Assembly (NCBI GenBank): GCA_017428035.1
Contig: JAFRRR010000061.1
Span: 1-64,000, forward strand
Length of the DNA stretch: 64,000 nt
Reading direction: 5' to 3'
Source of the DNA: Bacteroidales bacterium
GTDB taxonomy: Bacteria > Bacteroidota > Bacteroidia > Bacteroidales > UBA932
This document shows positions 1 through 64,000 of the stretch, one piece after another. The position numbers and the translations under genes are program-made. Position 1 is the first letter of the stretch. Each line of letters begins with the position of its first letter. The notes beneath the pieces are model-generated. The model was given only the letters and a program-made list of their open reading frames with translations. It had not been told where the DNA came from and did not search any database.

Positions 1-1
1 A

Positions 2-205
2 TCCAGGAAGATCACCATCCGCGCCTACGTTCGATATCGGCTTGTGGCGCGACTATGCCCCTTCTCAGAAGGCCCTATGACCCATATCCGTCCGCTCCAG
101 TTTGGCGAGTTTGCGGATGGTGTGTACAATGGCCAGCGTGGCGAACTCGGCTTGGACCAGACGATTGCCCCGATAGTGGAGCGCTTGAAGCCATTGTCGT
201 ATTAA
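2..205 (+). CDS. 3' end of an unidentified gene (partial)
   Basis: A reading frame open from the left edge of the window ends with TAA at 203-205, directly on the left arm of a strong terminator hairpin, as the end of a real gene would. The last residues read ..GQRGELGLDQTIAPIVERL and end in LKPLSY. I do not recognise the family. The other two forward frames are less convincing: one closes at position 88 and the other runs through the terminator. The 5' part lies outside the window, so start, length and function cannot be judged. Confidence 0.35.
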   Translation, partial: SRKITIRAYVRYRLVARLCPFSEGPMTHIRPLQFGEFADGVYNGQRGELGLDQTIAPIVERLKPLSY

Positions 206-229
206 AACCGCCGTATTGGCGGTTTTTTT
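204..229 (+). terminator. Rho-independent terminator
   Basis: AAAACCGCC and GGCGGTTTT form a 9-bp stem around a 5-nt loop, followed by a T run. It ends the partial gene at the left edge and separates it from the repeat array. Confidence 0.8.
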
Positions 230-235
230 GTGCCC

Positions 236-260
236 TGCCCGCTCGGTGCAGATGCCTCCG
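236..260 (+). repeat. 25-bp core repeat, copy 1
   Basis: First of six near-identical copies of a 25-bp sequence that begins TGCCCGCTCGG and ends GATGCCTCCG. In all six the core follows closely on the end of the previous gene, terminator or repeat unit, and is followed by unrelated sequence (palindromic element, gene promoter, or tandem repeat unit). It therefore behaves as a module boundary. Here it follows the first terminator by six bases and leads into the palindromic element. Confidence 0.9.
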
Positions 261-489
261 CTTGCAATGCTTTCCGGGCAAAAATCTGCCCCGGAAAGCA
301 TTCAAGCTACGGACAATATCTGCACCTCGCTCTCCGATCACCGGTCCCGCAAAAGCGCCCCTCTCCCACTTAGTGAAGGTAAACCCTTAAAGCAGCGCGA
401 CCGACACCCTCCTTAAAGCCTTTCGGTGACATTCATCCTCCGCCGGGAGCTGCCGTGTCGCCACATTAGCCCTAGCGCTTTCGCGGGAC
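245..489. repeat. Palindromic repeat element P, copy 1
   Basis: Nested inverted repeats. GGTGCAGAT (245-253) pairs with ATCTGCACC (318-326) and overlaps the core repeat. Inside it AATGCTTTCCGGG (266-278) pairs perfectly with its complement at 290-302. Further right, GTCCCGCAAAAGCGC (344-358) pairs with 475-489 over 14 of 15 bases, enclosing about 115 nt that include the A/C-rich stretch near 400. Copies occur at 2626 and 3549. No convincing reading frame is shared by the copies, so I call it non-coding. It could be a MITE-like or recombination-associated element, or a structured RNA. Confidence 0.85.
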
Positions 490-512
490 GACACAATAAT
501 TGCGAGTATACA

Positions 513-543
513 CTTGCAATTCCCAAAGTAGTTCTTACCTTTA
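513..543 (+). promoter_or_regulatory. Promoter of candidate sRNA copy 1
   Basis: CTTG at 513-516, a 19-nt spacer, then TACCTTTA at 536-543: a near match to the Bacteroidota consensus TTTG-N19-TAnnTTTG. The start of transcription would fall near 549. Confidence 0.7.
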
Positions 544-548
544 CAATA

Positions 549-646
549 GGATTCGTCGAAGGGGAATTCGTTTGAAGGGATGACAACCCTCCCAATAATA
601 ATTGGTCCGAGCCTCACTTTTAAAGCCGTTACCTGACGGCTTTTTT
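549..646 (+). ncRNA. Candidate small RNA family 1, copy 1
   Basis: About 98 nt between a promoter (513-543) and a Rho-independent terminator (stem 622-628/637-643, then T6), with no good reading frame. Seen in it: two similar blocks ATTCGTCGAAGGGG and ATTCGTTTGAAGGG; a hairpin AGGG/CCCT with loop ATGACAA (576-590); a second hairpin CCAAT-AATA-ATTGG (592-605); the linker TCCGAGCCT; then the terminator. Copy 2 is almost identical. Copy 3 (1126) has a different second hairpin that still pairs. I do not know a named RNA family that matches; a covariance-model search would decide. Confidence 0.65.
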
Positions 647-652
647 GTTACT

Positions 653-677
653 TGCCCGCTCGGTGCAGATGCCTCCG
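653..677 (+). repeat. 25-bp core repeat, copy 2
   Basis: Identical to copy 1. It lies 6 nt after the T run of the first sRNA terminator and 28 nt before the -7 box of the NUDIX gene. Here the palindromic element that follows the core in copies 1, 5 and 6 is absent. Confidence 0.9.
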
Positions 678-705
678 CTGCATCATTATTCCTCCACTAA
701 AATGC

Positions 706-713
706 TATCTTTG
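706..713 (+). promoter_or_regulatory. -7 box of the NUDIX gene
   Basis: TATCTTTG, an exact TAnnTTTG match. The expected transcription start, 5-7 nt downstream, coincides with the ATG at 719, so the mRNA is probably leaderless. No TTTG is visible at the -33 position. Confidence 0.7.
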
Positions 714-718
714 CAATT

Positions 719-1105
719 ATGATGAAACGGATAGAAGTAGTGGCAGCTATCATCCGCAAGGATGGTAAGATATTCGCGACCCAGCGCGGCTATGGCGAGT
801 TCAAGGATTGGTGGGAATTCCCGGGCGGAAAGATAGAAGCCGGCGAATCTCCAGAGCAAGCTCTTGTTCGCGAGATCCGCGAAGAACTCTCCACGGACAT
901 CATAATAGAGAAACTTCTGCACACTGTGGACTACGACTATCCCAAATTCCACCTTACCCTGCACTGCTACCTCTGCACCCTGGCCAGCGACTCCCTCCAC
1001 CTTAACGAGCACGAAGCCGCCCGCTGGCTCGCCAAAGAGGACATCCACACTGTCAAATGGCTCCCCGCTGACGAAGAAGTCCTGGAGATGCTTGCGGAGA
1101 GCTAA
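719..1105 (+). CDS. NUDIX hydrolase (MutT-like)
   Basis: A 128-aa protein with the NUDIX box at about residues 36-58: GGKIEAGESPEQALVREIREEL, shown here only as its key parts GGKIEAGE and REIREEL, fits Gx5Ex7REUxEEXGU apart from the final Gly, where STD follows. The length and the WWEFPGG lead-in match MutT-type (d)NTP pyrophosphohydrolases, which clean oxidised or non-canonical nucleotides; CTP- or other nucleoside-directed relatives are possible. The ATG at 719 (or 722) sits at the expected transcription start, so a leaderless message is likely. The -35-like CTTG of the next sRNA promoter lies inside the 3' end of this gene. It is one of two clear genes in a module bounded by core repeats 2 and 3. 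Confidence 0.88.
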   Translation: MMKRIEVVAAIIRKDGKIFATQRGYGEFKDWWEFPGGKIEAGESPEQALVREIREELSTDIIIEKLLHTVDYDYPKFHLTLHCYLCTLASDSLHLNEHEAARWLAKEDIHTVKWLPADEEVLEMLAES

Positions 1106-1120
1106 AAAGTTGTACCTTTG
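1091..1120 (+). promoter_or_regulatory. Promoter of candidate sRNA copy 3
   Basis: CTTG at 1091-1094, 18-nt spacer, TACCTTTG at 1113-1120. It overlaps the last codons of the NUDIX gene. Confidence 0.7.
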
Positions 1121-1125
1121 CAGTG

Positions 1126-1220
1126 GAATCGTCGCAGGGAATTCGTTTCGAAGGGATGACAACCCTCTCAAGGCAACTTGATTCGAGCCCTTAAGGTAGC
1201 GTCCCAGGCTACCTTTTTTT
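1126..1220 (+). ncRNA. Candidate small RNA family 1, copy 3 (divergent)
   Basis: It shares with copies 1 and 2 the promoter, the blocks GGGAATTCGTTT and GAAGGGATGACAACCCTC, and the overall order. The second hairpin is TCAAG-GCAA-CTTGA (1168-1181) where copies 1 and 2 have CCAAT-AATA-ATTGG: two base pairs are changed on both sides and pairing is kept. The linker TTCGAGCCC matches TCCGAGCCT. The terminator is unrelated in sequence (AAGGTAGC/GCTACCTT, 1193-1215, then a T run). Changed arms with kept pairing point to a functional RNA rather than a DNA repeat alone. Confidence 0.65.
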
Positions 1221-1389
1221 TGTGTGCCTGTCCGATTGTAGAAAGTATTTCTGACTTCGAAAACACAACATTCTTTCCCGAACATACTTTATTCTCAATT
1301 TGGGAAAATTTGAGATTTATTCCTCCAAGAGTAAGATCATGGCTACTATATTGCGGCAATAATAGTTTTACTGTATCACATTTTTGTGC

Positions 1390-1397
1390 TATATTTG
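1390..1397 (+). promoter_or_regulatory. -7 box of the HicB-like gene
   Basis: TATATTTG, with an expected start near 1403, leaving a leader of only about 8 nt before the ATG at 1411. This favours 1411 over the upstream in-frame ATG at 1384, which would precede the promoter. Confidence 0.65.
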
Positions 1398-1410
1398 TAA
1401 CAAAAATGAT

Positions 1411-1812
1411 ATGAAAGCTCTGGCAATAATAGAAAAGGACGGCGACGGGTACTCCGTTTTTACCGAGAACCTCAAGACGGTTTTACACGGCAGCGGAAGC
1501 AGTGTAGATGAGGCCAAAGAAGAGATGATGGCCGGCTACAACGATCTTCTGGAGTTCTACCGTGACAGCCATCAGGAATTACCGGCAGAGCTAAAAGATC
1601 TCACTTTTACATACAAGTACGACATCTCTGCGCTATTCAATGCTTTTGACTTTATCAATGTTTCAAAGTTCGCCGAAAAGATAGGCATCTCCCCCAGCCT
1701 TATGCGCCACTACAAAAGTGGCGACACATACATCTCGGATACGCAAGCAAAGAAGATAGAAAGCGGCCTTCACCAGCTCGCCCGCGACCTGCTGCTAGTC
1801 TCAATCATTTAA
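1411..1812 (+). CDS. HicB-family antitoxin-like protein (orphan)
   Basis: A 133-aa protein. The N-terminal half (KALAIIEKDGDGYSVFTEN, then a helix SVDEAKEEMMAGYNDLLEF) has the partial RNase-H-like fold of HicB antitoxins. The C-terminal half, with FAEKIGISPSLMRHYKSGD, is a helix-turn-helix DNA-binding domain. HicB normally neutralises the RNA-cutting toxin HicA, encoded next to it. No HicA-sized frame with the usual GxxxxxxGSH motif lies on either side, so this copy is an orphan antitoxin or a stand-alone regulator. Start chosen at 1411 because of the -7 box at 1390. Confidence 0.75.
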   Translation: MKALAIIEKDGDGYSVFTENLKTVLHGSGSSVDEAKEEMMAGYNDLLEFYRDSHQELPAELKDLTFTYKYDISALFNAFDFINVSKFAEKIGISPSLMRHYKSGDTYISDTQAKKIESGLHQLARDLLLVSII

Positions 1813-1819
1813 CACCCCC

Positions 1820-1844
1820 TGCCCGCTCGGTGCAGACGCCTCCG
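1820..1844 (+). repeat. 25-bp core repeat, copy 3
   Basis: It has one change from the consensus (GACGCC for GATGCC) and begins 8 nt after the HicB-like stop codon. It opens the first unit of the tandem repeat. Confidence 0.9.
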
Positions 1845-1851
1845 ATAATTA

Positions 1852-1882
1852 TTTGCAATCCCAGATAGGATTACTATCTTTG
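1852..1882 (+). promoter_or_regulatory. Promoter of candidate RNA B1
   Basis: A perfect Bacteroidota promoter: TTTG 1852-1855, 19-nt spacer, TATCTTTG 1875-1882. Confidence 0.8.
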
Positions 1883-1887
1883 CATAA

Positions 1888-2060
1888 ACACCCGAAAGGG
1901 GCTGCCTTGGCAAAAAATTTGACAGCCCCAAAGATTATGATTATCGTTTAACTATGATAATCACAATCTTGATAGATAGTAATTTGAACATTACGTTCAC
2001 CAAAAGGAGGTTTTCGGGTACCTTCCCATTAGGGGTCGGCTTGCCGGCTCCTTTTGTTTT
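1888..2060 (+). ncRNA. Candidate small RNA family 2, copy B1
   Basis: About 170 nt from the promoter at 1852 to a terminator with a 10-bp stem (AGGGGTCGGC 2031-2040 / GCCGGCTCCT 2043-2052, with G-T pairs) and TTTTG. Hairpin 1, GGGGCTG/CAGCCCC (1898-1929), is the same in both copies. Hairpin 2 (1931-1970) has a stem of 15 positions with one mismatch around a 10-nt loop; it is the variable part between the copies and shows paired changes. A 79-aa frame starts at 1954 but runs through the terminator and is not kept in unit 2. Confidence 0.7.
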
Positions 2061-2217
2061 GCACTACTATCTCTTATTCAGGTGTAGGCTATGCGCCGTC
2101 AATTATGTCGTGTGCAAATATATGCACGCACACAGCCCTCAAACGAGACTTTTTCTCAAATCCTCCCATATTGAGAGCCTAAAACAGAAATAGTTTTTCC
2201 AGAAATGGAAATGACAG

Positions 2218-2242
2218 TGCCCGCTCGGTGCAGATGCCTCCG
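2218..2242 (+). repeat. 25-bp core repeat, copy 4
   Basis: Identical to the consensus; it is the junction between tandem units B1 and B2. Confidence 0.9.
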
Positions 2243-2249
2243 ATAATTA

Positions 2250-2280
2250 TTTGCAATCCCAGATAGGATTACTATCTTTG
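2250..2280 (+). promoter_or_regulatory. Promoter of candidate RNA B2
   Basis: TTTG 2250-2253, 19-nt spacer, TATCTTTG 2273-2280, the same as in unit 1. Confidence 0.8.
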
Positions 2281-2285
2281 CATAA

Positions 2286-2459
2286 ACACCCGAAAGGGGC
2301 TGCCTTGGCAAAAAATTTGACAGCCCCACGGATAGCGGCTATCTCTTAATGATGATAACCACTATCCTAAAGAAGATGAGTTTGAACATTACGTTCATCA
2401 AAAGGAGGTTTTCGGGTACCTTCCCATTAGGGGTCGGCTTGCCGGCTCCTTTTGTTTTT
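2286..2459 (+). ncRNA. Candidate small RNA family 2, copy B2
   Basis: Same architecture as B1. In the variable hairpin, GGATAGCGGCTATC is opposed by GATAACCACTATCC with two mismatches. Against B1 three stem pairs change on both sides (A-T to G-C, T-A to A-T, A-T to G-C), and one B1 mismatch becomes a G-C pair. The terminator (2429-2450 then T4) is unchanged. A 45-aa frame at 2349-2486 shares the residues LNITF and KRRFSGTFPLG with the B1 frame, but its N-terminus tracks the changing hairpin, so I favour RNA over peptide. Confidence 0.7.
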
Positions 2460-2616
2460 GCACTACTATCTCTTATTCAGGTGTAGGCTATGCGCCGTCA
2501 AGTATGTCGTGTGCAAATATATGCACGCACACAGCCATCAAACGAGACTTTTTCTCAAATTCTCCCATATTGAGAGCCTCAAACAGAAATAGTTTTTCCA
2601 GAAACGGAAATGACAG

Positions 2617-2641
2617 TGCCCGCTCGGTGCAGATGCCTCCG
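2617..2641 (+). repeat. 25-bp core repeat, copy 5
   Basis: Consensus copy, following unit B2 and leading into palindromic element copy 2. Confidence 0.9.
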
Positions 2642-2871
2642 CTTGCAATGCTTTCCGGGCAAAAATCTGCCCCTGAAAGCATTCAAGCTATGGACTATAT
2701 CTGCACCTCGCTCTCCGATCACCGGTCCCGCAAAAGCGCCCCTCTCCCACTTGGTGAAGGTATACCCTACTAAGCAGCGCGACCGGCACCCTCCTTAAAG
2801 CCTTTCGGTGACATTCATCCCCCGCCGGGAGCTCCCGTGTCGCCACGTTCGCCCCAGCGCTTTCGCGGGAC
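2626..2871. repeat. Palindromic repeat element P, copy 2
   Basis: Same nested palindromes as copy 1. The inner stem carries one mismatch (CCCCTGAAAGCATT), and the outer arms 2725-2739 and 2857-2871 match at 14 of 15 positions. It is followed by sRNA copy 2 as in copy 1, so core, P and sRNA form one duplicated block of about 400 bp. Confidence 0.85.
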
Positions 2872-2894
2872 GGGACAATAATCGCGAGTATACA

Positions 2895-2925
2895 CTTGCA
2901 AATCCCGAAGATGTTCTTACCTTTG
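2895..2925 (+). promoter_or_regulatory. Promoter of candidate sRNA copy 2
   Basis: CTTG 2895-2898, 19-nt spacer, TACCTTTG 2918-2925. Confidence 0.7.
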
Positions 2926-2930
2926 TCATA

Positions 2931-3026
2931 GGATTCGTCGAAGGGGAATTCGTTTGAAGGGATGACAACCCTCCCAATAATAATTGGTCCGAGCCTCACT
3001 TCTAAAGCCGTTACCTGACGGCTTTT
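2931..3026 (+). ncRNA. Candidate small RNA family 1, copy 2
   Basis: Almost identical to copy 1 across the transcribed part, including the hairpins AGGG-ATGACAA-CCCT and CCAAT-AATA-ATTGG and the terminator stem AAAGCCG/CGGCTTT (3004-3025). Its terminator abuts the stop codon (3025-3027) of the convergent gene on the other strand. Confidence 0.65.
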
Positions 3027-3420
3027 ATTTTTTACCACCACCGCTTATATAGTAAAGAACTAGTTCTTGTGTGCTTTTCTGTAAGCCTACTAACACTCTA
3101 CTAGTCCCCCATCTTAAGAAAAACATCTTGGAGAACCCTTTCTGATTTTTATCACTATATTTTGGGGGTCTTTTATCAAAGACAACGGCATCTGACAGTA
3201 TTGTCGTCAAATTCAATTGAGCTTTCGTAGCATCCTCGTGTCTTGGAGCATGGCCAAGCGCCTCACTGATCGACTGGAACTTCACATAGATATACGCTTT
3301 CAGCGATTTGTTCCACACCCGCTTCTCTGGGTGAGCAGCTATCCACTGAGCATAAAAGTCTTTGATGATTTGTCTCCGGGCCTTGATATCCTCCCGGGTG
3401 TTTCCCTGCGGTATCTCCAT
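3025..3420 (-). CDS. Conserved hypothetical protein (Bacteroidales)
   Basis: A 131-aa protein beginning MEIPQGNTREDIKARR. From memory it resembles a small family of unknown function that recurs in Bacteroidales accessory DNA, with an N-terminal block (IIKDFYAQWIAAHPEKR, VWNKSLKAYIYVKF) and a C-terminal block (KMFFLRW...LVGLQKS). There is no signal peptide, membrane segment or catalytic motif that I can name. I chose the ATG at 3420: a -7 box lies at 3438-3445, and the longer frame begins with TTG upstream of that promoter. It sits alone in its module, convergent with sRNA copy 2. Confidence 0.7.
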   Translation of the reverse strand: MEIPQGNTREDIKARRQIIKDFYAQWIAAHPEKRVWNKSLKAYIYVKFQSISEALGHAPRHEDATKAQLNLTTILSDAVVFDKRPPKYSDKNQKGFSKMFFLRWGTSRVLVGLQKSTQELVLYYISGGGKK

Positions 3421-3437
3421 AGCACACATATTTTCCC

Positions 3438-3445
3438 CAAATCTA
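3438..3445 (-). promoter_or_regulatory. -7 box of the 131-aa gene
   Basis: On the minus strand TAGATTTG, with TTGC 19 nt upstream. Transcription would start near 3431, giving an 11-nt leader. Confidence 0.6.
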
Positions 3446-3490
3446 GCACGATACCCCATCACAAGCAAGACGATTCGTCTACTTGTTGAA

Positions 3491-3514
3491 AACTATTTCT
3501 GTTTTTGAAAACGT
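3491..3514. repeat. Short motif shared with the R-M operon operator
   Basis: TTTCTGTTTTTGAAAACG here differs by one base over 17 nt from TTTCCGTTTTTGAAAACA at the defence-operon promoter (18499). The part ACTATTTCTGTTT also occurs inverted at the end of each tandem repeat B unit (about 2188 and 2588). It lies upstream of the 131-aa gene, so it could be a binding site for one regulator. The A/T richness makes chance sharing possible. Confidence 0.4.
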
Positions 3515-3539
3515 ATGGAAGATTTCACGATGGATTGCC

Positions 3540-3564
3540 TGCCCGCTCGGTGCAGATGCCTCCG
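3540..3564 (+). repeat. 25-bp core repeat, copy 6
   Basis: Last consensus copy found. Palindromic element copy 3 follows. No further copy was seen downstream. Confidence 0.9.
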
Positions 3565-3794
3565 CTTGCAATGCTTTCCGGGCAAAAATCTGCCCCTAAA
3601 AGCATTCAAGCTCCGGACTATATCTGCACCTTCGCTCTCTCACCACCGGTCCCGCAAAAGCGCCCCTCTCCCACTTCGTGAAGGTAAACCTTTCAGGCAG
3701 CGCGACCGACACCCTCCTTAAAGCCTTTCGGTGACATTCATCCCCCGCCGGGAGCTCCCGTGTCGCCACATTAGCTCTAGCGCTTTTGCGGGAC
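3549..3794. repeat. Palindromic repeat element P, copy 3
   Basis: The inner stem has decayed (CCCCTAAAAGCATT), but the outer arms 3649-3663 and 3780-3794 are now perfectly complementary over 15 bp. The one mismatch in copies 1 and 2 is thus repaired here, which hints that the outer pairing matters. No sRNA follows this copy; the GIY-YIG gene ends 31 bp further on, in the opposite orientation. Confidence 0.85.
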
Positions 3795-3825
3795 GGGACA
3801 GAATTCCGGCAATAAGACAATTGTG

Positions 3826-4653
3826 CTAATCGTTAGATTTATAACGCCACCTGAATCCATAAGCGGTTTTCTGGCGGCCCTTTAATACATTGATAATGTT
3901 ATCTATGCGAGCTACCTTAAACGCTTCTCTGATTTCATCAGAAGTGAGATATTCTTTAACAACATTCCCATCTTTGTCCAGTTGCTGAATGATCTGCTTT
4001 TCTTTCTCCGCACGTATAATCTCATCAGCATTCTCAGAGATATATTCTGCTATCCTTTCCTGATCTTCATCATTAATGCGCCACAACGCATAGTCAACAG
4101 CTTCTTCAAACATAAAAGAAGCGAACTCCTTTTCAACTCGATCTTTGGAATTCGACTTGTGTTCAATACTAAAAAGATTGTTATTCTCTAGATATTCTTC
4201 AATAAAGATTCTTTCATTTTCATCTAGCCCTTCCTTTCCTTCCTGGCAATACTTTTTGACTGCTTGGTCCACAAAAGCTCTATTTCTATCATCAGCTTCC
4301 TGGCACAAACGCGCATACTCCTTATTCAGTATATTAATGTCAGGGCTAGATGTCGTACCTGAAGAAATTCGATTGTATCCATACGCCGGATCTGTTGCTC
4401 GCTCCTGTTGGATATACATTGTCTCTAGTAGATTTAGCGCATTGACTAAATCTGTGACATCATCACATTCTATGGCTTCAATTATTGAAAGAGTTGGAGT
4501 GCCGACTTCTTGATATGCTTTCCAGAAAGCGGGATTTAGCGGACCTACTGTAGGACTTAGGTGTTCTTTATGACGAATCTCAATAGGCCTGCGTGTTTGA
4601 CCAATATAAACCTTCCCATTAGGGAAAGTGTATTTGTATATATAACCTTTCAT
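3826..4653 (-). CDS. GIY-YIG nuclease with NUMOD-like C-terminus
   Basis: A 275-aa protein. The N-terminus shows the GIY-YIG catalytic core: YIYKYT (residues 4-9), VYIGQT (15-20), then a basic helix RRPIEIRHKEH with the catalytic-type Arg, and a Glu in NLLETMYIQ. The C-terminus (about 220-270: DKDGNVVKEYLTSDEI...VLKGRQKTAYGFRWRY) matches the short NUMOD1 DNA-binding repeat typical of homing endonucleases. The middle is charged and helical. It starts 12 bp after the 202-aa gene, so the two are probably cotranscribed. It is not inside an intron or a split gene here, so it is a free-standing nuclease, perhaps a defence or mobility gene. Confidence 0.82.
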   Translation of the reverse strand: MKGYIYKYTFPNGKVYIGQTRRPIEIRHKEHLSPTVGPLNPAFWKAYQEVGTPTLSIIEAIECDDVTDLVNALNLLETMYIQQERATDPAYGYNRISSGTTSSPDINILNKEYARLCQEADDRNRAFVDQAVKKYCQEGKEGLDENERIFIEEYLENNNLFSIEHKSNSKDRVEKEFASFMFEEAVDYALWRINDEDQERIAEYISENADEIIRAEKEKQIIQQLDKDGNVVKEYLTSDEIREAFKVARIDNIINVLKGRQKTAYGFRWRYKSND

Positions 4654-4665
4654 ATTAACAAGCAG

Positions 4666-5274
4666 CTAAACTTCTTTCGTTAACACGGCATCCCTTCGGT
4701 TCAAATAATCGTGAGACCACAACCCTTTTTCATACATCTCTTCTGCCCTGGCTTTTGCCTCCTCCCAGGTCGTAGTGCCGAAATTGCCGTCGTGCCACAT
4801 TCTATGCTTGATATATTCGAGCATCTTAGGCGATAAGTTAAGGTCTGTCTTATCGTCTGCATCGAGAGCGTAGTGTTCGACTCGCCACCAAAAGCTTTGA
4901 CCGTCATTCTGCGGGTTCATTTTCTCCCCTTTGTAATACCTGTAATTCTTCAAGATGGATTCGTTGGGATAGTAATGAAGATAGAACTCCTTGAACGGAT
5001 TCTTGGCACATAGCATCGAGTAACTTGTCTTTGCGTATCGATTAAACAGCAGAGCCTTCAGCCCAATGGGGACACCATCATCTGCGCTGAATGATCCAAG
5101 CACAATTGCCTCATATTCAACAATATAATCTGCGATAGAGTCTTTGTTCTTCCCTGACGCAAAACACTGCTCGTAAAACCATAGCATATTACGGTCGTCT
5201 GCCTCACCATCAAATGGATTGGTATCTTCGCCTTTATAGTAGTGACAGTATTTGAGCAATTCGTTGTCCGCCAT
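4666..5274 (-). CDS. Hypothetical protein paired with the GIY-YIG gene
   Basis: A 202-aa soluble protein, acidic, rich in aromatic residues, with two similar segments (LKYCHYYKGEDTNPFDGE near 7-24 and LKNYRYYKGEKMNPQNDG near 107-124), suggesting an internal duplication. I do not recognise a family or a catalytic motif. A -7 box TACTTTTG lies at 5309-5316. Tight spacing with the nuclease gene downstream suggests a functional pair, for example a nuclease and its partner; this is inference. Confidence 0.7.
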   Translation of the reverse strand: MADNELLKYCHYYKGEDTNPFDGEADDRNMLWFYEQCFASGKNKDSIADYIVEYEAIVLGSFSADDGVPIGLKALLFNRYAKTSYSMLCAKNPFKEFYLHYYPNESILKNYRYYKGEKMNPQNDGQSFWWRVEHYALDADDKTDLNLSPKMLEYIKHRMWHDGNFGTTTWEEAKARAEEMYEKGLWSHDYLNRRDAVLTKEV

Positions 5275-5602
5275 AGTTAGAGTTTTTGTGAATTATCTGA
5301 TACAACCACAAAAGTAGAAGATATGTGCGCAAAACTATTACACACATAAATATTATTCCAGTATTAACACCAAATTTTAGCCGCGTCAGAGTAAAGTCAG
5401 TTTAAGGGAATATGCGGTTATCTGTACGTTTAAGAAACAACTCAGCACAATAAGCACCTCTAAGACCGGTCCAATGTATTTCAAAAACAGTCTTATTTCC
5501 TTTTTTTTCTAAACGATAATGGCTTTGTGCTTTTCTACGGTAACTATCAGATATAAATCATAATAATTGCTAATTTTGGAGAGATAATGCACCCTGTAAG
5601 AA
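5275..5602. other. AT-rich divergent intergenic region
   Basis: 328 bp between divergent genes. It holds the -7 box TACTTTTG (minus strand, 5309-5316) for the 202-aa gene and TAATTTTG (plus strand, 5571-5578) for the gene at 5603. I see no repeat, RNA hairpin with T run or reading frame worth calling in the middle. Confidence 0.55.
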
Positions 5603-6250
5603 ATGAGCCCATCTGAGATTGAAAAGATTGCGAATATCTGGCTTCGTCAGTATAGGAGTATCATTGCTCTTGACAAATCTAGAGATATGTTAGTTGCCAA
5701 GTATGGAGCGCAAACCTTTGCCACAATTCGAAAGGCTATGGCGCTATTAATAATCCAGCCCAGCAATAATGACGACATCGCTAGTACGAATGAGACTGCA
5801 AAGAATAGTGTTGTGGCAGGTGGGGCAAAAACCAAAGGGAAAAAGAGTGCAAAGGGATCGGTGAAGAAATCTGAAAGGAAACTTCCTGTGCCTGCTATGG
5901 CAGTTGAGGGTGTTATTATCCATCCGAATTCCCTAAAGGATGATGAAATTGCCGATAAGTTGTTGGTCATTATCGGGAATCCTACTACTGTAAAAAAGAT
6001 GCTTAAGCTAAAATATGGCTTATTAGTCAAAAGGAGGCCCAAAGTAATTGAGTATGTTGAGTCTCTTTATGAACAGCATTCGGAGGAATATATCCAGAAA
6101 CACGACAAGTGGATTAATCGCCATTCTTCAACATCTAGCGAAGCCTTTAAGGCTAAAGTGAAGGCGCAAAACGAGCGTTTCGAGCAGAGCAGGCGCAAAG
6201 AATGCTATGGATTCAAGCTCATCTATACACCTATGGGGAATAAAAGATAG
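5603..6250 (+). CDS. Hypothetical protein with basic linker
   Basis: A 215-aa protein I cannot assign. The N-terminal helical part (residues 1-50), a low-complexity Lys/Ser/Ala linker (about 70-93), and a C-terminal part with MLKLKYGLLVKRRPKVIEYV and a run of basic residues suggest a nucleic-acid-binding or adaptor protein. There is no signal peptide. A promoter box TAATTTTG (5571-5578) lies 24 nt upstream. It is convergent with the end of the defence operon, 22 bp away, and similar in base composition, so it may belong to the same island. Confidence 0.65.
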   Translation: MSPSEIEKIANIWLRQYRSIIALDKSRDMLVAKYGAQTFATIRKAMALLIIQPSNNDDIASTNETAKNSVVAGGAKTKGKKSAKGSVKKSERKLPVPAMAVEGVIIHPNSLKDDEIADKLLVIIGNPTTVKKMLKLKYGLLVKRRPKVIEYVESLYEQHSEEYIQKHDKWINRHSSTSSEAFKAKVKAQNERFEQSRRKECYGFKLIYTPMGNKR

Positions 6251-6272
6251 GGTTGTTATAGAAACCGTTCTA

Positions 6273-6749
6273 TTATTTATCAAATTTTCCTCTCAGGAAC
6301 ACCCAAATAAAGAAGAGTGCGGCTGGGACTCCGACAACATACAATGCAATCTTGAGGACATTCTCAGCAATGTCTCCTGAGATACTCTCGTTGATGATGA
6401 CACAAACTGCCGCTACTACCGCAAAAAGAAAAAGGCAAATAACGAACAGCACAACAATATTAAGTCCCATGTTGTAGTACCATTCTGCCCATTTTTCCTT
6501 CTTGGTGAATTCTTTCTTGGGTGGAGCCACCTCAATCTTGGGTGGATCTTCTGGTAGGTTATTCCGGGGAGGCATTGCTTCTTTATCCTTCTTGAGGTGA
6601 TACCGTATCACAAAGATACCTGCCGCACCTATGACCAGCATAGCCACTCCAATCCATCTATAATCCTGCAATGCCACCAGAATCGCACCTCCAATTAGAG
6701 CGACAAGGTCGACAAAAAGCGTCATCAGAAGTCGTCGGTCTTTGTCCAT
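6273..6749 (-). CDS. Small membrane protein, last gene of the defence operon
   Basis: A 158-aa protein with four likely transmembrane segments: two close together (about 9-27 and 32-50), a cytoplasm-type charged and Pro-rich stretch (55-90, PPKIEVAPPKKEFTKKEK), then two more (about 96-118 and 130-152). No family is recognised. It begins 49 nt after the DUF4268 gene on the same strand. Membrane proteins at the end of defence operons are often effectors, but nothing in this sequence proves that. Confidence 0.65.
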   Translation of the reverse strand: MDKDRRLLMTLFVDLVALIGGAILVALQDYRWIGVAMLVIGAAGIFVIRYHLKKDKEAMPPRNNLPEDPPKIEVAPPKKEFTKKEKWAEWYYNMGLNIVVLFVICLFLFAVVAAVCVIINESISGDIAENVLKIALYVVGVPAALFFIWVFLRGKFDK

Positions 6750-6798
6750 AACAAACGGATAGCACTCCTTTTACAGACGAAAGTGGATTGGCACGTTC

Positions 6799-7740
6799 TT
6801 ATTTCAGCTTTGAAACAGGACCTTTTAGCGCCAAGATAAAGCGTTTAGTGTTTTCAAGGTCAGCAGCAATTATGTAGGGCCACTCTTCTTCGGGATTATT
6901 GTAGCCACCTGGAAATTCCGTCCTGATGGATGTTGTACGGTATCCTTCAAGCTCTTCCCAGTTAAGGCCTGGACCGTATGCATTGTCTATTTGCTCTCTA
7001 TCCTTCATTAATTGACGAAGAATCTTGAGATTCTCTTCTTCAGAACCTTTCCCCTTGTCTATTCGTAATTCACAACGCACGATGTCTTTTGTTACCCAGA
7101 GTGTCCACTGTATGCCCCCAATACCAGTTCCGCTTGAGATAAAACTATCTTTTGTGGCTGATGAATTCTTGAATGCCGGCATCGATTTGTCGGCCTTGAA
7201 TTGCTTCAGTAGTTCGCCCCAGAATTTGTATCTCATTTCGTGACGACGTGTCTCTGCGCGTTTGATCTCTCCCTTCTCCCTTGCTTCCTTTGAGGGTGCC
7301 GACTTGATGGTAAATAGAGGGCCGAGAGGGGATTCTCCAATTCTGATTAACTGGAGTTCCAACAGATAGAAGTCACAGCCGTTGTCGGTCTCGTTCAGCC
7401 AGTTAACAGCTTCGACATGTTCCTGTTTGGCTCTCTCCACAATCCATATAGCAACCTTCGCATCAAAAGCCGTTCGGTAAGTGATAATCTTGCCGAGGTG
7501 ATCATGGTTTGAATCCCCAAATTGGTTTTCAATGACAACTCCAGAGCCATCTTCCAATTCTGCTTGAATATCTACACGAAAATTCTCAGAGGTTTGTTCT
7601 GTAGAAGGATTGACCAGTTTCAAGTGTATAGTTTCAGAAACATAGTCCAAGTTGTCTGCGAGCCACGGTGTGAAGTCACCTGATTCGCTTTTGAAATGGC
7701 GGCGGAGACTGATTGTCTCGATCTTACCTATTGTACTCAT
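6799..7740 (-). CDS. DUF4268 protein with PD-(D/E)xK-like nuclease motif
   Basis: A 313-aa protein. The N-terminal half has FRVDIQAELEDGSGVVIENQ (55-73), with Asp57 and Glu71-x-Gln73 placed as in PD-(D/E)xK nucleases, followed by the family-typical DSNHDHLGKIITY. The C-terminal half matches DUF4268 (RYKFWGELLKQF, then WTLWVTKDIVRCELRI). Such proteins are commonly found near restriction systems; the fold is shared with Holliday-junction and restriction nucleases. It begins 9 bp after res, so it is cotranscribed. Substrate and role are unknown. Confidence 0.78.
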   Translation of the reverse strand: MSTIGKIETISLRRHFKSESGDFTPWLADNLDYVSETIHLKLVNPSTEQTSENFRVDIQAELEDGSGVVIENQFGDSNHDHLGKIITYRTAFDAKVAIWIVERAKQEHVEAVNWLNETDNGCDFYLLELQLIRIGESPLGPLFTIKSAPSKEAREKGEIKRAETRRHEMRYKFWGELLKQFKADKSMPAFKNSSATKDSFISSGTGIGGIQWTLWVTKDIVRCELRIDKGKGSEEENLKILRQLMKDREQIDNAYGPGLNWEELEGYRTTSIRTEFPGGYNNPEEEWPYIIAADLENTKRFILALKGPVSKLK

Positions 7741-7749
7741 ATTCGCGAT

Positions 7750-10700
7750 TTAATCCATTGATTTCATAATATCCAGAAGTGTCTGGTAGCTGTCCACTTT
7801 GTGATAACGCACATTGGAGGTGGACACATCATTGAAGAGCTTTTCTGCACAGTCTATCTTGGCCTTCTCTATAGGCTTAAGGTTCATAGAGTCCATTGAG
7901 CCTTTGGTCTCAGCTATGAAGAAGATGTGCTTGACAGTGCCCTTGTTGAAGGCTATCGCCCAGTCGGGAGAATAGCTGCCTACCGGTGTAGGAATATGGA
8001 AACTGCGTGGCAGCTTGGCATATACGCAGACCTCAGAAGCTTCGTCCAAGGCCTTAGCGAACTTCTCCTCAACACTCTCCTTGGCATAGCCATCAGTAAA
8101 AACGTAGTCCTGGATGCTCTTGTGGCTTTGGTAAGCCTTGCTGACCGGCTGCGAAGACTTCTCCTTGGTGAAGATGGTGCTGTCGTACACCTGATCAATC
8201 TTGTCATACTGGATGTGCTCCACAATCATCGTGGCCTTCTGCTCCTTGATAATACGGGAGACATTCTTGATGAACTCCTCGGGGTTATTCCGGAAGAGCT
8301 GCAGTTTGGTAGGACGGATGGTCCGAAGTATCTCCGCAGCGGTTTTGCGTGTAAGCGTAGTCTTCCTGGCAACGTCACCCACCAGATCATACTTTACAGA
8401 AGATGTGCTGACGGTAGACAGAGACCGCGTAGTCGTCTGGGTATTGCCATAGGTATCCACTTCTTCCTGCTCACCCTTTGTCATTACGTATTTGAGTTCA
8501 GTAACGACCAATTCCGCGTTGATGGCATTGACGGCCTTCTCAATGAGTTCTTTGCTGTCATAGTGAACCGTGTAGACGTACTGGTGGTTGATTTCATTCC
8601 AGAGGGCCTGGAATTCCTTCTTGTAGAAGTTGTCATTCAGCTTGTTCTCAAAGGAAGCAGATTCATTGGCATTCTCCACCATGTTCTCCAACTCAACGGA
8701 TTCGTCAAAGAGCGAACGGATGAGCTTGTGTACCTCGTCTGCAATTGGAGCTATGCCAGGGAAAAGCGGCATCAGCTTACCAGCGTCGCTGTCTTTCTTG
8801 TACTGCTCAGTAATCTGGAGGTTGTTGTCCACGTAGCCATAGCCCATCAGGTATCCGGTAATCATCATAGCATCCTGCTCGTTGATGGTGTAAGGCTGGC
8901 CATCTTTCTGCACCACCTTGCCAGTGAAGTACTCGACAGTAGCCTTGTTCGGACGTTCACGAAGTGCTTCGCGAGTTTCATTCTGGAGACCTTTCACGAA
9001 GTCTGAATAGGACTCGTTGGCAATGACGGTAAGAGCGTTGACTTCCTGCACAGCTTCTTCTCCCAGCTCCTCCATGTCCATGCGGTTACCGTTCTGGTCC
9101 ACACAGATGCGAAGTCCACGGCCAACCTCTTGTCGCTTGGCAATGGCCGAGGATGCGTGACGCAGCGTGCAGATCTGGAAAACGTTGGGGTTGTCCCAGC
9201 CTTCCCGAAGGGCAGAGTGCGAGAAGATGAAGCGCGTGGGCTCATCAAAGCTCAGGAGACGCTCCTTATTCTTAAGAATGAGGTCGTAGGCAGAAATATC
9301 GTCGGAAATGTCGCTCTTGCGTCCGGTCTCACTGTTAATCGCGCGACCTGTCTTTTTATCTATAGAGAAGTAGCCATTGTGAACCTGGTCCGGCGTAAAG
9401 CGGCGGAGATACTCCTGGTAGTCATCCTCAAATATTGACAGACGCTCGTTCAGGGCGTTCGCATACTCCTCTTCAAAGATCTTCCAGAAAGGTCCGTGAA
9501 CTTCGTTGCCATCGTCATCATACCCTTTGTAATTCTTCACCTCATCGATGAAGAACAGGGATAGTGTCTTGATGCCTTTCTTGAAAAGCTCACGTTCTTT
9601 ATCCAGATGGGAAGCGATTGTCTCGCGGATCTGAACACGCTGCATGGCAATCAGAGAACTGTCACCATACACTTCGCCCTTTCGAATGGATTCCCCGTTG
9701 AGGAAGACCACACGATTGGTAATCGGGTCAATTTCCGAAATGGTGTAGCCATCATATTGCGCCAAGCCCTGGGATTCATCAAAGAGCGAGTCGCCGAAAC
9801 CTAGCTTGTGCCTTTCGCGGCGAATGCCAGTCTTTCCCTGCACTTCCAGTTCGATGCGGGCCACCGGTGGCTGCGTCTTGGAAAGAAGGATATCATCCAG
9901 GTACAGGTAAGAACTGGTGCCCTTGAGATTCTTCACTTCAAAGCCCTTCACTTGGATCTTCTTGACTAGTTTCTGCTTGTAAGCATCCAGCGCGTCGAGG
10001 GCATAGATGCAGTTATGAGAAGTTTTATGGGTTGCGGAGTAGTACAGGACGAAGAGCGGCTTGAAGCGTTGCAGAGCGCGCTGTGTGGCATCACCTTCCA
10101 TCTTCTGGGGCTCATCCATGATGATGATGGGCCGGTTGGCTGAAATCACATCTATTGGCTTACGGGAGCCAAAGTCATCGCGTTCCGTGTAGATGATACG
10201 GCTGGCGCCACGGGTGGCACCTTCCTTCATATCTGTAGCAAAGGCCTGCGTGTTGATGATCATCACATTGATGCTGGCATCAGACGAGAAGGAATCCAGC
10301 TGCTGAAGGTTGGAAGAGTTATAGATGAAGAAGCGAGCCTTTTTGCCGTAGTATTCCATGAAATGGTCTTCCAGCATAGTGAAGGACTTATGCACGCCCT
10401 CACGGATAGCAATGGACGGGACTACTACAATGAACTTGGACCAACCGTAGCGCTTGTTGAACTCGAACATCGTTTTGATGTAGACATACGTCTTACCCGT
10501 ACCGGTCTCCATTTCGATGTCCAGGCCAAGACGGCCCAGGTCGTGTGACAGATTCTTGGATTCCGGAATGCTCCAGATGCGCTGCATGCCACGTACATTG
10601 GCAAGCAGCTGCTGGTCGGTGAGTTCTATGTCTGCATTGCGGTAACCAGCGTAATCTGCCTCCGTGAGCAGCATCCCAGCTGCATCTTTACCAAGGTCGC

Positions 10701-10803
10701 GCCGGTACTGGAAACCATCCCTAGACGGCTGTCCAGCAAAGATGTCAACGGTACTCTCAACAGCATCCGTCTGGTATTGCTGTATTTTGAAGTTGAATTT
10801 CAT
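7750..10803 (-). CDS. res: Type III restriction enzyme, Res subunit
   Basis: A 1017-aa ATP-dependent DNA translocase/nuclease that acts with Mod. SF2 helicase motifs are seen: METGTGKT (98-105, motif I), IIIMDEPQ (DEPQ 230-233, motif II), YYSATHK (motif III) and GRGLRICVD near the end of the second RecA-like domain. The C-terminal nuclease motif is intact: PD (946-947) and ETK (965-967) in SPDWAIAF..IAETKGS, as in EcoP15I-type Res. The length is usual for the family. The start codon is 2 bp after the mod stop, so translation is probably coupled. It looks active. Confidence 0.93.
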   Translation of the reverse strand: MKFNFKIQQYQTDAVESTVDIFAGQPSRDGFQYRRDLGKDAAGMLLTEADYAGYRNADIELTDQQLLANVRGMQRIWSIPESKNLSHDLGRLGLDIEMETGTGKTYVYIKTMFEFNKRYGWSKFIVVVPSIAIREGVHKSFTMLEDHFMEYYGKKARFFIYNSSNLQQLDSFSSDASINVMIINTQAFATDMKEGATRGASRIIYTERDDFGSRKPIDVISANRPIIIMDEPQKMEGDATQRALQRFKPLFVLYYSATHKTSHNCIYALDALDAYKQKLVKKIQVKGFEVKNLKGTSSYLYLDDILLSKTQPPVARIELEVQGKTGIRRERHKLGFGDSLFDESQGLAQYDGYTISEIDPITNRVVFLNGESIRKGEVYGDSSLIAMQRVQIRETIASHLDKERELFKKGIKTLSLFFIDEVKNYKGYDDDGNEVHGPFWKIFEEEYANALNERLSIFEDDYQEYLRRFTPDQVHNGYFSIDKKTGRAINSETGRKSDISDDISAYDLILKNKERLLSFDEPTRFIFSHSALREGWDNPNVFQICTLRHASSAIAKRQEVGRGLRICVDQNGNRMDMEELGEEAVQEVNALTVIANESYSDFVKGLQNETREALRERPNKATVEYFTGKVVQKDGQPYTINEQDAMMITGYLMGYGYVDNNLQITEQYKKDSDAGKLMPLFPGIAPIADEVHKLIRSLFDESVELENMVENANESASFENKLNDNFYKKEFQALWNEINHQYVYTVHYDSKELIEKAVNAINAELVVTELKYVMTKGEQEEVDTYGNTQTTTRSLSTVSTSSVKYDLVGDVARKTTLTRKTAAEILRTIRPTKLQLFRNNPEEFIKNVSRIIKEQKATMIVEHIQYDKIDQVYDSTIFTKEKSSQPVSKAYQSHKSIQDYVFTDGYAKESVEEKFAKALDEASEVCVYAKLPRSFHIPTPVGSYSPDWAIAFNKGTVKHIFFIAETKGSMDSMNLKPIEKAKIDCAEKLFNDVSTSNVRYHKVDSYQTLLDIMKSMD

Positions 10804-10805
10804 AA

Positions 10806-12797
10806 CTACAGGATTCTACGGATGGTTTCTTTGGAGTATGCCTGGAAGATCTGCTCGAAGTTGTCGGCCACGTTGTCGGAGGATAGGGACTTATCCCTCA
10901 TGATGAAGTAGTACGGCTTGCGCTTGGCCACGGCCGTAATTACTTCCTCATTTACATCTTCGTCAAAGCAGGCAATCAGGTAACCGTTATTCACGGAGAA
11001 AACCTCCTTCCCGGCAATTTTCTCAGTCTCAATCTTGGCGGACAGCGGAAGGTTGCACTCTAGCATTACCTGGAACAGCAAGTCCTCACCTGTACGGTCC
11101 GGTTTAACGTTGTCTTCAAAGAGCGTAGCTTCGGAAGAATCCTCCGGACGGTAGTAGACGTCCTCCATATTGCTAGTGTCCAGTTTGAGGACACGAAAGC
11201 CAACATCTAACTTAGGCTTTTCATTGTTAGCCGAAGCAAATAACCCTCCTTCATCAGTGCGAGATATCATATCCTCAAGCACCTTTTTACCGGCACGGCG
11301 GATTCGTTCTTTCCCAATCTCGCAGATATTCTTGTAGCCGGACTTATATGCTTCACTATTTTTATCAGTGACTTCAGGCAACTGAACCATGATGAATTTT
11401 CTTTTGCCATCATCTTCCGAATTAAGATAAATAACAGCGTGTGCTGTAGTCGCTGATCCAGAGAAAAAGTCAAGAATAATAGAATCGTTTCCGCCAAATA
11501 CTTGAATGAGGTAATGAATCAATGAAACGGGCTTTACATTCTCAAATACACGTTTATTATCAAATATTAATTGAACATCTTGGGTCCCTTTATTATACAT
11601 ACCTATCATATCCTTGGGCAAAAGAGTGGCGGGACAACCAAGACCATCACCAAAGTACTTCTTAATAAAAATATTCCATTTAGCAGGCTTCCCGGTTGCA
11701 TCGATCAACGTCGATGATGAATCTGTTTTTCTAAAAACCACCAAATCGTTCTTCTTCGCTTCCTCAAATGTCTCTGGAACAAATCGGTATATGTAACCTT
11801 CTTTGGGTTTAACTATTGTACCGTCTGGACAAACGATTTCATATTTCTGGTTCTTGTTTGTAGAAGCATTCTTAAAAACGAACTCTTTGCATCTAAACAG
11901 CCCTGTTTCATCTCGTTCATTATACATTTTCTTTGCATCCTCAGAAAGTGGTGCCCATAACATGGGTACATTGTTAATGTCTTTTGCATAAACAAGAACG
12001 TATTCGTGAGTTTTACTTGTATGCTTTGGCCTAATACCTCCTGCAGTAGAACAATTCCAAACCAAAGTTGCTATTCGATTATTAGAACCGAATATCTCAT
12101 TACATACATTATGCATGTTGGAGGACTCGCAGTCGTCAATTGAAATGAGAATAACACCGTCTGAACTCAGTAAATCTTTGGCAACTTTCAACCTAGGATA
12201 AATCATATTTAGCCAATCCGTATGGAATCGTCCATTACTTTCGGTGTTTTGTACAAGCTGATTACCTAAAACATCTATCTGTCCCGAGTTTCCCACATAC
12301 AGAGAAACTTCCTGAGTGAAATCATCATCATATACGAAATCACCTCCTGTGTTGTAAGGGGGATCAATATAGATAACTTTGATCTTGCCTAGGTAGTTCT
12401 CGCGAATAAGCTTTAGTACCTCCAAATTGTCTCCTTCAATATACAAGTTCTGTGTATTTTCAAAATCAACACTCCCACTACTCAAATACTTGTTTCCTTC
12501 GCTATCTGAGCCTGTGGGGGATTTTTCATCTACGCGCACCGGACGCAGGGTCATAGTGGTAGAAGTATTAGCTTTACGAATGGCTTTCTTCTTGTCCGGC
12601 CAAGTGAACTGATAACGCTCCTTGGCACCCTCAACAATATCTTTGGAAAGTTCTTGCCGGAGCAGGTCGAAATCAATAGCTTTTTCAACTTTGCCGTCAT
12701 TACCGACTCGCTCTGTTAAGCAATTAGGGAATAACTGACCAATCTTTTCGACATTGCCATCTGTGATATCCACAGTATGCATTTTCATTTTATCCAT
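10806..12797 (-). CDS. mod: Type III restriction-modification methyltransferase, Mod subunit
   Basis: A 663-aa adenine-N6 methyltransferase of the beta class: motif IV IDPPYNTGG (DPPY 145-148) comes before motif I FFSGSATTAHAV (about 430-440). The central region between them is the expected place of the DNA target-recognition domain; I cannot read the target from sequence. EGDNLEVLKLI precedes motif IV as in other Mod proteins. MDKMKMHT offers ATG codons at residues 1, 4 and 6. It starts 10 bp after the DUF4365 gene. Mod methylates the host site and guides Res. Confidence 0.93.
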   Translation of the reverse strand: MDKMKMHTVDITDGNVEKIGQLFPNCLTERVGNDGKVEKAIDFDLLRQELSKDIVEGAKERYQFTWPDKKKAIRKANTSTTMTLRPVRVDEKSPTGSDSEGNKYLSSGSVDFENTQNLYIEGDNLEVLKLIRENYLGKIKVIYIDPPYNTGGDFVYDDDFTQEVSLYVGNSGQIDVLGNQLVQNTESNGRFHTDWLNMIYPRLKVAKDLLSSDGVILISIDDCESSNMHNVCNEIFGSNNRIATLVWNCSTAGGIRPKHTSKTHEYVLVYAKDINNVPMLWAPLSEDAKKMYNERDETGLFRCKEFVFKNASTNKNQKYEIVCPDGTIVKPKEGYIYRFVPETFEEAKKNDLVVFRKTDSSSTLIDATGKPAKWNIFIKKYFGDGLGCPATLLPKDMIGMYNKGTQDVQLIFDNKRVFENVKPVSLIHYLIQVFGGNDSIILDFFSGSATTAHAVIYLNSEDDGKRKFIMVQLPEVTDKNSEAYKSGYKNICEIGKERIRRAGKKVLEDMISRTDEGGLFASANNEKPKLDVGFRVLKLDTSNMEDVYYRPEDSSEATLFEDNVKPDRTGEDLLFQVMLECNLPLSAKIETEKIAGKEVFSVNNGYLIACFDEDVNEEVITAVAKRKPYYFIMRDKSLSSDNVADNFEQIFQAYSKETIRRIL

Positions 12798-12807
12798 ATC
12801 AATTGTA

Positions 12808-14604
12808 TTATTTCCAAAACTTGTGCATAGGCGATAACTTGAACCCCGTCTTCTGATCTTTATTCAAGGTTTTGTAATAAGCCTTAGCCTCTTTTTTCTT
12901 TCCCAATAGTAACAGCGAGCAAATCCTATCATAAGGATCCAGTTCCTTCTGTGCAATAATCTCATCAAGTGTAGCAATCTCTTCTTTGTTGAGTTTTCTT
13001 TTTCGTCTTGTCAACTGGAGAACATCCAGTTTGCAACCATATACAGTTAGGTATGGTATAACTTGAGTGGAAAGCCATGTCGCTAATTCTAAAGCAGCCG
13101 TAAATACACGCTCATTTGCTTTTTTATCGTAGGCCAGAATCATCTTATTCAGTGTCTCGTTTGCAATCAACAGCATATGAGGATTCGTTATTGACAACTC
13201 CTTATAATCAGCAATAGTCTGTGTGAAATCAATGTTAGACAGAGAGCAGAATGCATCTATGTCTAATAAAGACATGCCTGGTATGCGATAATACTTGTCG
13301 TCGTCCTCTTTTTGATAAGTGATGATATGCCGCTTTGGATTGAAATAATCCTCAATGTCAGTCAGTTTGCTATCTTTCTCATTAGGGACTACTATTACCC
13401 TTATCTTCAAATTAGAAATGGTTAAGTCTTGATAGGCAGGCCCTTCAAGTGAATTGTTAATTCCGATGACTGGCTGATTGTCCACAAATGCTTTTTCTAG
13501 ACGCGATAAGACAAAAGCATCACTGTTTTTAAGCCCAGAGAGATCCAAGTCATCTACGATGTGTAAAGTATCTAAAAGCTTCGCTGCCCGCTGACACATC
13601 TTGTATTCTTGTTCTATCTTATCTGCATCATAATCGGCATTGCTTATTGTATAAACGGTATCTCCAATATTGAAGTGTCTGCTCTTTCCAAGTGCTGTCA
13701 GGAATTCGAGAGAAGCCATCCTTTGTCGGAGATTACTCGGTGCGGTATAATTGAAGCGCCCTTGCTGTTCATCGTTAGGCCAGGATAGTTTGATTCCGTA
13801 TGCAAAAGTAATTGAAAGGCCCTTCACTGAATAATTTATGCGGTATTTATTGAAGAACTCTCTATCATCAATCTTAATAGGATTATCAATTAACTTGGAG
13901 AAGATCATTTTGCTCCCGGATTCTTTGATGGGAATAGGCACGGGGCTGCCTTTGAACTGAGCATAAAAGCAAACCTCATTCTCGACGAACGCCTTAAGCG
14001 CATTAGCGTTACTATTCTTTTGCGAGCCTATTTTTTGTGTTGTGACTAGTATTCTTTCAACACATTTATTGCCTGATAGGTCCTTGAATGTTGGGAGCTT
14101 GATGTCTGTGAAACTTGTCTGCTTATGTGAGTCTAAATAAAAATTTGTCAATATTGTGGCGATCTCGTTCTTGTCATCTGAAGGAAAAGGTTTAAGAGTA
14201 ATGGATTTAGTATCTTGACCTTCTTTAATCTCATCGAAAATAATCTGGAGCTTAATGGGGAGAAGTGTAGAATAAAAAATCTTTCTATTGTCGTTGGGAT
14301 CAATTTCGACTACGAAGAAAAGGGCCCCTCCGTTATTTAGATAGTTTCTCAGGTCGGATACTTCAGCCTGATAGGTAATCTCATTGGTTGAAAGCGAATT
14401 GACTTCCTTCCCTTTTACCTGCGAATGAACGACTCCGAGAAGACTTTCTTTTTTCTTGCCTTTCTTTGAGTAAACAAATATATCCCCATCCCAGGATGGA
14501 AATTTATCATTCTTCTTGATGTCTTCTTTGGCATATAAGCATCTAGCAATTGCGTCTGTCACGGAACCTACAGCCAATGATTCTATGGTATCCGAATCTC
14601 TCAT
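12808..14604 (-). CDS. DUF4365-domain protein, putative nuclease accessory
   Basis: A 598-aa protein, more AT-rich than its neighbours. The N-terminus (1-130) matches DUF4365: SWDGDIFVY (Asp39, Asp41), HSQVKGKE (Gln62-x-Lys64), then DLRNYLNNGGALFFVVEID. The Asp and Q-x-K placing suggests a PD-(D/E)xK-like fold. The remainder is a long region with no named domain, in part helical (for example ADKIEQEYKMCQRAAKLLD near 330). Its ATG overlaps the last base of the DUF4391 stop codon, so they are coupled. It may be a nuclease or a sensor; neither is proven. Confidence 0.72.
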   Translation of the reverse strand: MRDSDTIESLAVGSVTDAIARCLYAKEDIKKNDKFPSWDGDIFVYSKKGKKKESLLGVVHSQVKGKEVNSLSTNEITYQAEVSDLRNYLNNGGALFFVVEIDPNDNRKIFYSTLLPIKLQIIFDEIKEGQDTKSITLKPFPSDDKNEIATILTNFYLDSHKQTSFTDIKLPTFKDLSGNKCVERILVTTQKIGSQKNSNANALKAFVENEVCFYAQFKGSPVPIPIKESGSKMIFSKLIDNPIKIDDREFFNKYRINYSVKGLSITFAYGIKLSWPNDEQQGRFNYTAPSNLRQRMASLEFLTALGKSRHFNIGDTVYTISNADYDADKIEQEYKMCQRAAKLLDTLHIVDDLDLSGLKNSDAFVLSRLEKAFVDNQPVIGINNSLEGPAYQDLTISNLKIRVIVVPNEKDSKLTDIEDYFNPKRHIITYQKEDDDKYYRIPGMSLLDIDAFCSLSNIDFTQTIADYKELSITNPHMLLIANETLNKMILAYDKKANERVFTAALELATWLSTQVIPYLTVYGCKLDVLQLTRRKRKLNKEEIATLDEIIAQKELDPYDRICSLLLLGKKKEAKAYYKTLNKDQKTGFKLSPMHKFWK

Positions 14605-15197
14605 TATAACTTTTCTCTCAAATTCTGTAATTCTTCAAACATCTCCAGCTTACGCCTTGGCTGCTTTTCGGCACGGGACTTCTTCTCCAGATCTTCAATT
14701 TGTTTAATGAGCTTGGCCCGAGCCTCATCGTAGTGAATCTGCTCCTCCAGGGTGTTGCCTTCTTCAATCTCGATATTACCCACCATCTTCACAATCCCTT
14801 CCCAAACGGCTTCCAGATCCAGACCGGCAAGGATAATCTCCGGCTCCGGCCCCCATTCGCCCGTAAGCAGCTTCGTATGGAAGATAGCCAACTGAACCTT
14901 GTCCTCAAACCTCAGCAGGAACAGCATCTTCTGCGGAATCAACTTGGACAGCAGCTGAATATTCCTGGAGTCATAGTCCTGGTTCTTAAGCAGTACCTCC
15001 AGCACATAGATGGACTCCACATTCTCACCGACCGGCAGGGCGGGAATCGTCCTGGGAGAAATCACGTTCACAATGGACATACGTGAGATGTCCTCATCGA
15101 AGCGGTCCTTCTGGGAGGAGCGCAAATCAAACTTCGCGAAGATACGAGTCTTCGGAAGGGGTTGTGAAAGTTCGGTAGATTTAGGCAGTCCAAGCAT
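14604..15197 (-). CDS. DUF4391-domain protein
   Basis: A 197-aa protein of DUF4391 type, beginning MLGLPKSTELSQPLPK. The hallmark stretch IYVLEVLLKNQDYDSRNIQ and the C-terminal coiled coil (about 160-197, IKQIEDLEKKSRAEKQPRRKL) are visible. DUF4391 genes are regular neighbours of SNF2 helicase and type III R-M genes; the biochemical role is not known to me. The start is ATG at 15197; the longer frame begins with TTG. It lies 10 bp after the helicase stop codon. Confidence 0.78.
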   Translation of the reverse strand: MLGLPKSTELSQPLPKTRIFAKFDLRSSQKDRFDEDISRMSIVNVISPRTIPALPVGENVESIYVLEVLLKNQDYDSRNIQLLSKLIPQKMLFLLRFEDKVQLAIFHTKLLTGEWGPEPEIILAGLDLEAVWEGIVKMVGNIEIEEGNTLEEQIHYDEARAKLIKQIEDLEKKSRAEKQPRRKLEMFEELQNLREKL

Positions 15198-15207
15198 AGG
15201 CAACGAG

Positions 15208-18200
15208 CTATTTGATTACAAGGAAACAGATTAGCTCGAAGTCAACGAGGCCGGTGATTTCTTTCGTAAACAAGGCTCCCTGCACTCCTTCCAGGAAGGA
15301 ATCCAAGTCGCTCTCCTCCTTCACGTTGATAATGCTGCTGATGGCGTCACCCAGCAGTTTGGAATACTGCGTCATCTTGAGCCCGTCCTTTGTCTCTTTG
15401 TTGAAGGCGTGGCAAAGAGCGGTCTGGGGTGCATTCTTACCCTTGCATAGGCTGCGGAACTTATCCAGCAGCTCCTTCGGGGCAAGATGGTTAATGACCA
15501 CGGAGCCGTCATTGCGGACATAGATGAGATAGAACGGATGGAGCCGGTTCTTCTTGTCTATATTAACACCTCTATTGCGATTCTTGAGAACGTAGATCAC
15601 GCCAGGCTCCGTGAACTCATTGTGGACCACGACAGCGTGAAGGCCGAACGGTGTGTGCTCCACATCCTCGTGCGTCTTCATGTACTCCAGCAGATCCAGG
15701 CGGAACTCGTTGAGACCAAGGTCCATGATGGACACGCCATTGTTCATATCCTCGATGTCCACCACCTCCTCCTGTAGTTTCTTCAACTGGGCCTTGCGGT
15801 ACTCAAGGTCTCCTTTCTCTTCAGGAGAGATGGGGTTATCGTCTCCGGTTGATGTGAGCACGGAAACTTTCATTCGAGCCTCAACACGGCCCTTCAGATC
15901 TATGTATTCGTCAAGTGTCATATCCGGCCAGTAGTTGACCAGCTGGATGACGTCGTTCTTGGAACCGATACGGTCGATACGGCCGAAGCGCTGGATGATG
16001 CGAACCGGATTCCAATGAATGTCGTAGTTGATAAGGTAGTCGCAGTCCTGCAGGTTTTGGCCTTCGGAAATACAGTCAGTAGCGATGAGAACCTCAATCT
16101 CTTCATTGATGTTGGGATAGACTGAATCTTTCTCCTTGGATATAGGCGAGAAGAGCGTCAGGACCTTGTTGAAGTCCAGCTTCTCCCGGAGCTTTAGTGT
16201 GCTGCGGGCCTCCACGTCGCCGGTTACAAGGGCTGTATCCATCCCATATTTTTCCTTAATGGGTCCCGCCAGGTTGTCGTAGAGATAGACGGCCGTATCG
16301 GAGAATGCGGTGAAGATAATGACTTTCTTGTTGTCACCATTGATAGGATGGGTGAACTTGTTCCGAAGGTCCTCGATGAGCTGCTGCAGCTTGCTATCGT
16401 GCTCCGGCGTGATATCGTCGAGCATCAGCTTGGTGAGTTCCAATTCTTCCTTGTCCCTGGCGAGATACTGTCGCCAAGCGGTGTAGTCCATGTCCTCCAG
16501 AGCTATCTTGTTTTTCTTGGTGCCAATGAAAGCGTCGTTGTCGGAGTCGTCGATATCGAAGTCGTAGCCGTTGGCTTCTTCTACGTCTATGAAGGAGTCG
16601 TGGTTGTCTATCTTCTGGATGGTGTTGGTAATGAGATTAAGCACTCGCTCCAGGGTGAGACGGAAGGAATTGACTGAGCTCTCAAGTCGCTTGAGCATCA
16701 AGATGCACATCAAGCGGCGGATACCCATTTCACGGCCAACCAGCGTAAGGCCAGCGCCATGGGTTTCAGGGTCAAGTTGGTATTTTGCTGCTTTGCTAGC
16801 CAGGATGAACTCGGATGGCGTGTAGATAGCCAGATTGAGCTTCTGGAGCTGGGCGAAGATTTCGTTGTAGTTGATTGCTTTCGGCAAGTCCGTGAGTGAC
16901 GGACGGCGTGATATGGGGGCAAGTCTAGTAGGGAACTTGCCAACGGCCTTAGTGTCGTAGTATGCCTCAATATGCTTACGGCTGCGGGCAATGGTCACAG
17001 AATCCAGGACCTCGAAGAAGTCGAAGCTGAGCATCCCCAGCAAGCGGTCTGTTGTGCGCTCCTCACTCGGGAGCTTTGCCCAGACGTTGTAGGATTTCTG
17101 GGCCTGACGGAAGATGTCGTCGATGGAAGACTCCGTGTTGAGGAGATTATCCATACGACGAACATCACCTTCATAAGCCAGCTGGAGCTGGTTCTTGAGG
17201 TCATTGAAGCGGTTGTTGACCGGCGTTGCAGAGAGCATCAGGACCTTGGTCTTAACGCCTGCGCGAATGACCTTGTTCATCAGGCGGAGGTAACGATTCT
17301 CACGAGGGTCTTCGTCATCATCTCCCCAGGTAAGCTTACCACCATTACGGAAGTTGTGGGATTCGTCAATAACCACCAGGTCGAAGTTGCCCCAGTTTAT
17401 CTTATCGAGCGCGATGCCGTTGGACTGACCACCATTACGTGAAAGGTCTGAATGGAAGAGGACTGTGTATGAGAGACGGTCTGCCGCAATGGGATTGGTG
17501 ATGTAGTTGTTGCGGTAGGTCATCCAGTTGTCACAGAGTTTCTTCGGGCAGAGGACCAGGACGGACTTGTTTCGGGTCTCGTAGTATTTGATGACAGAGA
17601 GGGCCGTAAAAGTCTTACCTAGACCTACGCTGTCGGCAAGGATGCAACCGTTGTATTTCTCCAGCTTGCTGATGATGGCCAGCGCAGCGTCTTTCTGGAA
17701 GTCGTAGAGTTTGTTCCAGATCTTGCTATCCTTGAAGCCGGTGGCCTCGTTGGGAAGGATGTCCTCAGAAATGTCCTCCAGGAATTCGTTGAAGATGTTG
17801 TAGAGGGTAACGAAATAGATGAATTCCGGGGAGTTCTCGCGATAAATGTTGGAGATATGGTCTATAATCTCCTCAGTGACATCTGCGAAGTCTTTGTCAT
17901 TGTTCCAGAGCTCGTTGAAGACGCGGAGGTACTGCTTTGCGTTTTCTCCGTCAACCTTGTTGACGAAGTTCATCAGATTGTTGCCACGTTCACAGCCCAA
18001 GTCTGTAGTGGTGAAGCCGTTGACCGGAGTGTAAGTGAAGACATCATCTTGTTTGACGTTGATGAAGCCCTGAAGGATGTTGTCAGTTGTGTTGGACTTG
18101 AAGCGGACCTTTTGCCGAATCCAGTCAGCACACTCTATCGCGATTGCTTTTTGGGTGAGCTGGTTACGTAGGCGGACTTCAAACTGGGAGCCGTAAAGGG

Positions 18201-18459
18201 TGCGCTCGCGGTCTATACGAGGGATGTAGAATTCCCGGCGCTGCTTTGAAGCTCGCTCTTTCAAGAAGGATGGAGCTGTGAAGATGAAGCGAAGTTCGTC
18301 AAGGCTCTCTAACTGTTCTTTGAGCTCGTTGAAAGCGTATATCGAGAAGCAAGCAGAGGCGATGCTAACCTTAGTGCCTTGCCTGAGTGTTACACGCAAG
18401 TCATCGACAAGTTTATGGTTGACATTGTCGAACAATCTGATGTCACTGTTGTCTGGCAT
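15208..18459 (-). CDS. SNF2-family helicase with PLD-like N-terminal domain
   Basis: About 1083 aa. The N-terminal segment (to about 130; KVSIASACFSIYAFNELKEQ) resembles the phospholipase-D-like domain that precedes SNF2 motors in anti-phage helicases, though no clear HxK motif is seen. The motor follows: ADSVGLGKT (about 275-283), VVIDESHNF, LSATPVNN, then EVLIATDCISEGQNLQ and QRFGRIDRIGS. It is first in the operon. ATG 18459 is chosen over the upstream TTG because the -7 box lies at 18480-18487. It likely moves on DNA for the downstream R-M or nuclease subunits. Confidence 0.85.
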   Translation of the reverse strand: MPDNSDIRLFDNVNHKLVDDLRVTLRQGTKVSIASACFSIYAFNELKEQLESLDELRFIFTAPSFLKERASKQRREFYIPRIDRERTLYGSQFEVRLRNQLTQKAIAIECADWIRQKVRFKSNTTDNILQGFINVKQDDVFTYTPVNGFTTTDLGCERGNNLMNFVNKVDGENAKQYLRVFNELWNNDKDFADVTEEIIDHISNIYRENSPEFIYFVTLYNIFNEFLEDISEDILPNEATGFKDSKIWNKLYDFQKDAALAIISKLEKYNGCILADSVGLGKTFTALSVIKYYETRNKSVLVLCPKKLCDNWMTYRNNYITNPIAADRLSYTVLFHSDLSRNGGQSNGIALDKINWGNFDLVVIDESHNFRNGGKLTWGDDDEDPRENRYLRLMNKVIRAGVKTKVLMLSATPVNNRFNDLKNQLQLAYEGDVRRMDNLLNTESSIDDIFRQAQKSYNVWAKLPSEERTTDRLLGMLSFDFFEVLDSVTIARSRKHIEAYYDTKAVGKFPTRLAPISRRPSLTDLPKAINYNEIFAQLQKLNLAIYTPSEFILASKAAKYQLDPETHGAGLTLVGREMGIRRLMCILMLKRLESSVNSFRLTLERVLNLITNTIQKIDNHDSFIDVEEANGYDFDIDDSDNDAFIGTKKNKIALEDMDYTAWRQYLARDKEELELTKLMLDDITPEHDSKLQQLIEDLRNKFTHPINGDNKKVIIFTAFSDTAVYLYDNLAGPIKEKYGMDTALVTGDVEARSTLKLREKLDFNKVLTLFSPISKEKDSVYPNINEEIEVLIATDCISEGQNLQDCDYLINYDIHWNPVRIIQRFGRIDRIGSKNDVIQLVNYWPDMTLDEYIDLKGRVEARMKVSVLTSTGDDNPISPEEKGDLEYRKAQLKKLQEEVVDIEDMNNGVSIMDLGLNEFRLDLLEYMKTHEDVEHTPFGLHAVVVHNEFTEPGVIYVLKNRNRGVNIDKKNRLHPFYLIYVRNDGSVVINHLAPKELLDKFRSLCKGKNAPQTALCHAFNKETKDGLKMTQYSKLLGDAISSIINVKEESDLDSFLEGVQGALFTKEITGLVDFELICFLVIK

Positions 18460-18479
18460 TTCGGTAATGCTTAATCCTT

Positions 18480-18487
18480 CAAATTTA
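18480..18487 (-). promoter_or_regulatory. -7 box of the defence operon
   Basis: On the minus strand TAAATTTG; transcription would start near 18474, 15 nt before the ATG. It is the only clear promoter for the whole seven-gene operon. Confidence 0.65.
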
Positions 18488-18497
18488 CGAAAAAACA

Positions 18498-18521
18498 ATT
18501 TCCGTTTTTGAAAACAGAAAT
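18498..18521. promoter_or_regulatory. 24-bp palindrome, candidate operator
   Basis: ATTTCCGTTTT-TG-AAAACAGAAAT: two 11-bp half-sites with one mismatch, lying 11-34 bp upstream of the -7 box and so across the -33 region. This is where a dimeric repressor would block the promoter. A related half-palindrome is at 3498. No regulator gene is obvious in the operon; the HicB-like HTH protein at 1411 is one candidate only. Confidence 0.55.
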
Positions 18522-18883
18522 GCTTTTTTGAAAATGTAATGTACGTTTTTAAAAATCTTGCTTCAATATCGCGCGCAAGTTATACGTTTTAGTGGGTAGA
18601 ATTGTTACGCAGAAAAAGAAAAGCCGCCGTACGCGGAGGTCGGGTGAATGCTTCGGGCAATATAGTACCCCGCTTTGCGAGGCTTTGATATAAGGCCGAG
18701 CAAAGGAGGGGCGGAGGGGCGCGGGACGGTAGTGAACTTTTCTGCCTGGTGTTCAGCCAGGCTGAAAAGCCCGCGATTGCCAGAAGCATTGCACCCGCCG
18801 CAGCCAGAGGCGGATGATTGGTATCCAATTTGGTATCCAAACTTATAATAAGTATATTTGCGACATCATCAACACGATAAGTT
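18522..18883. other. Intergenic region between defence operon and antitoxin
   Basis: 362 bp. It holds a GC-rich stretch (18600-18790) that differs from the AT-rich flanks and looks like residue of older DNA, with a short hairpin AAAAGCCGCCGTACGCGGAGG near 18617. An 83-aa minus-strand frame here has no family features and I do not call it. The right end carries the antitoxin promoter and a direct repeat. Confidence 0.5.
18818..18860 (+). promoter_or_regulatory. Promoter and direct-repeat operator of the orphan antitoxin
   Basis: TTTG 18829-18832, 20-nt spacer, TATATTTG 18853-18860. Two copies of TTGGTATCC (18818-18826 and 18830-18838), 12 bp apart, overlap the -33 element, as expected for antitoxin autoregulation. 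Confidence 0.6.
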
Positions 18884-19141
18884 ATGGTAGTTATCAGCAG
18901 TAGAGATTTTCGTTCTAATCAGAGCAAGTATCTTGGAATTGCAGCAAGCGGCCAGGGAGTTGTGCTTAAAACGCGCTCCCTCGGGTCGTTTAAAATCGTT
19001 CCTATTAATGAAGATGACGTACTTATGACCAAGGAAGAGTTTTTCCGCAAAGTTGACGAGGGTCGGAAACAGATTGCAGAGGGAGAGTATACCTCCGTCA
19101 AAACAAAAGAAGAGCTTGATACATTCCTTGAGCCGTTATGA
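18884..19141 (+). CDS. Phd/YefM-type antitoxin (orphan)
   Basis: An 85-aa protein beginning MVVISSRDFRSNQSKYL, the DNA-binding N-terminus of Phd/YefM antitoxins; the C-terminus (EEFFRKVDEGRKQIAEGEY) would wrap a toxin. It is clearly related to the complete antitoxin at 24110-24376 (MVVVSSREFRANQRKYF). The expected toxin gene begins by ATGA overlap at 19138 but stops after 35 codons, so the antitoxin is stranded. It may still repress its own promoter or neutralise a related toxin. Confidence 0.85.
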   Translation: MVVISSRDFRSNQSKYLGIAASGQGVVLKTRSLGSFKIVPINEDDVLMTKEEFFRKVDEGRKQIAEGEYTSVKTKEELDTFLEPL

Positions 19142-19245
19142 TTTATGAGTTAGTCTTTTCAGAACAGTTAATTGCTTGTTTTATTGAGACAAAAGAGTAC
19201 CTTTGTAACCACATATTGCTAGATAATCCACCTATTGGTGGTTAG
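19138..19245 (+). pseudogene. Truncated YoeB/RelE-type toxin remnant
   Basis: ATG overlaps the antitoxin stop codon (ATGA), the usual coupling in these pairs. The frame reads MIYELVFSEQLIACFIETKE, comparable with MYTIVFTEEAKKDIKKLHK of the intact toxin at 24108, and ends at TAG after 35 aa, losing all catalytic residues. The truncation lies where candidate RNA copy 4 begins, so insertion or rearrangement of the RNA block may have broken the gene. Confidence 0.55.
19175..19205 (+). promoter_or_regulatory. Promoter of candidate sRNA copy 4
   Basis: CTTG 19175-19178, 19-nt spacer, TACCTTTG 19198-19205: the same CTTG/TACCTTTG pair used by sRNA copies 1 to 3. Confidence 0.6.
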
Positions 19246-19291
19246 AGTCTGAATTATAAAGGTGTTTCTGCCCATACTGAAACACCTTTTT
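19211..19291 (+). ncRNA. Candidate small RNA, distant relative of family 1
   Basis: About 80 nt with the same right-hand layout as family 1: 5-bp hairpin with tetraloop CCACC-TATT-GGTGG (19228-19241), linker TTAGAGTCT (compare TCCGAGCCT and TTCGAGCCC), A/T stretch, and terminator GGTGTTTC/GAAACACC (19261-19286) with T5. The left half is shorter and lacks the GAAGGG blocks. The relation to family 1 is suggestive only. Confidence 0.5.
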
Positions 19292-19419
19292 CTTTAAGGA
19301 AGAGAGACCTCCACGCTCAGACCTTTGTAGTTTTCATCGAGAAAGTCTATCTTCGTATTGTCCATTCCCCACCCTGCTTCGGGGGTAGTGAAACGAAGAG
19401 CGAAACAGATAAGTGCTGA

Positions 19420-19947
19420 ATGATGAGGCGTTCGGACCTGCAGCGCGAAGAGAACTATAACGAGTATCTTCGCCTTTTACAAAATGATGATTATCTTGGC
19501 GTTACGTACGATGAAGTATCGGGCGGCGTGAGTGCTGTGCACAAATACCATCAGTTTGATAAACAGAAAGGAGCATTCGGTATTCGACGTGGCGATTACG
19601 AACGCATCGTCGTAAATGTATTAAGAAATGAAGGGCATAGGATTGTTCTGGAATCCGAAATGAGTGTTCAAGGCATTAAAAAATGCGATGGACTTCTAGA
19701 TGATATTCCTATGGAGATTAAGTCTATTGAGGGGCGAGGGACCTGGACTATAAGTACTAAACTCTTAGAGGCGGAGAAACAACACGCTAAGTGCGTTGTA
19801 CTATTCTTCCCAAAGGCAGATTTATATTCAGATTTCCGGGTAATTGAAGGGCTTAGACTGTTTTTCTCTTGCCCTAAAAGGGAGAATCAATTAAAACTAT
19901 CAAGATTACTCGTTATTGTAGAAAACCGGTTGGTGACCGACATATAA
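19420..19947 (+). CDS. Orphan nuclease domain resembling CdiA-CT tRNase
   Basis: A 175-aa protein. From about residue 60 it shows GDYERIVVNVLRNEGHRIV, LLDDIPMEIKSIEG and KLLEAEKQHAKCVVLFFP, similar to the CdiA C-terminal tRNase-like toxin module of restriction-nuclease fold; Asp90 and Glu99-x-Lys101 would be the catalytic residues. The N-terminal 55 residues (YLRLLQNDDYLGVTYDEVSGGV) resemble the linker that joins such modules to phage head proteins in Bacteroidota. It therefore looks like a detached toxin tail. No immunity gene or secretion domain is visible nearby. The start could also be 19423. Confidence 0.6.
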   Translation: MMRRSDLQREENYNEYLRLLQNDDYLGVTYDEVSGGVSAVHKYHQFDKQKGAFGIRRGDYERIVVNVLRNEGHRIVLESEMSVQGIKKCDGLLDDIPMEIKSIEGRGTWTISTKLLEAEKQHAKCVVLFFPKADLYSDFRVIEGLRLFFSCPKRENQLKLSRLLVIVENRLVTDI

Positions 19948-19954
19948 CAAAAAG

Positions 19955-19974
19955 CCACCCCGATCGAGGGGTGG
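19955..19974. terminator. Hairpin after the nuclease gene
   Basis: CCACCCC-GATCGA-GGGGTGG. The strong T run is on the minus-strand side, so it would terminate best leftward; on the plus strand only TCAGTTT follows. It may work weakly in both directions. Confidence 0.5.
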
Positions 19975-20112
19975 TCAGTTTGGAGGGTTTGAGGGGACAG
20001 AATGGGGCGAGCCCATTTACCATCCCCCCCTCGAATACAAAGGTATAAAGAAAAACCACACACGCAATACAGTGAACGTAATTTTTCTCAGGTCAGTTTG
20101 GGAAATCTGTGC

Positions 20113-20120
20113 TATCTTTG
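20113..20120 (+). promoter_or_regulatory. -7 box of the yccF-lut operon
   Basis: TATCTTTG ends 4 nt before the ATG at 20125, so the message is probably leaderless. No good -33 element is visible. Confidence 0.65.
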
Positions 20121-20124
20121 TGAT

Positions 20125-20493
20125 ATGAAAACTATTGGAAATTTGCTGTGGCTCGTGCTGGGCGGGCTCATTGTAGCGATGATATACTTTCTGGTGGGAA
20201 TGGTGATGTGCATCACCATAATTGGCATACCCTTCGGGATACAACTGTTCAAACTGGGCCAGTACGCACTGTGGCCCTTCGGGCACGAAATGGTGAACAA
20301 ACCAGAAGAGCCCGGATGCCTGTCTATAACTATGAACGCACTCTGGCTGGTGCTGGGATGGTGGGAAATTGCCGCGTGCCATCTGTTCTTCGGACTCATA
20401 TGCTGCATCACCATAATAGGAATCCCCTGGGGCCTGCAACACTTCAAAATGGCCCTGGCATCACTGGTTCCGTTTGGTAAAGAAGTAATTTAA
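20125..20493 (+). CDS. yccF: YccF-family inner membrane protein
   Basis: A 122-aa protein with two copies of the YccF (DUF307) repeat: LWLVLGGLIVAMIYFLVG..CITIIGIPFGIQLFKL and LWLVLGWWEIAACHLFFG..CITIIGIPWGLQHFKM, each a transmembrane hairpin ending in the conserved IGIP. The function of the family is not established. The start at 20125 (MKTIGNLL) is set by the promoter; the longer frame from 20002 lies upstream of it. Its stop is 2 bp before lutA, so it heads the operon. Confidence 0.85.
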   Translation: MKTIGNLLWLVLGGLIVAMIYFLVGMVMCITIIGIPFGIQLFKLGQYALWPFGHEMVNKPEEPGCLSITMNALWLVLGWWEIAACHLFFGLICCITIIGIPWGLQHFKMALASLVPFGKEVI

Positions 20494-20495
20494 AA

Positions 20496-21227
20496 ATGAA
20501 AGTAGGCCTCTTTGTCCCCTGCTATGTAGACGCCCTGTTCCCCCAGGTCGGAGTCGCTTCGTATAAGCTGCTGAAACGGCTGGGAGTGGACGTAGAATAC
20601 CCCAAGGGACAAACCTGCTGCGGCCAGCCTATGGCAAACGGAGGCGTGGAAAAAGACGCCGTGGGCCTGGCTCTGAAAATGGAAAAACTGTTTGCCGGAT
20701 ACGACTATGTAGTGGCTCCGAGCGTCAGCTGCACCGCCTTTGTGAGAATGCACTACCCCGAGCTGCTGAGCCACGAATGCCACCTGGCGGACGCCTGCCT
20801 GGACATAGTGGAATTCCTCCACGACATTCTGCGCCCTTCTGCGTTGCCGGGCAGCTTTGAGCATAAAGTCAGCATCCACAACTCCTGCCACGGAGTGCGG
20901 GAACTGGGTCTCTCTTCGCCCAGCGAACAGAACGTGGCGCCATTCAACAAAATCCGCGATCTGCTGGAATTGAAACAAGGGATCCAGGTTGTGGAACCCG
21001 AGAGAAAAGACGAATGCTGCGGCTTTGGCGGGCTCTTCTGCGTAGAAGAAAGCGCCGTCAGCGCCAGGATGGGGCTGGACAAAGTCCGGCGGCATATCGC
21101 CACAGGAGCCGAATTTGTCACCGGCGCCGACTGCTCCTGCCTGATGCATCAAAGCCGCATCGCCCGCAAAAACGGGCTCAAAATAGAATTCAAACACGTA
21201 GTCGAAATACTGGCCGCCGGACTATGA
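20496..21227 (+). CDS. lutA: Lactate utilization protein A (Fe-S oxidoreductase subunit)
   Basis: A 243-aa protein with the two Cys-Cys-Gly (CCG) domains: TCCGQP (Cys41-Cys42) and ECCGFGG (Cys174-Cys175), plus Cys131 in the NSCHG motif, which bind Fe-S or pass electrons. LutA, LutB and LutC together oxidise L-lactate to pyruvate in the cytoplasm. It overlaps lutB by ATGA, showing translational coupling. The length is normal. Confidence 0.93.
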   Translation: MKVGLFVPCYVDALFPQVGVASYKLLKRLGVDVEYPKGQTCCGQPMANGGVEKDAVGLALKMEKLFAGYDYVVAPSVSCTAFVRMHYPELLSHECHLADACLDIVEFLHDILRPSALPGSFEHKVSIHNSCHGVRELGLSSPSEQNVAPFNKIRDLLELKQGIQVVEPERKDECCGFGGLFCVEESAVSARMGLDKVRRHIATGAEFVTGADCSCLMHQSRIARKNGLKIEFKHVVEILAAGL

Positions 21228-22495
21228 CACAGCACAGCAAAAAAGCCGCGGCATTCCTCAAAGATGCCAAATACAGCCAGTGGCACGACGCTACCTTCTG
21301 GGCCGTGCGCAGCAAACGCGACACTATGGCCCAGGGCCTACCAGAGTGGGAACGGCTGCGCGAAAAAGCATCGGCCATAAAGCGGCACACCCTCTCCCAC
21401 CTGGACGAATACCTGGAGCAGTTTGCCGCGCAGGCACAGAAAAACGGCGCCGTGGTCCACTGGGCCGCCGATGCCGATGAATTCAATGCCATAGTGCTTG
21501 ACATACTGCAGGCGGCGGGCGTCAAAAAGATTGTCAAATCCAAATCGATGCTCACCGAAGAATGCGGGATGAACCCCTATCTGGAAGCCAAAGGCATAGA
21601 AGTGGTGGAAACCGATCTGGGAGAGAGAATCATACAGCTGATGGGGCAGCGGCCCAGCCACATAGTGATGCCGGCGGTGCACCTGAGCCCCGACCAGGTA
21701 GGCGAACTGTTCGAGCGGGAGGGCATCTCCGACGAGATAGGCAACCACGACCCCACATACCTGACATATCGGGCCAGGCTTAGCCTGAGGAACGAATTCC
21801 TGACCGCCGGCGCCGGTATGACAGGGGCCAACTTCGGCATTGCCGCCACCGGCGACATTGTGGTCTGCACCAACGAAGGCAACGCCGATATGTCCACATC
21901 GTGCCCCAAGCTGCACATCGCCGCGCTGGGGCTGGAAAAAGTGATCCCCGACTACGACTGTCTGGCGGTATTCCAGAGAATGCTCTGCAGGGCTGGAACC
22001 GGCCAGCCCACCACAAGCTATACCAGCCACTTCCGCAAGGCAAGGCCGGGCGCCCAGGCTATGCACATAATACTGGTGGACAACGGGCGCAGCCAGTGGA
22101 TTGGCAACCCCGACCACTGGGAAATCCTGAAATGCATCCGATGCGGCAGCTGTATGAACACCTGCCCCGTGTACAGGCGCTCCGGAGGATTCTCTTACAG
22201 CTACTTCATTCCGGGGCCGCTGGGGGTCAACCTGGGTATGCTGCGCGACTTCGAGGCCCACAAGGGCAACCTGTCGGCCTGCACCCTGTGTATGAGCTGC
22301 CAGAGCGTCTGCCCGGTGAAAATCGATCTGGGAGAGCAGATATACAAATGGCGGCAGATGAGCGGGGCGATACCTCCCGCAAAAAAGGCCCTGTGCAAAG
22401 GGATGTCGATGGTATACAACCATCCCCTGCTGTACAAAACCGCCACCAGAGTCTTAAAACCGTTCCACAGTCTGGACTTGGAAAAAGATGAGTAG
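21224..22495 (+). CDS. lutB: Lactate utilization protein B (iron-sulfur, LUD domain)
   Basis: A 423-aa protein: LUD domain in the N-terminal 280 residues (SKSMLTEECGMN; GIAATGDIVVCTNEGN), then two 4Fe-4S motifs, CIRCGSCMNTCP (from about 303) and CTLCMSCQSVCP (from about 352). It carries electrons in the LutABC lactate dehydrogenase. ATG 21224 overlaps the lutA stop; the longer frame from 21014 is a shadow inside lutA. It overlaps lutC by 8 bp. Confidence 0.94.
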   Translation: MTQHSKKAAAFLKDAKYSQWHDATFWAVRSKRDTMAQGLPEWERLREKASAIKRHTLSHLDEYLEQFAAQAQKNGAVVHWAADADEFNAIVLDILQAAGVKKIVKSKSMLTEECGMNPYLEAKGIEVVETDLGERIIQLMGQRPSHIVMPAVHLSPDQVGELFEREGISDEIGNHDPTYLTYRARLSLRNEFLTAGAGMTGANFGIAATGDIVVCTNEGNADMSTSCPKLHIAALGLEKVIPDYDCLAVFQRMLCRAGTGQPTTSYTSHFRKARPGAQAMHIILVDNGRSQWIGNPDHWEILKCIRCGSCMNTCPVYRRSGGFSYSYFIPGPLGVNLGMLRDFEAHKGNLSACTLCMSCQSVCPVKIDLGEQIYKWRQMSGAIPPAKKALCKGMSMVYNHPLLYKTATRVLKPFHSLDLEKDE

Positions 22496-23069
22496 AAAAG
22501 ACGAAATACTTGGCCGCATCCGCGCCGGAATAGGCACGCGCTACGATATGCCCTCTCTGGACGACATTGCACCCATCACCTACCCCGACCCTCTGGCGGC
22601 CTTCATAGCCTCTTCCAAGGTGGCCGGCAGCGAAGTCGTGGAGCTGGAAAACGGCGACACTGTGGATTCGATAATCCGGAAGCGCTTCCCCTCTGCCGGT
22701 ACCATCGCCTCCAATCTGCCGGAGGTATCCATAGCCAACCTCAACCCCGACACAGTAGAGAGCGCCGCCGCGCTGGACGGCACCGACGTGGGTGTCATCC
22801 GCGGCGAGTTGGGCGTGGCAGAGAACGGCTGCATCTGGATTCCGCAGGCGATGAAAGAAAAGGCCGTCTGCTTCATCTCTGAAAACCTGGTGATACTGCT
22901 GCCCAGAGAGGCCATCGTTAACAATATGCACGAAGCCTACCGCCGCGTAGATCCCGGCCGCTATGGCTACGGCACCTTTATCAGCGGCCCCTCCAAGACC
23001 GCCGACATAGCCCAGACCCTTGTAATGGGCGCCCAGGCCGCCCGCAGCGTAACTGTGATACTGATATGA
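22488..23069 (+). CDS. lutC: Lactate utilization protein C (LUD domain)
   Basis: A 193-aa LUD-domain protein: VGVIRGELGVAENGCIW and the end TFISGPSKTADIAQTLVMGA are family hallmarks. Third component of the LutABC system. It overlaps both neighbours (lutB by 8 bp, the phosphoesterase by ATGA), so the four genes are translated as a unit. Confidence 0.93.
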   Translation: MSRKDEILGRIRAGIGTRYDMPSLDDIAPITYPDPLAAFIASSKVAGSEVVELENGDTVDSIIRKRFPSAGTIASNLPEVSIANLNPDTVESAAALDGTDVGVIRGELGVAENGCIWIPQAMKEKAVCFISENLVILLPREAIVNNMHEAYRRVDPGRYGYGTFISGPSKTADIAQTLVMGAQAARSVTVILI

Positions 23070-23842
23070 AACCATACATCTTAAGCATCGTCCTGATTCT
23101 GGCCACCGCCTGCCACTCTTTTGAGCCGTTCACTTTTGTCCAAATGAGCGACACTCAAATAGGTTTTATAGACGAGTCGCCGGCCTTTGCCCATTCCGAT
23201 TCCCTTATGAAGGCGGCCGTGGATGCAGCCAACGCGCTGAATCCGGCCTATGTCTTCATCACCGGCGATTTGGTGGACAACCCCGACGACCCCATCCAGG
23301 ATTCGATATACAAGACCCGTCTGGCCCAGATCCAGGCCCCGGTATATGAAGTTCTGGGCAATCACGACCACCGCAACTACGGCTTCCGCTTCTCATTTCA
23401 AGACAGAGGCTGCGCCTTCATAGGGATTGATTCCAACTGCATAAAAGACGGCGCTACAGAGGCCGAGAAGGCTCAGCTTGAGTGGCTCACAAGTGAGTTG
23501 GACGCCGCCGCACGGTGCAGATACACCTTCATCTTCCTGCACTGCCCGGTTGTGCGCGAAAACTTGGACGAGAAAGAAGATTACTTCAACTTCTCCAGCG
23601 CTCAGCGCGAGCAGTACATTTCGCTTTTCAAGGAAAAAGGTGTGGACGTGGTCTTCGCCGGCCACACCCATCAGGACTATGACACCACTGTAGACGGCAT
23701 CCGCTTTGTCGCCGCCGGCCCCGTGGGCAACGCCCTGGGCCACGGCACCCCCGGCTACAACGTCGTCACCGTATCCCGCGACAGCGTCTCCATCACCTAC
23801 ACCCCCACCCCCGGCATCGACCCCGCCGGCTGCAGGTACTAA
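23066..23842 (+). CDS. Calcineurin-like metallophosphoesterase, putative lipoprotein
   Basis: A 258-aa protein with a short signal sequence and a lipobox (ILATAC, Cys16), so probably anchored outside the cytoplasm. Metal-binding motifs in order: SDTQ (28-31), GDLVDN, GNHDH (98-102), HCP, GHTHQD. Motif I is DTQ rather than the usual DxH, a variant also known from CPPED1-like phosphatases. It could hydrolyse phosphomonoesters or cyclic nucleotides. Translationally coupled to lutC, although a link to lactate use is not obvious. Confidence 0.85.
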   Translation: MKPYILSIVLILATACHSFEPFTFVQMSDTQIGFIDESPAFAHSDSLMKAAVDAANALNPAYVFITGDLVDNPDDPIQDSIYKTRLAQIQAPVYEVLGNHDHRNYGFRFSFQDRGCAFIGIDSNCIKDGATEAEKAQLEWLTSELDAAARCRYTFIFLHCPVVRENLDEKEDYFNFSSAQREQYISLFKEKGVDVVFAGHTHQDYDTTVDGIRFVAAGPVGNALGHGTPGYNVVTVSRDSVSITYTPTPGIDPAGCRY

Positions 23843-24108
23843 TTGGCATAGTGCCCATATGCTGATATAATCAGCACCTCGACCACACTGTCTATTATTC
23901 TATATACTAGACGGTGCTCTTTTGTTATGCGTCTTGAATAAACAGATCCATTGTAGCCCTTCAGCTGTTCTACCTGGCCCGTGCCGGACCTTGGGTGACT
24001 CCTGAGCTCTTCAAGCAATAACGACAGTTTGACAATGGACTGTGGAGAATGCTTATGTAACTTTTTGATATCCTTTTTGGCTTCCTCGGTAAAAACTATC
24101 GTATACAT
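23839..24108 (-). CDS. yoeB: YoeB-type mRNA interferase toxin
   Basis: An 89-aa protein of the YoeB/Txe family, a ribosome-dependent mRNA-cutting toxin. The hallmark elements LKGYNGSVYSRRITKEHRLVY and the C-terminal SAYGHY (usual SCRYHY) are present, with Glu, Arg and His in place. I chose ATG 24108, one base after the antitoxin stop codon; the longer GTG start at 24120 would overlap by 11 bp. The end overlaps the converging phosphoesterase gene by 4 bp. Confidence 0.9.
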   Translation of the reverse strand: MYTIVFTEEAKKDIKKLHKHSPQSIVKLSLLLEELRSHPRSGTGQVEQLKGYNGSVYSRRITKEHRLVYRIIDSVVEVLIISAYGHYAN

Positions 24109-24109
24109 A

Positions 24110-24376
24110 TCAATCTTCACTAATCATTCGCTCCAAAAACTCATCCACACTCTCACCTTCTTTCATACGATGCACCTTCCCTGCTTCGTAGTCTGCAATA
24201 CCTTGCTTGATCTTCGCATCAAGTTTCGCTTCATCTATCAACATATCTTCGTCTTTTAATGGTATTAGCTTATAATTCCCGAATGTTCGGGATGTTATTA
24301 CTACGTCATTAGTCCTGGCGAGGCTGAAATACTTGCGCTGATTCGCCCGGAACTCTCTGCTGCTGACAACAACCAT
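24110..24376 (-). CDS. yefM: Phd/YefM-type antitoxin
   Basis: An 88-aa protein: N-terminal DNA-binding fold (MVVVSSREFRANQRKYF..VVITSRTFGNYKLIPL) and an acidic C-terminal tail (DEFLERMISED) for toxin binding. It forms the pair with yoeB and would repress the shared promoter. Homologous to the orphan at 18884, 5 kb away, so cross-talk is conceivable. Confidence 0.9.
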   Translation of the reverse strand: MVVVSSREFRANQRKYFSLARTNDVVITSRTFGNYKLIPLKDEDMLIDEAKLDAKIKQGIADYEAGKVHRMKEGESVDEFLERMISED

Positions 24377-24391
24377 AGCTTATTGTTTTTG

Positions 24392-24430
24392 CAAATATAG
24401 CAAAAGATAACTATGTACCAAAATGGTACA
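24392..24430 (-). promoter_or_regulatory. yefM-yoeB promoter with TGTACC/GGTACA operator
   Basis: On the minus strand TTTG (24422-24419), exact 19-nt spacer, TATATTTG (24399-24392). The palindrome TGTACC-AAAAT-GGTACA (24414-24430) covers the -33 element. E. coli YefM is known to bind palindromes with a TGTACA core, so autoregulation through this site is well supported. Confidence 0.8.
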
Positions 24431-24533
24431 CATTTTTCAGAAAAGAGGCTCTCTTGTTGCACTGACTAAGCGGCATAGGGATGAGGGCTGCCGGGGATAG
24501 AGTCAAAGTAACGTCGAAATAACTGGAGATTGT

Positions 24534-25004
24534 CTAGTCCAGCACCATCTCCATAGAGGTGAACTGGGGCTGGAGGCCTAGGGCGTCATAGAAGGCCCGG
24601 GCGGAGGGGTTGCACTGCCATACGTGGAGGGTGATATTGTAGCAGCCCTGGGTTTTGGCAAACTGGCAGACGTGGTCAAAGAGAGCCTTGCCTATGTGGC
24701 GGCCGCGGGCAGACCGGTCCACGCAAAGGTCATCAAGATAAAGCGACTTGTGAGGCTTGAGACTACCGCTGCCTGTGGATTCGATGGCACAGAACGCATA
24801 GCCGAGGACACGGCCGTCGTCTTCGTATACGAAGACCGGTGTCCCGGGATTTGCAAAAATCTCCAGCAACTCCCGATCTGTATACTTTTTGCCCTGCGCG
24901 TTGAACAAGTCGGGACGGCCGTCGTGATGAATGCGAAGCACCTGCTCCAGCAGATGGTTCACCGCAGGCAGGTCCTCAGGTAAGGCCTTTCGGATAACGC
25001 CCAT
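24534..25004 (-). CDS. GNAT-family N-acetyltransferase
   Basis: A 156-aa protein with the GNAT fold: IRKALPEDLPAVNHLLEQV at the N-terminus, LYLDDLCVDRSARGRHIGKAL (the acetyl-CoA pyrophosphate loop, R-x-x-G-x-G/A type) near 88-108, and NPSARAFYDALGL near 133. The substrate cannot be read. Last gene of an ackA-lipoprotein-GNAT run, with only 2 bp between the genes. Confidence 0.88.
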   Translation of the reverse strand: MGVIRKALPEDLPAVNHLLEQVLRIHHDGRPDLFNAQGKKYTDRELLEIFANPGTPVFVYEDDGRVLGYAFCAIESTGSGSLKPHKSLYLDDLCVDRSARGRHIGKALFDHVCQFAKTQGCYNITLHVWQCNPSARAFYDALGLQPQFTSMEMVLD

Positions 25005-25006
25005 CG

Positions 25007-25786
25007 CTAATACCTCTTTCCGCCGCTTACAGGCCTGATGTTGAGCCCGCTTGGCCTGTACATCCGATAGGTATTATTCTTCAGGAAACTCCCGTTGCCA
25101 TTTATCCACCAGGCGACGGCTTCTTCCTGCGCGAATTTATCCCTTTCGTCAACCATGCCAAACACATTCGTCCAGTAAAAGCCTTGTTTGACATAACCAT
25201 TTTCAGCTTCTGTCTTATCCCGGGCTATCTCCCACTGTCCGCCGCAAGGGAACAGAATGGCATTCCCGTTAGGCCCGGTATATTTAAAGCAGTATACATC
25301 CTGCACGGATACGAACTCAACCTCGCAGGATTGCTTCAACTCCTCGAAGTCGGCCGGCGAAGGGACGTACCACTCATTGCCAAGAATAACAGTCGCAGCA
25401 TCGTCTTCGGCTTCCAGGGCATACTTATCATCCCTCAGCGTAGAAAACTTATAGCGGTTATACTTGGTAGGATGCCATCCGCTCTGAACTGTTGACATGA
25501 ACTTATAGTTGGCAAGTGTAAACTCCGTTTTCGGGCTCGTCTCGCCCCATGCAAAGAAATCGCCGACCTCCCAAGGCTTGCTTGCGCCCAGGTTGCAGCG
25601 CGCCCATTTGATTCCGGAAGGCAGGCCGAGATCCACGGCCTCCACCCCTTCGTAAATGTCGTATTTGTCCTTGAAATCTTTGCTGGAAGAACCACCTTCC
25701 CCTCCCTCCTCGCCGGGTTTGGTGCAGGATACGGCGGCCAAAACAGCGATTGCAGTTACTAAAAACAATGTCGATAATTTCTTCAT
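25007..25786 (-). CDS. Lipoprotein with Fibrobacter-major-paralogous-type domain
   Basis: A 259-aa protein. The signal peptide ends in a lipobox (AAVSC, Cys21), followed by a Gly/Glu-rich linker. The body has VDLGLPSGIKWARCNLGASKPWEVGDFFAWGETS in parts typical of the TIGR02145 family: DLGLPSGIKWARCNLGA and GDYFAWGE-like GDFFAWGE, and ends SGLNIRPVSG. These surface lipoproteins are frequent in Bacteroidota; their role is unknown. It starts 9 bp after ackA. Confidence 0.82.
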   Translation of the reverse strand: MKKLSTLFLVTAIAVLAAVSCTKPGEEGGEGGSSSKDFKDKYDIYEGVEAVDLGLPSGIKWARCNLGASKPWEVGDFFAWGETSPKTEFTLANYKFMSTVQSGWHPTKYNRYKFSTLRDDKYALEAEDDAATVILGNEWYVPSPADFEELKQSCEVEFVSVQDVYCFKYTGPNGNAILFPCGGQWEIARDKTEAENGYVKQGFYWTNVFGMVDERDKFAQEEAVAWWINGNGSFLKNNTYRMYRPSGLNIRPVSGGKRY

Positions 25787-25795
25787 TGCAGGGAC

Positions 25796-27013
25796 TTATT
25801 TCTTTTTACGGGATACGAGTTCCATAGTGTCGCGGGCGATGACCAACTCTTCGTTGGTGCATACTACCATAGCCTTGACGCGGGAGTTTTCGGTGGAGAT
25901 AATCCAATTGTCGCCGTCCACGTGATCGTTGCGGTAGAGGTCCAACTCCAGGCCCAGATATTCCAGGCCGCTGAGCACCTCGCGGCGCACGTTGCGGGCG
26001 TTCTCGCCGATACCGCCGGTCATAATGATAAGGTCAACCCCGTTCAGCACGGCGGCATAGGCGCCGATGTATTTCTTGATGTCGTAGCAGCGCTTCAGGT
26101 GGGTCAGTTCGGCACGCTTGTCGCCCTTGGCAGCGGCGCCTTCCACGTCGCGGTTGTCGGCCGAGATGCCGCTCAGGCCCAGCAGGCCGCTCTTTTTATT
26201 CATCACGGAATCCATCTCGTAAGGGTTCAGATGCTCCTGCTCCATAATGAAGGTAACCACGCTGGGGTCGATGTTGCCACAGCGGGTACCCATAGTCACA
26301 CCCTCCAGCGGAGTGAAGCCCATAGAAGTATCAATGGACTTGCCCCCCTTGATGGCAGTGATGGAACTTCCGTTGCCCAGGTGGCAAGTGATGATTTTCT
26401 TATCCTTTATGTTCCAGCCCAGGGCGTCGCAGGCCTTGCCCGCCACGAAATTGTGGCTGGTGCCGTGGAAGCCGTAGCGGCGCACGCCGTACTTTTCGTA
26501 ATACTCATACGGCAGTGCGTACATATAGGCGTAGTCGGGAATGGTCTGGTGGAAAGACGTGTCAAACACGGTCACCTGCGGAATCTGCGGCATAAGCTCT
26601 GCGGCGGCACGGATACCCAGCAGCGAGGCGGGATTGTGCAGGGGAGCCAGGGCGCAGCACTTCTCTATCTTGGCAATAGTATCCTCATTTACCAGCGCGG
26701 CAGAGGAGAAATACTCGCCGCCGTGGGCCACGCGATGACCTACGGCATCGATATCCTCAAGACTCTTAAGGACGCCCTTTTCGGGGTCCAGAAGCATTTC
26801 CAGGACTACGGAAATACCTTTGGAATGATCGTGAATCGGGAGCTCCCGGAACACGTCTTCGCGACTGGGAACCTTGTGGGTAATGGTTGCATTGTCGCTG
26901 CCTACGCGCTCTACGAGGCCTTTTGCCAAAAGAGAAAACTCGGTTTCGCCCTTGAAATCCAGCACCTGGTACTTGATGGAAGAGCTACCGCAATTGAGAA
27001 CCAGAATATTCAT
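25796..27013 (-). CDS. ackA: Acetate kinase
   Basis: A 405-aa protein of the ASKHA fold that converts acetyl phosphate and ADP to acetate and ATP. Family signatures are present: LNCGSSSIKY (6-15), HRVAHGG, FDTSFH, RRYGFHGTSH, CHLGNGSS and TGGIGENA. Length and residues are complete. The usual partner pta is not adjacent in this window. It heads a three-gene run with the lipoprotein and the GNAT. Confidence 0.95.
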   Translation of the reverse strand: MNILVLNCGSSSIKYQVLDFKGETEFSLLAKGLVERVGSDNATITHKVPSREDVFRELPIHDHSKGISVVLEMLLDPEKGVLKSLEDIDAVGHRVAHGGEYFSSAALVNEDTIAKIEKCCALAPLHNPASLLGIRAAAELMPQIPQVTVFDTSFHQTIPDYAYMYALPYEYYEKYGVRRYGFHGTSHNFVAGKACDALGWNIKDKKIITCHLGNGSSITAIKGGKSIDTSMGFTPLEGVTMGTRCGNIDPSVVTFIMEQEHLNPYEMDSVMNKKSGLLGLSGISADNRDVEGAAAKGDKRAELTHLKRCYDIKKYIGAYAAVLNGVDLIIMTGGIGENARNVRREVLSGLEYLGLELDLYRNDHVDGDNWIISTENSRVKAMVVCTNEELVIARDTMELVSRKKK

Positions 27014-27087
27014 TAGATAATTATCGTTTGATTTGAGATGCGAAGTTACTAATAAAAACTTATCTTCGTGTCAAATTAGAGACGGAT

Positions 27088-28137
27088 ATGAAGGGAAGAT
27101 GCGACATAGCTCTGTATGCGGCGGCGTTTGTGGCAGGAGATCTGGCGGCGGGCTGCTGCAACGGTCCTCTCAGGGTTTATCTGATTATTATTTCGGCCAT
27201 CCTAATACCCCTGGTGACACTGCTTGTGGCGCGCAGAAAGGCCCGTTTTGCGGCGGTTGTGGCCTTCTTGATGTTGGGTATGCTTAACGCCTCAATTGGC
27301 CGATATCCCGCCCCGGAAGGGCCTCTAAAGCAAAAAGCCGGGGCCGTGAAGGAAGATATTTCTGCAAAACTATACGCAATTGCCGGCGGCGGCAGCGAAG
27401 GGGCCATCCTAAGCGCAATTGCCATAGGCGACCGCGGCAGCATAGACCGTACCCTGAAAAGCGAATTCCGCAGCAGCGGCGCAATGCACCTGATTGCCCT
27501 CTCGGGCCTCCATATCGGCGTACTGTACTTTTTCCTGACGCTGACTTTTGCCCTGCTTGGCAACAGCCGGCCATCGTGGCTGATGCGCAAACTGCTGATT
27601 CTGGCCATCCTCTGGGCCTACGCCTTTGTTTCCGGGATGTCCAACTCCATTCTCCGGGCGGTGATAATGATTTCTGTGTATGAGGCGGGCGAGCTGTTCG
27701 GCAGCGACAGGAGCCTAAAGCGCGCGCTGGCCATAAGCGCCTTTGCCACCACTCTCTGGCAACCCGACGCCCCATTTCAGATAGGCTTCCAGCTCTCCTA
27801 CGGGGCGATGGCCGCCATCTGCTTCATATACCCGGCGGTGAAAAGGCTGCTGGAGTGCCGCAGCGCACTTATGGAAAAAGTGTGGAACACCGTGGCCCTT
27901 TCGCTCAGCTGCCAGGCCGCCACCGCCCCGCTGGTGCTGCTCTACTTCGGCACCTTCCCCAAGTATTTTATGATCACCAACTTTGTGGCGATACCCCTCA
28001 CCAGCGCCGCGATATATCTGACGCCGGTGGCCCTTATAACAAAAAATCTCCCGTTTGCGGGAGACTTTTTGCAGGCCGCCTTACAGCTGTCGCTGAAGCT
28101 GCTGCGCGCGGCCATCCAGATTATCGCCGGCCTCTAG
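27088..28137 (+). CDS. comEC: ComEC/Rec2 competence-domain protein (short form)
   Basis: A 349-aa multi-pass membrane protein with the ComEC competence domain: GDRGSIDRTLKSEFRSSGAMHL (in parts GDRGSIDR and SSGAMHLIALSGLH), the channel-forming part for DNA uptake. Full ComEC is about 700-800 aa with an N-terminal DUF4131 OB-fold and a C-terminal metallo-beta-lactamase domain; both are reduced or missing here. A short hydrophobic N-terminus and about seven further membrane segments remain. Divergent from ackA. It could be a natural short form, or degraded. Confidence 0.85.
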   Translation: MKGRCDIALYAAAFVAGDLAAGCCNGPLRVYLIIISAILIPLVTLLVARRKARFAAVVAFLMLGMLNASIGRYPAPEGPLKQKAGAVKEDISAKLYAIAGGGSEGAILSAIAIGDRGSIDRTLKSEFRSSGAMHLIALSGLHIGVLYFFLTLTFALLGNSRPSWLMRKLLILAILWAYAFVSGMSNSILRAVIMISVYEAGELFGSDRSLKRALAISAFATTLWQPDAPFQIGFQLSYGAMAAICFIYPAVKRLLECRSALMEKVWNTVALSLSCQAATAPLVLLYFGTFPKYFMITNFVAIPLTSAAIYLTPVALITKNLPFAGDFLQAALQLSLKLLRAAIQIIAGL

Positions 28138-29540
28138 TTGTTGCCGGAACCGTCGAAGCAGTGGGTGCAGATGCACTCCTTGGGCAGGCCAATGGCCTTG
28201 ACCACATTGTCCACAGAGTTGAACTTGAGGGAGTTCATCTTGAGGTTGCTGCGGATAGCCTCCACCATCTTGCAGTAGCAGGGGCTGCCGTAGGTGGCGT
28301 ATTCCTTCAGGTTCTTGTCGTGAGTGCCCTCCAGCTGCTCTATGGTGCGGCGGGTCACAAACTCCAGCGGCGACTTGGAGGCGGAGAAATTAAGATACGG
28401 GCAGGGATATACCAGCGGCGGGCAGCTGATGCGGATGTGCACCTCCCCCGCCCCGTGACGGCGGAAAATCTCCACATTGTCTCTGAGCTGCGTGCCGCGC
28501 ACAATGCTGTCGTCGCAGAACACCAGCTTCTTGCCCTTCATAAGCCCGTAGTTGGGTATCAACTTCATCTTGGCCACCAGAGAGCGGGTCGTCTGGTCTA
28601 TCGGCATAAAGCTGCGGGGCCAGGTGGGGGTATATTTGAGCACGGCGTTGCGAAAAGGCACCCGTGCGCCCTCTGAATAGCCTATCGCCATACAGTTGCC
28701 CGAGTCGGGAATGGGCGACACCAGGTCGGCCTGGATATCATCCTGCTCTCCCATAAGACGGCCCAGATTGCGTCGCGCCTGGTCCACATTCACACCCTCG
28801 TAGGATGCTGCCGGGAAGCCGTAGTAAATCCAGAGAAAAGAGCATACGTGCAGCCGGCCCTCTGCGGGCAGCAGCGGCTTGATGCCGCCGGGGGTAATGA
28901 CCACCGCCTCTCCGGGACCCAGCTCGCGCTCCAGGTCGTAGCCCAGATTTATCATACTGCAGCTCTCGCTGGCAACACACCAGGCGCCTTCTTTGCTGCC
29001 AATCACCAGCGGAGTGCGGCCGTAGAAGTCGCGGGCGGCTATAATGCCGTCGTCGGTGAGTATCAGCATAGTGCAGGAGCCCTCTATCTTGCTCTGGGCA
29101 TAGCGGATGCCCTGTGCAAAAGAGTCGCCGTGGTTTATGAGCTGCGCCAGAAGCTCGGTGGCATTGGTAGAGCCGTCGCTGAGCTCGGTGAAAATCTTGC
29201 CTTCGCTAAGGACGTCCTGCGCCAGAGAGTCTATATTGGAGATTTTCATCACCGTGCAGATGGCATATCTGCCAAGGTGAGAATGCACCGCAATGGGCTG
29301 CGCCTCGCTGTCGCTGATCACGCCAATGCCCATATGGCCGTCAAACTTGGGCAGGTCCTGCTCAAACTTGACCCTGAAATAAGATTGCTTTAGAGAGTGA
29401 ATGCTGCGCTTGAGCATTCCGTCAGAATTGATCACGGCCAGTCCGCCGCGCTTGGTGCCCAGGTGGGAGTGATAGTCCACACCGTAGAACAGATCAGTTA
29501 TACATTTCTCTTTGGAAACAACTCCGAATAATCCACCCAT
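28134..29540 (-). CDS. Amidophosphoribosyltransferase-like protein without catalytic Cys
   Basis: A 468-aa protein homologous to PurF: N-terminal class II glutamine amidotransferase domain (HSHLGTKRGG; GHMGIGVIS) and C-terminal PRTase domain with the PRPP loop VFCDDSIVRGTQ. In PurF the mature protein begins with the nucleophile Cys (MCG or a cleaved propeptide); here it begins MGGLFGVV, so that Cys is Gly. I recall that Bacteroidales carry a PurF paralogue with this MGG start. It may use ammonia, or have another role; purine synthesis is not excluded. Confidence 0.82.
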   Translation of the reverse strand: MGGLFGVVSKEKCITDLFYGVDYHSHLGTKRGGLAVINSDGMLKRSIHSLKQSYFRVKFEQDLPKFDGHMGIGVISDSEAQPIAVHSHLGRYAICTVMKISNIDSLAQDVLSEGKIFTELSDGSTNATELLAQLINHGDSFAQGIRYAQSKIEGSCTMLILTDDGIIAARDFYGRTPLVIGSKEGAWCVASESCSMINLGYDLERELGPGEAVVITPGGIKPLLPAEGRLHVCSFLWIYYGFPAASYEGVNVDQARRNLGRLMGEQDDIQADLVSPIPDSGNCMAIGYSEGARVPFRNAVLKYTPTWPRSFMPIDQTTRSLVAKMKLIPNYGLMKGKKLVFCDDSIVRGTQLRDNVEIFRRHGAGEVHIRISCPPLVYPCPYLNFSASKSPLEFVTRRTIEQLEGTHDKNLKEYATYGSPCYCKMVEAIRSNLKMNSLKFNSVDNVVKAIGLPKECICTHCFDGSGNN

Positions 29541-29563
29541 ATTCTGTCAATGGTTTGTCGGGG

Positions 29564-29571
29564 CAAATATA
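29564..29571 (-). promoter_or_regulatory. -7 box of the PurF-like gene
   Basis: On the minus strand TATATTTG, about 24 nt upstream of the ATG at 29540, just beyond the TPR-gene terminator. Confidence 0.6.
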
Positions 29572-29573
29572 AT

Positions 29574-29603
29574 AAAAAGGGCGACCGACCGGCCGCCCTT
29601 TTT
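29574..29603 (-). terminator. Terminator of the gyrA-TPR operon
   Basis: AAAAAGGGCG and CGCCCTTTTT form a 10-bp stem with a 10-nt loop, with a T run on the minus strand. It lies 11 bp beyond the TPR gene stop codon. Confidence 0.8.
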
Positions 29604-29613
29604 GCGATTATTG

Positions 29614-30939
29614 TTATTGTTGAGTTGCGTCGTGATATATCTTGTTGTATTTCTCGTATTGAGCCATATACTCATCGCTCTGGGTACGGAAGCGGAAGTA
29701 GATATTCTTGAGGTACTCTGCAATTGCTACCTGCAGCTCCGGGTCGCCCTTTGCCAGCTCGTATGATTTCTCGAACGGCTCAATGGCTTTCTTGAGGGAG
29801 TTGTTAACCTCTTCGAGCAGTGCATTGTATTTGGCGTCGTCCAGCTCGGCATTTGCCTTGTCCTGATATTCAAGAGCCTCGTCGTAGTACATAATGCCCT
29901 TGTTCACGATACCGAAGATGTAGTTGTTGTCAATCTCGTAGCTCTTCTCGAAGAGTTCCATTGCAGCCTCTTTGTTGCCGAGCTTCTTGTTGATGTCACC
30001 CTCTACATAATAGAGGCTGGCGTTGCCGGGCTCGTTGGCCTGTGCCTGGTGGATGAGCTCGAACAGCCTGCTGCTGTCGCCGCCTGTGTCAAGGTTGTAG
30101 TTGATAAGGCCCACCAGAACCTGCTGGTTTTCGGGGAATGCGGCAAAACCTTTTTCAAGGATATCCTTGTAATTCTCCATATCATTCTTTGCGCGGTAGA
30201 GCTCTGCCATAATTGCATAGACTTCTCCCTTTGCTGCATAGCCGGCGTCCAGATCTTTCTGGAGAAGCGCCAAAGCCTTGTCGTTATGGCCGTTGTCGCG
30301 GGCCATAAGGGCGGTGTAGTAAACAGCCACGGTGTCCACGCGGTTCAGGATAGGGTTCTCGGTGCTCTGATATGCCTTCTCGAAGAACTCCTCTGCCTTA
30401 ACCTTGTCGTCTGCCATATAATAGAACAGACCGGTATTGTGGTATGCAGAGCGGATTTTCTCTGCTGTCTCGGGATATTTCTTATTCTTATAGGCATATT
30501 CATCCAGTTTGTATGCCTTCAGAAGAGCCTCGGAGCACTTTGCAAGTGCATCTTCCATAAGCGGCTTCTTCACCAGCCAGAACTGGAGCACGCCGTTGGC
30601 ATCGTAGTAGAGATCCTTGTCGTCGTAGCAATCCACCGAATAGGTCTGGCCATTTACGGTGCGCTCTTCTGTGGTGAACTGTTTGCCCTTGGTGAGCAGC
30701 TGCACTTCGTAGCGCTGCGCATTGGGGTATACGTCAGAGTTGGGATAGTCGTAGATGTCGTAGTAGGCCTGTGCAAGCTTGAGCCAAGGCTCGTGAGTGC
30801 CGGCTTTCTTGGGATTCTCCAGACTGGTCTGCAGCTTGTTGGCATACTTGAGGAGGTCTTTAGCCTTTTTGGAAAGGTCCTGTGCCGATGCGCCGATTGC
30901 CATTGCGGCAACGAGCATAATTACTACAAGTCGTTTCAT
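29614..30939 (-). CDS. Secreted TPR-repeat protein
   Basis: A 441-aa protein with a signal peptide cleaved after about residue 19 (AMAIGASA|QD). The rest is helical with several tetratricopeptide repeats (for example AYHNTGLFYYMADDKVKAEEF and ASLYYVEGDINKKLGNKEA, shown in part), giving a periplasmic protein-binding scaffold. It starts 18 bp after gyrA, so the two are cotranscribed. The partner is unknown. Confidence 0.85.
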   Translation of the reverse strand: MKRLVVIMLVAAMAIGASAQDLSKKAKDLLKYANKLQTSLENPKKAGTHEPWLKLAQAYYDIYDYPNSDVYPNAQRYEVQLLTKGKQFTTEERTVNGQTYSVDCYDDKDLYYDANGVLQFWLVKKPLMEDALAKCSEALLKAYKLDEYAYKNKKYPETAEKIRSAYHNTGLFYYMADDKVKAEEFFEKAYQSTENPILNRVDTVAVYYTALMARDNGHNDKALALLQKDLDAGYAAKGEVYAIMAELYRAKNDMENYKDILEKGFAAFPENQQVLVGLINYNLDTGGDSSRLFELIHQAQANEPGNASLYYVEGDINKKLGNKEAAMELFEKSYEIDNNYIFGIVNKGIMYYDEALEYQDKANAELDDAKYNALLEEVNNSLKKAIEPFEKSYELAKGDPELQVAIAEYLKNIYFRFRTQSDEYMAQYEKYNKIYHDATQQ

Positions 30940-30957
30940 AGTTTTAAGTATTAATTA

Positions 30958-33486
30958 TTATTCATTTGTTTCTTCTGCTGCCTCGCCCTCTGCCTTGGGA
31001 GTCTCTTCTTCGCTGCGCGGCACTACGCACACCGCAGCTATGGAATCGCCTTCGCGAAGGTTGATGAGCTTGACACCCTGTGTGGCGCGACCCATAACCC
31101 TGAGACTTGCAACCGCCATACGGATGGTGATGCCGCTGCGGTTGATGATCATAAGGTCATTGTCGTCCGTTACGTCCTTAATAGCAATAAGCGCGCCAGT
31201 CTTTTCTGTGATGTTGATGGTCTTGACGCCCTTGCTGCCGCGGTTGGTGATGCGGTATTCCATAACGTCGCTGCGCTTGCCGAAACCGTTCTCGCTTACC
31301 ACGAGGATCTGCGGACGCTGCTCTTCGGGCAGTGCGGAATCCACGCAAACCATACCCACAACCTCGTTGTCGGAGCCCTCTTCGCCTATGTCCATACCGC
31401 GGACACCAATGCTGGTGCGGCCCACGGCGCGGGCCTTGCTCTCGTGGAAGGTGCACAGGCGGCCCTCACGGCTGGCCAGGGAGATGAAGTTGTTGCCGTC
31501 GGTGAGCTTGGCCTCCAGCAGTTCGTCACCCTCGCGTATCACAATGGCGTTGACGCCTTTGCTGCGCACGTGCGAGTATTCTTTGAGCGAGGTCTTCTTG
31601 AAGGTACCCTTCTTGGTGACCATCACTACGTAGTGGTTCTCTACAAAGTCGGCGTCGGAGAGGTTCTTGACATTGATATATGCCTTCACGCTGTCGCCCT
31701 GCTCTATGTTGAGCAGATTCTGGATGGCGCGGCCCTTGGAGGCCTTCACGCCCTCGGGAATCTCGTAGGTCTTGAGCCAGTAGCAGCGGCCCATTGCTGT
31801 GAAGAACATCATAGTGCTGTGGTTGTTGGCCACATAGATGTGCTCTATGAAATCTTCTTCGCGGGTGGTGCTGCCCTTGCTGCCCACGCCGCCGCGCGCC
31901 TGGGTGCGGTATTCGGTGAGCGGGGTGCGCTTGATGTAGCCCAGGTGGGATATGGTGATGACCACGTCTTCGTTGGCGTAGAAATCTTCGGGGTTGATGT
32001 CGTCTGCGGTGGGAGCAATCTCGGTGCGGCGCTCGTCGCCGTACTTGTCAATGAGCTCGTGCATCTCGTCTTTGATGACGGCCAGCTGCAGCTTTTCGTC
32101 TGCAAGCACCTCGCGCAGATGGTGGATCAGCTTCTCCAGGTCGTCGTACTCTGCCTGGAGCTTGTCGCGCTCCAGACCGGTGAGCTGACGGAGACGCATC
32201 TCCACAATGGCGTCGGCCTGCGGTTGGGTGAAGCCGAACTTGGTCATAAGGCCGTCACGGGCTTCCTGCACCGTCTTGGACCCGCGGATGTGCTCTATGA
32301 TAAGATCTATGATGTCCAGCGCCTTGAGCAGACCCTCCAGTATATGGGCGCGCTTTTCGGCCTTGTCCAGGTCGAATTTGGCACGGCGCACAACCACTTC
32401 GTGGCGATGGCGCACGAAATAGTGGATGAGGTCCTTGAGACCCAGCAGGCGGGGCTTGCCGTCTACCAGGGCTATGTTGTTGATAGAGAAGCTGGACTGA
32501 ACCGGAGTGTACTTGTAGAGGTTGCTGAGCACCACGTTGCTGGAGGCGCCCATCTTGAGCTTGATAACCACGCGCATACCCTTGCGGTCGCTCTCGTCGT
32601 TTATATAGGCGATGCCCTCTATCTTCTTGTTCTCTACCAGCTCGGCTATTTTCTCTATCATCTCGCGCTTGTTCACCTGATAGGGAATCTCGCTGATGAC
32701 TATGGTCTCGCGGCCGCTGTCGGAAACCTCGATTTCTGTTTTGGAGCGGATCACAATGCGTCCGCGGCCCGTCTCAAAGGCATCTTTGATGCCCTGCAGG
32801 CCCTGGATAATGCCACCGGTGGGGAAATCGGGGCCCTTGATGTGCTCCATCAGCTCCTCTACCGTGATTTCTGGATTATCGATATAGGCGCACACTGCGT
32901 TGCACACCTCGGTGATGTTGTGGGGAGCCATATTGGTGGCCATACCCACGGCGATACCGTTGCTGCCGTTGAGCAGCAGCACCGGAGCCTTGGCGGGCAG
33001 CACTACCGGCTCGGGCAGCGACTCGTCAAAGTTGGGCCTGAAATCCACTGTATTCTTGTCCAGATCGGCAAGGATATCCTCTGCCAGGCGCTCCAGCTTG
33101 GCCTCGGTATAACGCATTGCGGCGGGAGAGTCGCCGTCTATGCTGCCAAAGTTGCCCTGGCCGAACACCAGCGGGTAGCGCATGCTCCAGGGCTGCGCCA
33201 GACGCACCATTGCGTCGTATACGCTGCTGTCGCCGTGGGGGTGGTACTTACCAAGCACGTCACCCACGATACGGGCAGATTTTTTGGTTCCGCCGCTGTA
33301 GCCCACGCCCAGGCCGTCCATACCGAACAGCACGCGGCGGTGCACCGGTTTCATACCGTCCCTGACATCGGGAAGCGCACGGGAAACAATCACCGACATA
33401 GAATAATCTATGTAGGAGCTCTTCATCTCGCTCTCTATGTTTACAGGAATTATCCGTTCCTGAATTTCGTCCAATTCTTCGTCCAT
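30958..33486 (-). CDS. gyrA: DNA gyrase subunit A
   Basis: An 842-aa type II topoisomerase subunit that cuts and rejoins DNA to add negative supercoils with GyrB. The active-site Tyr is Tyr126 in [10 protein letters not shown]. In the quinolone region, [13 protein letters not shown] keeps Ser87 and Asp91 (E. coli Ser83 and Asp87), so the common resistance changes are absent. The GyrA-box QARGGVG, which wraps DNA, is seen near 520. The C-terminal tail is acidic. gyrB is not adjacent. Confidence 0.97.
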
Positions 33487-33519
33487 TTACTACTAAAAAT
33501 TATGTGTCTTTTAAGCGTG

Positions 33520-33550
33520 TAAAAATAGTGATTTTTTCAGAGTTGGCAAA
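33520..33550 (-). promoter_or_regulatory. gyrA promoter
   Basis: On the minus strand TTTG (33550-33547), 19-nt spacer, TATTTTTA (33527-33520). It lies back to back with the tamB promoter, 15 bp away. Confidence 0.7.
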
Positions 33551-33564
33551 ATGAAAATAACGTC

Positions 33565-33595
33565 TTTGAATATTTATCCGCATTCATTATTTTTG
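33565..33595 (+). promoter_or_regulatory. tamB promoter
   Basis: TTTG 33565-33568, 19-nt spacer, TATTTTTG 33588-33595. Transcription would start near 33601, 19 nt before the ATG. Confidence 0.75.
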
Positions 33596-33619
33596 TAGGT
33601 TAAAAGTAATGTGCACCAG

Positions 33620-36600
33620 ATGAAACGATGGCTCAAAGTATTGCTGGCACTGGCCGCCGCTGTAGTGGCGGTAGCCACCGGCGCCGTCGTTGCCCTGCAG
33701 GTGCCGGCGGTGCAGAAAGCCATCTGCGACAAGGTCACCAAATCGGTCAGCGAAAAGACCGGCCTTGACCTTCAGGTGGGCGACATCCACTTTGCCCTTT
33801 TCGACAGGGTGATTCTGGACGACGTGGTTCTGGCAAACGGCAAGGATACGATTCTGGTATGCAACAAAGCCTCGGCGGCGGTGTCTCCCCTGAAACTGCT
33901 CAAGGGCGACATAAAGATAAACCGCGTGAACCTGGACGGCGGGCGCCTGTACCCTTCCAACTTTCCCAAGGCGGTGAAAGATGCCACAGAGAAGGATGAC
34001 CCCGGCGGCGAAGACAAGCCGTTCTCGCTGCCCAAGGTGAATGCTTCTGTGGGGCACATTGTGCTTAACGATTTCAAGGTTGTGAACTACAACCCCGGCG
34101 GCAAGCACGTGAACCGCAGCCAGGATCCGCGCCAGGTCGATTTCAACGACCTGAACGTGACCGACCTGCACGTGGACATCAAGGATGTGAAATACGACGG
34201 ATATACAGCCTCGCTCAAGCTCAACGACATCTCTTTCAAAGAGCAGAACAGCGGCTTCGCGCTGGACAAACTCTCCCTGAAGGCCGACTATGACTCCACC
34301 GGGCTGCACATTGCCGATTTCAAGTTCAAGGACAAGTATTCCGACCTGTCGCTGCCGGAGGCCAACCTCAACTTCAAGGATTTCAAAGATTTTGAGCATT
34401 TCCAGGACAGCGTGTCGTTCGACGCATCCATCAAGAATTCCAAACTGGATTTGAGAAGCATCCAGGCTTTGGCCGAAAAAACCTCTTTCCTGGAGCTTAA
34501 GCTTTTGATAGACGGCAAGGTAGAGGGCAAGCTCTCTGACCTTCGCACCGAGTCGCTCAAGGTGTGGTCGGGCACCAAAGAGACCTTCCTGGACCTTTCG
34601 GCCCACCTGAGCGGCCTGCCCGATGCCACCCACACTATGGCCTCCATCAAGGTCAACCGCAGCTACACCAACACCAAGGATATTGCAGAAATAGTATATC
34701 AGTGCACCGGCAACAAGGCCAGCTTTGACAAGAAATCCATTTCCCATCTGGCTCCGGGAGAGCAGCTCTCCTTCACCGGTTCCCTGAACGGTTTCTTCGA
34801 AGATTTTGTGGTGTACGGCGCCGTGAAGAGCAATCTTGGCGGGTGCAACGTGGACCTTATGTGCCGCTCCGACGGCACCAAGGCATACGAGGTGCTGGGT
34901 TATGCAGATCTCAACGAGTTTGACCTGGGGCGGTTCCTTCAGGTGGACGGCCTGGGCAAGGCCACCTGCCACGCTTCTGCCTCGGGCATCTTTGCCGCGA
35001 ACCCTAAGGACACCGAATACTATATCGACGAAATCAACATTCCCAAGTTCGAGTTCAACGGCTACTCCTACAGCAACATCTCCGGCAACGGCAACTGGCG
35101 CCAGAACGAGTTTGAGGGGCGCATTGTGAGCGCCGACCCCAACCTGAAGTTTATGCTGCAGGGCATCCTTGCCCCCAGCAGCTCCGGCAGCAGCCTGTAT
35201 CATATGAAACTTTCGCTGGGTCACGCCGACCTGGCGGCGCTGGGCTTTGACAAGCGCGAAATATCCAACATAAGGCTCAATGCAGAGGCCGATGTGACCC
35301 AGACTCCAGACGGCCGCATTATGGGCAAGGTGGACCTGAAGGACATCCAGTGCAAGAGCGCCGACGGCACCTTTGACCTGGACGACATAGAGGTCATCTC
35401 GCTGAACGGCAAAGAGCGCTATATGCTGGGCGTGAACAGCGGAATGGTCACCGCAAGGTACCGCGGGGACGTGTTTGTCACCGACATCATCCCGCAGCTG
35501 GAAGGTATGGTGATGCTGGGCAAGCTGGACAATCTGGCCAAACGTATGAAAAAGATGCCGGTGCCCTGCACCGACAAGTTTGATCTGTCTGTCACCACCG
35601 GCGACCTCAAGGGCCTTCTGGGCTATCTGGCGCCCGGCGTACATATAGAGAACGGCACCTCCGTTTCGGTCAAGTCCAAGGGCGACAGCACCGGAGTTGT
35701 AAGCTTGAAGTCTCCCCTGCTGGCACTGAACAATATTTTTGTGCAGGACCTCAGCGGCAAGTTCGATTTCCAGAAGACATCTTCCAGCGGCAAGCTCTCC
35801 ACCCAGATGATCCGCATAGGGGATGTCAGCCTGGCCGACGGTGTGCTCAAGGCCGACTGCGCCGGCAACAGCGCCCTGGCCGATTTCTCTTACTGCAACG
35901 ACCCCGACTCCCTGGACTCCGGTCACCTGAAGGCAATGTTCTCTTTCCCCAACCTGAAGGAGGGCAACCAGAAGATGCTGGTGCACCTGGGACACTCTTA
36001 TGTGCGGCTGGGCGGAGACCAGTGGAACATTGACCCCTCCAGCGTCTATTATGCCGACAAGCATATCACCATCAACGACTTCAATCTGTACAACAAAGAC
36101 CAGGGCCTGGGCATCAACGGCATCCTGTCGGGCAGCAGCGCCGACACCTGCTCTTTCGATATCCGCAACCTGGATCTTGCCCTGGCCAACCTGCTGATGA
36201 AGGAGCCGCTGAACATAAGCGGAACCCTCACCGGCGACGGCAAGGTGATAGGTGTATTCTCGCACCCCGAGATTTTTGGCGACGTGGCGGTGGATTCCCT
36301 CTCGCTGGCCGGGCAGATGATTGGCCGCATAGAGGCCCACACCAACTACGACGACACCCTGCACCGCGTGAACCTGAACGCCAGGAACATACTTAACGGC
36401 GAGCAGGTGCTCACCGCCGCCGGCCACTACGATTCCGCCAAGGAGACCATCAACGCCACCGTGAGCGCCAAGCGTTTCAATGTGGGCGTGGTGGAACCGT
36501 TCCTCACCGGCCTTGCCTCGGACGTTAGCGGCACCCTCACCGCAGATGCCCTTATCACCGGCAAGCTGAATGCGCCCGACATCACCGTGAAGGGCGGCCG

Positions 36601-38101
36601 GCTGGAGAAGTTCTGCGCCAAGCTGGATTACACACAGGTTCCCTATACCCTGGACGGCTTCGTGGATGTGAACAGCAAAGCCATAACCCTGCGCGATTTC
36701 AACATCAAGGATCAGGAGAAAGGCACCGGCACCCTGAGCGGCGTGATTACCCACGACCATTTCAAGGACTTCAACCTGGGGCTGAACATCAGGGCCAACA
36801 ACATTCTTGGGTTCGACACCTCTTTCAACGACAACGAGACGTTCTACGGCAAGGCATATGCCTCGGGCACCGTGGGCATCAGCGGCCCCATAAACGCCCT
36901 GGCCCTGAACATAGACGTGGCCACACGGCCCGTGTCGGTGGTGAATATCCCCATCCGCTCTGCCAGCACGTCGCAGTCGTCCATCCTCACTTTTGTGGAC
37001 CATCGCCCGTCTGTAAGGCTCTCTACCATAGACTCCCTGATAAATCTTGGCCGCGTGAAAGAGAAGGCAGAAGAGAGGGCCTCCGGAGGCGGTCTGAACG
37101 TGTTTGCCCGCGTCCGGGCCAACGAAAACGCCAAGCTTAACCTGGAGCTTGACAGCGACGCCGGCGACGCCCTGCGCGTGAGCGGCAACGGTATAGTGGA
37201 CATCAGCGTTAAGGACGGTGAGTTCAACATCACCGGCGACTACACCGTGAGCGAGGGCCAGTACGCCCTGGCAATGCTGGGTCTTGTGAACCGCGAGTTC
37301 ACCCTGGATCCCGGCAGCACCATCCACTTCAACGGCGACATTATGCAGTCGGAGCTCAATATGACCGCATCTTACAAGACCAAGGCTTCCATATCGCCGC
37401 TGATGGCGGCCGGGAGCGAGAATTCGGTGCGCAGGCCCGTGAACTGCAACATAAAAATCACCGACAAGCTCACCAACCCCAGCCTGGGCTTCGACATCAA
37501 GATAGACGACCTGGACCCTACCATACAGGCACTGATAGAGGGCACCCTGAACACAGAGGAGAAGCGTATGCGTCAATTCCTGGCGCTGATTCTTTCGGGC
37601 TCGTTTATTCCCGACGAGCAGAGCGGCATTGTGAACAACACCTCCGTGTCTTATTTCAACGCCACCGAGATTATGAGCACGCAGCTGAACAACATTCTCC
37701 AGCAGCTGGGCATTCCCATTGACTTCGGCTTCAACTATCAGCCCACCGACACGGGGCAGGATCTGTTTGACGTGGCCATTTCCACACAGTTGCTCAACAA
37801 CCGCATCAGCGTGAACGGCAACATAGGCAACCGCCGCTATATGACCAGCAACCGCGACGATATCGTGGGTGACATTGATGTGGAAGTCAAGCTGGACCGC
37901 CGCGGCAAGACCCGCCTGAAACTGTTCTCCCACTCTGCCGACGAATACAGCAACTATCTGGACCAGACCCAGCGCAACGGCGTCGGCGTCTCCTATAAAG
38001 AGGAGTTTGACTCGTTTGGCGACCTCTTCAAGAAGAAACCCCGCAAAAAAAGAGATGCCCCCGTTGAAGAGACATCTCCTGTAACTCCTGCTGCGGAATA
38101 A
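33620..38101 (+). CDS. tamB: TamB-family translocation and assembly protein
   Basis: A 1493-aa protein with an N-terminal membrane anchor (KVLLALAAAVVAVATGAVVA), a very long beta-rich middle of repeated strands as in AsmA/TamB lipid- or protein-transfer tubes, and the conserved TamB C-terminal domain (LALILSGSFIPDEQSG near the end; ISTQLLNNRISVNGNIG). It spans the periplasm and helps outer-membrane assembly or phospholipid transport. ATG 33620 is chosen over the GTG at 33611. The last codons contain the terminator of the convergent rho gene. Confidence 0.9.
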   Translation: MKRWLKVLLALAAAVVAVATGAVVALQVPAVQKAICDKVTKSVSEKTGLDLQVGDIHFALFDRVILDDVVLANGKDTILVCNKASAAVSPLKLLKGDIKINRVNLDGGRLYPSNFPKAVKDATEKDDPGGEDKPFSLPKVNASVGHIVLNDFKVVNYNPGGKHVNRSQDPRQVDFNDLNVTDLHVDIKDVKYDGYTASLKLNDISFKEQNSGFALDKLSLKADYDSTGLHIADFKFKDKYSDLSLPEANLNFKDFKDFEHFQDSVSFDASIKNSKLDLRSIQALAEKTSFLELKLLIDGKVEGKLSDLRTESLKVWSGTKETFLDLSAHLSGLPDATHTMASIKVNRSYTNTKDIAEIVYQCTGNKASFDKKSISHLAPGEQLSFTGSLNGFFEDFVVYGAVKSNLGGCNVDLMCRSDGTKAYEVLGYADLNEFDLGRFLQVDGLGKATCHASASGIFAANPKDTEYYIDEINIPKFEFNGYSYSNISGNGNWRQNEFEGRIVSADPNLKFMLQGILAPSSSGSSLYHMKLSLGHADLAALGFDKREISNIRLNAEADVTQTPDGRIMGKVDLKDIQCKSADGTFDLDDIEVISLNGKERYMLGVNSGMVTARYRGDVFVTDIIPQLEGMVMLGKLDNLAKRMKKMPVPCTDKFDLSVTTGDLKGLLGYLAPGVHIENGTSVSVKSKGDSTGVVSLKSPLLALNNIFVQDLSGKFDFQKTSSSGKLSTQMIRIGDVSLADGVLKADCAGNSALADFSYCNDPDSLDSGHLKAMFSFPNLKEGNQKMLVHLGHSYVRLGGDQWNIDPSSVYYADKHITINDFNLYNKDQGLGINGILSGSSADTCSFDIRNLDLALANLLMKEPLNISGTLTGDGKVIGVFSHPEIFGDVAVDSLSLAGQMIGRIEAHTNYDDTLHRVNLNARNILNGEQVLTAAGHYDSAKETINATVSAKRFNVGVVEPFLTGLASDVSGTLTADALITGKLNAPDITVKGGRLEKFCAKLDYTQVPYTLDGFVDVNSKAITLRDFNIKDQEKGTGTLSGVITHDHFKDFNLGLNIRANNILGFDTSFNDNETFYGKAYASGTVGISGPINALALNIDVATRPVSVVNIPIRSASTSQSSILTFVDHRPSVRLSTIDSLINLGRVKEKAEERASGGGLNVFARVRANENAKLNLELDSDAGDALRVSGNGIVDISVKDGEFNITGDYTVSEGQYALAMLGLVNREFTLDPGSTIHFNGDIMQSELNMTASYKTKASISPLMAAGSENSVRRPVNCNIKITDKLTNPSLGFDIKIDDLDPTIQALIEGTLNTEEKRMRQFLALILSGSFIPDEQSGIVNNTSVSYFNATEIMSTQLNNILQQLGIPIDFGFNYQPTDTGQDLFDVAISTQLLNNRISVNGNIGNRRYMTSNRDDIVGDIDVEVKLDRRGKTRLKLFSHSADEYSNYLDQTQRNGVGVSYKEEFDSFGDLFKKKPRKKRDAPVEETSPVTPAAE
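38045..38078 (-). terminator. rho terminator inside the tamB 3' end
   Basis: On the minus strand GAGATG ... CATCTC, then a run of seven T. It sits in coding sequence of the convergent tamB, so this stretch serves both genes. Confidence 0.65.
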
Positions 38102-38103
38102 CC

Positions 38104-39915
38104 TTAGCTGATGGTATCCTGCTGCATTGTGTAGAGGAACTCCTCGTTGTCGCGGGTGCGCTCCAGACGGGTGAGCATAAACTCCATAGCCTCCACTGAA
38201 TTCATATCGGAGAGATACTTGCGAAGTATCCAGATTCTGTTGATGTGCTCCGGATTGTAGAGCAAATCGTCGCGGCGGGTGCTGGACAGGGTGACGTCCA
38301 CTGCCGGGAAGATACGCTTGTTGCTGAGCTTGCGGTCAAGCTGCAGCTCCAGGTTGCCGGTACCCTTGAATTCCTCGAAAATCACGTCGTCCATCTTGGA
38401 GCCGGTCTCGGTGAGGGCGGTGGCAAGAATGGTGAGGGAGCCGCCGTTTTCTATGTTGCGGGCTGCGCCAAAGAAGCGTTTGGGTTTGTGCAGGGCGTTG
38501 GCGTCCACACCGCCCGAGAGCACCTTGCCGCTGGCGGGCTGAACGGTGTTGTAGGCACGTGCCAGACGGGTTATGGAGTCCAGCAGTATCACTACGTCGT
38601 GGCCGCACTCTACCAGACGTTTTGCCTTTTCAAGCACTATATTGGCCACTTTTACGTGGTGCTCTGCAGGTTCGTCGAACGTAGAGGCAATGACCTCGGC
38701 CTTTACGCTGCGCTGCATATCGGTAACCTCCTCCGGGCGTTCGTCAATCAGCAGCACCATCATAAACACTTCGGGATGGTTGTCTGCAATGGCGTTGGCA
38801 ATGTCTTTCAGCAGCACTGTCTTACCGGTCTTGGGCTGAGCCACTATAAGGCCGCGCTGACCCTTGCCGATGGGGGTGAACATATCCACGATGCGCACCG
38901 AGAGGTTGCTGTTGTGGCCGTTGCCGGTCAGGTTGAACTTCTCGTCGGGGAAAAGCGGTGTCAGGAAATCGAACGGGACGCGGTCGCGGATGAATTCCGG
39001 GCTGCGGCCGTTTATGGTGTGGATCCTGACCAGAGGGAAATATTTGTCGCCTTCGCGCGGCGGGCGGATGTCACCTTTGATGGTGTCGCCTGGCTTCAGG
39101 GCATAGCTCTTTATCTGCGACTGCGACACGTAGATATCGTCGGGAGAGTTCAGGTAGTTGTAGTCAGAAGAGCGCAGGAAGCCGTAGCCGTCGGGCATAA
39201 TCTCCAGCACGCCGCTGGCCTGCACCACGCCGTCATATTCAATGCGGGGGCGCTGGGGCTGCTGGTTGTTCTGCTGGTTATTATTCTGCTGATTGTTCTG
39301 CTGAGGCCTCTGGGGCTGCTGCTGATTCTGATTTTGATTTTGATTCTGATTCTGATTCTGGGGCTGCTGGGGAGCCTGCTGGCTGTTCTGCTGGGACGCC
39401 GCCGGCCTTTCGGCGCTCTGGGCGTTCTGTACAGGTGCGCTCTGCTGCTCTGCAGCGCCCTGACGCATACGGGGACGCAGCTGGCGCTTGGGCTGAGGTT
39501 GTTCTGCAGCGGGAGCCGGTGCAGGTGCAGGTGCAGGTGCCGCCTCGGCCTGGGGAGCCTCGGGGTCAACCTTGACCGCCTTGGAGCGGCTAACGCGCTT
39601 GCGGGCGGGCTTTTCTTCTGCAACGGGAGCCTCTGCCGGAGCGGGTGCGGCCGCCGCCGCAGCCTCTGCCTTGGGCTTGCGGCCGGGCTTCTTCTTAGCA
39701 GTCTCGGCCGGCTCGGCAGCCGCCTCTTTCTTGGGACGGCCCTTGGCGCGGGTTGTTTTCTTTATAGGTTCGCTGCTCTGGATAGCCTGTTCGTCCAGAA
39801 TGGCGTATACCAGGTCTTTTTCTGCGATAGATTCGGGTTTCTTGATTTTCAGTTCCTTGGCAATCTCTATCAGTTCTTCCCTACTCTTGCCATTGAGTTG
39901 AATTATGTCGTACAT
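38104..39915 (-). CDS. rho: Transcription termination factor Rho with large N-terminal insertion
   Basis: A 603-aa protein. The N-terminal Rho_N helix-extension ([17 protein letters not shown]) is followed by about 190 residues of low complexity: Lys/Ala/Pro-rich, then a Q/N-rich tract (about 165-222). The RNA-binding cold-shock domain follows ([15 protein letters not shown]), then the ATPase: AQPKTGKT (Walker A), [12 protein letters not shown], and the Q loop. E. coli Rho is 419 aa. Such insertions are known in Bacteroidota Rho and can promote phase separation. The DNA under the tract is a hexamer repeat. Confidence 0.95.
39322..39360. repeat. Hexanucleotide repeat in rho
   Basis: About six tandem copies of GATTCT/GATTTT encoding alternating Gln-Asn. 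A change in copy number would add or remove residues in pairs without shifting the frame. Confidence 0.8.
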
Positions 39916-39975
39916 AAATATAAATTAGATGATTTGCGGGTAGGCAGAGAGCCTGCTTCCCCGTTAAAGGATGCA

Positions 39976-39983
39976 CAAATATA
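39976..39983 (-). promoter_or_regulatory. -7 box of rho
   Basis: On the minus strand TATATTTG, with TTG 19 nt upstream. The leader is about 54 nt and contains a small hairpin (AGGC-TCTCT-GCCT), so leader-based autocontrol of rho is possible. Confidence 0.6.
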
Positions 39984-40011
39984 GCACGAAATAGCTTACA
40001 AACAATAGTTA

Positions 40012-40812
40012 CTATTCAAAAATGTTTGCCATCTGCTGCCTCAGGCTGCCCGCAGCAGAAGCTGCGGCTCCGGCAAAATCGCTGCCCGAAGAGGCATATA
40101 TGATGCCTCTGGAAGAGTTTATCAGCAGGCCGCATTTGGAATTGAGGCCGTGCTTTGCCACTTCTGCCACGCTGCCTCCCTGGGCTCCTACGCCCGGCAC
40201 CAGCAAGAAATGGTCGGGACATATCTCACGGATTCCGGCCAGCATCTCGGGTCTGGTGGCGCCCGCCACAAACATCATATTATCGGGGGTGCCCCACTCC
40301 ATAGCGGTTCCGATGACTTTCTTGTACAGGTCCCCGTCCAGCTCGAAATCGGCCGCAGAGGCATTGGATGTAAGCCCCAGCACCACGGCCCACTTGCCCT
40401 TGTATTCAAGGAACGGGGCTATGCTGTCACGGCCCATATAGGGGGCCAGGGTCACCGCGTCGCAGGGCATATTGTCAAAGAAGGCCTTGGCATAGCGGGC
40501 GGCGGTGTTGCCAATGTCGCCGCGCTTGGCGTCGGCTATGACCATAATCTCGGGATAATGCTCTTTTATGTAGCCGACGGTCATTTCCAGCTGCTGCCAG
40601 CCCCAGGCACCGTAGCACTCGTAGAATGCGGTGTTGGGCTTGTAGCATACGGCACAGTCGGCGGTGGCATCTATGATTTCGCGGTTGAAAATGAACAGCG
40701 GATACTGCTCGCCGTCCAGCGTCGCGGGGAGTTTTTCCAGCACGGTGTCCAGCCCCACGCACAGGCAGCTGCGCTTGGCCTTTATCTGCTCGTAAAGTTG
40801 ATTAGCGGTCAT
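40012..40812 (-). CDS. pyrF: Orotidine 5'-phosphate decarboxylase
   Basis: A 266-aa enzyme making UMP from OMP in pyrimidine synthesis. CVGLDTVLEKLP at the N-terminus and the catalytic ADAKRGDIGNTA mark it as the longer type-2 form. Its start overlaps the end of the M20 peptidase gene by 11 bp, so the two are translated together. Confidence 0.94.
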   Translation of the reverse strand: MTANQLYEQIKAKRSCLCVGLDTVLEKLPATLDGEQYPLFIFNREIIDATADCAVCYKPNTAFYECYGAWGWQQLEMTVGYIKEHYPEIMVIADAKRGDIGNTAARYAKAFFDNMPCDAVTLAPYMGRDSIAPFLEYKGKWAVVLGLTSNASAADFELDGDLYKKVIGTAMEWGTPDNMMFVAGATRPEMLAGIREICPDHFLLVPGVGAQGGSVAEVAKHGLNSKCGLLINSSRGIIYASSGSDFAGAAASAAGSLRQQMANIFE

Positions 40813-42154
40813 AATATTTATAGAATAGCGCTATGGATTCCATCCCCTTGAAAAGCTGGTCCAGCAGGTAGCTCTCGTTGGGAGAGTGTATGAAGTCGCG
40901 CTCCAGGCCAAAGCCCATAAGCAGAGGGTCTGCGCCAAGCAGTTGCTGCATCTCGGCCAGGATGCCGATGCTGCCGCCGCCGCGGGCCGGCACCGGCTCG
41001 GTGCCGTACACCTCGCCCATCGCTCTGGCCGCAGCCCTGTAGGCGGGAGAAGACACCGGAATCAGGAAGCCGTCGCAGCCGTGGTTTTCGTAGACCTCAA
41101 CGGTGACATCGCCGGGTGCGATGGCTTTGATATGCTTCCTGAACAGCTCCGCGATTTTGCCGCAGCGCTGGTTGGGGACCAGGCGCATAGAGACTTTGGC
41201 ACGGGCCTCCTTGGGGATGATGGTCTTGGAGCCTTCTGCGGTGAAGCCGCCCACTATGCCGTTCACGTCCAGGCACGGGCGGATGCTGCGCCGCTCCTGA
41301 GTGGTGTAGCCCTTCTCACCGCGCACGCCGCGCACGCCAATCTCGTGGGCGAATTCCTCTTCGTCAAACGGCGCCCTGGAGAGCATTTCCCGCTCTTCGG
41401 CAGAGAGTTCCACCACATCGTCGTAGAAGCCTTTTATGGTCACGCGGCCATCTTTGTCAATCAGCTGGCTGATGATGTCGCACAGCACGTTGGCAGGGTT
41501 GGCCACGGCGCCGCCGTAGTGGCCGGAATGGAGGTCGGCGGAGGGGCCTTTGACCACGATTTCCATATAGGCCAGGCCGCGCATTCCGCAATTGATGGAG
41601 GGGACTTTGGCCGATATCATAGTGGTGTCGGAAACCAGAATCACGTCGCAGGAGAGCATCTCCCTATTGTCCCTGACCCACGCGGGCAGAGAGGGTGAAC
41701 TTATCTCCTCTTCCCCTTCGAAAATGAATTTTATATTGTGGTTGAGTTGTCCGGTTTTCACCAGATACTCAAACGCCTTCAGGTGCATGAATATCTGCCC
41801 TTTGTCGTCATTGGCACCGCGCGCATATATGGCACCATTGCGGATTTCGGGCTCAAACGGGTCGCTTTTCCACTCGCCTATCGGGTCCACCGGCTGCACG
41901 TCGTAGTGGCCGTAGACCAGCACCGTGGGCCGCGCAGGGTCAATGATTTTCTGAGCGAACACCACCGGGTGGCCTTCGGTAGGATATACATTGGCACTGT
42001 CGGCTCCGGCCTCCATCAGAAGCTCTGTGAGACGGAAGGCGCAGCGCGACATATCCTCTGCGTGCTCCGGCTCGCTGCTCACCGACGGGATGCGCAGCAG
42101 AGAGAATAATTCATCGTAAAATCGGGACTCGTTTTGCTTAATATATTGATTCAT
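40802..42154 (-). CDS. M20-family metallopeptidase (dipeptidase-like)
   Basis: A 450-aa protein with the two-zinc M20 motifs: VYGHYDVQP (metal His and Asp), ARGANDDKGQ (bridging Asp), FEGEEEISS (catalytic Glu), and later DVILVSDTTM. The length and an insertion dimerisation domain fit the CNDP/PepV-like dipeptidases (cytosolic, cutting small peptides). Divergent from tig. Confidence 0.9.
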   Translation of the reverse strand: MNQYIKQNESRFYDELFSLLRIPSVSSEPEHAEDMSRCAFRLTELLMEAGADSANVYPTEGHPVVFAQKIIDPARPTVLVYGHYDVQPVDPIGEWKSDPFEPEIRNGAIYARGANDDKGQIFMHLKAFEYLVKTGQLNHNIKFIFEGEEEISSPSLPAWVRDNREMLSCDVILVSDTTMISAKVPSINCGMRGLAYMEIVVKGPSADLHSGHYGGAVANPANVLCDIISQLIDKDGRVTIKGFYDDVVELSAEEREMLSRAPFDEEEFAHEIGVRGVRGEKGYTTQERRSIRPCLDVNGIVGGFTAEGSKTIIPKEARAKVSMRLVPNQRCGKIAELFRKHIKAIAPGDVTVEVYENHGCDGFLIPVSSPAYRAAARAMGEVYGTEPVPARGGGSIGILAEMQQLLGADPLLMGFGLERDFIHSPNESYLLDQLFKGMESIALFYKYYDR

Positions 42155-42188
42155 ATATCGTATTTTTACAAAAATAGCTAATTTTTAC

Positions 42189-42196
42189 TAACTTTG
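42189..42196 (+). promoter_or_regulatory. -7 box of the tig-clpPX operon
   Basis: TAACTTTG, with an expected start near 42202, 34 nt before the trigger factor ATG. The -33 element is weak. Confidence 0.55.
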
Positions 42197-42235
42197 TGGA
42201 CTTTTAGCGCGACAATAAATCATATTAATAATAAA

Positions 42236-43558
42236 ATGCAGATCAAAGAGAAAAAAATTGACGACCTCAACCTTAAGTTGACCGTCACACTGGACAAGGC
42301 AGACTGGGAAGAGCCCAGGAAGAAAAAACTCAACAATTTCCGCCATAAGGCCGACATCAAGGGGTTCCGCAAGGGTATGGCTCCGATGTCGCTCATAGAG
42401 CGTCTCTACGGCGGCCAGGCTATGGCAGAAGTTGTCAACGGCCTGATTAGCGACGGCATCAACAAACACATCGAGGACAAGAAGCTGGAAATCATAGGCG
42501 AGCCTCTCCCCACCGACAAGGATATGAAAAATGACTGGGAGAATGGCGAAAAGCTCAGCTTTGAATACGAAATGGGTCTTTATCCCAAGATTGACGTGGA
42601 CATCACCGCAGAGGACAACATCCCCTACTACAAGGTGCGCGTGACCGAGGCTGCAAAGGCTGACTACAAGAAGAACCTGCTCAAGCAGTTCGGCACTCTG
42701 GTAGACGGCAAGAAACTTGGCGCCGACGACTTTATGACCGCCGATTTCGAGCAGGGCGAGACCAAGGTAGAGGACACCTACGTGGCGCTGCGCTCTATGG
42801 CTTCTGAAGAAATCAAGAAGAGTTTCATAGGCATCAAGCCGGGCGAGGTGCGCGACGTGAACGTGGTTGAGACCTTTGCCAACGAGACCGACCGCGCCGC
42901 TATGCTCCACCTCAAGAAAGAGGAGCTGGCCACCAAGGAGCCCGTATGGAAGATGACCGTGAAGAGCATCAAGACCTACAAGGATGCCGAGGAGAACCAG
43001 GAGACCTACGACAAGATTTTTGGCAAGGACGTGGTCAAGACTCCCGAGGACTTTGACAAGAAGATTGCAGAGCGCCTGGCAGATGAATATCAGGGCGAGA
43101 GTGACTACCGCTTCAGCATAGACGCCCGCGAGTATCTGGTAAATAAGGCTGACATCAAGCTTCCCGAGGCGTTCATCAAGCGCTGGTTGCTGGCCGCAAA
43201 CGAGGGCAAGTTCACCGCAGAGGACATCGAGAAGGACTTTGACGCCTTTATGAAGGATTTCCGCTGGGACATCGTGCGCAACCGCCTTATGAAGGCTCAC
43301 GACATCAAGGTCACCAAAGAGGATATGGAGCGCGAGGCACGTGCTTTCGTGAACTATCAGTACGCTATGTACGGCCTCTCTTCCCTGCCCGAAGAGCAGA
43401 CCAAAGAGGCTGCAACCCGCCTCCTTGCAGACCAGGAGCAGGCTCGCCGCATCTACGAGAAGGTAGAGAACGACCTGGCTGTAGATTATATCAAGAAAAA
43501 CGCTACCCTGACCAAGAAGAGCATCTCGCTGGACAAGATGCGCGAACTGGCAAAATAA
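42236..43558 (+). CDS. tig: Trigger factor
   Basis: A 440-aa ribosome-bound folding chaperone. The N-terminal ribosome-binding part ends in [10 protein letters not shown] (usual signature GFRxGxxP). The central PPIase domain is divergent, as in other Bacteroidota, and the C-terminal helical arms follow ([15 protein letters not shown] at the end). ATG 42236 is used; the 14-residue longer frame has no support. It lies 5 bp before clpP in the classic tig-clpP-clpX order. Confidence 0.92.
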
Positions 43559-43563
43559 CTCTT

Positions 43564-44250
43564 ATGAAATCTGAATTCGAAAAATTCGCGGTCAAGGATC
43601 GCGGCATAAGTTCGCTGACGCTGGACGGCTACCGCAAGATTGTCTCCAGCTATATGAACCCTATGATCATAGAGGAGCGCCAGCTGAACGTGGCCCAGAT
43701 GGACGTATTCTCCCGCCTGATGATGGACCGCATCATCTTTCTGGGATGCCCCATCAACGACGAGGTGGCCAACATCATCCAGGCACAGCTGCTGTTCCTG
43801 GACAGCAACGGGTATGACAGCGACATTTCGCTGTATATAAACTCCCCCGGCGGCGAGGTGTATGCAGGCCTCGGCATCTACGACACTATGCAGACCATCG
43901 CCAGCGACGTGCATACCATCAACACCGGCCTTGCGGCATCTATGGCCTCCATACTGCTGGCAGCCGGCACCAAGGGCAAGCGCAGCGCCCTGCCCCACAG
44001 CCGCGTGATGATTCACCAGCCTATGGGCGGCGCTCAGGGACAGGCCTCCGACATAGAGATCACCGCCCGCGAGATCCTCAAGCTCAAGGACGAGCTCTAT
44101 CAGATTCTGGCAGAGCACACCGGCAAGACTTTCAAGCAGATTGTGAAGGACGCCGACCGCGACTACTGGATGACGTCAAAGGACGCTCTTGAATATGGAA
44201 TGATAGACGAAATTGTTACAAGACCTGCCTCCAAGGCAGCCAGGAAATAA
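43564..44250 (+). CDS. clpP: ATP-dependent Clp protease proteolytic subunit
   Basis: A 228-aa serine peptidase that forms the 14-mer chamber served by ClpX. Catalytic Ser126 (TGLAASMAS) and His151 (VMIHQP) are present; the Asp is expected in the KDADRDYWM region. SPGGEVYAG is the oxyanion-side signature. The stop codon overlaps the clpX ATG by one base (TAATG). Confidence 0.96.
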
Positions 44251-45509
44251 TGGCAAAAACTCCCAAGACACCCTCCCGGTGCGTTTTCTGCGGCCGCAGC
44301 CAGGACGAAGTGAACCTGCTCATCACCACAGAGAACGCCGCCATCTGCAGCGACTGCGCAGAGGCTGCGTATAATGCGGTGCGCGAGGTCCTTCACCCCG
44401 CCGGCAGTTCCATAAAGAGCAACGGCAAGGTCACCGGCGAATTCTCGCTCAAGAAACCGCGCGAGATGTACGACTTTATGAGTCAGTACGTCATTGGCCA
44501 GGACGCCGCCAAGAAGGTGCTGGCGGTGGCGGTATACAACCACTACAAGCGCATCGAAAACGAAGGCAACAGCGTCATAGAGAAGTCCAACATTCTGCTG
44601 GTTGGTCCCACCGGCACAGGTAAGACCCTGCTGGCCCGCACCATCGCCAAGATGCTTAACGTGCCGTTTGCCATTGTGGACGCCACCATCCTCACCGAGG
44701 CGGGTTATGTGGGAGAAGATGTAGAGAGCATCCTCACCCGGCTGCTTCAGGATGCCGACTACGATGTCAAGCGCGCCGAGCGCGGCATCGTGTTCATAGA
44801 CGAGATAGACAAGATTGCCCGCAAGAGCGACAATCCCTCCATCACCCGCGACGTGTCGGGCGAGGGCGTGCAGCAGGCGCTTTTGAAAATCATAGAGGGC
44901 AGCATAGTGAACGTTCCTCCTCAGGGCGGCCGCAAACATCCTGAGCAGCAGATGATTGCCGTGAACACCGACAATATATTGTTCATCTGCGGCGGTGCCT
45001 TTGAAGGCATAGAGCGCCACATCGCCCACCGTCTGAACACGCAGGTTGTGGGTTATGACGCCCAGAAGCGGCGCGACTTGATAGACAAGAACAATATGAT
45101 GCAGTACGTGGCGCCTCAGGATCTGCGCGCCTACGGACTCATCCCCGAGATAATCGGCCGCCTGCCGGTGATCACACACCTCAACGCGCTGGACCGCAAC
45201 ACCCTGCGCGCCATACTCACCGAGCCCAAAGACAGCATCATAAAGCAGTACACAGAGCTTTTCCGCCTGGACGGAATAGAGCTGGTGATTGGCGAGGATG
45301 TGCTGGACTTTATCGTGGACAAGGCCATAGAGTTCAAGCTGGGCGCCCGCGGACTCCGCTCCATTTGCGAGACTATGATGATGGACGCTATGTTCGATGC
45401 CCCCACCAGCAAGAAAAAGAAGTTTGTGGTTACCCTTGACTATGCAAAGCAAAAGGTAGAGCAGAGCGCACTGTACGTCACCGCTCTCACCACCAGGGAA
45501 GATGACTAA
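44250..45509 (+). CDS. clpX: ATP-dependent Clp protease ATP-binding subunit ClpX
   Basis: A 419-aa AAA+ unfoldase. It has an N-terminal four-Cys zinc domain (CVFCGRSQ ... CSDC), Walker A GPTGTGKT, Walker [11 protein letters not shown], the GYVGEDVE pore-1 loop and sensor 2 GARGLRS. An IGF-type loop for ClpP docking is not clearly readable by me. Its last 8 bp overlap the glycosyltransferase start. Confidence 0.96.
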
Positions 45510-46422
45510 GGTTTCGGTCATAATCCCCCTGTACAACTCTGCACGGTTTTTACCTTCCCTTTTCGAAAATATCGCGCAGCAGACCATCGCTGCCGATCTG
45601 GAATTCATTTTCATAGACGATCACGGCAGCGACGATTCGCTATCGGCGGCCCGTTCGCTGGCAGCCTCGTCGCCGCTCAAGTGCGTCTTTGGCGCCACCG
45701 CGTCCAACGGCGGCCCCGGCGCCGCCCGCAACGTGGGCCTCAAGATGGCCGGCGGCGAATATGTCGCTTTCCTGGACAGCGACGACGCCCTGGATTTTTC
45801 GTTCTGCGAAAAACTCTACAATGCCACCCTGGCAGCCGATGCCGACCTGGCCTACTGCGACATACTTGCAGTAAAGGGCTCCGGCAGCACGGTTTGGAGC
45901 AACCCCGTGGTGGCTTCCGGCCCGTTTGACAGCGAAAAGCGGCTCTTCTTCCTGAAGAACTATAAATCGTATTTCACCTCTTTCATATACAGGCGCACCC
46001 TGCTGACCCGCGAGGGAATCTGTTTCCCCGCCACCCGCAGTGCAGAGGACAGCTGCTTTTTGACCGAGGCGCTGCTTTGCGCCGGCAGCATCGCCTGCGT
46101 GCAGGAGCCCCTCTACATCTATCAGATGCGCGGCGACTCCCTCTCGCTGGGACGCCTGGACGGACGGCATATGCAGCGGATGACATCTTTCGACGCCCTG
46201 CTGGACTTTGCACGCAGCAAGAATCTGTACGATGAGTTTGGACAGATGCTGGACTATCTCTATGTGAAAAAGGCCGCCGTGGGCGCCGCCCGCAACAACC
46301 CCCTCGCCCGCCGCGAGATCCGCCGGCACTGCCTGGCCGCCGTGCCCGGCTTCCGCAAGAGCCGCTACTGGCGCTCAGACCTCAAACTCCGCCTAGCCGC
46401 CTGCCTCCTCCTGGGGCTGTAA
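45502..46422 (+). CDS. Glycosyltransferase family 2
   Basis: A 306-aa GT-A fold enzyme: VSVIIPLYNSARFLPSLFENI at the N-terminus (in part), nucleotide-sugar region EFIFIDDHGSDDS, and the metal motif DSDD in YVAFLDSDDA. The acceptor is unknown; it is probably for surface polysaccharide, in keeping with rmlAB next door. Its start overlaps clpX by 8 bp, so it seems to be translated from the tig-clpPX message. Confidence 0.87.
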   Translation: MTKVSVIIPLYNSARFLPSLFENIAQQTIAADLEFIFIDDHGSDDSLSAARSLAASSPLKCVFGATASNGGPGAARNVGLKMAGGEYVAFLDSDDALDFSFCEKLYNATLAADADLAYCDILAVKGSGSTVWSNPVVASGPFDSEKRLFFLKNYKSYFTSFIYRRTLLTREGICFPATRSAEDSCFLTEALLCAGSIACVQEPLYIYQMRGDSLSLGRLDGRHMQRMTSFDALLDFARSKNLYDEFGQMLDYLYVKKAAVGAARNNPLARREIRRHCLAAVPGFRKSRYWRSDLKLRLAACLLLGL

Positions 46423-46460
46423 AACCCAAAAGGCCGTCCCCATTGCTGGAGCCGGCCTTT
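46422..46460. repeat. 39-bp inverted repeat, left arm (terminator)
   Basis: A perfect inverted copy of 49846-49884. The arm itself is a hairpin, AAAAGGCCG ... CGGCCTTTT, that can terminate transcription from both sides: the glycosyltransferase gene and the convergent rmlB. The pair encloses rmlB, rmlA and the VWA lipoprotein. Confidence 0.9.
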
Positions 46461-46480
46461 TGTATTGCATAAGCTGGACG

Positions 46481-47623
46481 CTAGCGCCCGTCGTACATTT
46501 CTTTGTAGTAGTTCTGATAGTCGCCGCTGGTGACATTGTCCATCCAGGCCTGGTTGTCCAGATACCAGCGGACGGTCTTCTCTATGCCCTCTTCGAACTG
46601 GAGAGAAGGCTCCCAGCCCAGTTCGCGCTGCAGCTTGGAAGAGTCTATCGCATAGCGCAGGTCGTGGCCGGCGCGGTCGGTGACATAGGTTATCAGGTTC
46701 ATATCCTCGCCCGGCGCGCGGCCCAGCAGACGGTCCACGGTGTTGATAAGCACCTTGATGATGTCTATGTTCTTCCACTCGTTGAAACCGCCTATATTGT
46801 AGGTGTCGCCAATCTTTCCCTTGTGGAAAATGAGGTCAATGGCGCGGGCGTGGTCCTCTACAAAAAGCCAGTCGCGCACATTCTCGCCCTTGCCGTATAC
46901 CGGCAGCGGCTTGCTGTGGCGGATATTGTTTATGAACAGCGGTATCAGCTTCTCGGGGAACTGGTAGGGACCATAGTTGTTGCTGCAGTTGGTCACTATG
47001 GTCGGCATCCCGTAGGTGTCGTGGAATGCCCGCACAAAGTGGTCGCTGGAGGCCTTGGAGGCACTGTATGGGCTGTGCGGCTGATATTTGAGGTCTTCTG
47101 TGAAGAACTTCTCGCCATAGGCAAGATGGTGCTCGCCGCTGGAGGCCTTGGTGGTGAACGGCGGCTCTATCCCTTCTGGATGGGTCATCTCCAGGGCGCC
47201 GTATACCTCGTCGGTAGAGATGTGGTAGAAGCGCTTCCCCTCAAATTTCTCCGGCAGGGCTTCCCAAGTCAGTTTGGCCGCCTGCAGCAGGCTCAGCGTG
47301 CCCATCACGTTGGTCCGGGCAAAGGTAAACGGATCTTTGATGCTGCGGTCCACGTGGCTCTCGGCGGCAAGGTGTATCACGCCGCTGATGCCGTACTGCC
47401 CGAACAGCTTCATCATCAGTTCAAAGTCGCAGATGTCACCCTTTACGAACAGATAGTTGGGCTTGCTCTCAATGTCGCGCAGGTTGGCCAGATTGCCGGC
47501 ATAGGTCAGCTTGTCCAGATTGATGATGCGCACGTCGGGGTATTTGTTCACGAACAGCCGCACCACGTGGCTGCCTATGAACCCGGCACCGCCGGTAATC
47601 ATTATTGTCTTTTTGAAATCCAT
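46481..47623 (-). CDS. rmlB: dTDP-glucose 4,6-dehydratase
   Basis: A 380-aa short-chain dehydrogenase-type enzyme, second step of dTDP-L-rhamnose (and related deoxysugar) synthesis. NAD motif TGGAGFIGSH (11-20), STDEVYG with the catalytic Asp-Glu, and YSASKASSDH with the Tyr-x3-Lys pair. One base separates it from rmlA. rmlC and rmlD are not in the window, so the final sugar is open. Confidence 0.95.
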   Translation of the reverse strand: MDFKKTIMITGGAGFIGSHVVRLFVNKYPDVRIINLDKLTYAGNLANLRDIESKPNYLFVKGDICDFELMMKLFGQYGISGVIHLAAESHVDRSIKDPFTFARTNVMGTLSLLQAAKLTWEALPEKFEGKRFYHISTDEVYGALEMTHPEGIEPPFTTKASSGEHHLAYGEKFFTEDLKYQPHSPYSASKASSDHFVRAFHDTYGMPTIVTNCSNNYGPYQFPEKLIPLFINNIRHSKPLPVYGKGENVRDWLFVEDHARAIDLIFHKGKIGDTYNIGGFNEWKNIDIIKVLINTVDRLLGRAPGEDMNLITYVTDRAGHDLRYAIDSSKLQRELGWEPSLQFEEGIEKTVRWYLDNQAWMDNVTSGDYQNYYKEMYDGR

Positions 47624-48493
47624 CTACAGCAGATTTAAAAGGTATTGTCCGTAACTGTTGCCGGCCATCGGCCGTGCCAGAGATTCAAGTTTTTCAGAGG
47701 ATATCCAGCCCTTGCGCCAGGCTATCTCTTCCAGGCAGGCGACGCACTCTCCGGTGCGGTCTTCAATGGCTTCTACAAAGGTGGAGGCCTGGCTCAGGCT
47801 GCCGAAAGTGCCGGTGTCCAGCCAGGCGAAACCTGTACCCAACTGCATCAGTTTCAACTTTCCGCGGCTTAAGAATTCCTGGTTCACAGAGGTGATTTCC
47901 AGCTCTCCGCGCGCCGACGGCTTCACGTTTTCTGCTATCGAAACGACCTCGTTCGGGTAGAAATAGAGCCCTGTCACGGCATAGTTGCTCTTGGGCTGCG
48001 CCGGCTTCTCTTCTATAGAAACGCAGTTGCCGTCGACATCGAACTCTGCCACACCGTAGCGCTGGGGGTCAGCCACGCGATAGCCGAAAATGGTGGCCTT
48101 GCCGCCCTTTTGGGCAGTTTCCACAGCCTCTGCCAGCATCGCCTCAAAGCCCTGACCGTGAAAGATATTGTCGCCCAGCACCAGGCAGGCACAGTCGCTG
48201 CCTATAAAATCCTTGCCGATGATAAAGGCCTGCGCAAGGCCGTCGGGAGAGGGCTGCTCGGCATAGCTGAAATGCACGCCAAAGTCGCTGCCGTCGCCCA
48301 TCAGGCGCCTGAATGCCGGAAGGTCCTGCGGCGTGGATATAATCAGTATCTCGCGGATTCCGGCCTGCATCAGCACCGAAACCGGATAATATATCATAGG
48401 CTTGTCATAGACTGGGAGCAGCTGCTTGCTGACCCCTTTTGTGATTGGATAGAGCCTGGTTCCGCTGCCGCCGGCAAGGACGATACCCTTCAT
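47624..48493 (-). CDS. rmlA: Glucose-1-phosphate thymidylyltransferase
   Basis: A 289-aa nucleotidyltransferase making dTDP-glucose from Glc-1-P and dTTP. Signature [20 protein letters not shown] in part ([24 protein letters not shown]), and VLGDNIFHG with the metal Asp. First gene of the rmlAB pair. On the minus strand a TATATTTG box (48581-48574) lies about 80 nt upstream and overlaps the start codon of the divergent lipoprotein gene. Confidence 0.95.
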
Positions 48494-48580
48494 AAGTGAA
48501 AAAAATTAAAAAAAGTCTGTTAAGATTTGCCTACTGCTGCATTTAATAAAGCGAGAAGGCAAATAAGTGTTTACAAATAT

Positions 48581-49801
48581 ATGAAAAAAATAAATGGAAT
48601 ATCCCTCTTGGCTGCAGGCTTGGTGATGGTGGCATCTCTTGCCGGCTGCTCCAAGGGATTTATGGATTACTATCCGGCAAAGGATGCTGCCGCGGTAGAT
48701 GGTTTGCCGGGCGAATATAGCAGTGACGTATACGGCGGCGAAAGTGGCGGTGAAGGACAGGAAGGCATTAACTATGCCAGCGGCGTTGTGACTGCCGGCG
48801 AGTGGAACGACATTGCCAACTGGGACTTTTGGAGCAAACTGCTCAACAACCAGGACTGGGCCGGCTACGCATCTTTCTACAGTTTCTATCCCCGCAACTT
48901 TGTTTATGTAGAGCTCAAGGACTCTTTTGACGCTCCCGTGTGCGGAATGAAGGTGAAACTCCAGAAAAACGGACAGGATGTGTGGGAGGCTATCAGCGAC
49001 AACACCGGTCACGCTGCCCTCTGGGCAAATCTGACCGACGATTCTTTCAAGGTGAATCCCGACGACTATTCCCTGACCATCAATGGCAGCACATATAAAG
49101 ACCTTCAGTTCACCACACCCAACACTGCCGAAGTTGCCGTGAACAAATACACCGTGGCGCCAATGAAGGTGCTGGATGCGATTGACGTGGCGTTCATAGT
49201 AGATGCCACCGGCAGTATGGGAGACGAGATCGGCTTCCTGAAAGCCGATCTGAAGGCAATCCTTGAGCTGGTGGGCCAGCAGTGCACCGCCCAGGTGCGC
49301 ACCGGCACAGTGTTCTATCGCGACGAAGGCGATGAATACGTCACCAAATTCTCCCAGTTTACCAACGATGTGAACGAGACTTCCAAATATATTGGCAAGC
49401 AGGACGCTGAGGGCGGTGGAGACTGGGAAGAGGCTGTACACAAAGCCCTGGAAACTGGTATCCAGTCGTTGCAGTGGGACACCCACGTAAAGAGCCGTGT
49501 AGCCTTTATGCTGCTGGACGCTCCGCCCCATCACGAAGATGCCATCATAGCCTCCTGCCAGAAATCTATTGCCAAGTATGCCGAAATGGGTATTAAGATA
49601 ATTCCGGTATCGGCCAGCGGCATTGACAAGGGCACCGAATACCTGCTCCGCAGCTTTGCGATGGCAACCAACGGAACATACGTATTCATCACCAATCACA
49701 GCGGCGTGGGCGGAGAGCACATTGAAGCCACCGTGGGTGAATACCAGGTAGAGAAACTTCGAGACCTCATAGCGAGACTTATTATAGCTTACGCGAAGTA
49801 A
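48581..49801 (+). CDS. Lipoprotein with von Willebrand factor A domain
   Basis: A 406-aa protein with signal peptide and lipobox (SLAGC, Cys22). An Ig- or carboxypeptidase-regulatory-like segment (VYVELKDSFDAPVCGMKVKL) comes first, then a VWA domain from about 200: VDATGSMGDE is the metal-ion-dependent adhesion site (DxTxS form). It probably binds protein at the cell surface. ATG 48581 is chosen because the signal peptide begins there. It ends 45 bp before the right arm of the inverted repeat. Confidence 0.82.
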   Translation: MKKINGISLLAAGLVMVASLAGCSKGFMDYYPAKDAAAVDGLPGEYSSDVYGGESGGEGQEGINYASGVVTAGEWNDIANWDFWSKLLNNQDWAGYASFYSFYPRNFVYVELKDSFDAPVCGMKVKLQKNGQDVWEAISDNTGHAALWANLTDDSFKVNPDDYSLTINGSTYKDLQFTTPNTAEVAVNKYTVAPMKVLDAIDVAFIVDATGSMGDEIGFLKADLKAILELVGQQCTAQVRTGTVFYRDEGDEYVTKFSQFTNDVNETSKYIGKQDAEGGGDWEEAVHKALETGIQSLQWDTHVKSRVAFMLLDAPPHHEDAIIASCQKSIAKYAEMGIKIIPVSASGIDKGTEYLLRSFAMATNGTYVFITNHSGVGGEHIEATVGEYQVEKLRDLIARLIIAYAK

Positions 49802-49845
49802 GCCTCGTCATCTGTATTTTAAGTTATATTAGTTATTTGTCGAAG

Positions 49846-49884
49846 AAAGGCCGGCTCCAGCAATGGGGACGGCCTTTTGGGTTT
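49846..49884. repeat. 39-bp inverted repeat, right arm (terminator)
   Basis: Reverse complement of 46422-46460 without a mismatch. It is placed between the VWA gene end and the convergent SPFH gene end, so it also acts as a terminator. Confidence 0.9.
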
Positions 49885-49914
49885 CGGTATCGGTCCAAAA
49901 TGTTGCAGGATTCA

Positions 49915-50760
49915 TCACTGTTTGTTCAGCGCAGGGAGGTTAATCATCATTCCGGCACCTTGACCGGCAGACACTTCGGGGAGCTTACCGTCCCACTTTT
50001 CTATCCAGTCCTCCTGAATGATGAAGGGGCTGAGCGAGGCGGCAATAGTGCGGTTGTAGTATGCCTCGGCGTCGGCCCTTACACGGGTGGCCTCGGCCTC
50101 ACCCTTAGCCTTGGCTATCGCAATCTGCGCGTTGGCTTCGGCCTGTTTCACCAGATTCTCTGCCTTCAGCGCTTCCTGGATGGCCTGGTTCTTGGCCTCG
50201 ATGGCAGCGGACAGGGATGCCGGAGGAGTGATCTGGGAGGTGAATTCATTTACCTTGAAACCCTCGTCTTCCAGGCTCTTTTCCAACATAGCCCTCACTT
50301 CTGCCTCAAACTTGGCCCTGTTGGCCATCAACTCATCCGAGGTGTAGTTGTTGGCGCAGATACGGTAGGCATCGTAGATGCAGGTGCGCATATAACCAGC
50401 TTCGATGTCACGCAGCGGACGGCGGTACTTGTTGAACACGTAGGTCGCCTTGGAGCGGTCCAGCTGGTAGGCCAGCAGCGGATCCATAAGAAATTCGGCG
50501 GCGTCTTTGGTGGTGACGGTAAACGGACTGTAGTCCACCCTCTGTATGTAGACGGGATATGTGAACACATCAGTGGTAATGGGGTTGTAAAAAATTATAC
50601 CGCTTACCTGCGTAGCTTTGAGCTCGCCCTGCTCGGTGAGCGAGAATTTGCGGAACTTGATACCAATCTCACTGTTGTCCACCATCTTGGTGCAGCAGAG
50701 AAGGAGTATGAACAGAGCAACGGCCACTGCCGACCAGATTAAAATTTTCTTGTTTTTCAT
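49915..50760 (-). CDS. SPFH/Band 7 (prohibitin-like) membrane protein
   Basis: A 281-aa protein with one N-terminal membrane segment (about 6-24), an SPFH domain (about 30-190) and an Ala/Glu-rich coiled coil (AENLVKQAEANAQIAIAKAK near 205). Such proteins form rings on the membrane and often control proteases; HflC/HflK are relatives. Single gene with its own -7 box at 50783. Confidence 0.85.
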   Translation of the reverse strand: MKNKKILIWSAVAVALFILLLCCTKMVDNSEIGIKFRKFSLTEQGELKATQVSGIIFYNPITTDVFTYPVYIQRVDYSPFTVTTKDAAEFLMDPLLAYQLDRSKATYVFNKYRRPLRDIEAGYMRTCIYDAYRICANNYTSDELMANRAKFEAEVRAMLEKSLEDEGFKVNEFTSQITPPASLSAAIEAKNQAIQEALKAENLVKQAEANAQIAIAKAKGEAEATRVRADAEAYYNRTIAASLSPFIIQEDWIEKWDGKLPEVSAGQGAGMMINLPALNKQ

Positions 50761-50782
50761 ATCGGTATTATCGTTTTATGCA

Positions 50783-50790
50783 CAAATGTA
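50783..50790 (-). promoter_or_regulatory. -7 box of the SPFH gene
   Basis: On the minus strand TACATTTG, 22 nt before the ATG. It suggests that the long operon upstream need not read into this gene. Confidence 0.6.
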
Positions 50791-50802
50791 TATAAAAACA
50801 TC

Positions 50803-51636
50803 TTACCACTCCAACTCCGCGGCCACGGGGAAGTGGTCGGAAACGAATTTGGATGTGCAGTACGATTGCGTAATCCGGCGGATGCTCTTGCAGCCGGAGA
50901 AGCCCGAATAGAAGATATAGTCTATGTGGCGGTCGTCCATATTACGGCCCCAGTCGTGCCAGGTAGGGCCGTCATCGGCCTCGGCGGCGGAGGTCCAGGC
51001 GTCGGTCATCATCGCCCGCAAATCGGTAAGGCAGGGGTCATCGGGATAGACGTTGAAGTCGCCGCACAGAATCATGGGCCAGCCTTCTGGGTTCATCTCC
51101 CCTATCCTTTCCACCACAAGCGCCAGGCCATTTCGGCGCGCCTTCACTCCGACGTGGTCCAGATGGGTATTCACAAAGAAGAACCTTCTTCCACTGTCGA
51201 TGACCTCCAGCAGTGTCCAGGTGGCCGTGCGCTTGCAGGCCGCATCCCAGCCGAAAGATGGCACGTCGGGCGTCTCGGAGAGCCAGTAGGTGCCCCAGTC
51301 TTTCAGTTCGAGCCTGGTTGTGTCATAGAGCACCGACATATGTTCGCCGCCGTGGATGCCGTCTTCACGACCTACTCCCACACATTGATACTGCGGGCAG
51401 CGCTCCACTATATATTCCAGCTGGAAGTCGTACGCCTCCTGAACGCCGAAAACCGCCGGGGCGACGTCAGCAATCATAGCCACAGCAGCTTCCCGCCGGT
51501 TTTCCCAGTTGTTCAGGGAGTCCTGCTCCCGGGCCACGCCCAGGCGTACGTTGAAGGTCATCACAGAGAGCGTACCGGCCTTACGGCAGGACACGGCCGC
51601 AACCATCAAAACCAGAATCCAGATTATCCTTTTCAT
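50803..51636 (-). CDS. Endonuclease/exonuclease/phosphatase (EEP) family lipoprotein
   Basis: A 277-aa protein with a lipobox (AAVSC, Cys17), so exported. EEP catalytic residues: FNVRLG (Asn), VQEAYD (metal Glu), NTHLDH (His and Asp), CGDFNVYP (Asp and Asn) and SDHFPV (Asp and His). Exported members act on phosphoesters of lipids, sugars or nucleotides. Last gene of the corrinoid/glycosidase run, 7 bp after the oxidoreductase gene. Confidence 0.85.
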   Translation of the reverse strand: MKRIIWILVLMVAAVSCRKAGTLSVMTFNVRLGVAREQDSLNNWENRREAAVAMIADVAPAVFGVQEAYDFQLEYIVERCPQYQCVGVGREDGIHGGEHMSVLYDTTRLELKDWGTYWLSETPDVPSFGWDAACKRTATWTLLEVIDSGRRFFFVNTHLDHVGVKARRNGLALVVERIGEMNPEGWPMILCGDFNVYPDDPCLTDLRAMMTDAWTSAAEADDGPTWHDWGRNMDDRHIDYIFYSGFSGCKSIRRITQSYCTSKFVSDHFPVAAELEW

Positions 51637-51643
51637 AAAACTA

Positions 51644-53233
51644 TTACCAGATTATCTTAACCTTGACCCCATCGGGATTGTTGTCGAAGGTGAGAAGGTA
51701 GGTTTTGCTTAGGGCGTCCCAGCAGGCGGGGTCAAAACATTCGGCATCGCCCACCAGCACGCTCTTGGGCACCGAAGGGAGCAGGATTCTGGATGCGTTC
51801 ACAGTTTCTATGGGACTTTTGGCTGTAAACGAGAATGTACGGCCTTTCCTTACGATGTCATAGGCACGGCTGGCGGCCGTATCGGATGAAGGGTTCACGG
51901 TATTGACAATGCGTGGGCTGTTTGTGGAGTCTGCATCTTGGGAAGGGACGATATGACCAATGGCAGACAACTGCTCCTTGGCCAGGTCAAGGGGAACGTC
52001 GCGAGGGTCACAGCTGCGCTTTGCGGCAATGGCAGCGACTACCCCGGCAGCCTGTCCCATACCCATACAGGAAGCCTGCACACGCAAGGCAGAGTTAGCC
52101 CCATGGTCACTGGATACAGCCCTCCCTGCAACCAGCATATTCCCAACGCCTTTCGGAATCATGGCTTTGAGCGGAACAGAGCCTATTTTCCCTTCCTCCA
52201 AGAACACCAGACGAGCACCGGTGGTACCGGCTTTGTGCTCATCGACCATCCAATAGGACCAGCTGAGGGCATCCTCATCCGGAATGCCGCTCAGGTACTC
52301 GCTTTCTGTGATTGTCTTCTCTCCAACCACACGGCAGGTCTCACGGACACCCACCTCTCTTGCTGCCTTTACAACCTCAACGTTCTCAAGCCCGGGCTGC
52401 TTGCGGATAAATGCTACGACCCTATTCATAGCCTCGACACCCCGGCGGTTTGTCTCCGCACGTGCTTCGGGAGTGGAATTATCTGCACCAGGAATGTAAC
52501 TTCCTGTCCCACCTCCTTTTTGGATAAACCAATCCATCCCCACATATATATCCGTGGGCAGAAGCTCCCCTTTTTCAATGGCATCCTGATGGGCCCTGAC
52601 AACGGCCTGTGCGTCAAATGGGATACCCTGGGAGGACAGCCAAAAGAAGTACGACCCAGGTTGGCGGACATCGTCGGGCTCCCGGACTGTCTGCGCCCCT
52701 GCCAGGGACGCCACCGTAGCGTTGCCAGTTGCATCTACTACCTGCCGGCCAGTGACCGATCCAAATTTCCATCCTCTGATGCTCTTTTCTACAGACACCA
52801 CTTCTGTGTCAAAGAAGATATCGACACCTGCTTCGCGCAATTTCCGCTCAGCCACCTTGGCATAAATGTCAGGATCCACATGGACACAGCTCTCCACCCA
52901 CTTATACGGATCCTGACGGGAAAAGTCCGGCAATGTTCCGCTAGCTTCTGTGACAGCTTCAGTGACCAGTTCCCAAACCGGCCCTGCAATTATCTGCCGC
53001 CGCCAGGCATAGAAAAGCCCCATGTCCACGACCTCAGCCTGGACAGTAGTCCCACCTATCAGGGTATCTCTTTCAATGAGGGCTACTTTTGCTCCCACCT
53101 CAGCCGCTCCCAACGCAGCCCCTATTCCGGCCGGGCCGCTCCCCACGACAACAACATCATAAGGCTCCTGTATGGAGCAGGACCATATCAGAACAAGCAG
53201 AATGACGCCGAGAAGGAATAACCTTGTTTTCAT
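51644..53233 (-). CDS. Exported FAD-dependent oxidoreductase
   Basis: A 529-aa flavoprotein: signal sequence with a lipobox-like WSCS (Cys19), then the dinucleotide-binding VVVGSGPAGIGAALGA, and later MLVAGRAVSSDHGANSALR (parts), typical of the FAD_oxidored (PF12831) family. Substrate unknown; in this operon a sugar or sugar derivative is likely. There is no twin-arginine motif, so how the flavin is acquired outside the cytoplasm is open. It may have its own promoter at 53276. Confidence 0.83.
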   Translation of the reverse strand: MKTRLFLLGVILLVLIWSCSIQEPYDVVVVGSGPAGIGAALGAAEVGAKVALIERDTLIGGTTVQAEVVDMGLFYAWRRQIIAGPVWELVTEAVTEASGTLPDFSRQDPYKWVESCVHVDPDIYAKVAERKLREAGVDIFFDTEVVSVEKSIRGWKFGSVTGRQVVDATGNATVASLAGAQTVREPDDVRQPGSYFFWLSSQGIPFDAQAVVRAHQDAIEKGELLPTDIYVGMDWFIQKGGGTGSYIPGADNSTPEARAETNRRGVEAMNRVVAFIRKQPGLENVEVVKAAREVGVRETCRVVGEKTITESEYLSGIPDEDALSWSYWMVDEHKAGTTGARLVFLEEGKIGSVPLKAMIPKGVGNMLVAGRAVSSDHGANSALRVQASCMGMGQAAGVVAAIAAKRSCDPRDVPLDLAKEQLSAIGHIVPSQDADSTNSPRIVNTVNPSSDTAASRAYDIVRKGRTFSFTAKSPIETVNASRILLPSVPKSVLVGDAECFDPACWDALSKTYLLTFDNNPDGVKVKIIW

Positions 53234-53275
53234 ATCAGGATAAGCCCCTTATTAATGTCTAATCAGTAATTTGAC

Positions 53276-53283
53276 CAAATATA
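53276..53283 (-). promoter_or_regulatory. Possible internal promoter before the oxidoreductase gene
   Basis: On the minus strand TATATTTG in the only sizeable gap (63 bp) of the run. It may give separate expression of the last two genes. Confidence 0.5.
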
Positions 53284-53296
53284 CGTATTTAGATGC

Positions 53297-56194
53297 TTAA
53301 TCATCTATCATCAACCTTGTAATTGCGCTGAACTCCTCTGAATAATCACTTTTCGTTCCGTCCTTGTTGACGCTACGTATCCTATAATAATACCGCCGGT
53401 GGGAATCGAGTCCGGTATCTTCGTATCGGGCGACACGGTAAGGGATTCCATTATGCACCTCATTCCTGACTTCGCTTATGAAGGTCTCTTGCGAGCATTC
53501 AAAGCCAGGTTCAGTCGAGCGGTAGAGCTCGTAATGGTCAAAATCCTCGTCCATATTTGCGCCCCATAACAAATACAACTGTCCGTCATCATCCCCGTGC
53601 GTAGCACAAGGGCGCGTAATAAGTCCAGTGTACTCATATCCGTCGTTCAACGGCTTGGAGAACTTTATCTTCTTTCTTGGGGCTATGCGTAAAGTAACAT
53701 ATTCATAAGGCTTTACTGATATCTTGCCGTTTCTGATTATCTTGAGGTCGTTCTCCAGAATGTCAGCACGTACCATTCTACTGTGCTTCAAAAAATCCCG
53801 GCATATGGCAGTTACGACGCTACGCCCTTCAGTCTCCTTGAGTCTCACGATAAACCCTCTTCCGTCCTCGGCAGCCTTTACTGTTATGACTTGGATATTT
53901 GGCGCATCGGAGCAAATATGCTTTTCCAGTATAGAGTAATAAGGGTCGGTGACTTTTCTTGCCACATAAGGAATGTGTGCATCTCGCCAAGAACCAGCAT
54001 AAGAAGTAATTGCATAGCGGAAGCGTAGAGTCACCTCCTCGCAGTCGGGGTTATGCCTCTGCAACCAGTCGTTAAACACATAACTATATAGCGCGCTCTT
54101 GCCTTCAGGAAGTTTTCCGAACGAGTAGCTTGTCTTGTCAGGGTGGATTTCGCCGAATTCCATCAGTGAGGAATCCCATTGTATAAGAGCAACGCCAAAA
54201 TCTCCATTCTCGACAGACGACCATTCTCTCGCACCAACATAAGCATCAGTGCTATGACCGGTCAGGTCTTTGTAGGGTTCCATCACAGGGCCGTTCAGTT
54301 GGGCATAAAACCGTGCATTATCGACAGCGAACGGAAACTGGTAATACCCATACCGATAGTACCGGTGATTATTGAAGAGATCGGTTGGATGCTTCAGTTC
54401 ATTGTCAATGTATATGAGCTTTTCATTCTTTGCCAGGCTTACGGTTTGCATAATCTCTGCTCCAAGCAAAGATGGATCGCACCAATTCAGGTGATTGTCC
54501 CGTGTATATAGGAACTTGTTCGCCTCCCCGTTGAGCAGTTCCCGGTCCAGCTCTTTGTCGTATATAGAAGTAATTATACCGTCCTCGGTGACGGATATCT
54601 TGTAATAGCTATTCTCGACGGTTTTTCCATTGGCCGGGATGATGTCCGGCCCTTTCGGCTCGGCATACCCAAGTTGCTCCAACGCTTCTCCCAGAATCGT
54701 GCCTGCAGTTGCTCTGGCCTTGTTAATCCAGTCCCGGTGCTGGAGCCATGTTTCAAATACACCTCTGCCCCTGTATCCCGACGTGCCATAGGAATGCTCA
54801 TCGTTCATGATAAGGTGCCACCAGGCCCGCTTGAGATCATCATGTGGGTATGCATCTTGGCTCTTTGCTGATGCCACGGAAATCAGCGCCTCCGCTTCCT
54901 GCAAGAGACGGTCAGCCTCGAACTTGTCTGCAAGGAGCTCTGGTGTGGAGGCCGGATGCTGAAGCCATCCGCTTGTAATTTCTCCGCGCAGTGTCGGGAT
55001 GTATTCACCATAATGCTCCCGAAGATAGTCAAATGGCATTTCAAGGTCTCCAAGAGTGCTGAATGTTGGAGTTTCCCATATATCGTTCCACTGCTTGAAA
55101 AAATCCGCTATCTGCCTGTTTGCTGGTTCGTCATCTGTATAGTTTGCAGCCAGCCAGATGTCATACGGATAACGTTCTTCCAGATTTTTCAGCCTGACAG
55201 CCGTCATCTCCATCACATTCTCCATGCTCTTTCTCGGTCCGGAAGGTTCCAGCCCGAACGAGTGCAAACCGGTGCCATATTGAGTGGAGGCCCAAACGAG
55301 AATCTTGGACGAAGAATCGGGGGATTCCCAGAAAAAGACCATAGGCAATGGAGATGAGTATCTTACATCGATACGGTTTCCACCACCACCAGCATCCGGA
55401 TTAAGGACGTATAAGTCCATAGAAGTATCACAGGGCCAGATGGTTGAAGGGAAAGGATTCCATTGGTTTGGCGCGAAAACTATGTTTTCGATTCCAGCTT
55501 CAGCATATGGAGCCACCACCGACCAGCTGATTCCTGGATTGTCAATCATCATCATCGTCTTGGAATCAATGCCCCAATTGTCCTCAAGATATTTCTTGGT
55601 GTATATAGAACGGCACAGTTCCTCATAGCCATAGACATGCGTATGGTTACCTGCGCAGGTTGCACCGACATCAAATCTGCCTCGTTTAAAGTACCGGGAC
55701 ACTATCCTTTCGGCCTCTTCCTGTCCCATATCCTGCGGATAGTTATGCCAGAACCAGTACCCTTCCATTATGTAGCGATAGGCAGAGGGGTCGTTGTCCC
55801 CTAGCTCATCTGCATCTACGATTGCGGCGGCATCACGGATAATCTTTACGGTACCTTGGCGTTGAATGTACTGGGAGTTGTGAAGACCGATGTCTGTGTG
55901 CGAGGATTTGATACAGTAGATTTTCCACGGACGCACTTCAGGCACCCCTTGCGGCAGCTCTGATACTGGAACAAGCTCGAATACTTCATTCCCGCCTGGA
56001 CCCTTGTAACTGGCCAGCCTTCTGCCATCCCGTGTCACCATCGAATAATATGTCATCGCCCGGTCCTCATCCACGGCAGAATTATCAGATTGATGAAGGG
56101 CCGTGTGGGATGAGAAGGCCTCAGATAGGAACAGGTTTGAAGATACTGTCAGCCCGGCTAACAATACAAATAAAAGCCAAAGATGCCTTCGCAT
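53297..56194 (-). CDS. GH38-related glycoside hydrolase (alpha-mannosidase-like), secreted
   Basis: A 965-aa protein with an N-terminal signal sequence. The catalytic domain starts near 90 with IYCIKSSHTDIGL, the HxD zinc motif of GH38 (His99, Asp101), and has CAGNHTHVYG and MIDNPGISW further on, the latter a possible site for the nucleophile Asp. A large beta domain follows, and a fibronectin-III-like domain is at the C-terminus (about 860-960). The sequence is distant from classical GH38, so the sugar specificity is uncertain. Confidence 0.72.
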   Translation of the reverse strand: MRRHLWLLFVLLAGLTVSSNLFLSEAFSSHTALHQSDNSAVDEDRAMTYYSMVTRDGRRLASYKGPGGNEVFELVPVSELPQGVPEVRPWKIYCIKSSHTDIGLHNSQYIQRQGTVKIIRDAAAIVDADELGDNDPSAYRYIMEGYWFWHNYPQDMGQEEAERIVSRYFKRGRFDVGATCAGNHTHVYGYEELCRSIYTKKYLEDNWGIDSKTMMMIDNPGISWSVVAPYAEAGIENIVFAPNQWNPFPSTIWPCDTSMDLYVLNPDAGGGGNRIDVRYSSPLPMVFFWESPDSSSKILVWASTQYGTGLHSFGLEPSGPRKSMENVMEMTAVRLKNLEERYPYDIWLAANYTDDEPANRQIADFFKQWNDIWETPTFSTLGDLEMPFDYLREHYGEYIPTLRGEITSGWLQHPASTPELLADKFEADRLLQEAEALISVASAKSQDAYPHDDLKRAWWHLIMNDEHSYGTSGYRGRGVFETWLQHRDWINKARATAGTILGEALEQLGYAEPKGPDIIPANGKTVENSYYKISVTEDGIITSIYDKELDRELLNGEANKFLYTRDNHLNWCDPSLLGAEIMQTVSLAKNEKLIYIDNELKHPTDLFNNHRYYRYGYYQFPFAVDNARFYAQLNGPVMEPYKDLTGHSTDAYVGAREWSSVENGDFGVALIQWDSSLMEFGEIHPDKTSYSFGKLPEGKSALYSYVFNDWLQRHNPDCEEVTLRFRYAITSYAGSWRDAHIPYVARKVTDPYYSILEKHICSDAPNIQVITVKAAEDGRGFIVRLKETEGRSVVTAICRDFLKHSRMVRADILENDLKIIRNGKISVKPYEYVTLRIAPRKKIKFSKPLNDGYEYTGLITRPCATHGDDDGQLYLLWGANMDEDFDHYELYRSTEPGFECSQETFISEVRNEVHNGIPYRVARYEDTGLDSHRRYYYRIRSVNKDGTKSDYSEEFSAITRLMIDD

Positions 56195-56222
56195 ATAATT
56201 ATTAATCTAGTTAGTAACCTGA

Positions 56223-59200
56223 CTATGGTATTTCTACGCCCCAATCAGTATTCGGTTCCGGCCCCATCTCCAACTCTAGAACCCCTCCACCCAACAATTC
56301 GGATGCGGGGAAACGGAATGAATTCAAAGGCTTCCCATTGAGGACAGCACTCTTAATGTATATATTTTTGCGGGAAGCCCCGTTTGCCTTGATCACAAAC
56401 TTGTCTCCGCGGCCATAACGACCGCCAAGGTGGATTTTAACCTCTTCAAAGGCCGGACTCGCAATCTCATACATAGGCATAACGCTACAGCCTCCGTCCA
56501 TCTGGAACAAACCGATTGAAGCCAAGACCGCCCAAGCGCTCATCTGCCCCTGGTCTTCGTCGCCAAGATAGGCATTTGCGAAGCCGCAACCATAGTAGCG
56601 GTCAAGGATGGATCGGCTCCACAGCTGAGTATTCCACGGCTGACCAGCATAATTGAAGAGGAAAGCGAAATGCATTGACTGCTGGTTGCCATGACAGACC
56701 GGGTGATCCCAACACTGGTCGTTTGGAGCGTTGAACCGCCAGGGCTCATCCTGGTTAAATCCCCAAAGAAGCCTTTCGGTGAATCTTTCTTTTCCTATCA
56801 TATCTACCAATGCCGGAACGTCCTGCGGCACGAAGAATGTCAGCTGCCAGGCGTTGCCCTCTACATAGTGGTAGTTTGCACCGCTGCGGAAAGCATCGAA
56901 ATCTGCCGCCCACTCTCCCCTGCTGTCTTTCATCTGGCACCAGCCCTCGTCGCTGATAACGTTTTTCCACCAGTAGCCCCTGTCGTTGAATGTAGCATAT
57001 AAGTCATTTCGGCCAAGGGATTTGGCCAACTGACCGACAGTCCAGTCATCGTAGGAATACTCCATGGTATTGGAGAAGCGCCCCAGATCGTATGGAACGT
57101 AATGATGCTTCATATACGGCACCAGGTCGCGGTTTCCGGCAAAACCCTTGAACACCTTTTGCGCAGGGGTCGTCTGCATTTTGACGGCAGCTTCGAGAGC
57201 CTTCTCTCCGTCGAAGTCCCGGATGCCCATCTGCCAGGCGCTGACGATGAGCGGAATCTCATGCTCCGCTACCATCACGGGAATGTAATTCAGTCCTGCA
57301 GGACCCTTCGCAAGCCACCCGTTGGCATCGTACATGTCCAGTTCGGAGCGGACCCAGCGAGAAGTCCATTCGGGGGTAATCAGATTCCATAGCGGGTTGA
57401 GGTTCCAGAATGAATTCCAGAAGGCGTCGCTGCCGAGCATCACGTCCCGGGCCGGGTCGGCGACTCTGCGCACCTTCCCGTCTGTAGAAACCCATTCGCC
57501 ATTGCAGTCGCTCCATATGTTGCGGCTGCAGATGGACCGGTAAAGATTGTTGTAAAAGCGCGTTTTCTCCAAAGCATCGTCGCTGGTGACCTGAAGTCGC
57601 GCAAAAATATTATTCCAGGCATCTATGTTGTTCTGCACCACGGCATCAAAGTTCCAGGCGAAGGGACGGATGATTTCCGTCTCCAGATTCTCTGCCGCAT
57701 TGGCCGTGCTCACCAGGGAGATGCCGCTGCGCACCTGGACAGACTGCCCGGCTGCCACATCGAATTCGGCATAAATGCCGGCAAGGTCACAAGCGCCCCA
57801 CTGATGGCCGGTCACATTTTCAAATACAGTGTCGTTCGACCAGCAGCCAACCCTGACGGCAGGCTTGTCAAACTCAATGACAAAATGCACCCGGTAGTCC
57901 TGGTCTGCATCGTAGCTCCAGACATTGGGCGAAAACTCATGGCAATAGCCCTCCATGCGGGTTGACGACACCATGCGGAAAGAAGCATCCTTAATGTTGA
58001 GGGGATACTCGGCCTGAGGCTTGAGCTCAATCAGTACACGCCCATCGCCCCTGTCTTTGGGGAAGGTAAAGCGTTCGAAACCGCAGCGGGTCGTAGCGCT
58101 CATTTCGGCCAGTATGTCATAGTCTGTCAGGCGGACGCTGTAACAACCTATGCCCGCCTTCTCGGAGCGCTTGTCGATGCGGGAACGATAGCCCTCGTCT
58201 GGGCTTAGCTGGTCGCCCACCACAGTCTTCAAAGGGCCGTTCGTCGCCATAATCCCAAGGCCGGCAAGGGTCCATTCGTGGATATGGCTGAAACAGCCGA
58301 CACTCTCGAAAGACGGCTGGTAGCCCGCCTGCCAGCCCGGGTTCTGATTGTCCGGGCTCAGCTTGACCATGCTGAAGGGCATCCAAGGCCCGGGCGCAAT
58401 CATCCAGCGGGAGTGGGCAGTGCCGATGCGGGTATCTACATATCCGGCAGGCGTCTGTTGCGCCTGGGGCGAGCGGACTATCCGCCCGGCGGCTATCTTT
58501 TTCCCGTCACAATATATGCGATAGCGGCTCTTTCTGGCCGCAGACACAGCCGGCATGGGGGCTTCCAGCTGGTAGCGGCCTTTCTCCACTGTCTTTTTCA
58601 TAATTGTTTTGCCGTCCAGCCGCACTTCCACCTCCGGCGAGGCGGACAGGTGCTCCAGATCGACCAGCAGCGGCTGTACATCCTTGCCCAACTGATACGG
58701 AGCCGGAGAAATGTCGCGTATGAAAACCTTAGACGGACGCAAAATCTTCAAGCGGGACGGACCCAGCAGTTCTATTTGGTCGAAGAGTATCCACGAACCC
58801 TCCAAAACGGTGATTACAATCTGGTTGGAGCCTTTGCGGAGTGCGGTACCCTTAAGCGGGACAGCCATGGTATAGGGCGTAGCGTCTGTCAGCTTGCCGC
58901 AGAGTGAGAGTGTATCTACAACCGGCTCGGTCGGGCTGGGCTTTGGCTGTGCGGAGAAATCCACACCGACCTTCTGCAGCTGGATTTTAGCATCCGACTC
59001 ATTGACGCTCACCTTTACCAGAGGCAAGAAGCGGCCGGAATAATCGGACAGATGTATATTCAGCAGATAGTCCTTATCCGCCTTTGGATTGGCTCCCAAC
59101 TCAAACAGAATCGTGACGCAGTGGGTACGCCATCCCGAAGTATCCCATGTTCCGCCCCAGGTATCCACCGGTCCGGGGAGCACGTAGGGGAAGTCTTTTT

Positions 59201-59417
59201 CTGCAGAGGAATATCCGACTATATAGTACTTGTCCTCATAGCCAAAATCGTTTTCAAGAAAGGCTCTGAATCTGTCCGGTGCCAGCGCGAACCCGCCCGG
59301 CGTACCGTCTTTCTGACCTATCTGCCAAATAACTCTGTCCGGAGTCTTCGCATGTGCAGAGACTGAAGCGAAAGCCAGAATGGCTATCGCCCAAATGAAT
59401 AATTTACGTCTGAACAT
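56223..59417 (-). CDS. GH92 glycoside hydrolase (alpha-mannosidase family), secreted
   Basis: A 1064-aa protein. Signal peptide (about 1-23, ending SAHA), a beta-sandwich region to about 320, then the GH92 domain: VDTRIGTAHS, HIHEWTLAGLG, NNLYRSICSRN, and the family hallmark GDEDQGQMSAWAVL near 955, which carries the catalytic acid/base region and metal contacts. GH92 enzymes remove alpha-linked mannose, with calcium. It starts 5 bp after the MetH-activation gene, so it is in the same transcript. Confidence 0.88.
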   Translation of the reverse strand: MFRRKLFIWAIAILAFASVSAHAKTPDRVIWQIGQKDGTPGGFALAPDRFRAFLENDFGYEDKYYIVGYSSAEKDFPYVLPGPVDTWGGTWDTSGWRTHCVTILFELGANPKADKDYLLNIHLSDYSGRFLPLVKVSVNESDAKIQLQKVGVDFSAQPKPSPTEPVVDTLSLCGKLTDATPYTMAVPLKGTALRKGSNQIVITVLEGSWILFDQIELLGPSRLKILRPSKVFIRDISPAPYQLGKDVQPLLVDLEHLSASPEVEVRLDGKTIMKKTVEKGRYQLEAPMPAVSAARKSRYRIYCDGKKIAAGRIVRSPQAQQTPAGYVDTRIGTAHSRWMIAPGPWMPFSMVKLSPDNQNPGWQAGYQPSFESVGCFSHIHEWTLAGLGIMATNGPLKTVVGDQLSPDEGYRSRIDKRSEKAGIGCYSVRLTDYDILAEMSATTRCGFERFTFPKDRGDGRVLIELKPQAEYPLNIKDASFRMVSSTRMEGYCHEFSPNVWSYDADQDYRVHFVIEFDKPAVRVGCWSNDTVFENVTGHQWGACDLAGIYAEFDVAAGQSVQVRSGISLVSTANAAENLETEIIRPFAWNFDAVVQNNIDAWNNIFARLQVTSDDALEKTRFYNNLYRSICSRNIWSDCNGEWVSTDGKVRRVADPARDVMLGSDAFWNSFWNLNPLWNLITPEWTSRWVRSELDMYDANGWLAKGPAGLNYIPVMVAEHEIPLIVSAWQMGIRDFDGEKALEAAVKMQTTPAQKVFKGFAGNRDLVPYMKHHYVPYDLGRFSNTMEYSYDDWTVGQLAKSLGRNDLYATFNDRGYWWKNVISDEGWCQMKDSRGEWAADFDAFRSGANYHYVEGNAWQLTFFVPQDVPALVDMIGKERFTERLLWGFNQDEPWRFNAPNDQCWDHPVCHGNQQSMHFAFLFNYAGQPWNTQLWSRSILDRYYGCGFANAYLGDEDQGQMSAWAVLASIGLFQMDGGCSVMPMYEIASPAFEEVKIHLGGRYGRGDKFVIKANGASRKNIYIKSAVLNGKPLNSFRFPASELLGGGVLELEMGPEPNTDWGVEIP

Positions 59418-59422
59418 GATTT

Positions 59423-60115
59423 CTAACTATCCTTGCGTCTGAAACAGTCCTTCTTGCGGCACACATCGCAACGGTACGGCTGGCTGAGCACATCGCGGCC
59501 AATCCCGATGACGCTGCTGACGGATTTGAGCGGGAGCATCAGGCTGGAATCCGTGAGAGTCACTCCGCAAAAATCTTTCGGAAGCAAGGCGAACAAAGCC
59601 TGCTGCTCCCTGACATGCCAGCCGCAATACCCAGGGCTATAAGAATTTGTAATACTGCAACCCTCTTTTGCGACCCTTTGGGCAAGGACCTTTTTGGTTT
59701 TATCAACTACCGCCTCTGCGACGACAGAGCCTATGCCGTCTGCCACAAAGGCTTCCATAACATCTCCCGAAACACGATAGGACTGGATCCATTCATCCAT
59801 TTCCAGTCCTACCGTGGCGAGAATAATAGAGAAAACGTCACATCCTTTCAAGAAATGTGAGATGATGCCGCCCGGGGCGAACCAGTTGCCTGAGAGTCTC
59901 AGACGCGGTCCTTCAACCGCTCCGTCCAGTATTCTGATGCCGGCACGCGGGCGACAAATATTATCTGCCTCCGCCAGGAGGCGATTAATCAAAGCCAATG
60001 CGTCTGCCTGCGGCTCGGAAGTACCGTATCCCAGTGTGGAATAAAGTTCAGCGCGGGAAAGCTCAAGATCCGAATAGCGGATTGATATTTCAGAGCCGGA
60101 GTCGGGCATTTGCAT
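59423..60115 (-). CDS. Stand-alone MetH activation-domain protein
   Basis: A 230-aa protein resembling the C-terminal reactivation domain of B12-dependent methionine synthase: NSYSPGYCGWHVREQQALF (in part SPGYCGWHV), SSLMLPLKSVSSVIG and a Cys-rich end CDVCRKKDC. That domain uses SAM and an electron donor to rescue Co(II) corrinoid. Next to a corrinoid protein, a similar repair role is likely. It overlaps the UroD-like gene by one base. Confidence 0.82.
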   Translation of the reverse strand: MQMPDSGSEISIRYSDLELSRAELYSTLGYGTSEPQADALALINRLLAEADNICRPRAGIRILDGAVEGPRLRLSGNWFAPGGIISHFLKGCDVFSIILATVGLEMDEWIQSYRVSGDVMEAFVADGIGSVVAEAVVDKTKKVLAQRVAKEGCSITNSYSPGYCGWHVREQQALFALLPKDFCGVTLTDSSLMLPLKSVSSVIGIGRDVLSQPYRCDVCRKKDCFRRKDS

Positions 60116-61119
60116 TATCGGTTATTATAGTCGTTCAGGGCGCGATAGAACGCCTCAATATTCTCGACAGGCACCCCGGGAGGAATATCGCAGCCTGAAG
60201 AAAGGATAAAATTACGGTGAGCGCCGAAATTATCCAGAAGCGATTTAGCCTTATCATAAACGGTTTGGGCATCGGCCATTCTGAACACGCCGGCAGGATC
60301 GAGATTGCCCATCACGAGGACATCTTCCCCACAGCCGGCGAGCGCATCAGCCATATCAATGCTGTTGCCGAAATGATATGCCATGGCACCGGTAGCCACC
60401 ATTGCGCCGGTACAGTGCCCCGTGTTGCCACAGTTGTGAAGGATAACCATGAAATTATCATCCTGCACGGCATCGACAATCTGCTTGACATATTCAGAGG
60501 AGAACTGCCGGCAGTCGTTGTCGGACAGAAGGCCTGCCGCCGGCTCGGCCATCACCACGCCATTGGCCCCCGCAGCTTTCAGCGCCTTGCAATATGAGAT
60601 AAGGAAGCGGGTGCACTTGTCCAGCAGAACCCGCATGGCATCCGGGTCGATGTAGATACCCATCATCATCTCAGTAATGTCATACAGCCTGCCGGCAAGG
60701 GAATACGGACCGATACAGCCGGCCAGAACCGGAATGTCGAGGTTCTCGGAAGCCAGCTTTACAGCTTTGAGAATCTGCGGGATACGACCGGATTCGACCG
60801 GCGGTATCCCCAAAGCGTTTATCTGCTCTGCATCCGCAACCAGACGCCCGACCACGGTTGGGTTTGCATCCTGCTCGAAGTTGACAGTCGCGCCAAAGGC
60901 TTCAGCCTCTACGCTCAGGTCCATGATCATGCACGCTGCCACTTCCGGATAGCGGTCATACAAGGCCTTGATCGCCTCGTAATGCACTTCGCCATCGGTA
61001 ACCGCATCTATTACATGCTTGCCTATCAACTCTATACCGGGATGAGTCATCAGCGGCAGCGCCGGTCGCTTTGGATTGTTCATCAGAGCCAAAGCCCACT
61101 CTTTCATATTCCGTTTCAT
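60115..61119 (-). CDS. UroD-family corrinoid methyltransferase, copy 2
   Basis: A 334-aa TIM-barrel protein of the uroporphyrinogen decarboxylase superfamily. The zinc ligands of MtaA/MtbA-like methyltransferases are present: HNCGNTG (His and Cys) and SSGCDIPPG (Cys). Heme-type UroD does not use this H-x-C...C set. It would move a methyl group between the corrinoid protein and an acceptor or a substrate. 8 bp after the corrinoid gene. Confidence 0.85.
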   Translation of the reverse strand: MKRNMKEWALALMNNPKRPALPLMTHPGIELIGKHVIDAVTDGEVHYEAIKALYDRYPEVAACMIMDLSVEAEAFGATVNFEQDANPTVVGRLVADAEQINALGIPPVESGRIPQILKAVKLASENLDIPVLAGCIGPYSLAGRLYDITEMMMGIYIDPDAMRVLLDKCTRFLISYCKALKAAGANGVVMAEPAAGLLSDNDCRQFSSEYVKQIVDAVQDDNFMVILHNCGNTGHCTGAMVATGAMAYHFGNSIDMADALAGCGEDVLVMGNLDPAGVFRMADAQTVYDKAKSLLDNFGAHRNFILSSGCDIPPGVPVENIEAFYRALNDYNNR

Positions 61120-61127
61120 ACTCCAGT

Positions 61128-61766
61128 TTATTGTATGTTCAATAATTGCTTTGCGCAGTGAACAGCCTCATTGGCATTGGCACTGTACCCGTCGGCACCG
61201 ATCTGATCTGCGAATAGTTTGTTGACGGGTGCACCGCCGACCATTATCTTGACCTTTGGCCTGAGTCCGTTCTGGTCCATGGCATCGATGACTGTTTTCA
61301 TATAGTTCATGGTGGTTGTCAATAGAGCAGAAAGCGCGAGTATGTCGGCATCATGCTCTTTGACAGCCTTCACAAATGCGTCGGCGCTCACATTGACGCC
61401 CAGGTCTATCACTTCAAAGCCGCAGCCTTCCAGCATCGATGCGACAAGATGCTTGCCGATGTCATGCAAATCACCAAAAACAGTTCCAATGACAATCTTG
61501 CCTATGGTTACGGATTTCTCGCCGACAAGAAGGGGCTGCACCAGGTTCAACGCGCCCCGCATCGCCCTGGCCGCCATCAGCAGTTCAGGGACATACGCTT
61601 GCTTGTCCTGAAACTTCTGGCCAATTTCCTGCATGGCCGTAATCATATAGTCCGTAATCAGTAGCTGCGGATCCGTGCCCTCGTCCAGCGCGACCCGGGT
61701 CAAATCTACCGCATCGTTCAGCCGTCCTTTGACGATACTGTCTTTAAGTTGTATTAAATCAGCCAT
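61128..61766 (-). CDS. Corrinoid (B12-binding) methyl-carrier protein
   Basis: A 212-aa protein: N-terminal helical cap (about 1-85, ELLMAARAMRGAL) and C-terminal Rossmann-type cobalamin domain with GDLHDIGKHLV (DxHxxG, His101 as lower axial ligand) and GVNVSADAF, SALLTTTMNYMK, VMVGGAPVN-like IMVGGAPVN. The same layout as MtaC/MtbC and the MetH B12 domain. Start ATG 61766, 8 bp after the cupin gene; the longer TTG frame would overlap it. Confidence 0.93.
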   Translation of the reverse strand: MADLIQLKDSIVKGRLNDAVDLTRVALDEGTDPQLLITDYMITAMQEIGQKFQDKQAYVPELLMAARAMRGALNLVQPLLVGEKSVTIGKIVIGTVFGDLHDIGKHLVASMLEGCGFEVIDLGVNVSADAFVKAVKEHDADILALSALLTTTMNYMKTVIDAMDQNGLRPKVKIMVGGAPVNKLFADQIGADGYSANANEAVHCAKQLLNIQ

Positions 61767-61774
61767 AGTTTCTT

Positions 61775-62206
61775 TTATATCAGAGCACAATCCGCAACCT
61801 GAGCAATACGGCGGTAGGCTTCCTGCAGCTGTTTTTGGGATAACGGCTTGTGCTCCACGTCGTTATTATGGGTATTGTCTTTTTCGATAATCATTATCTG
61901 GCAATCGCGGCTCATAGCGATATTGTGCCAAAGTCCGGCCGGGACGTTGTATGTCACGCCCTGTTTCATGGCCAGATATTCGAACCGTGGCTCTGCGGTA
62001 TCGAAGGTAGCGGAAATGAGCACTGCCTTGCCTTTGAAAAGGATGAACACTTCGTCGGTGCAGGCATGCCGCTCCACGTCAACAATGTCATTGAGGCCAT
62101 GGGTTGCCACGTGGTTGAGTTGCGCCACCTGCCACCCATCCCTTATCAGGAACGGGTTGTAGCCTTCTCCTTTGTGGAAATATGTTTCTATGCTCATGGC
62201 TGGCAT
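61775..62206 (-). CDS. Cupin-domain protein
   Basis: A 143-aa small beta-barrel protein. Cupin features: DEVFILFKGKAVLI (Glu and strand of motif 1) and YNVPAGLWHNIAM (motif 2 with His). Such proteins bind a metal and small sugars or act as isomerases or sensors. ATG at 62206 overlaps the stop codon of the UroD-like gene; ATG 62197 is an alternative. Confidence 0.78.
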   Translation of the reverse strand: MPAMSIETYFHKGEGYNPFLIRDGWQVAQLNHVATHGLNDIVDVERHACTDEVFILFKGKAVLISATFDTAEPRFEYLAMKQGVTYNVPAGLWHNIAMSRDCQIMIIEKDNTHNNDVEHKPLSQKQLQEAYRRIAQVADCALI

Positions 62207-63255
62207 CAGTTTAAGGAGTCAATATACTCACGTGTGCCATATTTCCTGGCAGCTGCGATAAAGGCCTTGAAATTCTCCGGAGGGGTATTCCGCCCAATCG
62301 CGCAGCCGGAGCTGATGATGTGCCCCACCCCGCGGGTTTTGCCCACCAGGTCCTTCACAGCCTGATCCACCTGCTCGGGAGTACCCAGCACCAGGGGGAA
62401 GCTCGGATCGATGTTGCCCATCAGAACAGTGGATTGAGGAAGAACCTGCCTTGCATGCTGCATATCGAGCTCCCAGTCTACCTCAAGCACCTTAGCAGCG
62501 GTTTTGCCCATATCTTCGATGATGCCATTGGTGTTGCCGCAGATGTGCACGGACATAGGGATGCCGTAGTCCTGGACTTCCTTGACCAGGTCTATCTCCG
62601 GCTGGAGCGCGAATTCGCGATACATTTCCGGAGAAATCAGGTTGGGCCCGGCAAAGGCATCGCCTATCGAGGTAATATCTGCGCCGGCATCTTTTTGCGC
62701 CTTTGCGAAGATGGCGCTCGCCTTGCGGCAGAACGTCAGCACATCGTCTATAAGCTGCTTATCTTCCAGCATCAGGTCCATCATGAACTGAGAGGCACCG
62801 CGAAGCAGGCAGGCTATGCTGAAAGGCCCCTGGTCAGCCCTGCCCATTATGAAGACATCGTCTCCGAGAGCCTCCCTGAGACGGACTGTAGCTTCCAGCC
62901 ATTCCCCGAGGCGGCCAGAAGATATTGTGGGCAACTGAAGATCATAGATATCCCTGAGATCCTTAAGCAAAGGCTTGCTCTCATCTACGATAGCCGGTTC
63001 ATCGTCCCTGAATATCACTTCTGCGCCGATTGCCTCGGCTATGGTAGCATCGTCAAAATCGATGGTGCAACCGTCGTATCCATATTTGTCGTGAGAAATG
63101 ACGTGGGCCTCGGCCATCTTGCGGCCGCTATGGCTTACGTCTCCAATTTTCATCCCGGCTGTCTCAACTGCAAACATAAAACTCTGCGGAATCACAGGTA
63201 AAATGTCGGGACGCTCGCCCTGCAGCACAGCCATGCATCTTTCTTTTGATGTCAT
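62206..63255 (-). CDS. UroD-family corrinoid methyltransferase, copy 1
   Basis: A 349-aa relative of copy 2 with the same zinc set: VHICGNTNG and SSGCAIGRNTP. Two such proteins around one corrinoid protein suggest one takes methyl groups from the substrate and the other gives them to an acceptor such as tetrahydrofolate or a thiol. Which is which cannot be told. Overlaps the permease stop by 4 bp. Confidence 0.85.
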   Translation of the reverse strand: MTSKERCMAVLQGERPDILPVIPQSFMFAVETAGMKIGDVSHSGRKMAEAHVISHDKYGYDGCTIDFDDATIAEAIGAEVIFRDDEPAIVDESKPLLKDLRDIYDLQLPTISSGRLGEWLEATVRLREALGDDVFIMGRADQGPFSIACLLRGASQFMMDLMLEDKQLIDDVLTFCRKASAIFAKAQKDAGADITSIGDAFAGPNLISPEMYREFALQPEIDLVKEVQDYGIPMSVHICGNTNGIIEDMGKTAAKVLEVDWELDMQHARQVLPQSTVLMGNIDPSFPLVLGTPEQVDQAVKDLVGKTRGVGHIISSGCAIGRNTPPENFKAFIAAARKYGTREYIDSLN

Positions 63256-64000
63256 TCCTTTTCTGTATCTTTTTTAATTAAAAATGCTATTGCTAAAATA
63301 CCGGCCAGAACCGCCATCAAAGCCACAAGAGAAGCCCTCTGGCCCATTGCATCGGAAATGATTCCCAACAGCGGCGGAACCAAGGCGCCGCCGGCCACAC
63401 CCATGATCATGAGCGCGGATACATCGTTGGCCATATCCTTGTGGGCACTCATGGCTGCTCCGAACACGATAGCGAATATGTTGGCGCAGAACAGTCCTAC
63501 CAGGAACAGGCATACCAGCAGAAGAGTCTGATTGTGCCCCAGCGCAAAAACGACCAGGGCAGCCACTCCTGCAGCAACCGTCACCTTGAGGAAGGCGGCG
63601 GGGCGGCAGCGGGTAAGTAGGATCGAGCCCAGAAAAGTACCTATAGTCCTGGCGATATAATATAGACTGCAGCCGAGGCCAGCCTCTTGGAGCGAAATGC
63701 CGAATTGTTCCGTCATGTATTTAGGAACAGTGGTCATAAGACCGATCTCGAAACCAACACTCAGCAGTATTGCGAAAAACAGCATGATGATGTACGGGTC
63801 CGATAGCAGTTTGCGAACCTGTTTCCCGTCGCCCTGGGCGACCTGATCCGTTTCCTTGACAGGAGTCAGTGCCAACCACAGCAGAGACGCAGCAGTAAGG
63901 GTGGCATATATGGGGAAGACCATTTTCCAGTTCCCGAAGAGCCCTACGGCCGCACTGATGATGACGGGGCCGAGCGTGGATGATATCGCCTTTATGAATT
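63252..64000 (-). CDS. MFS sugar permease, FucP/GlcP-like (partial)
   Basis: 249 residues of the C-terminal part of a major facilitator transporter; the reading frame continues past the right edge of the window (..FIKAISSTLGPVIISAAVGL before the internal Met at 63923, shown in part). About seven membrane segments are seen, with a central charged loop (KETDQVAQGDGKQVRK). The stretch MIMGVAGGALVPPLLGIISD resembles the fucose/glucose permeases common in Bacteroidota. First known gene of the run. Confidence 0.85.
   Translation of the reverse strand, partial: FIKAISSTLGPVIISAAVGLFGNWKMVFPIYATLTAASLLWLALTPVKETDQVAQGDGKQVRKLLSDPYIIMLFFAILLSVGFEIGLMTTVPKYMTEQFGISLQEAGLGCSLYYIARTIGTFLGSILLTRCRPAAFLKVTVAAGVAALVVFALGHNQTLLLVCLFLVGLFCANIFAIVFGAAMSAHKDMANDVSALMIMGVAGGALVPPLLGIISDAMGQRASLVALMAVLAGILAIAFLIKKDTEKE

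Follow-up and report, generated by a model that had tools for sequence, protein, structure and literature searches.

Sequence evidence for a tandem pair of genes from a previously undescribed family of folded noncoding RNA in rumen bacteria

Adjacent and closely similar small RNA (sRNA) genes are familiar from OmrA and OmrB, which differ in one central part and whose seed is the 5' end common to both. Folding back of the 5' end onto the 3' end is likewise familiar from the mRNAs of hok-type type I toxins. In Bacteroides, FopS and GibS form a paralogous sRNA family, and the same work names OmrA and OmrB as tandem sibling sRNAs (PMC11697453). FopS has a 5' seed that is single-stranded and, after it, one Rho-independent terminator hairpin; it binds the RRM protein RbpB and base-pairs with susC-like mRNAs (PMC11697453).

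In the 64,000-nucleotide stretch of Bacteroidales DNA analysed here (the window), sequence comparison identifies two neighbouring copies, B1 and B2, of a folded noncoding RNA gene whose family, the B-type RNA, is previously undescribed (Table 1). Of the kinds already known, the paralogous sRNA families of Bacteroides come closest, FopS especially. Like FopS and GibS, the B-type RNA is a multicopy family at dispersed loci in one lineage of the same phylum, with a sigma-ABfr-type promoter and with conserved and variable parts among its paralogues (PMC11697453). It differs in that its 5' end is paired and it folds into seven helices, where FopS has a seed plus one hairpin. FopS also has a partner of the RRM class, RbpB, whereas a search of this genome for RRM-1 proteins (PF00076) gave no match and a Bacteroides control was positive. 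Neither a target nor a protein partner of the RNA was found. The 6S RNA model RF00013 matched nothing in 26 genomes of the genus, but the Bacteroides control was negative too, the model being weak in this phylum. OmrA and OmrB share with B1 and B2 the arrangement of adjacent, closely similar genes with one differing central part, but they are much shorter and unrelated in sequence and structure. The hok-type mRNAs resemble the B-type RNA in their long-range closing stem, their alternative partner for the 5' strand and their tandem paralogues, but the B-type RNA has no conserved coding frame.

Table 1. Coordinates in the window of the tandem units, the modelled RNAs and their parts
Feature	Position	Strand	Remarks
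Tandem unit B1, 398 bp	1820-2217	+	starts with the 25-bp half of dispersed repeat A
Tandem unit B2, 399 bp	2218-2616	+	
Predicted Bacteroidota-type promoter	1852-1882	+	TTTG 1852-1855, 19-bp spacer, TATCTTTG 1875-1882
B1 structured RNA, 202 nt as modelled	1886-2087	+	covariance models R1, R2; fold z -6.4
B2 structured RNA	2284-2486	+	covariance models, fold
P1 5' strand CACCCGAA	1889-1896	+	partner 2077-2084; alternatively ACCCG with 2015-2019
P2 'constant' hairpin	1898-1929	+	stem 1898-1904/1923-1929
P3 hairpin, paralogue-specific element	1931-1970	+	outer 1931-1936/1965-1970, inner 1938-1945/1956-1963
P5 5' strand AGATAGTA	1974-1981	+	B1 and B2 differ here too
P4 hairpin	1985-1999	+	stem 1985-1989/1995-1999
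P6 hairpin	2006-2025	+	loop holds invariant CGGGU, 2015-2019
P7 hairpin and U-rich run	2032-2060	+	stem 2032-2039/2044-2051; terminator-like, enclosed by P5
P5 3' strand TACTATCT	2065-2072	+	
P1 3' strand TTCAGGTG	2077-2084	+	one C-A mismatch in this genome

Collecting further copies through sequence search, a check on the sequence-only reading of this locus, recovered 26 copies, all in one uncultured genus of rumen Bacteroidales and spread over 16 of its 26 genomes, which are metagenome assemblies. The copies were gathered by DNA search of relatives, with two covariance models and with cmsearch over the fetched loci. Copy number is 1-4 per genome, and tandem copies occur in this genome (G000) and in G001, G004 and G015. 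The loci are flanked by unrelated genes with no partner gene common to them, and their genomic position varies between clades. Among the flanking genes are a FimA-like lipoprotein (Pfam PF06321) and others that we take, from reading their sequences, to be proA, cysS, secA and ribosomal genes; in four genomes, at L047, L050, L051 and L054, the RNA adjoins the same FimA-like large lipoprotein gene and faces its 3' end. Some loci carry less than the full fold: five shortened copies (L047:1578-1710, L052:8712-8849, L053:8454-8594, L055:8310-8452 and L056:8313-8387) are missing P4, P6 and the 3' strands and end soon after a P7-like hairpin. They keep P2, P3 (only part of it in L056) and that terminator-like hairpin.

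At family and order level, with about 390-400 genomes each, the covariance models found no convincing copy outside the genus. The sole marginal match there, in G290, is a bare terminator-like hairpin, and a BLAST match in G077 has only a terminator end in common. The phages, plasmids and viral contigs searched gave no match. Rfam release 15 has 0 matches in the window at gathering score and only chance-level matches to positions 1800-2640 at a permissive E<=5, and a literature search for covarying RNAs of rumen Bacteroidales found nothing. We are highly confident in the family itself, and it adds a well-supported structured RNA, absent from Rfam, to a group in which few sRNAs have been characterised.

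The consensus fold of about 200 nt has seven helices, P1 to P7, and is seen once the alignment is extended past the hairpin and U-run that the sequence-only reading took for the end of the RNA. P1 joins the two ends of the RNA, P2 and P3 are hairpins, and the long-range helix P5 encloses P4, P6 and P7. The supposed terminator thus sits inside the covarying fold, and because P5 encloses it the RNA should extend to about 2087; P7 and its U-run may stop transcription part of the time. In alignment A4, made from 18 copies without use of structure, 87.7% of the cells pair and both partners have changed in 18 pairs, including six of the eight that make up P5. Its covariation score of 0.145 compares with 0.086 after shuffling and 0.03-0.06 when the strands are slid by 1-3 columns, and none of 500 shuffles reached it. 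The slid-strand control accounts for the relatedness of the copies, whereas the shuffle control ignores it. Covariation beyond both controls places the B-type RNA among structured noncoding RNAs. P1 and P7 vary too little for covariation to show; P1 also has many mismatched cells, none of its pairs has changed on both sides, and its C-A mismatch is found in many copies, including B1 and B2. Against dinucleotide shuffles the short version of the RNA folds with z of -6.1 (B1) and -4.0 (B2) and the 202-nt version with -6.4 and -5.2, and folding energy is low in every copy tested.

The sequence-only reading is supported in other respects: the stems are kept by paired changes, and the predicted promoter motif accompanies every copy. 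TAnnTTTG lies immediately upstream of the RNA in 26 of 26, and TTG follows 18-20 bp further upstream in 22 of 26, where chance would give about 7% per copy. The spacer sequence between them differs from locus to locus and shows no conservation. Judged by its sequence the motif is the Bacteroidota sigma-ABfr pattern, and its occurrence in all copies favours an RNA gene, probably transcribed from this promoter, over a DNA repeat.

The ACCCG of the 5' end has two mutually exclusive partners, the 3' end or the internal CGGGU. For full-length RNAs, 18 of 18 minimum-energy folds pair at least 3 of the 5 bases of ACCCG with the 3' end; for RNAs cut at the U-run, ACCCG pairs with the internal CGGGU in 14 of 18. 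Going by these folding energies, the length of the 3' end could choose between two RNA shapes: the full-length RNA would hold ACCCG on its 3' end, and an RNA ended at the U-run would hold it on CGGGU. This is a direct structural prediction.

In total, 29 substitutions and one indel separate B1 from B2, and 22 of the 29 are packed into the 53 bp at 1931-1983 (P = 5e-16 per fixed 53-bp window, times about 346 windows). Our recount therefore agrees with the earlier description of near-identical tandem units whose differences concentrate at one hairpin, and it recovers the same three P3 pairs changed on both sides from B1 to B2: 1932/1969 from A-T to G-C, 1936/1965 from T-A to A-T and 1940/1961 from A-T to G-C. 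The range first given for the change, 1931-1971, covers the hairpin, but the divergent block is wider than one hairpin; it extends to 1982 and takes in the 5' strand of P5. The idea that structure is kept also holds in part. Covariation keeps the stems across the 18 aligned copies, but three P3 pairs formed in B1 are lost in B2 (1931/1970 C-T, 1938/1963 C-A and 1941/1960 C-A). The P5 of B2 is bulged, and together with the broken pairs this could mean decay.

What finds no support is the proposal that P3 is under diversifying pressure. Family-wide identity is 0.70 in P3, 0.57-0.63 in the P5 strands and 0.50 in the loop of P2, the fastest-changing part of the family; the differences between B1 and B2 do spare the P2 hairpin, as its description as constant implied, but across the family its loop is anything but constant. 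The closest genome, G018 (gyrA 98% to G000), has both the B1 and the B2 version of P3. Over 42 columns the P3 of B1 is unchanged between the two genomes (0 changes), against 6 changes in the 20 columns of the P2 loop. Since P3 changes more slowly than the P2 loop and is stable between G000 and G018, diversifying pressure is unsupported.

Of the 23 sites that vary within 1931-1982, 22 sort by paralogue, identically in both genomes, whereas most differences in the P2 loop follow the species and are common to both copies, so the flanks have been homogenised within each genome. Outside P3, B1 and B2 are 99% identical. The P3 of B1 and that of B2 resemble other family members (0.78-0.82) more than they resemble one another, and a search for the P3 sequence elsewhere in this genome found none beyond B1. 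On these comparisons the paralogue difference in P3 and the P5 5' strand is old and stably inherited. Either two specialised versions are kept by selection or a diverged block has escaped conversion: the weaker P3 and bulged P5 of B2 lean to escape, and the near-perfect conservation of each P3 version in G018 leans to selection. Such tandem paralogues offer a natural way to ask if selection can keep one domain of an RNA distinct while gene conversion evens out the remainder. Two features lift this case above the routine: flanks that evolve in concert are cleanly separated from P3 versions that stay stable, and the 5' end has two partners that exclude each other.

We believe, with somewhat more confidence than doubt, that this is a multicopy, genus-restricted gene for a structured noncoding RNA of about 200 nt that has its own promoter, works as a trans-acting regulatory sRNA and is homogenised among its tandem copies. 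For the trans-acting function taken by itself, which is the most likely mode of action, our confidence is even or slightly better. Gene conversion or unequal crossing-over would keep the tandem copies alike, except that P3 and the P5 5' strand would have escaped in two old, stably inherited versions, which may differ in function.

It is possible, though on the whole we think it unlikely, that the P3 difference has no function and that conversion simply proceeds up to the edges of an over-diverged block, leaving an island of old divergence. This would account for the near identity of the flanks, for each P3 being closer to other family members and for the poor fit of the B2 P5 strand to the homogenised 3' strand. 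Against it, each P3 version is nearly unchanged in two genomes, as two versions in use would be, an argument that is weak at a gyrA identity of 98%. We consider it improbable that diversifying selection acts on P3 as an element of specificity or recognition while preserving its structure. The differences are sharply clustered in P3 and P5, P3 is consistent by paralogue in two species despite the homogenised flanks, and several P3 versions exist within the tandem arrays of G001, G004 and G015, all of which suits such an element. However, the family as a whole conserves P3 better than the P2 loop or P5, and each P3 version is almost the same in G000 and G018, so there is no sign of rapid diversification, and P3 specificity has no known partner.

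Returning to our preferred sRNA gene, a bolder version of it would make these paralogues a bistable RNA of a new class, in which ACCCG is switched by where transcription ends and selection keeps partner-specific versions of P3 and P5 apart in the tandem copies despite gene conversion. We find this quite doubtful. We are similarly sceptical of a DNA element, that is, a non-autonomous MITE- or REP-like mobile repeat with inverted ends (ACACCCGAA / TTCGGGTGT) and hairpins in single-stranded DNA. The B-type loci do resemble such repeats in being dispersed and palindrome-rich, with inverted ends and with locations that change between clades, and dispersed REP-like repeats A lie alongside. Yet they carry their own conserved, spaced promoter outside the inverted ends, their internal long-range helix covaries, and there are only 1-4 of them per genome.

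An mRNA for a small hydrophobic peptide, resembling a type I toxin and with its start hidden by the 5'-3' fold, is very unlikely. Many copies do contain an ORF of 42-50 aa that begins within P3, and the fold-back with alternative pairing recalls such mRNAs, but the nearly invariant sequence of P6 and P7 is read in three frames among the copies, and L040, L041, L042, L043, L049 and L050 have no such ORF or a much shorter one. A retron-like noncoding RNA, with a closing a1/a2 stem and msr/msd hairpins, would fit a stem that joins the 5' and 3' ends with hairpins after it, but it is nearly refuted by the absence of reverse transcriptase, with no RVT_1 match in this genome despite its two copies, RT matches in only 5 of 26 genus genomes and none recognised among the neighbour genes of the RNA loci.

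Downstream of the RNA, positions 2085-2185 of the window are conserved in several species and hold a palindrome, GACAAGTATGTC, followed by GCAAATATAT, as well as a TCTCAA...TTGAGA hairpin. A candidate antisense promoter, TATATTTG, on the minus strand near 2117-2124 was rejected, its TTG-box spacing being wrong by eye. Repeat A is a dispersed, near-palindromic, REP-like repeat of about 120 bp, with full copies at 236-360, 2617-2741 and 3540-3665, half copies at 653-679, 1820-1844 and 2218-2242, and up to 14 matches per genome within the genus. It often adjoins toxin-antitoxin-like, DUF1016-like or defence-like genes, and in G010:C75 (L133) five copies on the same strand lie 0.7-1.5 kb apart, like a cassette array. 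The window also has a defence island at 6799-18498 on the minus strand, with a PDC-S11 candidate, genes for type III restriction (Res) and modification (Mod), and an HKD+SNF2 helicase. A second small RNA-like family, 'S', lies at 549-650, 1125-1218 and 2931-3026 on the plus strand. Its layout is a TAnCTTTG promoter, a GGGATGACAACCC hairpin, a variable hairpin and a strong terminator, and the variable hairpin shows paired changes (TCAAGGCAACTTGA, CCAATAATAATTGG and TTAACATTTGTTAA). Further copies of 'S' are found at L037, L040, L049 and L134, often beside the B-type RNA.
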